From Chitinophagales bacterium (lineage in GTDB: Bacteria > Bacteroidota > Bacteroidia > Chitinophagales > UBA2359), in contig JAHDDV010000016.1 in the NCBI GenBank assembly GCA_020629205.1, forward strand, positions 1 to 33,758: a stretch of DNA of 33,758 bases. The letters run 5' to 3'. Of this stretch, positions 1-33,758 are shown piece by piece. The notes below the pieces were generated by a model. That model was not told where the DNA came from. It worked only from the letters and a program-made list of their open reading frames with translations, and made no database searches. Position 1 is the first letter of the stretch. Each line of letters begins with the position of its first letter. The translations under genes were made by a program, and so were the position numbers.

Positions 1-155
1 GGCTGCGACTGAATGCGCTGCTAGAGCTGGCTGCGAGGAACGAGTAGACGGCTATAGCAGCAGCATGAAGCGCTGCACAGGTGCTGACATTATAACGGAC
101 AGCCGGTAGGTCATTGCCATAAGTGGATCTGCTGGGCTCCAAAAAATTAATCAAG
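1..155 (+). repeat. Intergenic structured element, copy E1 (5' end cut by window edge)
   Basis: Hairpin GCTGCTAGAGC (17-27) / GCTATAGCAGC (51-61), extended by ATGC/GCAT. 3' part AACGGACAGCCGGTAGGTCATTGCCATAAGTGGATCTGCTGGGCTCCAAAAAATT resembles the 3' parts of E2 and E3. Confidence 0.6.
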
Positions 156-256
156 CGAAAAAGCCCTATTTTGTGCCATCATGAGATGGCGAGAGAGACG
201 AAATTGCTGACTCATACCGGAGAATATTTTCCAATTACAGCTGCAAAAATTACCCC

Positions 257-1414
257 TTGCAAAGATTCGAAATAGTTGTGAAGACCTTATACGGTCTCGA
301 AGAAGTGCTGGCTCATGAACTCGCCGCGCTGGGTGTGGAAGAAATGGAAAAACTAACACGGGCGGTGAGCTTTATGGGCGACAAGGAATTGCTTTATCGC
401 TGCAATCTGGAGCTTCGAACGGCCATGAAAGTACTAAAGCCGATAGCGCAATTCTACTGTCGAAACGAGAAGCAGCTCTACAACAAGATCAGGTCGATCG
501 ACTGGTCGGAGCATATGCGGGTCAATCAGACTTTGGCTTGTGAGGGCGTGACGAGCGGCCATATATTTAGGCATAGCAAGTACGTTGCGCTGAAATCCAA
601 GGATGCTATTGTCGATCAGTTTAGAGAGGGAACAGGGCGTCGCCCTAGTGTAGACTTAGAGGATCCTGATCTGCGGGTCAATGTGCATATTCGGGATACG
701 ACCTGCACGGTATCACTCAATAGCTCCGGAGAAATCCTGAGCAAGCGAGGTTATCGTCGACAGACTACTTTGGCTCCGATCATGGAGACGCTAGCTGCCG
801 GAATCATTCTGATGACCGGATGGGATGGACGTACGACCTTTATTGATCCTATGTGTGGATCTGGAACCTTCCCGGTGGAAGCAGCAATGATTTCGAGTGG
901 TATGGCTCCTGGAAGAAGGAGAGCCTTTGGTTTTGAAAAGTGGCGGGATTTTGACCCGGATCTTTGGGATAAACTGAAACGTGCTGCTGATAATCGAAAG
1001 TCAAATGTGCTGGCTCGAATTATAGCTTGCGATCAGAGTGCCGATGCCTTGAAAGCGGCAGAAGGAAATGCCCGACGGATGGGCATGGGTGCTTCGATAG
1101 ATTTTCGTCAGGAGAATTTTTTGGAGTCTGAACCCCTGGATGCAGATGGGCTCATTGTCATGAACCCTCCATATGGGGAGCGGCTTCAGGATGAGCAGGG
1201 TGACATCGTGCAATTGTACAATGACATCGGTGCCAGACTAAAGCATCATTATGAAAATCACGATGCCTGGATAATCAGCTCCAATGTTGCGGCCTTGAAG
1301 CGTGTAGGGCTAAAACCGAGTAAGAAGGTGAAACTGATGAACGGTTCACTGGAATGTATGTTGTATCATTTTGAGCTGTATCGGGGGAGCAAGAAAGCAA
1401 AAGCGCAAAGCTAG
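257..1414 (+). CDS. THUMP domain-containing class I SAM-dependent rRNA/RNA methyltransferase (RlmL/YpsC-like)
   Basis: N-terminal FEIVVKTLYGLEEVLAHEL typical of this family; SAM motif DPMCGSGTFPVEAAMI; catalytic-type MNPPYGERL. TTG start. Confidence 0.9.
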   Translation: MQRFEIVVKTLYGLEEVLAHELAALGVEEMEKLTRAVSFMGDKELLYRCNLELRTAMKVLKPIAQFYCRNEKQLYNKIRSIDWSEHMRVNQTLACEGVTSGHIFRHSKYVALKSKDAIVDQFREGTGRRPSVDLEDPDLRVNVHIRDTTCTVSLNSSGEILSKRGYRRQTTLAPIMETLAAGIILMTGWDGRTTFIDPMCGSGTFPVEAAMISSGMAPGRRRAFGFEKWRDFDPDLWDKLKRAADNRKSNVLARIIACDQSADALKAAEGNARRMGMGASIDFRQENFLESEPLDADGLIVMNPPYGERLQDEQGDIVQLYNDIGARLKHHYENHDAWIISSNVAALKRVGLKPSKKVKLMNGSLECMLYHFELYRGSKKAKAQS

Positions 1415-1464
1415 TGCACAGCACTAGACTTCGCTGATAAATTGAATGGGATAAGTAAATAGAC

Positions 1465-2004
1465 TTGGATAATATCATGGATCTAAAGGACTTATGGATT
1501 GGAGATCGTCTATGGGTAGAAGGCGAAACAGGTACCTTTGAAGGCATAGATAGACCGACGGGTATGGCGAAGGTGAAAGTCGGTAAGGAAATTCGGCTTG
1601 CACGAGCCACTGAGTTAAGCCTGAAAGAACCAGAAGTTATAGATCCAGTAATGGAGCGGCTAAATGCCAAACTTGGCATCCGGGAACAAGAAAACAAGAA
1701 ATTCAGCCTCAAAAGGTCCGCAGAATTTGAAACAAGGTTAGACCTGCATATGGTCAATTTTCCTGAATACAAGCGGAGTACAGCTGGAGAGCCAGAGCTT
1801 GCTTTTCAACTGCGGAAAGCCGAAGCCTTTCTGGCTCAGGCTATCGATCTGAAAGTACATCGCGTTGTGCTGGTGCATGGTTACGGAGATGGGAAACTAC
1901 GGGACGCATTGATTGGTCTCTTGAAAGGATATGAGCAGATCGATCGCTGCGACGTACATCAGGATGGGGCGGCATTGGAGCTCTGGTTTGATTTTACTAC
2001 ATAG
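1465..2004 (+). CDS. Smr (MutS2 C-terminal)-domain protein
   Basis: C-terminal DLHMVNF...LRKAEAFLAQAIDLKVHRVVLVHGYGDGKLRDALIGLL matches the Smr DLH...HGxGxGxL pattern. ATG at 1477 is an alternative start to the TTG at 1465. Confidence 0.8.
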   Translation: MDNIMDLKDLWIGDRLWVEGETGTFEGIDRPTGMAKVKVGKEIRLARATELSLKEPEVIDPVMERLNAKLGIREQENKKFSLKRSAEFETRLDLHMVNFPEYKRSTAGEPELAFQLRKAEAFLAQAIDLKVHRVVLVHGYGDGKLRDALIGLLKGYEQIDRCDVHQDGAALELWFDFTT

Positions 2005-2149
2005 TTGGCGTTAATCTGGCCGACGTTTATACCTACTTCTGATCTTTTGCTCGAAAGATAGGTGCTAAAACCATAACTTAGTGCTGTTTATTGCCTGTAG
2101 CTTGTCTGCCTGCAGGATTGAGGATTGTCTAAACTCCACAGCCAAAAGT

Positions 2150-5100
2150 ATGTTGCGTCTCTCCCGATATTTTGTATTCATTTGCGTCTTTCTCTTTTTG
2201 CTGTCCGATTCCTTGAATGGGCAGGTAAGCGTTCAAGGACGAGTGACAGATGATACGGATGAGCCTTTGATAGGCGTCAATATTGTGGTCAAGGATTTGG
2301 GGACAGGAACAGTAACGGATTTTGATGGCAAATATGAACTGGAAGTTCCTTCCAGAGCGTCCATTCTGGTGTTTAGCTATATAGGATTTGAAACGCAAGA
2401 ATTAGTTGCTTCCAATGAGCAGCTAGACTTGGTGATGGGAATGGATGGCAAGCAGCTGAACGAGGTTGTTGTGACCGCCTTTGGCATAGAAAGGCAGAAG
2501 CGCTCGCTCGGATACGCGACAGAGAATGTGGGAGGAGAGGAGTTGGCAAAGTCAAATGCGCCGGATGTGATCAATGCCCTGGCGGGTAAGATGGCCGGTG
2601 TGAACATTGTACAGTCAAATGGGGTAGAAGGGGGAACCAGCCGCGTCGTCATACGTGGAAACAACAACATCACAGGCAATAATCAACCACTAATTATAGT
2701 GGACGGTGTTCCTTTCGAAAATGATCCCGGCTTTGGTGAAACACAGGACAATAAGGACATTACCGGAGGAACTGACTGGGGCTCGGCTATCAACAATATT
2801 AATCCGGCAGACATCGAAAGCATGGATGTCTTGAAGGGTGCAAATGCAGCAGCCCTTTATGGTGCCCGTGGAATGAACGGCGTCATCCTGATCACTTTGA
2901 AGAAAGGAGCTAAGCGAAAGGGTTTTGGCGTTGATTATTCCACTACTTATCGCAGTATAGAGGCGACAAGGTTTCGGGACACGCAAAATGTCTTTGGTGC
3001 TGGAGGTCCGATATCAACCAGTGAACCCAGATTTGAGGAGGATGCCGACGGACAGCTAATCTATCCCAGCTCGATTGTATCCGACAATGGTCCGGGAGGG
3101 GTAAATACCAATCAGTCCTTTGGGTTCTACGGAGGCTCACAGTCCTGGGGGCCGAGAATGGATGGGACTATGATTCGTTGGTGGGACGGAGAGCTGCGTG
3201 CTTTCAATCCACAACCCGATAATCAGAAGTTATTTTACGATAAGGGATCGACTCTGATCCACAATATTGCTTTTTCAGGTGGAGGAGAGGATGGTACGAT
3301 AAGGGTCAGTTTTACAAGAGCGGATCATGATGCGATCACGCCTAAGTCCGAATACCAACAGAATACTGTGTCACTCGGAGGAAATCTCAATGTGACAGAT
3401 CGGCTTAAGACGGAAATGACGATCAACTATATTGATTATGAGCGATTGAATGCGCCAGCCTTGTCAAATGATGCCAATAACAGCTTTGAAAGCGGAATGC
3501 TATATAGCTTTCCCCGAAGCTACAAGGGTTTGAATTTTGATTTTGAAAATGGAGATGGGACAAGACGTTCTTTTGAAGGTTGGCCATTCCTTTATGTGAG
3601 TCCCTATTTGGTTTGGAATGCCCATCGACATAACACTCGACTGGACAGAGACAAGTGGTTGGGTTCTATTGGACTCAACTATGCCCTTAACGATTGGATT
3701 TCCCTAAGTGGTCGAATAGGAGTGGACAATACCAATGATATCATGGAGACGAGAAGAACACCTATTGATGTCACTGGAACGGTGATCGATGATGGTAGTG
3801 GTGGCTTTTACAATATTCCGGTAGCCTATGAAAAGAGTTACAGCAAGGAGAAAGTGATAAATAATGAGGTGATGCTTTCTTTGAAGCGGGAAGCCCTGTT
3901 TGGTTCTGCATTCAATGCAACACTGCGACTTGGAGGGAATCAATGGAGACGAGATCGGGATTATCTGATGGCGGTAGGAGCTCCGAGCTTAAGAGATCCC
4001 TTCTTATACAATTTTGATAATTATCAGTATGAGCTGCCATTGACGGAAAACGATCTTCCTGAGCTGCAGGAACAATTCTATGCCAAGAGGATTAATTCTC
4101 TCTTCGCTTTTGTTGATCTTTCCTGGCAAAATATGCTCTTTGTGCAGTTGACGGGGCGAAATGATTGGTCTTCGACCTTGCCTCTGGACAATAATTCCTA
4201 CTTCTATCCTTCTGCCAATCTGAGCTTTGTATTGACAGAGGCATGGAGGTCTGGGATTCCAGCCATCTTTAGTCATATCAAGTTCCGTACGGCACTATCG
4301 CAGACAGCGACCGATGATGATCCCTATCAGTTAAATGCAGTATTCGAAACGGGAACATTTAATGGCAACAGCACGAGTACGCAGCCATCAACTATTCCTC
4401 CTGTGGCCTTGAAACCGCAACGTGCGGTTTCCTGGGAAGCCGGTATTGAAACGGGGATTTGGGATGATCGGATCAGGCTCGATCTTACCTATTATTCGAT
4501 TAATAGTTATGACCAGTTGCTACGTTCACCAGTACCCAGCTCCTCTGGATTCAACACAGTGAAGATTAATACCGGCGAATTGTCGAATCGCGGTATCGAA
4601 GCGATTCTGAGTGCTCGGCTTGTTCAGGCAAGAGATTTTTCCTGGACAACCGGACTCACTTATGCAAGAAATACGAGCAGATTAGAAAAACTGGAGGAAG
4701 GTGCAGATATCCTGGAACTTGCTGGCATCTGGGGGGACAATGGTCCGAGCATTTCGGTAAAGGCTGGTCAGCCCTACGGAATCATTGTGGGCTATGACTA
4801 TGTGCGTCATCCCGACAGTGGACTGCCAATAGTAAGTGATGACGGCCGGTTTTTCGAAGTCACAGAAACTCAGGTGCCAATCGAAATCTATGATGACAAT
4901 GGAAATTTTCAGCGCTTTGCCAATGCTACTCCAAAGTTTACAGGAGCCTGGACGAATACTTTGAAGTTTAAAAACTTTGCATTGAACACCCTGATTGATG
5001 TTAAGTATGGAGGCGATATGTGGTTTGGTTCCTATGCCCTTGGTTTACAATCAGGTCAGAGTCCCGAGACCCTGTTGGAGAGAGAAGGTGGAGGATTACC

Positions 5101-5506
5101 TTATACTGACGATTCGGGTGAGCAGCGAAATGTGGGTGTTGTTTTGGAAGGTGTGCATGAAGACGGTAGCCCCAATACCCAAGTTGTTCATTACTACTAC
5201 AAATACTTGAACAGTGGAGGATGGGGACGAGCTTTGACCGCACCTGCTGTAATGGAAAACACCTGGGTAAAGCTGCGAGAGATCTCTCTTAGTTATCGGG
5301 TACCTGCAGGTCTAATTTCATCTGCGAGGATCTTTCAAAATTTGTCGCTAGCTGTTACCGGAAGAGATTTGCTGTATCTGTATCAGTCAGCACCTGACAA
5401 TATCAATCCAGAAGGAGGCATTGGCGCGGGAAATGCTCAAGGTTTGGAGTTTGCTTCCATGCCCGGAACACGTTCAATTGGATTTACTTTAAAAGCCTCA
5501 TTCTAA
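2150..5506 (+). CDS. SusC/RagA family TonB-linked outer membrane protein
   Basis: Signal peptide from the in-frame ATG at 2150; CarboxypepD_reg-like domain (VQGRVTDDTDEPLIGVNIVVK); plug region ALAGKMAGVNIVQSNGVEGGTSRVVIRGNNNITGNNQPLIIVDGVP; beta-barrel C-terminus ending in F. The track ORF starts at 2081. Confidence 0.95.
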   Translation: MLRLSRYFVFICVFLFLLSDSLNGQVSVQGRVTDDTDEPLIGVNIVVKDLGTGTVTDFDGKYELEVPSRASILVFSYIGFETQELVASNEQLDLVMGMDGKQLNEVVVTAFGIERQKRSLGYATENVGGEELAKSNAPDVINALAGKMAGVNIVQSNGVEGGTSRVVIRGNNNITGNNQPLIIVDGVPFENDPGFGETQDNKDITGGTDWGSAINNINPADIESMDVLKGANAAALYGARGMNGVILITLKKGAKRKGFGVDYSTTYRSIEATRFRDTQNVFGAGGPISTSEPRFEEDADGQLIYPSSIVSDNGPGGVNTNQSFGFYGGSQSWGPRMDGTMIRWWDGELRAFNPQPDNQKLFYDKGSTLIHNIAFSGGGEDGTIRVSFTRADHDAITPKSEYQQNTVSLGGNLNVTDRLKTEMTINYIDYERLNAPALSNDANNSFESGMLYSFPRSYKGLNFDFENGDGTRRSFEGWPFLYVSPYLVWNAHRHNTRLDRDKWLGSIGLNYALNDWISLSGRIGVDNTNDIMETRRTPIDVTGTVIDDGSGGFYNIPVAYEKSYSKEKVINNEVMLSLKREALFGSAFNATLRLGGNQWRRDRDYLMAVGAPSLRDPFLYNFDNYQYELPLTENDLPELQEQFYAKRINSLFAFVDLSWQNMLFVQLTGRNDWSSTLPLDNNSYFYPSANLSFVLTEAWRSGIPAIFSHIKFRTALSQTATDDDPYQLNAVFETGTFNGNSTSTQPSTIPPVALKPQRAVSWEAGIETGIWDDRIRLDLTYYSINSYDQLLRSPVPSSSGFNTVKINTGELSNRGIEAILSARLVQARDFSWTTGLTYARNTSRLEKLEEGADILELAGIWGDNGPSISVKAGQPYGIIVGYDYVRHPDSGLPIVSDDGRFFEVTETQVPIEIYDDNGNFQRFANATPKFTGAWTNTLKFKNFALNTLIDVKYGGDMWFGSYALGLQSGQSPETLLEREGGGLPYTDDSGEQRNVGVVLEGVHEDGSPNTQVVHYYYKYLNSGGWGRALTAPAVMENTWVKLREISLSYRVPAGLISSARIFQNLSLAVTGRDLLYLYQSAPDNINPEGGIGAGNAQGLEFASMPGTRSIGFTLKASF

Positions 5507-5516
5507 GCGGTCAATT

Positions 5517-7121
5517 ATGCAAAGTACAACGAATAAAATCTGGACTTTCATTGCCTGTTTGGCTTTCTTTTTAAGCGGCTGTGAAAAGGATTTTGAGAGT
5601 ATTAATCAAAATCCATACAACCCAACTGAAACTTCCATGGAGGCCCTGTTTAATGGCGTGGTTTCGAGTCTACAACTCACCTGGGACGGTCAGTTCTATG
5701 TAGACAACGAGATTTTGTATGATGTAACGCAGCTAGGAGCCTTGAAGTCGAAGTCCTGGCAAAACACAGCCAAGGGGGCCAAGGCGATTTGGGATAATTA
5801 CTATGAAGCCTTACGTAATATTCGAGAGTTGGAGCGTAGAATGGACAATTATGCTGGTGAACAGGAGGAGTTGGTAAATGTGCGATCAATGCTCAAGGTT
5901 GTTACGGCCTATAAGACTTTCTTTCTAACAGATCTTTTTGGGGATATCCCATTTTCAGAGGCTGGGCGGGGCTTGGATGGCTCGGCTGCTCTACGACCAG
6001 CATACGATGCTCAGGAAGACATATATCGTTTCCTCTTGGAAGAACTTACCTGGGCTTCAGAGAATATTGAAGTCAACCCAACCGAACAAACGGCCTCTGG
6101 CAAGGACTACTATAGTTTTGGCGGTTTTGATCCACTTTTCGATTCCAATATGATCATGTGGCAACGCTTTGCAAATTCTCTGCTATTGCGTTATGCAATG
6201 AGAATAGTGGAGGTTGATCGGCCTTTAGCCGAGCAGATAACTGGACGAATTCTGACGGAAGATTTGCCGCTGATTCGAGATGGGGAAGATGTAGTTATGC
6301 GCCCCTCAGCGATGGGCTTTACGCGCCTAAGTAGTCATTGGTCTTTCAGAGAGCACAATAACCTTCGAATGGGTTCAACGGTCTGGAAAGCACTTGCTCC
6401 ATTGGATCAGTCGCCATCTGGAGCTGGGATTTTGGACCCTAGGGCCCGTATTTTTTTCGATACAAATAACGATGATGCGTGGGTGCCATTTCCCAATGAG
6501 ATTCCCGCAGGAGAAACACCGCCAGTAGAAGGAGGAATACCCTATGGCGGGCAACGAGACAGCAATTTCGGTATCAAGGGCAATGATAACTACTTCTCTT
6601 CCTTTCACTACTATTTGATCCGTGATGAGAATGACATTCCAGAGGTGTTGCTATCTGCTGCAGAGGTCCACTTTCACAAGGCTGAGGCTATGCTACGAGG
6701 AATTGGTGTACCGCAGGATGACTATGGTGCAGAAAACGAATATGCACAGGGAATTAGCTCCTCCATGGTTTTTTGGAGTAATGAGGCACAGAACTCAAGT
6801 ATTTGGGAGAATGCTCCTGTGATTTCTTCAGGAGATGCTTATCAGTTTGCTTTTGACCCTGCGGTGAGCTTATCTGGGAACGGATTTGATTTGAGTCTGA
6901 TTTACAAGCAAGAGTGGATTTGTTATTTTCGACAACCCTGGGAAGCATTTAGCCTATGGCGTAGGACCAAAGCTACACCTCGGGAGGGGGAGGAGCCACA
7001 GTATTATCGATTGCAATACCCAGCAGACGAGGCCAATCTAAATGCGTCAAATTATCAAGCTGCAACATCCGCTATGGGAGGAGATGAAAATAATGTGAAA
7101 GTCTGGTGGATGGCCGATTAG
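5517..7121 (+). CDS. SusD/RagB family nutrient-binding outer membrane lipoprotein
   Basis: Lipobox FFLSGC; NQNPYNPTE near the N-terminus; 10 bp downstream of susC; C-terminal RRTKATPREGEEPQYYRLQYPADEANLNASNYQAA typical of SusD-like_2 proteins. Confidence 0.92.
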   Translation: MQSTTNKIWTFIACLAFFLSGCEKDFESINQNPYNPTETSMEALFNGVVSSLQLTWDGQFYVDNEILYDVTQLGALKSKSWQNTAKGAKAIWDNYYEALRNIRELERRMDNYAGEQEELVNVRSMLKVVTAYKTFFLTDLFGDIPFSEAGRGLDGSAALRPAYDAQEDIYRFLLEELTWASENIEVNPTEQTASGKDYYSFGGFDPLFDSNMIMWQRFANSLLLRYAMRIVEVDRPLAEQITGRILTEDLPLIRDGEDVVMRPSAMGFTRLSSHWSFREHNNLRMGSTVWKALAPLDQSPSGAGILDPRARIFFDTNNDDAWVPFPNEIPAGETPPVEGGIPYGGQRDSNFGIKGNDNYFSSFHYYLIRDENDIPEVLLSAAEVHFHKAEAMLRGIGVPQDDYGAENEYAQGISSSMVFWSNEAQNSSIWENAPVISSGDAYQFAFDPAVSLSGNGFDLSLIYKQEWICYFRQPWEAFSLWRRTKATPREGEEPQYYRLQYPADEANLNASNYQAATSAMGGDENNVKVWWMAD

Positions 7122-7173
7122 TCCGAATAAGCGATCTAGACCAATACAATAGAACAACAAAACATCATAATAT

Positions 7174-9678
7174 ATGAAATCAATTTTACGAATCTTACTC
7201 TTGTTTGTCTGCTTGAGTTTCAGCTCGCAGATAATTGCGCAGAGCAATCAATATCTACACTTTGATCGAGTAGATGATCATGTGCTGATGGAAAATGGAT
7301 CTTCTTACATCGCAGGAAGCGACGCTTTTTCCATGACTGGTTGGTTTTGGACGGATGAAATAGCTTATGGTCAGGGCATGGTTGGCTTGCGTGGTGCAGA
7401 TCAAGGTTTTTATCTCATTCAATTGGACAATGGGATCATTGAATGTAGATTCCAGAATTCTAACGGGACGCTGTACGAGTATGTGACACCCTCCTTTACA
7501 ATTGTTCCGCAGACCTGGCAGCATTTCGCCTGGGTATATACGGGCTCTGCAGTGGAGCTGTATCTTGATGGCGATTTGATTGGTTCTGCAAATGCAACTG
7601 GTACCTTCAACAATGAGACAATTCCATTTGCTATCGGAAGATCGATTTTGGCAAATCTGGACTTTTACTATGGGGGACGTATTGATGAGGTGACCCTGTG
7701 GAGTAAGGCCTTGAATGAAGACGATCTGCAAGCAATGATGTCAAATGAACTGGACGGAGACGAAGCAAATCTGGAAGCCTACTTCAAGTTCAATCAGGGC
7801 GTTCCGGAAGGTGATAATACCAGTATTCAGTCTTTGGACAATGAAGTTGGGGACGGTGATCGGCCGGGAGAGCTGATCAACTTTGCGTTGACTGGCGCAG
7901 ATTCCAATTTTGGTGGTGAGTTTGATGCTAGCTTTCAAGCCATCAGCTTTCCGCTGATACCGCATAAACTCATTTCAGCGGAGCCATTTGAAATTGCGGC
8001 CGAGGCTAGTTCTGCCTTGCCGGTAGAATTTGAGATAGATTCTGGACCAGCATCCATCAGCGGCAATACTATTACGCTGGATGGTACTGCGGGTACCGTC
8101 CGAGTTGTAGCATCACAAGCCGGCAACGCGGTCTTTGATCCAGCAGAGCCAATAACGGTCGAGTTTGACGTGTTGGATCCTCAAACGACTACCCCGGCAG
8201 TTGACCCAAGAGCACCCTATGATGGAGCTGTTGTGATGTCGCCTGGTCTTAATGCCATCAGATTAGTTGCCCAATCGTCTATCGGCTACCCAGATCTATT
8301 TTCCGTCTCCAATGTTGATTTTGTGATCGAGGGAGAAACCATCCCAGCCATGGATTGGGGCGATGGATTTTACAGTGCCTGGTATACTCCGGTAGCAGGT
8401 GGCGATCAGACCTTAGAGATTCACTCCTACAACAATTACGGTGCAGCAAATGTGAGAACAGTGGACTTCAATATTGCACAACTGGCCGGCTCTGAATCGG
8501 TGAATGTGATGGATGGAATTTGGATGACTACCTCGACCCCAGTTGTGGAAGTGGAAGTTGATCTACCGGTTCAGGTGGGTGCTCACGATCACATCCTGGC
8601 CAATCTTGAATTGACTTGTCCGCCTACAGGAGGATGTGGAGAATGGGATCGAATAGCCAATATTGAAGCGCAGAATTACAATGGCGAGTGGATCAATATT
8701 ATCCGCTATATCACTCCATACGGAACAGCTTGCAGCCATCAGATTGACTTGACCGACTATGCCTCTGTGCTGTATGGAAAGACAAAGTTCAGATTGAGCT
8801 ATGGTACTTTCGACAATGGTTATGAGTTTCATCTAGATCTTGACTATGAATTTGGAACTCCCGAGTTCACCTATAGCGAAGTAGTTCCTGTCTGGCAAGA
8901 TATCTATCCATTTGGGGATATGGCCGATCTACAACCAGTACCAAGCAGAAATCAGCAGATTTTGCCGAACACTCAGGCCGCAAAGCTCAAGTTGTTGGCC
9001 ACCGGTCACGGTTGGGGTGATAATAATACGGGCAATGCTGCGGAGTTTCACGAGGACACACACAACATTTGGGTAAATGGCTCTTCAAGGTTTGAACATA
9101 ATAACTGGTACACCTGTAATCCCCATCCAGATGATTGTTCTCCGCAAGCTGGGACCTGGACATTCGCTAGAGCTGGTTGGTGTCCTGGTGCGATCTCGCA
9201 GTTCTTTGAATACGACATGACGGAATACACTACCGGCGAAACAGTGGAGCTACAATACCGCTTTGATGAGGATTACGTAGACCTATGTCACGATAGTAAT
9301 CCGGATTGCGTTTCAGGTGTAACCTGTCCGGATTGTAGTGATGGTTTTAATCCGGAATTGCACGTGTCCTCCCATATGATCTTCTACGGAAACAACCCAC
9401 CGATGCTGAGTACTGCCATTGAGAACAGCTTGGATGTAGAACTAAGTGTCTACCCAAATCCTGCTAAAGATCAAATCAATCTGATCATTGGCGATCGATT
9501 GGACAAGGCTACAATTACCATTGTTAATGCCTTGGGACAGGAGGTGCAGACAAGAACAGCTCAGAACTACGATGCTGGACAGGTCAGCTTTGATGTGAGC
9601 AAGCAGAGCTCTGGTGTCTATATGCTTGTTGTGCGTACAGACAAAGGTTTCGTGAATAAGCAGTTTGTCATTCAATAG
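7174..9678 (+). CDS. Secreted LamG-like + peptide-N-glycosidase F-like protein with T9SS type A sorting domain
   Basis: LamG/concanavalin-like N-terminus (DAFSMTGWFWTDE...WQHFAWVYTGSAVELYLDGDLIG). About 8539-9396 resembles PNGase F (GCGEWDRIANIEAQNYNGEWINIIRYITPYG; THNIWVNG...FEHNNWYTCNP...GTWTFARAGWCPG). C-terminal LSVYPNPAKDQINLI...GVYMLVVRTDKGFVNKQFVIQ. Confidence 0.85.
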   Translation: MKSILRILLLFVCLSFSSQIIAQSNQYLHFDRVDDHVLMENGSSYIAGSDAFSMTGWFWTDEIAYGQGMVGLRGADQGFYLIQLDNGIIECRFQNSNGTLYEYVTPSFTIVPQTWQHFAWVYTGSAVELYLDGDLIGSANATGTFNNETIPFAIGRSILANLDFYYGGRIDEVTLWSKALNEDDLQAMMSNELDGDEANLEAYFKFNQGVPEGDNTSIQSLDNEVGDGDRPGELINFALTGADSNFGGEFDASFQAISFPLIPHKLISAEPFEIAAEASSALPVEFEIDSGPASISGNTITLDGTAGTVRVVASQAGNAVFDPAEPITVEFDVLDPQTTTPAVDPRAPYDGAVVMSPGLNAIRLVAQSSIGYPDLFSVSNVDFVIEGETIPAMDWGDGFYSAWYTPVAGGDQTLEIHSYNNYGAANVRTVDFNIAQLAGSESVNVMDGIWMTTSTPVVEVEVDLPVQVGAHDHILANLELTCPPTGGCGEWDRIANIEAQNYNGEWINIIRYITPYGTACSHQIDLTDYASVLYGKTKFRLSYGTFDNGYEFHLDLDYEFGTPEFTYSEVVPVWQDIYPFGDMADLQPVPSRNQQILPNTQAAKLKLLATGHGWGDNNTGNAAEFHEDTHNIWVNGSSRFEHNNWYTCNPHPDDCSPQAGTWTFARAGWCPGAISQFFEYDMTEYTTGETVELQYRFDEDYVDLCHDSNPDCVSGVTCPDCSDGFNPELHVSSHMIFYGNNPPMLSTAIENSLDVELSVYPNPAKDQINLIIGDRLDKATITIVNALGQEVQTRTAQNYDAGQVSFDVSKQSSGVYMLVVRTDKGFVNKQFVIQ

Positions 9679-9720
9679 CATTGTGCTCAATACTATGGAG
9701 TGAAAGTTCGATGAAATTAA

Positions 9721-9764
9721 AAAGACGCTCACTAGTGAACAACACTAGTGAGCGTTTTCATTTT
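9721..9764. terminator. Bidirectional intrinsic terminator between convergent genes
   Basis: Perfect 13-bp inverted repeat ACGCTCACTAGTG (9725-9737) / CACTAGTGAGCGT (9743-9755) with a 5-nt loop. An A-tract lies on the left and a T-rich stretch on the right. Confidence 0.88.
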
Positions 9765-9770
9765 TGGGAA

Positions 9771-10850
9771 TTAGGAGTCCTCAGCCGCTTGCAGAGAATC
9801 AATCCAATCCCTCACCAATTGGACTCCTTCCTTGTGCACAGTGCTGCGACCAAGTTCAGGCATCATAACACCTGGGCGAGTGGACTCCATTCTGTAGACA
9901 AAGATCGAGGAATCTGCCTTACCCGGAAGGATATCGAATTTATGAGGCCCAGCACCAAGTCCTGCAGCAATGGGCGGTTTGTTTAGCCCAATCTTAGTCT
10001 GATTAGTTTCATTGTAGTTTAGCAACAGACCACTGGAACTGGCGGAACCTACAGATGAATGGCAATGAGCGCAGTTCATGTCCAAATAGGCTCGGGCTCT
10101 TAGATCCAGATTCTGCGTATCATCTCTGTAGTCGACCATGCAATCGTATTTGGTCTCTGGAATGTAGTTGCTCAGGTAGCCCATCTCCGTCCACATTTGC
10201 AGTTGATTCTTGATGTTCGCATTTGCGTATTTGAAATCGAAATTCAAATGCTGCACTTTAGGGCCGATTGGCCGTAGTTGTTCATCAACATTGTGGCAGG
10301 TTTTGCACTGATTCTTGTTTGGTTGAATGTAGTCAATCGAGTGCTGTTGCATATCTGGTCCTGTGAAATCCACAGGAATACTTGCGCCTACGATTTCGTA
10401 CTGGGCTTCCGTTTGTTGCTCATTCCAGACATAGGCATATGCTTGCCATTCTTGATTATGCTTTACAAGTAGCCTGGTCTCGATGATGCGCTGCTTGTCT
10501 CCATCGGCTTTGGAATAGTAGAAGTTTTTTATCAAGATGGACTTATCGGGAAAGACAATCCGTCCATTCTCTTGAGCTTCTATGCTTGCCGAAGTCCCCT
10601 TTGGCATCCACACAAATCGCTTCTTCTCCGCATAGTCGCTGAACAATTCGGAATTAGGTCTGTAGGCCAATACACTTTCGGCAGGCTGCATGTCTTTCAT
10701 TGCTCCTGCAAAAAATCCGTATTCAGAAAGCTTCTCGTAAGGCAGTTGATCAAAGTCAATTTGTTCTGGACTCATGCCTTCCTTACTGCAGGAGTGCAAA
10801 CAGATGATCAATGAAATCAGGACGATGGTCAGGGTAATGGCCTTGTTCAT
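9771..10850 (-). CDS. Diheme c-type cytochrome-like lipoprotein (partner of beta-helix protein; resembles the TIGR03806/SO2930 type)
   Basis: Two CXXCH heme motifs (CKTCH, CAHCH); lipobox LHSC; start codon directly abuts the stop of the upstream beta-helix gene. Confidence 0.82.
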   Translation of the reverse strand: MNKAITLTIVLISLIICLHSCSKEGMSPEQIDFDQLPYEKLSEYGFFAGAMKDMQPAESVLAYRPNSELFSDYAEKKRFVWMPKGTSASIEAQENGRIVFPDKSILIKNFYYSKADGDKQRIIETRLLVKHNQEWQAYAYVWNEQQTEAQYEIVGASIPVDFTGPDMQQHSIDYIQPNKNQCKTCHNVDEQLRPIGPKVQHLNFDFKYANANIKNQLQMWTEMGYLSNYIPETKYDCMVDYRDDTQNLDLRARAYLDMNCAHCHSSVGSASSSGLLLNYNETNQTKIGLNKPPIAAGLGAGPHKFDILPGKADSSIFVYRMESTRPGVMMPELGRSTVHKEGVQLVRDWIDSLQAAEDS

Positions 10851-12143
10851 TTATAGTCGTTTTACAGCTTCCAAATCTGTGCTCACACTGCCAGTGCAGA
10901 CAAAAGGCTTAAAGTCATCAGAAGCCTTAATATTGTCGGTGCCTCCATGAAGGTCGAAAAGTGTAAAATGCATCTCATCCAGCTTTTCTTCTTTAATACA
11001 GATGTTCATAGGATTTTCCTTGACATCCTTGCCTTTTGATTTGTCAAAAAAGCCATCGTAAATAATGTCTTGTGACTTTCCAATTCCATGAGCATTCTTG
11101 GCGGCTATTAGCTTGCCTAGATCTTTGGTCAGGTCCGGTGGTGATAGAGGGCGGGCATATTCATTGTTGTGGATGGATATATCGCTTGAGTAGGGAGACC
11201 AATTGGGCGCTTCTGCCGGAAAGCCGGTAATCTGATAATTGGCTATGGCTACTCCGGTCGTCTTGTTGTTGAGGATCTTGTTATTGTAAATCTCTACGTT
11301 TTTTGCAGCCAATAAGATGACACCACTTCCTGGAGGAATCAATGTTACCGTATTCCCATTTGGCGTCTCGTTGATCGGCACAGCAAAATTGACATGATTG
11401 TTCTCTATGATTTCGTTGTCATAAACCTTGGTATTGAAGCCATCGGCCATCGGTAGGTTCGGGAGGTTGAATACCAGCAGTCCGCCAGCATTATCATAGA
11501 CTTTGTTTTTGAAGACTTCTACGTTGCTGCAGTTTTCGATTTCAATGCCTGCGACATTTCCAAAGGCGGTACAATTCTTTACGATCACATTTTCCGATTG
11601 TCCTACATAGATGCCAGCATCTCTGGAATGAGAGGCCGAACATTCATCTATCATCACATTTTTGCACTGGACCGGATACAAGGCATAGGTCCCGTTTTTA
11701 GATTTGTCTCCATTGGTCCAGGTGGCATTTACCCTTCGGAAAACAATTTGGTCACAGTGCTGAGTCTTGATACCATCACCCGGAGCATCCAAAACAGAGA
11801 AGTCTTGCAGAGTGATGTTTTTCCCCACTACTTTCACTCCTTCCCCTCCTGATTTCAAATTCTTGAAGGATAGAAAGGTTTTGTCCATACCTGCCCCAAT
11901 AATCTTGAGATCTTTAAGATTGTCTATGATCAGCTGAGTTTCAAACTCAAAGTGACCTGCGGGTATCTTGATAGTAGACCCGTCTTCAGCTAAAATGAAA
12001 GACTCAATCACCTTCTTCACGGCTGCTGCCCCAGCGACTTTTGCATTTGCAGAAATGTCTTGATCGACTTCTACCGAGTTATTACAAGCAATCGTTGAGA
12101 TTAGAAATAACAAAAGCGGCAGTTTCAGAATGGCTTGCTTCAT
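10851..12143 (-). CDS. Parallel beta-helix repeat lipoprotein (resembles TIGR03805 family)
   Basis: Lipobox STIAC; successive NVMIDECSASHSRDAGIYVGQSENVIVKNCTAFGNVAGIEIENCSNVEVFKNKVYDNAGG turns typical of a right-handed beta-helix. Confidence 0.85.
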   Translation of the reverse strand: MKQAILKLPLLLFLISTIACNNSVEVDQDISANAKVAGAAAVKKVIESFILAEDGSTIKIPAGHFEFETQLIIDNLKDLKIIGAGMDKTFLSFKNLKSGGEGVKVVGKNITLQDFSVLDAPGDGIKTQHCDQIVFRRVNATWTNGDKSKNGTYALYPVQCKNVMIDECSASHSRDAGIYVGQSENVIVKNCTAFGNVAGIEIENCSNVEVFKNKVYDNAGGLLVFNLPNLPMADGFNTKVYDNEIIENNHVNFAVPINETPNGNTVTLIPPGSGVILLAAKNVEIYNNKILNNKTTGVAIANYQITGFPAEAPNWSPYSSDISIHNNEYARPLSPPDLTKDLGKLIAAKNAHGIGKSQDIIYDGFFDKSKGKDVKENPMNICIKEEKLDEMHFTLFDLHGGTDNIKASDDFKPFVCTGSVSTDLEAVKRL

Positions 12144-12373
12144 TGCGTGTAGTTTTATTGATGCTTCAAATTAGACCTTTTGAGTCAAATCCCCTAGCGA
12201 TCACTTGATAATCCTTCCTCTTCTCAAATCGGTAATTGCTCAATAATTGTGCCTTGGGCACTTCATGGCTTTGAGTTGAACAGTGGTTCGTATTGACAAA
12301 GTCATGACTTGCTGATATTAGTTCATTTGCACTTTTGATCTTATATTACGACTCAATCAAATTGTAGCCTATT

Positions 12374-14710
12374 ATGACCCTAAGTACAAATCGCAACATC
12401 CAGTGCATTCTGTTAGTTTTAGTGCTAAGCCTACTTGCTCCAAACGGACTATTGGCAGATGGAATTTGCGCTAGCATTTCCGCTGAATCAGTATTCTTTT
12501 CTGAGAATATTGTGATGCTATCTGGACAAATGCCGGATGGGGTGCCTTTGGGTGCGGAGGTTTATCTGGCCCCAGAGGAAGAAAACCCTGGAGATATTAG
12601 TTTGCACGTGGAGGTGGACTTCTTCCCACAAGATGGACCGACGCAGGATATGGTCTACGAAGCGGCCTTGACTTTTTCATTTCTGGAAGGCGACAGCCTC
12701 CAAAGGATAGTTTTCGATGAATTGCTGGACCATCAAACCTTCGGTCTGGGTGATTTTATTCTGCGGTACTATCTCAGCAGGGAAGTTGATGGTAGTCTGG
12801 AAATCTCAGAAGAAGTCTTGGCGTACTTTACTGTAAAGGACAACTTCCTGTCGAAGACACCGCAAAACATAGAAGGCGACGCCCTGTTCAACCAGTCCTT
12901 TGGACCTTCTGTTGGAGGCGACTTTAAATACGGCTATCACTTCTATTTGCCAGAGGATACAGAATACCGAGTGGACTCTGTGCAATTTGGATACAGTAAA
13001 GGTGGTGGGGAGAGTCTAGAAGGTACAGAAGTTAAGATTTCACTGTACAAATGGGAAGATGATGGCAATGGAGCAGTTGCTGATTCAGAAATTACTGAAG
13101 TGGCTTTCTATAGACATACCTACACCGATGAAGAAAACAACCAGCAATTGTGGGGCAGCCTTACTGATGCCACTTCTGGTGCGAGTGGCTTGGATCTACC
13201 AGGAGACTCACATTACTTACTGATGGGAGAGTATGAAGGAGAAGAGCCACTTTATTTGAATGTTCTGACGGAGATCAACTACGATGCCTACACCAACTAT
13301 GCCCGTGAACTCTCGTTGTCCGATAACAATCTGCGAAGGTTTGCAGATGTTTTAAGCATCGGGGGAGATTGGTACATGTATGGCTTTAATACGCCCTCGG
13401 TACCCGCTATGCTGCTTGCGATTAGTCCGGCTACAGGGGAGCCACCACAGCAAAATGTAAACGCAGCATTTGGAGAAGATGATTTGTTCTTTGGTTCGAA
13501 TTACATTCAGCCTGCCGGGCAGGCTGGCTCAGGCATGGCACTGGGAAGTCTTGTGTACAATATCGGAGGAGAAACTCCAGAGTCTGCAAACCTAACAAGT
13601 ACTATTGACTTCCTTGCTGATCAAGGGTCAGCGGTTGAGACTATCTACTCAGGCAGCATTCTTGTTGATTTCAATATTGCAGATACGCTGATCGTCTATA
13701 GTGATGATGATCAGTTTTTTGTCTATGATGATTATGGCCCGGGGTCTTATCTGATCAACTATTCACTAGAAACCGAGCCTCTTGATGTGTTGCCTTTTAA
13801 CAATACAGCCAGTAGCCAATTTGAAGTTCGGGAAGGGTTCTTGTCAAAGGTGCCATTAGATGAGCTGGGCTTGCCGGTTTCGGATGGATCCTTTGGTCCT
13901 GTTGACGGTGGAGAATTTGAATATGGAATTCACTTCTATTTAGCGCAAGGAGCCTCAGTGCAACTGGATTCGGTAAACTTTGGCTGGCTTGCTGGAGAAG
14001 GAACGGATATCTCTTCAGAAACAGTGGGGCTGAAATTGTATGAGTGGCAAGACTCGGGTGATGCGGTGATTGACCCACTGGAATTGAATACCATTGGATA
14101 CAGTGAGTACTCTTTCTCTACAGGTGATGAGAATAGTGAAAGGCACTGGGGGCAGATGAGAGACCTGGATGAAAATCCTGGTGTGCGTCTATCGGATAAT
14201 GCTCACTACGTACTGATGGCAGTCTATGAGGGTTCCGGTGATATGTTCTTGAATTGTTCCACCGAGCTAAATTATGATCCATTTTCAACAATGAGCCTTT
14301 TTCTAGTGGAAAGCACGGGCAATCCAAACTTGATTCGTTTGTCTGACGTGCTTTATTTGAATGAACAAATTTACAATCGAGGTTTCTCAGGTAATATCTG
14401 TCCTTCATTGCTGCTAGCTTTAGGTCCTGCACAATCTGCAATCGGTGTGGAGAACCCTAAATTGGTGCAGCCCGTTTTGAAAATACTTGCAAATCCGGTA
14501 GAGCGTTATTTATACTTTGAATTGGAAACAGACAATTGGCAGGGCTGGTCACTACAAGTCTCTTCGATCAGTGGGCAAGCTATTTATCAGACTAAGCTGA
14601 AGGGGAAGACAGATGCTTTAGATTGTAATTCACTGAGTCCAGGGCAGTACATCCTGACCTTATTGAAGGATTCCTATCAGGTATCGCAGACATTCATTAA
14701 GCAACTGTAG
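12374..14710 (+). CDS. Secreted protein with two tandem ~200-aa repeats and a T9SS type A sorting-like C-terminus
   Basis: Signal peptide; duplicated units beginning NFLSKTPQN... and GFLSKVPLDE...; C-terminal SAIGVENPKLVQPVLKILANPVERYLYFE...LSPGQYILTLLKDSYQVSQTFIKQL. Confidence 0.8.
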   Translation: MTLSTNRNIQCILLVLVLSLLAPNGLLADGICASISAESVFFSENIVMLSGQMPDGVPLGAEVYLAPEEENPGDISLHVEVDFFPQDGPTQDMVYEAALTFSFLEGDSLQRIVFDELLDHQTFGLGDFILRYYLSREVDGSLEISEEVLAYFTVKDNFLSKTPQNIEGDALFNQSFGPSVGGDFKYGYHFYLPEDTEYRVDSVQFGYSKGGGESLEGTEVKISLYKWEDDGNGAVADSEITEVAFYRHTYTDEENNQQLWGSLTDATSGASGLDLPGDSHYLLMGEYEGEEPLYLNVLTEINYDAYTNYARELSLSDNNLRRFADVLSIGGDWYMYGFNTPSVPAMLLAISPATGEPPQQNVNAAFGEDDLFFGSNYIQPAGQAGSGMALGSLVYNIGGETPESANLTSTIDFLADQGSAVETIYSGSILVDFNIADTLIVYSDDDQFFVYDDYGPGSYLINYSLETEPLDVLPFNNTASSQFEVREGFLSKVPLDELGLPVSDGSFGPVDGGEFEYGIHFYLAQGASVQLDSVNFGWLAGEGTDISSETVGLKLYEWQDSGDAVIDPLELNTIGYSEYSFSTGDENSERHWGQMRDLDENPGVRLSDNAHYVLMAVYEGSGDMFLNCSTELNYDPFSTMSLFLVESTGNPNLIRLSDVLYLNEQIYNRGFSGNICPSLLLALGPAQSAIGVENPKLVQPVLKILANPVERYLYFELETDNWQGWSLQVSSISGQAIYQTKLKGKTDALDCNSLSPGQYILTLLKDSYQVSQTFIKQL

Positions 14711-14836
14711 TACTATTTGAGCTGTCAATAAATCAGGGTTAAGACAATTTTAGAACAGGAGCAAGGCAAATGACTGCTTCAATGAAGAAGTTTATGGTCA
14801 AAAAGACTATCTTATTGCTCCCTAAAAACCTCAAGA

Positions 14837-17302
14837 ATGAAAATGTCTTTACCCTCATTCTGTATCGTATTGCTTACGATACAGCTCTCTCTTTCAGCCC
14901 AATCTCTGGAGAAGCAAATACTGCGCACCAATCAGGAAACGGCTTTTGAAATCATAGCCTCCGCCGACCTGAATCAAGACGGTATCACCGATCTGTTCTT
15001 TCGAGATCAATGGGGTAGTATGGGTTGGTATCCTGGTCTGGGAGATCTGAATTTTGATGAGCCAAAATTTTTGGATTCCTCCTACCGAGCTAAACACGGG
15101 CTCTTTGTGCAGGATTTTGATGAAGACGGGGATCTGGATATTCTACCCATTACAGATGACCAGATCATTATCTTTTTCAACGATGGTTCTGGCACCTTTT
15201 CTGTTAACTTCATTTCTGATGGACGCTTGTTAGAAGTGTCGGATTTTACAGGCGATAATCGTCCGGATCTAGTCTACCGCGAGCCCTTTGGAAGTGAACT
15301 ACTGTATGATCCCAGTACAGAGGATACAGTTGATTTTCTGGTGGCCGGTGAATACGGCGGTACGGTTGTCGGACAGATCCGATTACCAGATGAGAAACAA
15401 GCAGTATTGATCAGACCATCCTCAGGCAGCTATCAGGTGGTTGAGTACCATTGGGAAGATTTTGAACTGGTCTACTCTCTTGCAGTGAACCTTGATATCT
15501 CTGTCCCTTTTAGTGGCTCCACGGATGAGCAGATCGCTGATCTAAACAATGACGGTCTTAGCGACATTGTACATTCTGCAGATGGTACCTTGTATTTGAT
15601 GCTTCAAAATGCAAGTGGAAATTTTGGTTCACCCGAAGTACTTTATAATGGTCAGGGTTACGAGAGAATTGACTTACTGGACTATGATCAGGATGGCGAC
15701 CTCGATATACTATGGAGTAAGCAGAGTATTGGGCATCGCCTGGCATTAAATGATGGGCTAGGAAATTTTAGCGCTTCCCAATGGTTGTTCATCGAGCTGC
15801 CATGGACGGATGTATTGGGATATACGCTTTGTTCTCACATAGCTATGATTCCTGAGTCAGGTGAGCTTTTTCTTTCCTACTACAGCCTAAACACCCTGAA
15901 GACATTCCTGATAGTAGAAGATGATACCGGGAGCTTTGAACAGCTGGTGTTACGTAATCGGATACTGAGTAATATCGACGAGATTATCATACAAGACTTG
16001 AACAATGATTCGTATCCAGAGATTCTAGTGACTGCACAGATCGCCCCTACAGCAGGGGTATGGTGGAATGAGAGTGGACAGTTCGCCGATATGGCTCCCT
16101 GGTCTACTGTTTTCGCTGCAAGAGGAATGGGCTTCTATCAAGAAGGAGATAATACTATTGTACACAGTAGTCGCAATGTGGAAGATGGGATTACAAGAGT
16201 GATGGAGTCGGTCGTCAATAGTTTGGGTGAGACGGAAGGCTGGCAGGACTTGGAAATGGGAGAATTCTATCAGCAAGAGTGGCTAGCCACGGATCTCAAT
16301 CAGGATGGATTGCAGGATATCTGCTATCTGGTATCGGAACCATTCTCCAGCAATCCGGAGTATCATCAGATTGCCTTTCAACTGAGGCTAAATGAAGAGG
16401 AGTTTGGCCCAATTCAGATCATCTCTGAGGTGGTCCAGGATTATCCTCCTCAGCACCTTCAGGCAAGGGACATCAATGGGGACGGTTTCCCGGATTTGAT
16501 TTGTCGCTATGGTTCCTACATTGTCCAACACCCAAAGCTATACTATCACCTCAACCTCGAAGGTCAAGGTTTTGCCCAGCCAGTACAATTGTTGCCAGAT
16601 TTGGACAGCGCACATTATGACTTTTCTTTCTCTGATGAGCCTTTATTTGAGGATCATGTTCTAGTGTATGATGGGAATGATTTATATGCAAGACATCTTT
16701 CTGATGCAACTATGGATGAGCTAATTGCTAGCGATCTGCCTCCTCATGGATCTCTACCTTACAGTAGCTTCAGCCATTATTTTGTAGACATTGATCTGGA
16801 TGATGAGATGGACCTGCTTTTTCTAAGTGAATCCAAGTTTTATGGAGGAGGATTGAATGATGTTGTGTTTCATCCAGTTCTGGGCAACGAGAATTCGAAC
16901 TTTGACTTCTTGGATTTAGAGAACTTTGCGGCGGTACGTACTATGAAGCTTGCTGATCTGGATGTAGATGGAGATCAGGATCTTGTTGTCTTGACTAAGG
17001 ATCGGACTGTAAGCGTTTACTGGAACCTCAGCAACAGTCCTGCTCCAAGTAAAGTAATGACCCAGTGGGATTCAGCGTCTATTCAGTTGTTTCCAAATCC
17101 AGTGCGGAATCAGCTCGTGATACAAACAGAGGACGATTATAAGCAATATCGGATTCTCAATATGAAAGGACAGCTGCAGCTTCAGGGTTCCTTCGATAAG
17201 ATGCTATCAATGCAAGCGCTGAAACCAGGAACCTATGTTCTGGAACTAGAAGCCAAAGATGGTAATAAGGCGACCACAAGCATCCGCTTTGTAAAGCAAT
17301 GA
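14837..17302 (+). CDS. FG-GAP/VCBS repeat-containing secreted protein with T9SS type A sorting domain
   Basis: About ten DxDxDGxxDL-type motifs (DLNQDGITDLFF, DFDEDGDLDILP, DYDQDGDLDILW, DINGDGFPDLIC, DLDVDGDQDLVVL and others); signal peptide; C-terminal IQLFPNPVRNQLVIQ...LKPGTYVLELEAKDG. Confidence 0.88.
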   Translation: MKMSLPSFCIVLLTIQLSLSAQSLEKQILRTNQETAFEIIASADLNQDGITDLFFRDQWGSMGWYPGLGDLNFDEPKFLDSSYRAKHGLFVQDFDEDGDLDILPITDDQIIIFFNDGSGTFSVNFISDGRLLEVSDFTGDNRPDLVYREPFGSELLYDPSTEDTVDFLVAGEYGGTVVGQIRLPDEKQAVLIRPSSGSYQVVEYHWEDFELVYSLAVNLDISVPFSGSTDEQIADLNNDGLSDIVHSADGTLYLMLQNASGNFGSPEVLYNGQGYERIDLLDYDQDGDLDILWSKQSIGHRLALNDGLGNFSASQWLFIELPWTDVLGYTLCSHIAMIPESGELFLSYYSLNTLKTFLIVEDDTGSFEQLVLRNRILSNIDEIIIQDLNNDSYPEILVTAQIAPTAGVWWNESGQFADMAPWSTVFAARGMGFYQEGDNTIVHSSRNVEDGITRVMESVVNSLGETEGWQDLEMGEFYQQEWLATDLNQDGLQDICYLVSEPFSSNPEYHQIAFQLRLNEEEFGPIQIISEVVQDYPPQHLQARDINGDGFPDLICRYGSYIVQHPKLYYHLNLEGQGFAQPVQLLPDLDSAHYDFSFSDEPLFEDHVLVYDGNDLYARHLSDATMDELIASDLPPHGSLPYSSFSHYFVDIDLDDEMDLLFLSESKFYGGGLNDVVFHPVLGNENSNFDFLDLENFAAVRTMKLADLDVDGDQDLVVLTKDRTVSVYWNLSNSPAPSKVMTQWDSASIQLFPNPVRNQLVIQTEDDYKQYRILNMKGQLQLQGSFDKMLSMQALKPGTYVLELEAKDGNKATTSIRFVKQ

Positions 17303-17378
17303 GCTCTCGGTTTGCATAGCTGAATATTCAGACATCCTTTTGCTATCTTGCACGCATTATTAAGCAAAAGAAGAGATT

Positions 17379-18359
17379 ATGTCAAATCAAGTAGAGACCC
17401 TACATCTAGCTAAAGTGCTGGAAGATCATGGGCAGGATATGAGTGGGAAGCTAGTTGCGATTACAGGCACCACAAGTGGTACAGGTTTTGTCTGTGCACG
17501 CGAAGTAGCCAGAAAAGGGGCAAAAGTGATCTTGCTCAATCGAGCTAGTGCAAGAGCGGAGAAATCTCTGGAGCAACTACAAGAGGCGGTGCCCGAAGCA
17601 AGCTTTGATGCCATAGAGTGTGACTTGCAGAATTTTGCAAGCGTGAAAGCCGCCATAGAAACAATCAAATCAAAGTATGAGGTGCTCGATGTGCTTGTCA
17701 ACAATGCCGGTGTAATGGCTTTGAGAGATACGGCCACAGTGGACGGATACGGTATACAGATGCAAACCAATGTAATTTCCCATTTTCTAATCACCAAAGA
17801 ACTATTTCCGCTACTGCAAAAAAGCAAGCAGGCCAGAATTGTCAATCACAGTTCAATGGCTCGTTTGGGTCCGCCCCTGGAAGCGAAGTATTTCGAAGCT
17901 AAGGGCGGGCAACTTGGTGGAGATGGTACTGATGAGCAGAATGCAGCTTTTCAAGGACCGAGATGGATGCGCTATCATCAGACGAAGCTTGCGAATTGTG
18001 CCTTCACTTATGGCCTTAAGCAGAAATTGGAAGCAGCCGGAATCGACAATGTAATGCCATTGCTCGCTCATCCTGGTTTGGCTTTGACACAGCTGCAGGT
18101 GACCACAACTGAACATGGAGGCATGGATAAGGAAAGCAATCTGATGGAACGTGCTCAATCAGCTGAAGATGGGGCAACTGGTATCATCAGATGCTGCCTT
18201 GACCCGGAAGCAAAGTCAGGTGATTTTTATGGTCCCACTGCCGGATGGAAAGGCTATCCAGAGCTACTGAGTCCAGAAGATTACCTATACTCGGATTCCA
18301 CCATACAGATCAATTGGGAGGGTTGCGAAAAGGCAGTGGGGGCTTTTGAGATTGCTTAA
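17379..18359 (+). CDS. SDR family NAD(P)-dependent oxidoreductase (protochlorophyllide reductase/retinol dehydrogenase-like)
   Basis: TGTTSGTGF cofactor motif, NNAGVMAL, catalytic YHQTK. Confidence 0.9.
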   Translation: MSNQVETLHLAKVLEDHGQDMSGKLVAITGTTSGTGFVCAREVARKGAKVILLNRASARAEKSLEQLQEAVPEASFDAIECDLQNFASVKAAIETIKSKYEVLDVLVNNAGVMALRDTATVDGYGIQMQTNVISHFLITKELFPLLQKSKQARIVNHSSMARLGPPLEAKYFEAKGGQLGGDGTDEQNAAFQGPRWMRYHQTKLANCAFTYGLKQKLEAAGIDNVMPLLAHPGLALTQLQVTTTEHGGMDKESNLMERAQSAEDGATGIIRCCLDPEAKSGDFYGPTAGWKGYPELLSPEDYLYSDSTIQINWEGCEKAVGAFEIA

Positions 18360-18389
18360 TAGCACAGCGAAAAAAGTCAATAGACTTTC

Positions 18390-18590
18390 TTGCCAGGAGC
18401 TTTGCAGGTGCTCATAGCCCCGATAGAAGTGGAAATGCGGGCAGCTGACAGGGGACTGAACGCCCAGCGATCGAGGCTGCATTAGCAAGACTCGAGCGCT
18501 GGTGCAGTGAAGCCCCTGGCTGCTGCCCGCATTGGAACGGATAGCGGGTAATCCATCGACAGGAGCGGATCTGCTGCGCTCCAAAAAAAT
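18390..18590 (+). repeat. Intergenic structured element, copy E2
   Basis: 5' box AGCCCCGATAGAAGTGGAAATG (from 18416). Long hairpin arms AATGCGGGCAGC (18434-18445) / GCTGCCCGCATT (18522-18533), continued by CAGGGG/CCCCTG, ACTG/CAGT, CCAGCG/CGCTGG and CGAG/CTCG. 3' box GGAACGGATAGCGGGTAATCC...GGATCTGCTGCGCTCCAAAAAAA. Confidence 0.8.
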
Positions 18591-18673
18591 GAGATCCTTT
18601 CCAGACCCATTACCAACAACAAGCGCTCTTTCGAATAGTGGGAAATCCAGACTTTGTTTAGTATATTCGCATG

Positions 18674-18697
18674 ATTCTTACTTGAGAATGATTATTA
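18674..18697. promoter_or_regulatory. Candidate Fur/PerR operator upstream of the fur-family gene
   Basis: ATTCT-TACTTG-AGAAT inverted repeat (18674-18689) overlapping GAGAATGATTATTA (18684-18697), which closely resembles half of the classical Fur box GATAATGATTATCA. Confidence 0.45.
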
Positions 18698-18714
18698 CCT
18701 AGCAATTATTAGCA

Positions 18715-21325
<2,611 letters not shown>

Positions 21326-21337
21326 CTTGTAAAATAT

Positions 21338-21373
21338 AAAAGGGAGATAGGTACTTGTCTGTCTCCCTTTTAT
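21338..21373 (+). terminator. Intrinsic terminator after katG
   Basis: AAAAGGGAGA (21338-21347) / TCTCCCTTTT (21362-21371) perfect inverted repeat ending in a T run. Confidence 0.82.
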
Positions 21374-21389
21374 ACCAAAATTGGAGTCC

Positions 21390-22055
21390 ATGCTTGAAGA
21401 GATCAAGAAGTATTTAAATTATCACTTCCACCGTCCCAACTACTTCTACTTCATGCTGAGCTTGATCTTGCTCATTATGGTCCCTCCTCTTTCAGAACTC
21501 TCCTCCATCGGTCATTTGTTTCTCGATTTTTCTTTTGGATTGGTCATCTTGATGGGCATCTACTATACCACGGAAAATGTGTCCCAGTTTATGGGGATGG
21601 CCATCTTCGGGACTGCATTATTCTTAGTTTATGTATTGGGAGATCATGGTCGGGCCTTTTCCTTTTTGACCCCCTTGATGGTCCTTTTATTTTTCCTGAT
21701 TATCTTTCGAAATCTGATGCGCCATATCCTTTATATTGATCGGATTGGTTTGAATGAAGTCTACGCGAGTGTAGCCGGCTACTTGGTGCTTGGCATCATG
21801 GTCGCCCCTTTCTTCTATCTCATTGCAGAGACGATTCCCGAGGCCTTTACCATTGGAGCAGAGGCGAAATTTTACGATTTCATCTACTTCAGTTACATTA
21901 CACTCACGACCATCGGTTTTGGCGATATTTCACCCGTACATCAGATCGCTCGATCATTTACGGTATTGGTTGGCTTGTTTGGTCAGTTGTATCTCACTAT
22001 TTTGGTGGCCATCATCATAGGCAAATATTTGGCCTTCGAAAATCAAGGACGGTAG
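21390..22055 (+). CDS. Two-TM potassium channel-like (ion channel family) membrane protein
   Basis: Selectivity-filter motif TLTTIGFGDISP followed by a hydrophobic TM (FTVLVGLFGQLYLTILVAIIIGKYLA); hydrophobic N-terminal helices. ATG at 21390; the track uses TTG at 21381. Confidence 0.85.
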   Translation: MLEEIKKYLNYHFHRPNYFYFMLSLILLIMVPPLSELSSIGHLFLDFSFGLVILMGIYYTTENVSQFMGMAIFGTALFLVYVLGDHGRAFSFLTPLMVLLFFLIIFRNLMRHILYIDRIGLNEVYASVAGYLVLGIMVAPFFYLIAETIPEAFTIGAEAKFYDFIYFSYITLTTIGFGDISPVHQIARSFTVLVGLFGQLYLTILVAIIIGKYLAFENQGR

Positions 22056-22078
22056 TCCGCGAAATTTGCCATTCAACT

Positions 22079-22957
22079 ATGCCCAAGGAACCAAAGCAAA
22101 TTAAGTTTCAAAACAAACAGAACCCCAAAGCGAGCTTTGATTTGATTACTTTGGAGGATCTTTTTCGAAGGGAAGGGCTGGACCATAAACCCTGGGAACT
22201 GCATCGTGTAAACTTCTATGCGATCATCCTGATTACCAAAGGCTCTGGAAGACATACCATCGACTTTCAAGACCATCAATACAAGAAAGGGACAGTAATT
22301 ACAATCCGTAAGGATCAATTGCACAGGTTTCATAGGAATAAGTCTGTGATGGGTTTTCTAATGCTCTTTATGGATGAGTTTCTCCTAAGTTATCTGGAGC
22401 AACTGGAAGCGCTAAAAACCTTGCAACTATTTAATGAGATTCTCGGAGATCCGGTCGTGCAGCTCTCACATAAGCAATTGCAAACTGCGCTGCTTCAAGT
22501 GGAACGAATCAAAGAAGAATATCTCGTTATAAACGATGAACAATCCCTTGGCATCATTCGTAGCGAATTGCATATCCTAATCGCTCGCCTGTTTAGACTT
22601 AAAGCGGCAAAGACCGCCGGTATCAAGGAAAGGCAATATCTAAGAGAGTTCATCAACTTTCAAAACTATGTCGAAACCCATGCGAGCGAAAAGCACAAAG
22701 TGAAAGATTATGCCAAATTGATGGGGCTGAGCTCAAAGACGCTAAACAAAGTGGTTCGTTCGATAGTGAATCAATCAGCCAAGAACTTCATCGATGAGAT
22801 TCGCATTAAGCAGATGAAACGTCTCCTGATCCAAACGGATCTCAGAGTTCAGGAGATTGCCTATGCCTCAGGTTTTGAAGAAACCAGTAACTTTTTTAAG
22901 TTTTTCAAGCGCATCACGATGCTCACTCCAGAGCAGTTTAGAAATTCCCAGAAGTAG
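22079..22957 (+). CDS. AraC family transcriptional regulator
   Basis: Cupin-like N-terminus; C-terminal HTH VKDYAKLMGLSSKTLNKVVRSIVNQSAKNFIDEIRIKQMKRLLIQTDLRVQEIAYASGFEETSNFFKFFKRITMLTPEQFR. Confidence 0.92.
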   Translation: MPKEPKQIKFQNKQNPKASFDLITLEDLFRREGLDHKPWELHRVNFYAIILITKGSGRHTIDFQDHQYKKGTVITIRKDQLHRFHRNKSVMGFLMLFMDEFLLSYLEQLEALKTLQLFNEILGDPVVQLSHKQLQTALLQVERIKEEYLVINDEQSLGIIRSELHILIARLFRLKAAKTAGIKERQYLREFINFQNYVETHASEKHKVKDYAKLMGLSSKTLNKVVRSIVNQSAKNFIDEIRIKQMKRLLIQTDLRVQEIAYASGFEETSNFFKFFKRITMLTPEQFRNSQK

Positions 22958-23134
22958 GCGCCGTTCCCATTTCTACAGTTATCATTCCCAATTATACACT
23001 GCCAGAAGGTGAAGACTCGCTTACCTTTGCTAATAGATTTTATAACGAGCTAGTCTGTGTGAATTCGAAATATTGCTGATGTTTACTGTGTCAATGATCA
23101 GCTCATTAGCGTCTTTTCGCAGGCGAGTGCAAAA

Positions 23135-23914
23135 ATGATTAGAAAGATGGGATTATCTAAAAAGGAAAAGGTAGTAGCAGTTTTGAATAGTCTGAATACA
23201 GGAGATAAAACAGCTATCAGCTACATAAATCCTGAAAAATACATTCAACACAATCTGGCAGTAGGTGATGGCCTTTCGGGTTTTGGAGAAGTATTGCAGC
23301 ATGCTCCTCCAGGTGGATTCAAGGCAAATGTTATCCGTGCTTTTGAAGATGGAGACTACGTGTTTACGCATACAGAATACGATTTTTTCGGCCCAAAAGC
23401 AGGCTTTGATGTATTTCGTTTTGAGAATGATTTGATAGTCGAGCATTGGGACAATCTAGCAGAGATTACACCGCCAAATGCAAGTGGCAGAACACAGTTA
23501 GATGGTCACACCGAGATTGTTGATAGCGATAAGACGGAGGCAAACAAGACGCTTGTGAAGGGATTTGTGGAAGATGTATTGATGAATGGCAAATCTGAAA
23601 AGATAACCGACTATGTAAATGCGGAAAAGTACCTGCAACACAATTCGGCGGTGGCGGATGGCCTTGATGGTTTAGGCGCAGCACTCAAGTATTTTGCAGA
23701 CAATGGCCTGGTGATGGAATACGACAAATTACATATGGTATTGGGTGAAGGCAATTTTGTGCTGACTGTGAGTGAGGGAAAATTTGGCAAAGGCGATCAT
23801 GTTTCTTATTACGATTTGTTCCGTATCGAAAATGGCAAGATTGTCGAACATTGGGACGTGATCGAAAACATTCCCGCCCGTGATACATGGAAGAATGACA
23901 ATGGAAAGTTCTAG
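23135..23914 (+). CDS. Tandem SnoaL/NTF2-like domain protein
   Basis: Two homologous halves: INPEKYIQHNLAVGDGLSGFGEVL...FDVFRFENDLIVEHWDNLAEI and VNAEKYLQHNSAVADGLDGLGAAL...YDLFRIENGKIVEHWDVIENI. Confidence 0.85.
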   Translation: MIRKMGLSKKEKVVAVLNSLNTGDKTAISYINPEKYIQHNLAVGDGLSGFGEVLQHAPPGGFKANVIRAFEDGDYVFTHTEYDFFGPKAGFDVFRFENDLIVEHWDNLAEITPPNASGRTQLDGHTEIVDSDKTEANKTLVKGFVEDVLMNGKSEKITDYVNAEKYLQHNSAVADGLDGLGAALKYFADNGLVMEYDKLHMVLGEGNFVLTVSEGKFGKGDHVSYYDLFRIENGKIVEHWDVIENIPARDTWKNDNGKF

Positions 23915-23985
23915 GCATTACTAAGGAGAAAAACTGTAAAGAGGCTGCTCAGGATAGAGCAGAGGGAAAGGTCAAAGTTTTTCTT

Positions 23986-24206
23986 TTATTTGGAGCCGGA
24001 CAGATAGGCACGTGGCAAGGACCTTCCCGCTCTACTCTCCAATTCGCCACCTGCCTACCTGCTTCAGCTCACCCTATACTGTCTCTCCGCCTTCGCTACG
24101 AGCCAGTATAGGGCGGCTTTCGCCACGGCATACAGGCGGCTCATTTCCGTTTCGATCGGGGCTGGTTTTCGCCGTCTTTGGCTCGCTCTACTAGGCTACG
24201 GGGTAC
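23986..24206 (-). repeat. Intergenic structured element, copy E3 (minus orientation)
   Basis: On the minus strand: 5' box AGCCCCGATCGAAACGGAAATGAGCC (24163-24138); hairpin CCCTATACTG/CAGTATAGGG (arms 24072-24081 and 24104-24113) with outer arms GCCGCCTG/CAGGTGGC; 3' box GCGGGAAGGTCCTTGCCACGTGCCTATCTGTCCGGCTCCAAATAA. Confidence 0.75.
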
Positions 24207-24209
24207 TAG

Positions 24210-26237
24210 CTACATCATGTCATTTAGTATGAAAACACACTCCTGAATGTAAGGGTCTTTCAAAAGTTCTTCACGCAAGCGCTCCCTTTGAAGTTTTAGG
24301 ATTTCCTTGTCTCCTCGATTGTTTGGTACGATGACCTCGGCTTGCATACTGGCAATGGTCCCATTGTCCCTGGCGATCCGCAGTGCTTCTTCTTGTCGTT
24401 TCTTTTGTTCAGCCACGAATGTTGAGAAATCCAGAGATCGACTGCTCTCGCTCAGCTCCGCGGCAAGCATTTTTCCTCTTTCTCTTGCCTTTTGAAAGGC
24501 CGGGCTTTTGCCAGTCCGAGTTTCACTGTGATCCCGTAATCTTGCGATGTTTCTAACCGTGTTGACTGATTGTGTTAGATCTTGACGCTCTAGACTCACT
24601 GCTTGGAGAGCATATTTTCCGGCACGCTCACCGCTGGGGACATAGTTGAAGTTATCTGGCAGTACTAGATCTGGGACAATGCCATTGTACTGCGGAGATC
24701 TCCCACTTGCAGTGAAGAAATTCCCCACCGTAAGTTTCACCTGTCCAATGGCTTGTTCGCTGCTGTCAGAAGACATCACGTCAAAGAAACGTTGTATGCT
24801 ACCCTTTCCATAAGTCTGCTGACTACCAACGAGCAGTGCCCTTCTGTAATCTCTCAAAGTCCCCGCGGTCAATTCTGATGCGGAGCTGCTACGTCCATTC
24901 GTCATGATGAGCAAGTGCCCATTGTAAATAACTTGTCCGTCTTCATTCCAAATTTTGCTGACTTCTCCATCTCTGTATCTGCTCTGCATTGCAAGGGCAT
25001 CTTCAAGGAAGTAGCCGATGATTTCCGCTGCTTCACGTGCCGAGCCTCCCTGATTGTTGCGCAAATCGAGAATCAGCCCCTCGATGCCTTTTTCATTGAT
25101 GGCTCGAAGTTCTTGCAACACATGCATGGCAGCTCCTTCATTGCCCATATAGAATCTCGGTAATCGAAGATAAGCAACTGGCAAATCTGCAGCTTTATCA
25201 GAAAGTACAAATGAGCTGGCTGTTTCCAATTGTACCGCTCCTCGCTCAAGCCCTAGATTGAGGATTGTCTGATTGTCTCGCAATACTTTTACCGCGACTT
25301 CGCTTCCCTTTTCTCCCTTCAGCATCGCGATAGTCTCATCAAGTGTTTGACCACCAACATCCCGAAGCTCGCCATTGCTATCTGCTATGCGCATTATTAC
25401 ATCACCGGCTTGGAGCAGTCCGGCCTTCCAGGCCGGCCCTCCGATAATTAGTTCGCTTATTTTTGGATAGTCTTTCTCCAATTCAATCCGGGCACCGATT
25501 CCAACGAATTCTCTGGTGTAAGCTGCCGTCCAATCAGACTTGCTCTCTAAAGACATATAGTAGGACTGATGATCCTGCACCTGCAAATAAGAGCTTGCCA
25601 GTAATTCGAGAAAATTAGGGATGGAATTGAGCTTTGTATTTGTCTGTTGGATCAGTCTTGCTTTGACTTTTTCAAATGAGGACTTCTTTAGCTCATCAAA
25701 ATCGAGATGGTCCGCTATTAGTTGTTCCTTGAATAGCTGATCTTGCCATCTGCGGCGCAGTTCTTGTTCCCAGACCAGAAGCAAGTCCGATCGCTTTTCG
25801 GGGCGCTTTCTCTTTTCGGCCATTGTTTCCAATTGCTCTTTCTTGCTAAAGGCAATTTCCTTATGGGCAGCGGTTTCGTAATAGTTGAGCAGATTGTTCA
25901 GGGCACTTTTATAGTCCTCAGCAGCCAGATCTACAAGCAGACGCTCTCCTTCAGAAGGGGCTTTTTGCAAAGTGGGCAAAATCTCTTCCCACTCTGTTAA
26001 GTCCTTCCTACTAAAGAGCATTTTTTCCTGATCAATTTCAGCAATGAATTCTTGTAGGAATTCCATGCAAAGGTCCTTGTTCCATTCTTTGGGGTTCAAG
26101 TGGTTTTCTTCACATAGCTCTTTAGCTTGCAAAAGAACTTGGAGTCCTTCCTGGCTTGGTTTATCAGGCTGTCCATGGCAGGAATAAGCAAATAGCAAAA
26201 GACTCAGAATTGAAAGTTGGCGAAACAGAGGCATCAT
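24210..26237 (-). CDS. S41 family carboxy-terminal processing peptidase (Prc/Tsp-like), lipoprotein
   Basis: Lipobox FAYSC; PDZ region (GIGARIELEKDYPKISELIIGGPAWKAGLLQAGDVIMRI); catalytic region LRNNQGGS...MTNGRSSSASELTAGTLRDYRRALLVGSQQTYGKGSIQRFF. Confidence 0.93.
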   Translation of the reverse strand: MMPLFRQLSILSLLLFAYSCHGQPDKPSQEGLQVLLQAKELCEENHLNPKEWNKDLCMEFLQEFIAEIDQEKMLFSRKDLTEWEEILPTLQKAPSEGERLLVDLAAEDYKSALNNLLNYYETAAHKEIAFSKKEQLETMAEKRKRPEKRSDLLLVWEQELRRRWQDQLFKEQLIADHLDFDELKKSSFEKVKARLIQQTNTKLNSIPNFLELLASSYLQVQDHQSYYMSLESKSDWTAAYTREFVGIGARIELEKDYPKISELIIGGPAWKAGLLQAGDVIMRIADSNGELRDVGGQTLDETIAMLKGEKGSEVAVKVLRDNQTILNLGLERGAVQLETASSFVLSDKAADLPVAYLRLPRFYMGNEGAAMHVLQELRAINEKGIEGLILDLRNNQGGSAREAAEIIGYFLEDALAMQSRYRDGEVSKIWNEDGQVIYNGHLLIMTNGRSSSASELTAGTLRDYRRALLVGSQQTYGKGSIQRFFDVMSSDSSEQAIGQVKLTVGNFFTASGRSPQYNGIVPDLVLPDNFNYVPSGERAGKYALQAVSLERQDLTQSVNTVRNIARLRDHSETRTGKSPAFQKARERGKMLAAELSESSRSLDFSTFVAEQKKRQEEALRIARDNGTIASMQAEVIVPNNRGDKEILKLQRERLREELLKDPYIQECVFILNDMM

Positions 26238-26417
26238 GTTCTTGTTCTTAATGAGCCGATCAAGTTAAAGGAAAAGTAAGTCACTTTTCTGGATTTATGT
26301 TTTTTTGGCATTTGTGTCTTTTAGTCCAATATTTTTTTTGCAAAAATATCTTAATTCTTTCCCAGAGGCTAGTGGGCAATCGTCATTGGGTTTATTGAAA
26401 TCACGAAAATGCAATAA

Positions 26418-29400
26418 ATGAACAGTAGAATTTTATGCTTATTACTGGCCTCATTGGCTTTTGGTCAGAGCACTTATGCTATCGATTTTTTTCTCAACAC
26501 GGTCATTGACGTCACAGATGATGCGGGGAAGATTTACATGAACAACGAAGGTACTTTGATTGGCTCAAGTCATAAGGGACTAATCAACTACGATGAGTAT
26601 GAACTTGGTTGGTACGGCAACCTTGACGATTCGGCTGGTAACTACCACAGGCCATTGTACACAGATCAAACCGAGTTTGGATTGCGAAGGGCAATTTATC
26701 ATGTTTCTACTGGATCAGAAGGTGGAACAAAGCTTATCAAATGGGACCCCAATGGTCAGCTTCACTCAGAGTTTTCAACTTTGAATTTTGACCTTCATGC
26801 CCGATGGGGCATTCAGAAGATTGACGAGGACACCTTTGTTGGTCTACATAGCTGGACCAGCAATTTGATCATTTTTGATTCGGAACTCAATGTCCTCAGC
26901 ATTACGGAATTGCCGAAAATTCACGCTGCCTACTCACGAAACGGAATTCTTCTGGATAGTGCAGGAAACATTCAGATTTTTGGAACGGATGTAGATGCCT
27001 CTGCTGATCCCGAGTTTACTGGAGATGTTTATCGCTATGTGGTAAACACAGATGGTGAAATTCTTAGCGAAAGTCTGGTAGGGAATCATCCACATGTGGT
27101 GAGCCCAGTACTTTTTGATGATCAGTCATTTTGGTTGATAGGTGGCGATTTTGAAGATGAGACCCCAGTGATCAAGGTTCATAGCTACGATGCAAATAGC
27201 AACTTCCTGGACAGCTCTTCAGTCCTTCCTCCATTCTCAGTGGCAAATCCAGGAGGCGCAGAAGTGCTTCCTCAGAATGTCAGTGTCGATAAGATTTTGC
27301 TGTCTTCAGACGGTTCGATCAATCTGCTGATCACCGCCAATGGCGAGGTATATCCACCTTCTCCAAGCCTACCTCCTGCAGTTGAGCAGCAAATGTTTGT
27401 GCAACTTGATCAGGATGTTGAAATTACGTTTGTTGACAATATGACCGCTAACCACCTTGTTCAGGTGAATGACATGATAGAAGATATTTATGGCACTATA
27501 GTTATGTTTGGTAACACAGGTAGCCCATTCTACGATTTGAATCCTAAGATCACAATTTTGCAGTATGGGGATATGGATTCCACTCCAAACCCGAATACGC
27601 TCTATGCGTGTGAGGGGCAAACTGTGGGAATACCTTACCCTGTATTGCCTACAGCCTTAGCGACTTGCTATAATTCTCCTCAAGAGGTTGTCGTGAATCC
27701 GGGAGGTCTTGTATTTGCAGAAGGCGAGGAGTTTGTGCTTGTAGCTCCAACGACAACGACGACGTATACGGTTACTATGAACATTGATTCATCGCTTGAT
27801 CCCGATTGCGATGAAGGAGTTTTTGAATACACAGTGGAGGTAGAAGTCAACGATTGTACGCCAAACCAAATTACTACCTGTCCTGGTGTAGCAGTTCCCC
27901 TTCCTGCTCCTCCTGTAGCGGAAGCCCCGGGACCGGGAAATCAATGTTTGTTTCAAAATCCAGAGATCACCGTAGAGCCAAATGTCGCAGTGATTTCGGC
28001 CAATGATGAAGATGGCTATTGGTTTGCTCCGCTGGAAACAACGACTTATACGATCACCAGAACCTATCCGGGTACACCTACTTGTCCGCCAGTAACTAGT
28101 TCCCTAACGAACACAATATATGTGGAGTTTGGGCCAGATTGTCCAGACCCTAACGGTCAACAAATTGTAGTGCCTGGCTATCCCTGGATCTCTGATGTGC
28201 TGAGTGGCGCAGGCTGTGAATCTTATTCGGAAGTATGGAAATATACTAGTGCGGGATACGACTATATCTACCTCAAGGCTGTTGCAGGCACGGGAGTGAG
28301 TTCAAAGCTTTATAATGAATCTGGTCAACTTTATTGTACTGAAACGGGCTCCTATGATTGCATTGCCGCCTATGGTTTTGCTTCAGGTACGAAGCTGTTT
28401 TCTTGTACTGATCCTCAGGAATGCAATTGTGAAGCAGGTGGAACTGTTGTCTGCGGGGCAGACGGTCAGGAGTACGAGAATGCTTGTTTTGCAGACTGCT
28501 TTGGTGTTGCCTATGTTAGCGGACCCTGCGGTGTAGTCGAGCCTCCAAGCGATGGATTGGAAGATTATCCATGGGTCGGTGATATCTTTAACCTCTCAAA
28601 TTGCTTCTCCATCAATGAAGTAACCCTCTACACTAGTGGTAGCTACGAGTATCTATACTTTGAGGTTCCGAATGGAAACAATGTCCTGTACAATGCAAGC
28701 GGACAACTCTACTGCACCGAATCAGGTACTTATGACTGTGTCGCCGCCTATGGATTCACTCAAGGGGAAAGCATTTGGACTTGTGTACAACCACCAATCT
28801 GTGATTGCGGATCGGTTTATGTTCCGGTATGCGCCAATGGAATCGAATACTTTAATTCTTGTGAAGCGGAATGTGATGGCTACTTTGATTGGACTCCTGG
28901 AACTTGTCCGGATGGACCTGGTCCGACAGAAGAATACCCTTGGCTTACAGATATATTGTCAGGTTCTAGTTGTTGTGAAGTACAAAACATTGTGCTGTAC
29001 GAAAGCAATGGATTTGAATACATTTACGTGATCCCGCAACTTGCTTGTGGCGAAGGAACTTTGTACAATGCTCAAGGCCAGTATTACTGTGAAACTGTTG
29101 GTACTTACAATTGCCTGGATCTATATGGCTTCACGCAAGGTGTGGAATTGTACTCTTGTGATGGCAGTGGACCAGATCCAGTGGACTGTGACAACGGGAC
29201 ATTTGGTACGGCTACAATCGGAGGCTGTGGTATAGCGGCAACTTTGGCCATTCAGTTGCCAACAGGTGAATACTTGTACCCAACCGATGGTTTCCCAGAC
29301 GGTTTTACTTTAGATGAACCCACGGATGTCTTCTTTACTTTTGAATACACGGGAGACGATTTTTGCGATGGTGTACTGATTGATTTGATTTGCATGATTC

Positions 29401-29951
29401 CTGCCAATATCGATCCTCCTGATGAGTGGTTTGGAGCTTATACTTGGTTGCCTTCCGTTTTGGGTGGAGAACCTGACTGCTGCACTGTCTCATCTGTATG
29501 GGAATATACGAATGGAAGCACTTCCTACATTGTCTTAAATCCAGATGGTGAATGCGGAGGAGATCCGGTACTGTACAACAGCAGCGGTCAGCTCTACTGT
29601 AGCTCCCAACCTGGATATGATTGCATCAGTCTTTATGGATTGAACAGCTGGACAACGAATGTTCTTTGGTCCTGCTCAGGAAAGGAGGGCTTGATCGCTA
29701 TCGACGAAGACAGCTATCTGTACGACCTGGCAGTCTACCCGAATCCTAGCAATGGTCAAGTAAACGTGACGGTGCAAGGAGAATTAGATGAGGCCCAACT
29801 ACAGGTTATAGACCTTAGTGGCAAGCTAGTGTATCAGGACCAAGTGCAAGCGACAAACTACCTGAGTCTAGAACATCTCAATCCCGGAATGTACTTGCTG
29901 CAAGTCATTCACCAGAAGCAGGTTTTGGTGGAAAAGATTTTGATTGAGTAG
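26418..29951 (+). CDS. Large Cys-rich secreted protein with four tandem repeats, two Kazal-like domains and a T9SS type A sorting domain
   Basis: Signal peptide; four YPW...LYNxSGQLYC...YDCxxxYGF...SC repeats; VCGADGQEYENACFADC and VCANGIEYFNSCEAEC Kazal motifs; C-terminal LAVYPNPSNGQVNVTVQ...LNPGMYLLQVIHQKQVLVEKILIE. Confidence 0.85.
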   Translation: MNSRILCLLLASLAFGQSTYAIDFFLNTVIDVTDDAGKIYMNNEGTLIGSSHKGLINYDEYELGWYGNLDDSAGNYHRPLYTDQTEFGLRRAIYHVSTGSEGGTKLIKWDPNGQLHSEFSTLNFDLHARWGIQKIDEDTFVGLHSWTSNLIIFDSELNVLSITELPKIHAAYSRNGILLDSAGNIQIFGTDVDASADPEFTGDVYRYVVNTDGEILSESLVGNHPHVVSPVLFDDQSFWLIGGDFEDETPVIKVHSYDANSNFLDSSSVLPPFSVANPGGAEVLPQNVSVDKILLSSDGSINLLITANGEVYPPSPSLPPAVEQQMFVQLDQDVEITFVDNMTANHLVQVNDMIEDIYGTIVMFGNTGSPFYDLNPKITILQYGDMDSTPNPNTLYACEGQTVGIPYPVLPTALATCYNSPQEVVVNPGGLVFAEGEEFVLVAPTTTTTYTVTMNIDSSLDPDCDEGVFEYTVEVEVNDCTPNQITTCPGVAVPLPAPPVAEAPGPGNQCLFQNPEITVEPNVAVISANDEDGYWFAPLETTTYTITRTYPGTPTCPPVTSSLTNTIYVEFGPDCPDPNGQQIVVPGYPWISDVLSGAGCESYSEVWKYTSAGYDYIYLKAVAGTGVSSKLYNESGQLYCTETGSYDCIAAYGFASGTKLFSCTDPQECNCEAGGTVVCGADGQEYENACFADCFGVAYVSGPCGVVEPPSDGLEDYPWVGDIFNLSNCFSINEVTLYTSGSYEYLYFEVPNGNNVLYNASGQLYCTESGTYDCVAAYGFTQGESIWTCVQPPICDCGSVYVPVCANGIEYFNSCEAECDGYFDWTPGTCPDGPGPTEEYPWLTDILSGSSCCEVQNIVLYESNGFEYIYVIPQLACGEGTLYNAQGQYYCETVGTYNCLDLYGFTQGVELYSCDGSGPDPVDCDNGTFGTATIGGCGIAATLAIQLPTGEYLYPTDGFPDGFTLDEPTDVFFTFEYTGDDFCDGVLIDLICMIPANIDPPDEWFGAYTWLPSVLGGEPDCCTVSSVWEYTNGSTSYIVLNPDGECGGDPVLYNSSGQLYCSSQPGYDCISLYGLNSWTTNVLWSCSGKEGLIAIDEDSYLYDLAVYPNPSNGQVNVTVQGELDEAQLQVIDLSGKLVYQDQVQATNYLSLEHLNPGMYLLQVIHQKQVLVEKILIE

Positions 29952-30030
29952 TTTTTTTGGTGCTTACTGTCTAGTGCCTAGTGCCTAGGTATCTTGCATA
30001 AGTAGACTTTCGGGAAATATCAGAGCAAAG

Positions 30031-30075
30031 TCCCAAGCCCCTGGTGTTGTTCAATGCAACACCAGGGACTTTTTC
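30031..30075. terminator. Intrinsic terminator between convergent genes
   Basis: CCCTGGTGTTG (30039-30049), 7-nt loop, CAACACCAGGG (30057-30067), then ACTTTTTC. Confidence 0.85.
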
Positions 30076-30120
30076 TTTGACAGCTACAATCAACAATATA
30101 CTTGCTTGAACATCAAGACC

Positions 30121-30801
30121 TTATTCAATCCGAATCCGTTTCAAACCCTCTCCGAAGACATTCGCTTTCATCCGAGATTCCAATGCCTGGTAATCCGGAC
30201 GATGAACGATCTCTTGTACCTTGCCTTTAGATAAAAGCACCATTTCGTCACAAGACTCTCGCAGCGTTGAAAAAATATGGGAAGAAATTAAAACCGTTTT
30301 GTTCAAGCTTTTCAACTCCTCGATAATCTCCGTAATAATCATATTGCTCTGTATGTCCACCCCATTGAAGGGTTCATCCAAGATAAAGATGTCATTTTTG
30401 CGTAGTAACAAGCCCATTAATGCCAATTTCTTTTTCATCCCGGTAGAATAGCTCTCAGCATACTGCTGTAGAGGTAGACCAAAGGTGTTTTGTTCCTCGA
30501 AATCTTCGGTGTCAATCTTGCGAGCGGCGCACATAAGCTTTAAATACTCCCATCCGGTCATATAGGACATGAATATCGGATTCGTCTCCAGATAGCCTAG
30601 ATGATTTTTCAGTACCTCATATGGGGAGGAGATAGCTCCTTGATGAGATTCCAATCCTGCGATACACTTAAATAAGGTCGTTTTGCCAGCCCCATTTTCA
30701 CCTACAATCCCATATACACGACCCGCGGCGAAGCTCAGGTCAATCTTCTCCAAAGCTAACTTTCTACCGTAGTATTTGCTGACATTCTTGAGCACAATCA
30801 T
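30121..30801 (-). CDS. ABC transporter ATP-binding protein
   Basis: Walker A GENGAGKTT, signature-like SYSTGMKKKLALMGLL, Walker B IFILDEPFNGVD. ATG at 30801 overlaps the permease stop (ATGA), so the track start at 31050 is probably too far upstream. Confidence 0.92.
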   Translation of the reverse strand: MIVLKNVSKYYGRKLALEKIDLSFAAGRVYGIVGENGAGKTTLFKCIAGLESHQGAISSPYEVLKNHLGYLETNPIFMSYMTGWEYLKLMCAARKIDTEDFEEQNTFGLPLQQYAESYSTGMKKKLALMGLLLRKNDIFILDEPFNGVDIQSNMIITEIIEELKSLNKTVLISSHIFSTLRESCDEMVLLSKGKVQEIVHRPDYQALESRMKANVFGEGLKRIRIE

Positions 30802-31715
30802 TGCAGAAAGGATTTTAGAGACTTCTTCGATTTGGAATAGAAAACCATCATAGCAATCAAGAGCAGAGGAGGAAAAAGCAGACTCACTGAATAGAAGATC
30901 CCTTGAGCAATACTGATCTCGAATGGAAAAGCCGCATATTTGGCGAGTATCATTGAGCCCACGAGCATGTGACCACCAAAGTACACCAATAGTGTCACAA
31001 GCCACTGACTTGGGAATGCTAGTAGGAGCGCTAGCAAAACAGGCAGGCACAGGAAGCTCAGGCAGATGACTGAAAGCAGGAGCTTATGCTTTAAGAAGGC
31101 TTTTGGTTTATGGGCGTATATCCAGACATAATACTCGTACTCAGGTTTTTGATAATAAAACATGCTCGTGATCATAATCATCGCAATAGCGAATAGACCT
31201 AGGTTGTAGTTCTCAACCTGAGTGCTGGTAAAGACGAGGAAGTAGGCCAGCAAGATGATCCAAAAGGTTTTTCTAAAACCAACAATAAACTCAAAGGAAA
31301 GCTTTTTGAACGGAGTCGGAATGGATTTAGACCAAGGCCACTTTGCCTTGAAAAATGCAAATACAAAGAGCAATGGTATTGTGATCAGGGCCGGAATAAA
31401 TGCTTGTTCATACCAGAGAAAGCATTGAAATGGCAGGCAAACCGCAGCATTTTCCAGCATTCTAAGCACGAAGTGTTGTTTTTTGGAAAAAGTGTTTTGC
31501 AGATTTCCGATTCTTCTGGATTCTCCAAGTTGGATTAGTAATGCCATCAGTATCAATAGGTAAATCCACCCTGCATAAGCAAGCTTGAGGAACAAGACTT
31601 TTGAAAAAGCAACAAAGAGGATCAGCCCAAGCGTGATCCCGATCAAAGGCGGGATCTTCATGGATCTAAAATACCTGCAGAGTCGGCTTGCCTGTAGTTG
31701 GAAGTAGTATTTCAT
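30798..31715 (-). CDS. Polytopic membrane protein, probable ABC transporter permease partner
   Basis: Multiple hydrophobic helices; 4-nt ATGA overlap with the downstream ATPase gene. Confidence 0.7.
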   Translation of the reverse strand: MKYYFQLQASRLCRYFRSMKIPPLIGITLGLILFVAFSKVLFLKLAYAGWIYLLILMALLIQLGESRRIGNLQNTFSKKQHFVLRMLENAAVCLPFQCFLWYEQAFIPALITIPLLFVFAFFKAKWPWSKSIPTPFKKLSFEFIVGFRKTFWIILLAYFLVFTSTQVENYNLGLFAIAMIMITSMFYYQKPEYEYYVWIYAHKPKAFLKHKLLLSVICLSFLCLPVLLALLLAFPSQWLVTLLVYFGGHMLVGSMILAKYAAFPFEISIAQGIFYSVSLLFPPLLLIAMMVFYSKSKKSLKSFLQ

Positions 31716-31784
31716 GGTATAATGAAGACTGCAAAGTAAGGGATTTTTACAGTTTTTCTATAAGCTCCACCAGTCGATTGCTTT

Positions 31785-32010
31785 CCACCTACGATGCGTG
31801 AGCGATCGCAGCGGAACGAGCCGCCGGGCAGAACGTCTGAGGCATGCGCTGTGGGGGCTCGACGATAGGAGAGACCTCACAGCGCATTAGCCGAAGCGGA
31901 CTGCACAAGGTGAGTATTAGCGTAGAGCGCGACCTGCACAGCGCTCTTGTATATCCTTCAATTTATACCAATTCTTGGCAGCGCTGTGTAGGGCACGCCC
32001 AAAAAAATTA
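31785..32010 (+). repeat. Intergenic structured element, probable diverged copy E4
   Basis: GTGAGCGATCGCAGCGGAACGAGCC 5' box-like sequence; hairpin ATGCGCTGTG/CACAGCGCAT followed by GAAGCGGACTGCACAAGG; further hairpins AGAGCGC/GCGCTCT and CACAGCGCT/AGCGCTGTG; end GGGCACGCCCAAAAAAATTA. Confidence 0.55.
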
Positions 32011-33381
32011 GGCCTTAACTAATAGATTTGATTCAGCAGTTTCTCCAAGTTGATCAACGCTTTGCTCTTTGATTGCCACTTTATCCTGGGCCTTTGAAAA
32101 CCGCACATTATACAGGATGGGAATGGACAGAAAGAGCGGTACTTGAAACAAATAGCTAAAGGGAATAAAAACAAAACTGTAGAAGATTAGGAGATAGCAT
32201 TTGAGTGCGATCAGGAAGTAGATCTTGACATTGAGCTCCCGTTTTCTGTAGTACAGATATCCAAGTAAGATGAAGATTGCGGTCAGCAAGCAAATGGATA
32301 GATGAAAGGCTTTGGCGAACTTCAAGCGCTCTGGAATGGACCTTTCCTCCGCTTTGTAATCGAAGAAATGCAGGGCCATGCCCAGTCCCTGCTCCAGGTG
32401 AAAGGGCTTGCTGTCAGCCTGACTGGGGAATGCTGGCCTCCAGGCATGCGCACTATGGTTCTCATAGTAGGCAAGTCCCTTGCTAAAGGTGCTGAAGTCC
32501 TTGGATAGGAAAGGGGCAACATACAGCAAAGCAATTCCCAGTGCCAGGATGATGGAGGTTTTGAAGATCTTGGGAAAGCCGAATTCTATCCATATGGTAA
32601 TCAAATATACTGGCAACCAAAAGGTAAAACTGTAGCGGGACAGAAGACAGACGAGGATGCCTATTGAGATGATCCATATGTTTCGACGGAAAAGACTCAG
32701 GGAGAGCAGGAAGTAGAAAGCTACAGGAAGCAGCTCTACCGTCATGCCTAGAACGGCAGCATCAAATTGGGTATAGAGATAGACAAACAGAAAAGGAATG
32801 AACAGTTTGATACCAATCTCGATGGGATGAAAATTTGACTTTAGTAGTAATCTAAGATAGAGAAAGATGGCCAGCATAAAGAAAATGTAAGGAGTCCATC
32901 TATAGTCGATATTTGCTGTCTCGGAAACGAGGTAGGGCGACCATAACAGCGGAAGATAGGTCGGGTACATTTCGTATTTCTCAAAATGCATCACAGCGTA
33001 TACGGGCTCATAATTGAGAAAGCGAGCAACATACAATTGTAAAGAAGGGATGATATCGGAAATAGCGGGATCTATGGGGATCTTAGTAAACACCTTGTTC
33101 ATGAAATTGCCGCACCAGTAGCCAAAAATGACGAATAGCAAGCAGAAAATTAATAACTTAGGGATCTTGATTTTCGATGGGAAGCTGGTCATATCTTCCT
33201 TTTGAAAGCCGGAAATCACGAAAGCTACAAGACAAAACAGCAGTCCTGATACTAGTGCGAGAACTGGGGAAACATAGGGGCCAAAATAGTTTTTCCAATA
33301 GCTGTGCATTCCAAGTTCAAGGGCGAGAATCAAGATTAGAAAAATCTTGAGAAGCAGGGTAGTCTTCTTGCTTAGGGGCAT
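32008..33381 (-). CDS. Polytopic membrane protein of unknown function (possibly GT-C glycosyltransferase-like)
   Basis: About ten hydrophobic segments. MPLSKKTTLLLKIFLILILALELG is a plausible start at 33381; the track uses 33483. Confidence 0.6.
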   Translation of the reverse strand: MPLSKKTTLLLKIFLILILALELGMHSYWKNYFGPYVSPVLALVSGLLFCLVAFVISGFQKEDMTSFPSKIKIPKLLIFCLLFVIFGYWCGNFMNKVFTKIPIDPAISDIIPSLQLYVARFLNYEPVYAVMHFEKYEMYPTYLPLLWSPYLVSETANIDYRWTPYIFFMLAIFLYLRLLLKSNFHPIEIGIKLFIPFLFVYLYTQFDAAVLGMTVELLPVAFYFLLSLSLFRRNIWIISIGILVCLLSRYSFTFWLPVYLITIWIEFGFPKIFKTSIILALGIALLYVAPFLSKDFSTFSKGLAYYENHSAHAWRPAFPSQADSKPFHLEQGLGMALHFFDYKAEERSIPERLKFAKAFHLSICLLTAIFILLGYLYYRKRELNVKIYFLIALKCYLLIFYSFVFIPFSYLFQVPLFLSIPILYNVRFSKAQDKVAIKEQSVDQLGETAESNLLVKA

Positions 33382-33573
33382 TGCAATTAGGTATGAATGT
33401 AAATATTTGATTAAATTCGATTGATTCGGGTTGAATGTGGAGCACCTTAGGTTCCTGTAAGTATTAGCAGGAATTCTGCTCACATAGATTACGGATTTGC
33501 TTTTGATTCAGTTGCCTTGATATCAGGAGAAAAAACTCAATTTGAGCTGCGGCTCTTTCATCCGAGAATAATT

Positions 33574-33758
33574 ATGAAGTACTTGTTCCTAACAATATCA
33601 GTGGCTCTTCTTTTGGGGGCGCAAGATAAGCAAGTGTTTGTCAAGATGCCAATTCTAGACCTATTTAGGAGTCTGCCTCTGGATAGGACTGTGACCTACT
33701 CTGGCGAACATTTGGATGGAGAAACGAGCTACTACATTAGTGCCGATAGTGTGCAGAC
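33574..33758 (+). CDS. N-terminal fragment of an exported protein, truncated by window end
   Basis: ATG at 33574 opens a frame MKYLFLTISVALLLGAQDKQVFVKMPILDLFRSLPLDRTVTYSGEHLDGETSYYISADSVQ that stays open to the edge; signal-peptide-like start. Confidence 0.5.
   Translation, partial: MKYLFLTISVALLLGAQDKQVFVKMPILDLFRSLPLDRTVTYSGEHLDGETSYYISADSVQ

Follow-up and report, generated by a model that had tools for sequence, protein, structure and literature searches.

The 33,758-nt stretch of DNA analysed here (the window) carries at 18390-18590 a long hairpin framed by two short boxes. Its neighbours are genes for a short-chain dehydrogenase (17379-18359) and for a Fur-family regulator (18715-19128). 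An earlier note took this element, E2, as one of four members (E1 to E4) of a dispersed family of structured RNA, and guessed that the family might be Flavo-1, the RNA described by Weinberg et al. 2010 (PMC2864571) and deposited in Rfam as RF01705. The locus raises the question of what the element is, how widely it is dispersed, and in which form, as RNA or as DNA, its structure has been selected.

Flavo-1 elements in the window

The cmscan search against Rfam 15 identified Flavo-1 (RF01705) at 18412-18555 of the plus strand, as had been guessed, with 42.3 bits against the gathering score of 42; the margin is slim, and this is the sole above-threshold Rfam match within the window. Among four loci of the host genome tried for the Rfam threshold (L003, L012, L021 and L030), L021, that is E2, alone passed. 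E2 was aligned to the full 76-position model with zero non-standard pairs marked, and both hallmarks of Flavo-1 were found, the purine-rich symmetrical internal loops in the alignment of E2 and the covarying apical stem in the set of 53 host copies described below. The plus strand folds with -96.8 kcal/mol (z = -5.3; 0 of 200 shuffled sequences were equally stable), and this fold, together with the inverted repeat, bears out the hairpin and flanking boxes at the place where they had been noted, with the full-length bounds corrected to about 18392-18589. We are virtually certain that E2 is a full-length copy of Flavo-1.

All parts of E2 are read on the plus strand. The 5' box (GCCAGGAGCTTTGCAGGTGCTCAT) occupies 18392-18415, with its boundary set from 61 copies of the family, and is followed by the core at 18416-18548, a long hairpin running from AGCCCCGAT to GCGGG that is supported by cmscan, covariation and fold and includes symmetrical purine-rich internal loops and the tip module GGCTGCATTAGCAAGAC. 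The 3' box at 18549-18582, ending with GCGCTCC, was delimited by the alignment of 61 copies and lies mostly beyond the Rfam model, and the element is closed by a terminal A-run (AAAAAAA) at 18583-18589, in keeping with an A-rich end in the 61 copies. E2 is located upstream of a gene pair at 18715-21325, in which a haem peroxidase gene (PF00141, 726 aa) comes directly after that of the Fur-family regulator, an arrangement that recalls PerR-katG.

The anatomy of the family was obtained from the alignment of 53-61 copies from the host genome. Flavo-1 has a larger architecture than the reference model covers, with an element span of about 200-240 nt against the 76-nt model and a fixed order of 5' box, hairpin of about 135 nt with a variable tip inside it, 3' box, GCTCC and A-run. 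The 5' box of about 25 nt shows the consensus GCCACGAGCGAAAGACGGTGAAAAT in the host copies; the family boundary lies about 25-28 nt ahead of AGCC, where the per-position information of 61 copies climbs at about -27, and sequence upstream of about -28 is flat and little conserved. The hairpin, 132-141 nt from AGCCCC to GCGGG, carries purine-rich symmetrical loops near its base, then an inner stem, and ends in a tip drawn from a small set of modules (GGCT...AGAC). The 3' box is similar to the 5' box in the manner of a direct repeat, with GCCACGAGCnAA in the family consensus and GCCACGAGC recurring in this box of host copies, and the six positions directly after GCTCC are A in 77-98% of the 61 copies. 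In other lineages the boxes differ in sequence, and in several of these the 5' and 3' boxes are alike by eye only. A stem joining the two end boxes, to which inspection by eye and the fold of E2 itself had pointed, was rejected after no covarying column pairs were found and the duplex energy within elements proved no better than that between mismatched elements (p = 0.98). A column scan for guide-like pairing of the variable box segments with flanking DNA gave nothing above chance. In G017, one of the relatives, a Flavo-1 copy (L159) has its 5' box split by an inverted-repeat element (AGAACCTGTCTGAAAACC...), and Flavo-1 frames with tips of other palindromes, such as GTAGAGACGCAC...GTGCGTCTAC, were observed among L135-L164.

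Two further Flavo-1 copies are present in the window. E3, at 23985-24188 of the minus strand, is a second full copy in a convergent context, flanked by genes for a SnoaL-domain protein and an S41 peptidase. As noted before, it carries the 5' box of E2 on the opposite strand, with an exact match at 24163-24143; its Flavo-1 match (24167-24019, minus strand) scores 28.5 bits, under the gathering score of 42, and its fold is far more stable than that of shuffled sequence (z = -6.1). Its hairpin had been described as entirely different from that of E2, a statement that does not hold, both tips being of the form GGCT...AGAC and both belonging to common module types of the family. E1, at 1-146 of the plus strand, lacks its 5' part because the contig starts inside it; it shows 72% identity to the 3' half of E2 over 81 nt, and its inner hairpin closely matches that of the L046 copies. 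The grouping of the four elements therefore stood for E1 and E3, which are further copies of Flavo-1, and not for E4, which belongs to a related second family.

Copy number, distribution and folding of one strand

In order to count copies, the 5' box pattern AGCCCCGATNGAANNGGAAAT was searched with up to 3 mismatches, using the reversed pattern as control. The host genome contains 122 + 114 = 236 matches against 3 + 1 = 4 for the control, in full agreement with the dispersed family that had been proposed, and several copies sit at contig ends, as expected because repeats break assemblies. With the same pattern among 60 relatives, five carried 358 (same genus), 523, 332, 64 and 34 copies, and the counts of most others in this family and order were near the control. 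An exact and more general core pattern was found in 76 of the 397 genomes of a phylum sample, against a control close to zero, and almost all sampled members of g60, a genus that we infer to be Flavobacterium, were positive with 2-22 copies. Amplification is patchy and lineage-specific. The gene context is mixed both for host copies (8 ++, 9 --, 9 convergent and 6 divergent) and for Flavobacterium copies (15, 9, 7 and 4, respectively). From this patchy amplification and the lack of a fixed gene orientation, the family behaves as a dispersed repeat, and calling it a structured RNA family does not imply that each copy is a small RNA gene of its own. We hold the repeat or mobile nature of Flavo-1 to be quite probable.

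The Rfam label of the family, "Gene; sRNA", would make each copy an independent gene for a trans-acting small RNA, a reading with which the RNA-like covariation and the conserved wobble pairs described below agree. The sequence upstream of about -28, however, is little conserved, which speaks against a shared promoter; the 3' end is an A-run and not the T-run of a terminator; and the 236 copies are near-equally divided between strands. In a published transcriptome of F. psychrophilum, Flavo-1 matches were found without distinction between the sense and antisense strands of transcripts, and many were untranscribed (PMC9723704). We consider it unlikely that the copies are small RNA genes.

The consensus fold of 53 host copies indicated two-sided changes in 39 of the 49 core pairs, and the proportion of Watson-Crick cells was 84%, against 59% after shuffling of the 3' partners and 18-25% after sliding of the partners. 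Together with the hundreds of genomic copies, this substantiates the structured family with a covarying stem that had been claimed. With the fold computed on the plus strand, which somewhat favours G.T columns, G.T exceeded A.C by 196 to 26 overall and by 77 to 26 within Watson-Crick-majority columns, and wobble was conserved in three columns. Since DNA palindromes indifferent to strand would give about as many G.T as A.C, the excess marks one strand and indicates selection on the plus strand to fold while single-stranded. It is on a single strand, of RNA or of DNA, that the structure acts.

If that strand is DNA, a recombinase would bind and move the folded plus strand as in attC-like or IS200/IS605-like systems, and the RNA would be without a role. 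The constant arms with a freely variable tip recall the logic of attC, target-site duplications were not detected, and the G.T asymmetry is expected for hairpins of single-stranded DNA as well. Conserved wobble in three columns is, however, more natural for RNA; arrays were not found; and orientation is inconsistent with respect to GC skew (23 versus 20, 11 versus 11 and 9 versus 5 in three genomes, and 13 versus 23 in Flavobacterium). The same counts gave no support to an orientation along the replication strand, which the positions in one complete genome had suggested and which was rejected. Movement as a DNA substrate is thus a doubtful reading, and RNA is probably the selected form.

Two classical routes of dispersal were also considered. 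A MITE with terminal inverted repeats and target-site duplication would be in line with the many non-coding, intergenic copies, but its ends here are boxes resembling direct repeats that pair no better than those of mismatched elements, and the score for target-site duplication was not above the null (2.70 versus 2.72). The trivial explanation as a mobile MITE, which the earlier note had named as a possible refutation, is thereby set aside as extremely improbable. Movement of REP/REPIN-type repeats by RAYT, the Y1 tyrosine transposase, would account for dispersed hairpins without target-site duplication and with strand-specific structure, and some relatives do encode Y1 proteins. The host genome (about 91% complete), however, gave 0 matches to Y1_Tnp (PF01797); the high-copy genomes G017 and G041 are without Y1, whereas the low-copy genomes G012, G013 and G007 have it; and an element was found within about 1.5 kb at only 1 of 12 Y1 loci, in the genome of highest copy number. 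With no Y1 in the host and no consistent association in relatives, this route is largely refuted and seems very remote.

A candidate sister family and the kdp locus of Flavobacterium

E4, at 31796-32007 of the plus strand, is a copy of type B, a family of 90 copies in the host genome with 39 in a relative of the same genus and 37 in two genomes from another genus of the family, against 0 for the control. Flavo-1 was not matched by E4 either in the search of the window (E up to 5) or in that of the E4 stretch itself (E up to 1), and other credible Rfam matches were absent; its fold is far more stable than that of shuffled sequence (z = -5.0). After alignment and folding of 31 copies, type B was found to start with GCGTG and to end with CACGCCC plus an A-run, and to be closed by a 5-bp stem, GCGTG/CACGC, that encloses two hairpins, the first Flavo-like and the second, in most copies, of unrelated sequence. 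The overall shape is that of a three-way junction. Outside the wobble columns, G.T is not in excess of A.C (44 versus 42), but the second hairpin does show the excess (21 versus 2). Two tip modules are exactly common to type A and type B. We propose type B as a candidate new RNA or repeat family, sister of Flavo-1.

Long-term retention of a single copy was met in Flavobacterium. When one Flavobacterium copy was used together with its flanks to search 120 g60 genomes, 30 loci were found, which together with two obtained earlier make 32. In all 32 of these kdp loci, from 32 species and the best-matching ones so that more distant species may lack it, the element is at the same place, with kdpC on one side and, on the other, a beta-barrel porin gene (PF07642) and then a kdpD-like gene, all sharing one strand. 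Among the 29 loci parsed out of the 32, the 5' arm is 95.5% identical and the tip 44% identical, and the tips, as read off the listed sequences, are still self-complementary hairpins. At L270, from one species, the inner hairpin is swapped for another palindrome, TCCCGAAGCCTCGGGA. With both arms replaced as a block and the frame kept constant, conversion between copies is suggested, and this is most likely how tips are exchanged. As a separate observation, a 16-bp palindrome, TCCCGAAGC(T/C)TCGGGA, is inserted into, or replaces, parts of Flavo-1 in three species (L269, L270 and L283), and looks much like a small mobile palindrome in its own right. The near-invariance at kdp fits a functional element of the host better than a purely selfish one, and conservation points to a putative function in cis for this copy. 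For Flavo-1 in general, the chance that it plays a cis role at some loci appears about even.

Possible origin and comparison with known systems

As the best explanation, which we favour with some reserve, Flavo-1 would be a non-coding and non-autonomous dispersed repeat, similar to pneumococcal BOX, with folding inside host mRNAs and co-option at some loci. Once single-stranded, the plus strand of the element would fold into one long hairpin. Copies may multiply in bursts by a putative trans-acting machinery, which would recognise the folded strand, the ends (boxes specific to each lineage, and GCTCC-A(n)), or both. Most copies would be neutral or parasitic; those within transcription units would fold in the mRNA and could affect its stability, processing or differential expression, and some may have been fixed for a role in cis, for example the Flavobacterium copy between kdpC and the porin gene. 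The exchange of tips between copies would most likely proceed by conversion. An empty site was not found in the comparison with one relative of the host genus (about 65-70% DNA identity), and transposition is therefore deduced from the bursts of copy number.

A bolder proposal, which we regard as a long shot, is that Flavo-1 and type B are bacterial SINE-like elements. An RNA of strong fold, with end boxes particular to each lineage and a 3' A-tail, would then be copied into DNA by an enzyme acting in trans, without target-site duplication, and tips would be swapped as modules between copies and even between the families. Two RVT_1 matches were identified in the host genome, and the Flavo-1 box was found on neither locus. 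A retron or group II intron partner was rejected, the two loci (one group II-like and one resembling eukaryotic Gypsy) being without elements. The former (L083, contig C429) encodes a reverse transcriptase of group II intron type of 425 aa within a 2.6-kb locus. The latter (L084, contig C396) codes for a Gypsy-like polyprotein, whose Gag and RT regions are of the kind typically seen in eukaryotic retrotransposons, and is probably eukaryotic contamination of the host assembly.

Flavo-1 has been in Rfam for more than 10 years without a function, and the literature that we retrieved treats it solely as an RNA motif. The data presented here show it in another light, as a dispersed repeat that is abundant in some genomes of Bacteroidota, and add end boxes and modular tips that are absent from the model as well as a sister family missed by Rfam. 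The copy in the kdp operon of Flavobacterium offers a concrete locus for probing the function. The elements share with RF01705 the stem with GA-rich internal loops, represented in E2 by the arms AGCCCCGAT and CGGATAGCGGG, but they differ in the 5' and 3' boxes, an inner hairpin longer by 60-100 nt, the tip modules, the terminal A-run and their number, which reaches hundreds.

Integron attC sites consist of conserved arms and a variable terminal hairpin and fold strand-specifically. By analogy, Flavo-1 also has constant arms around a variable terminal hairpin and a strand-specific fold, but it is dispersed, whereas attC sites are arrayed. REP/REPIN elements likewise are extragenic hairpins of hundreds of copies without target-site duplication, and intercistronic REP elements are likened here in their mode of working, the sequence of Flavo-1 being unrelated as far as known; in contrast to them, Flavo-1 is longer, its host is without RAYT, and the RAYT loci of relatives are not flanked by elements. 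The pneumococcal BOX, RUP and SPRITE are small, structured, dispersed repeats, patchy between species, which are considered parasitic and are likely to affect the genes with which they are co-transcribed (PMC3049150). Flavo-1 matches this description in being small, dispersed, strongly structured and patchy, with sequence unrelated as far as known, but it differs from these repeats in its strong conservation at an orthologous operon locus.
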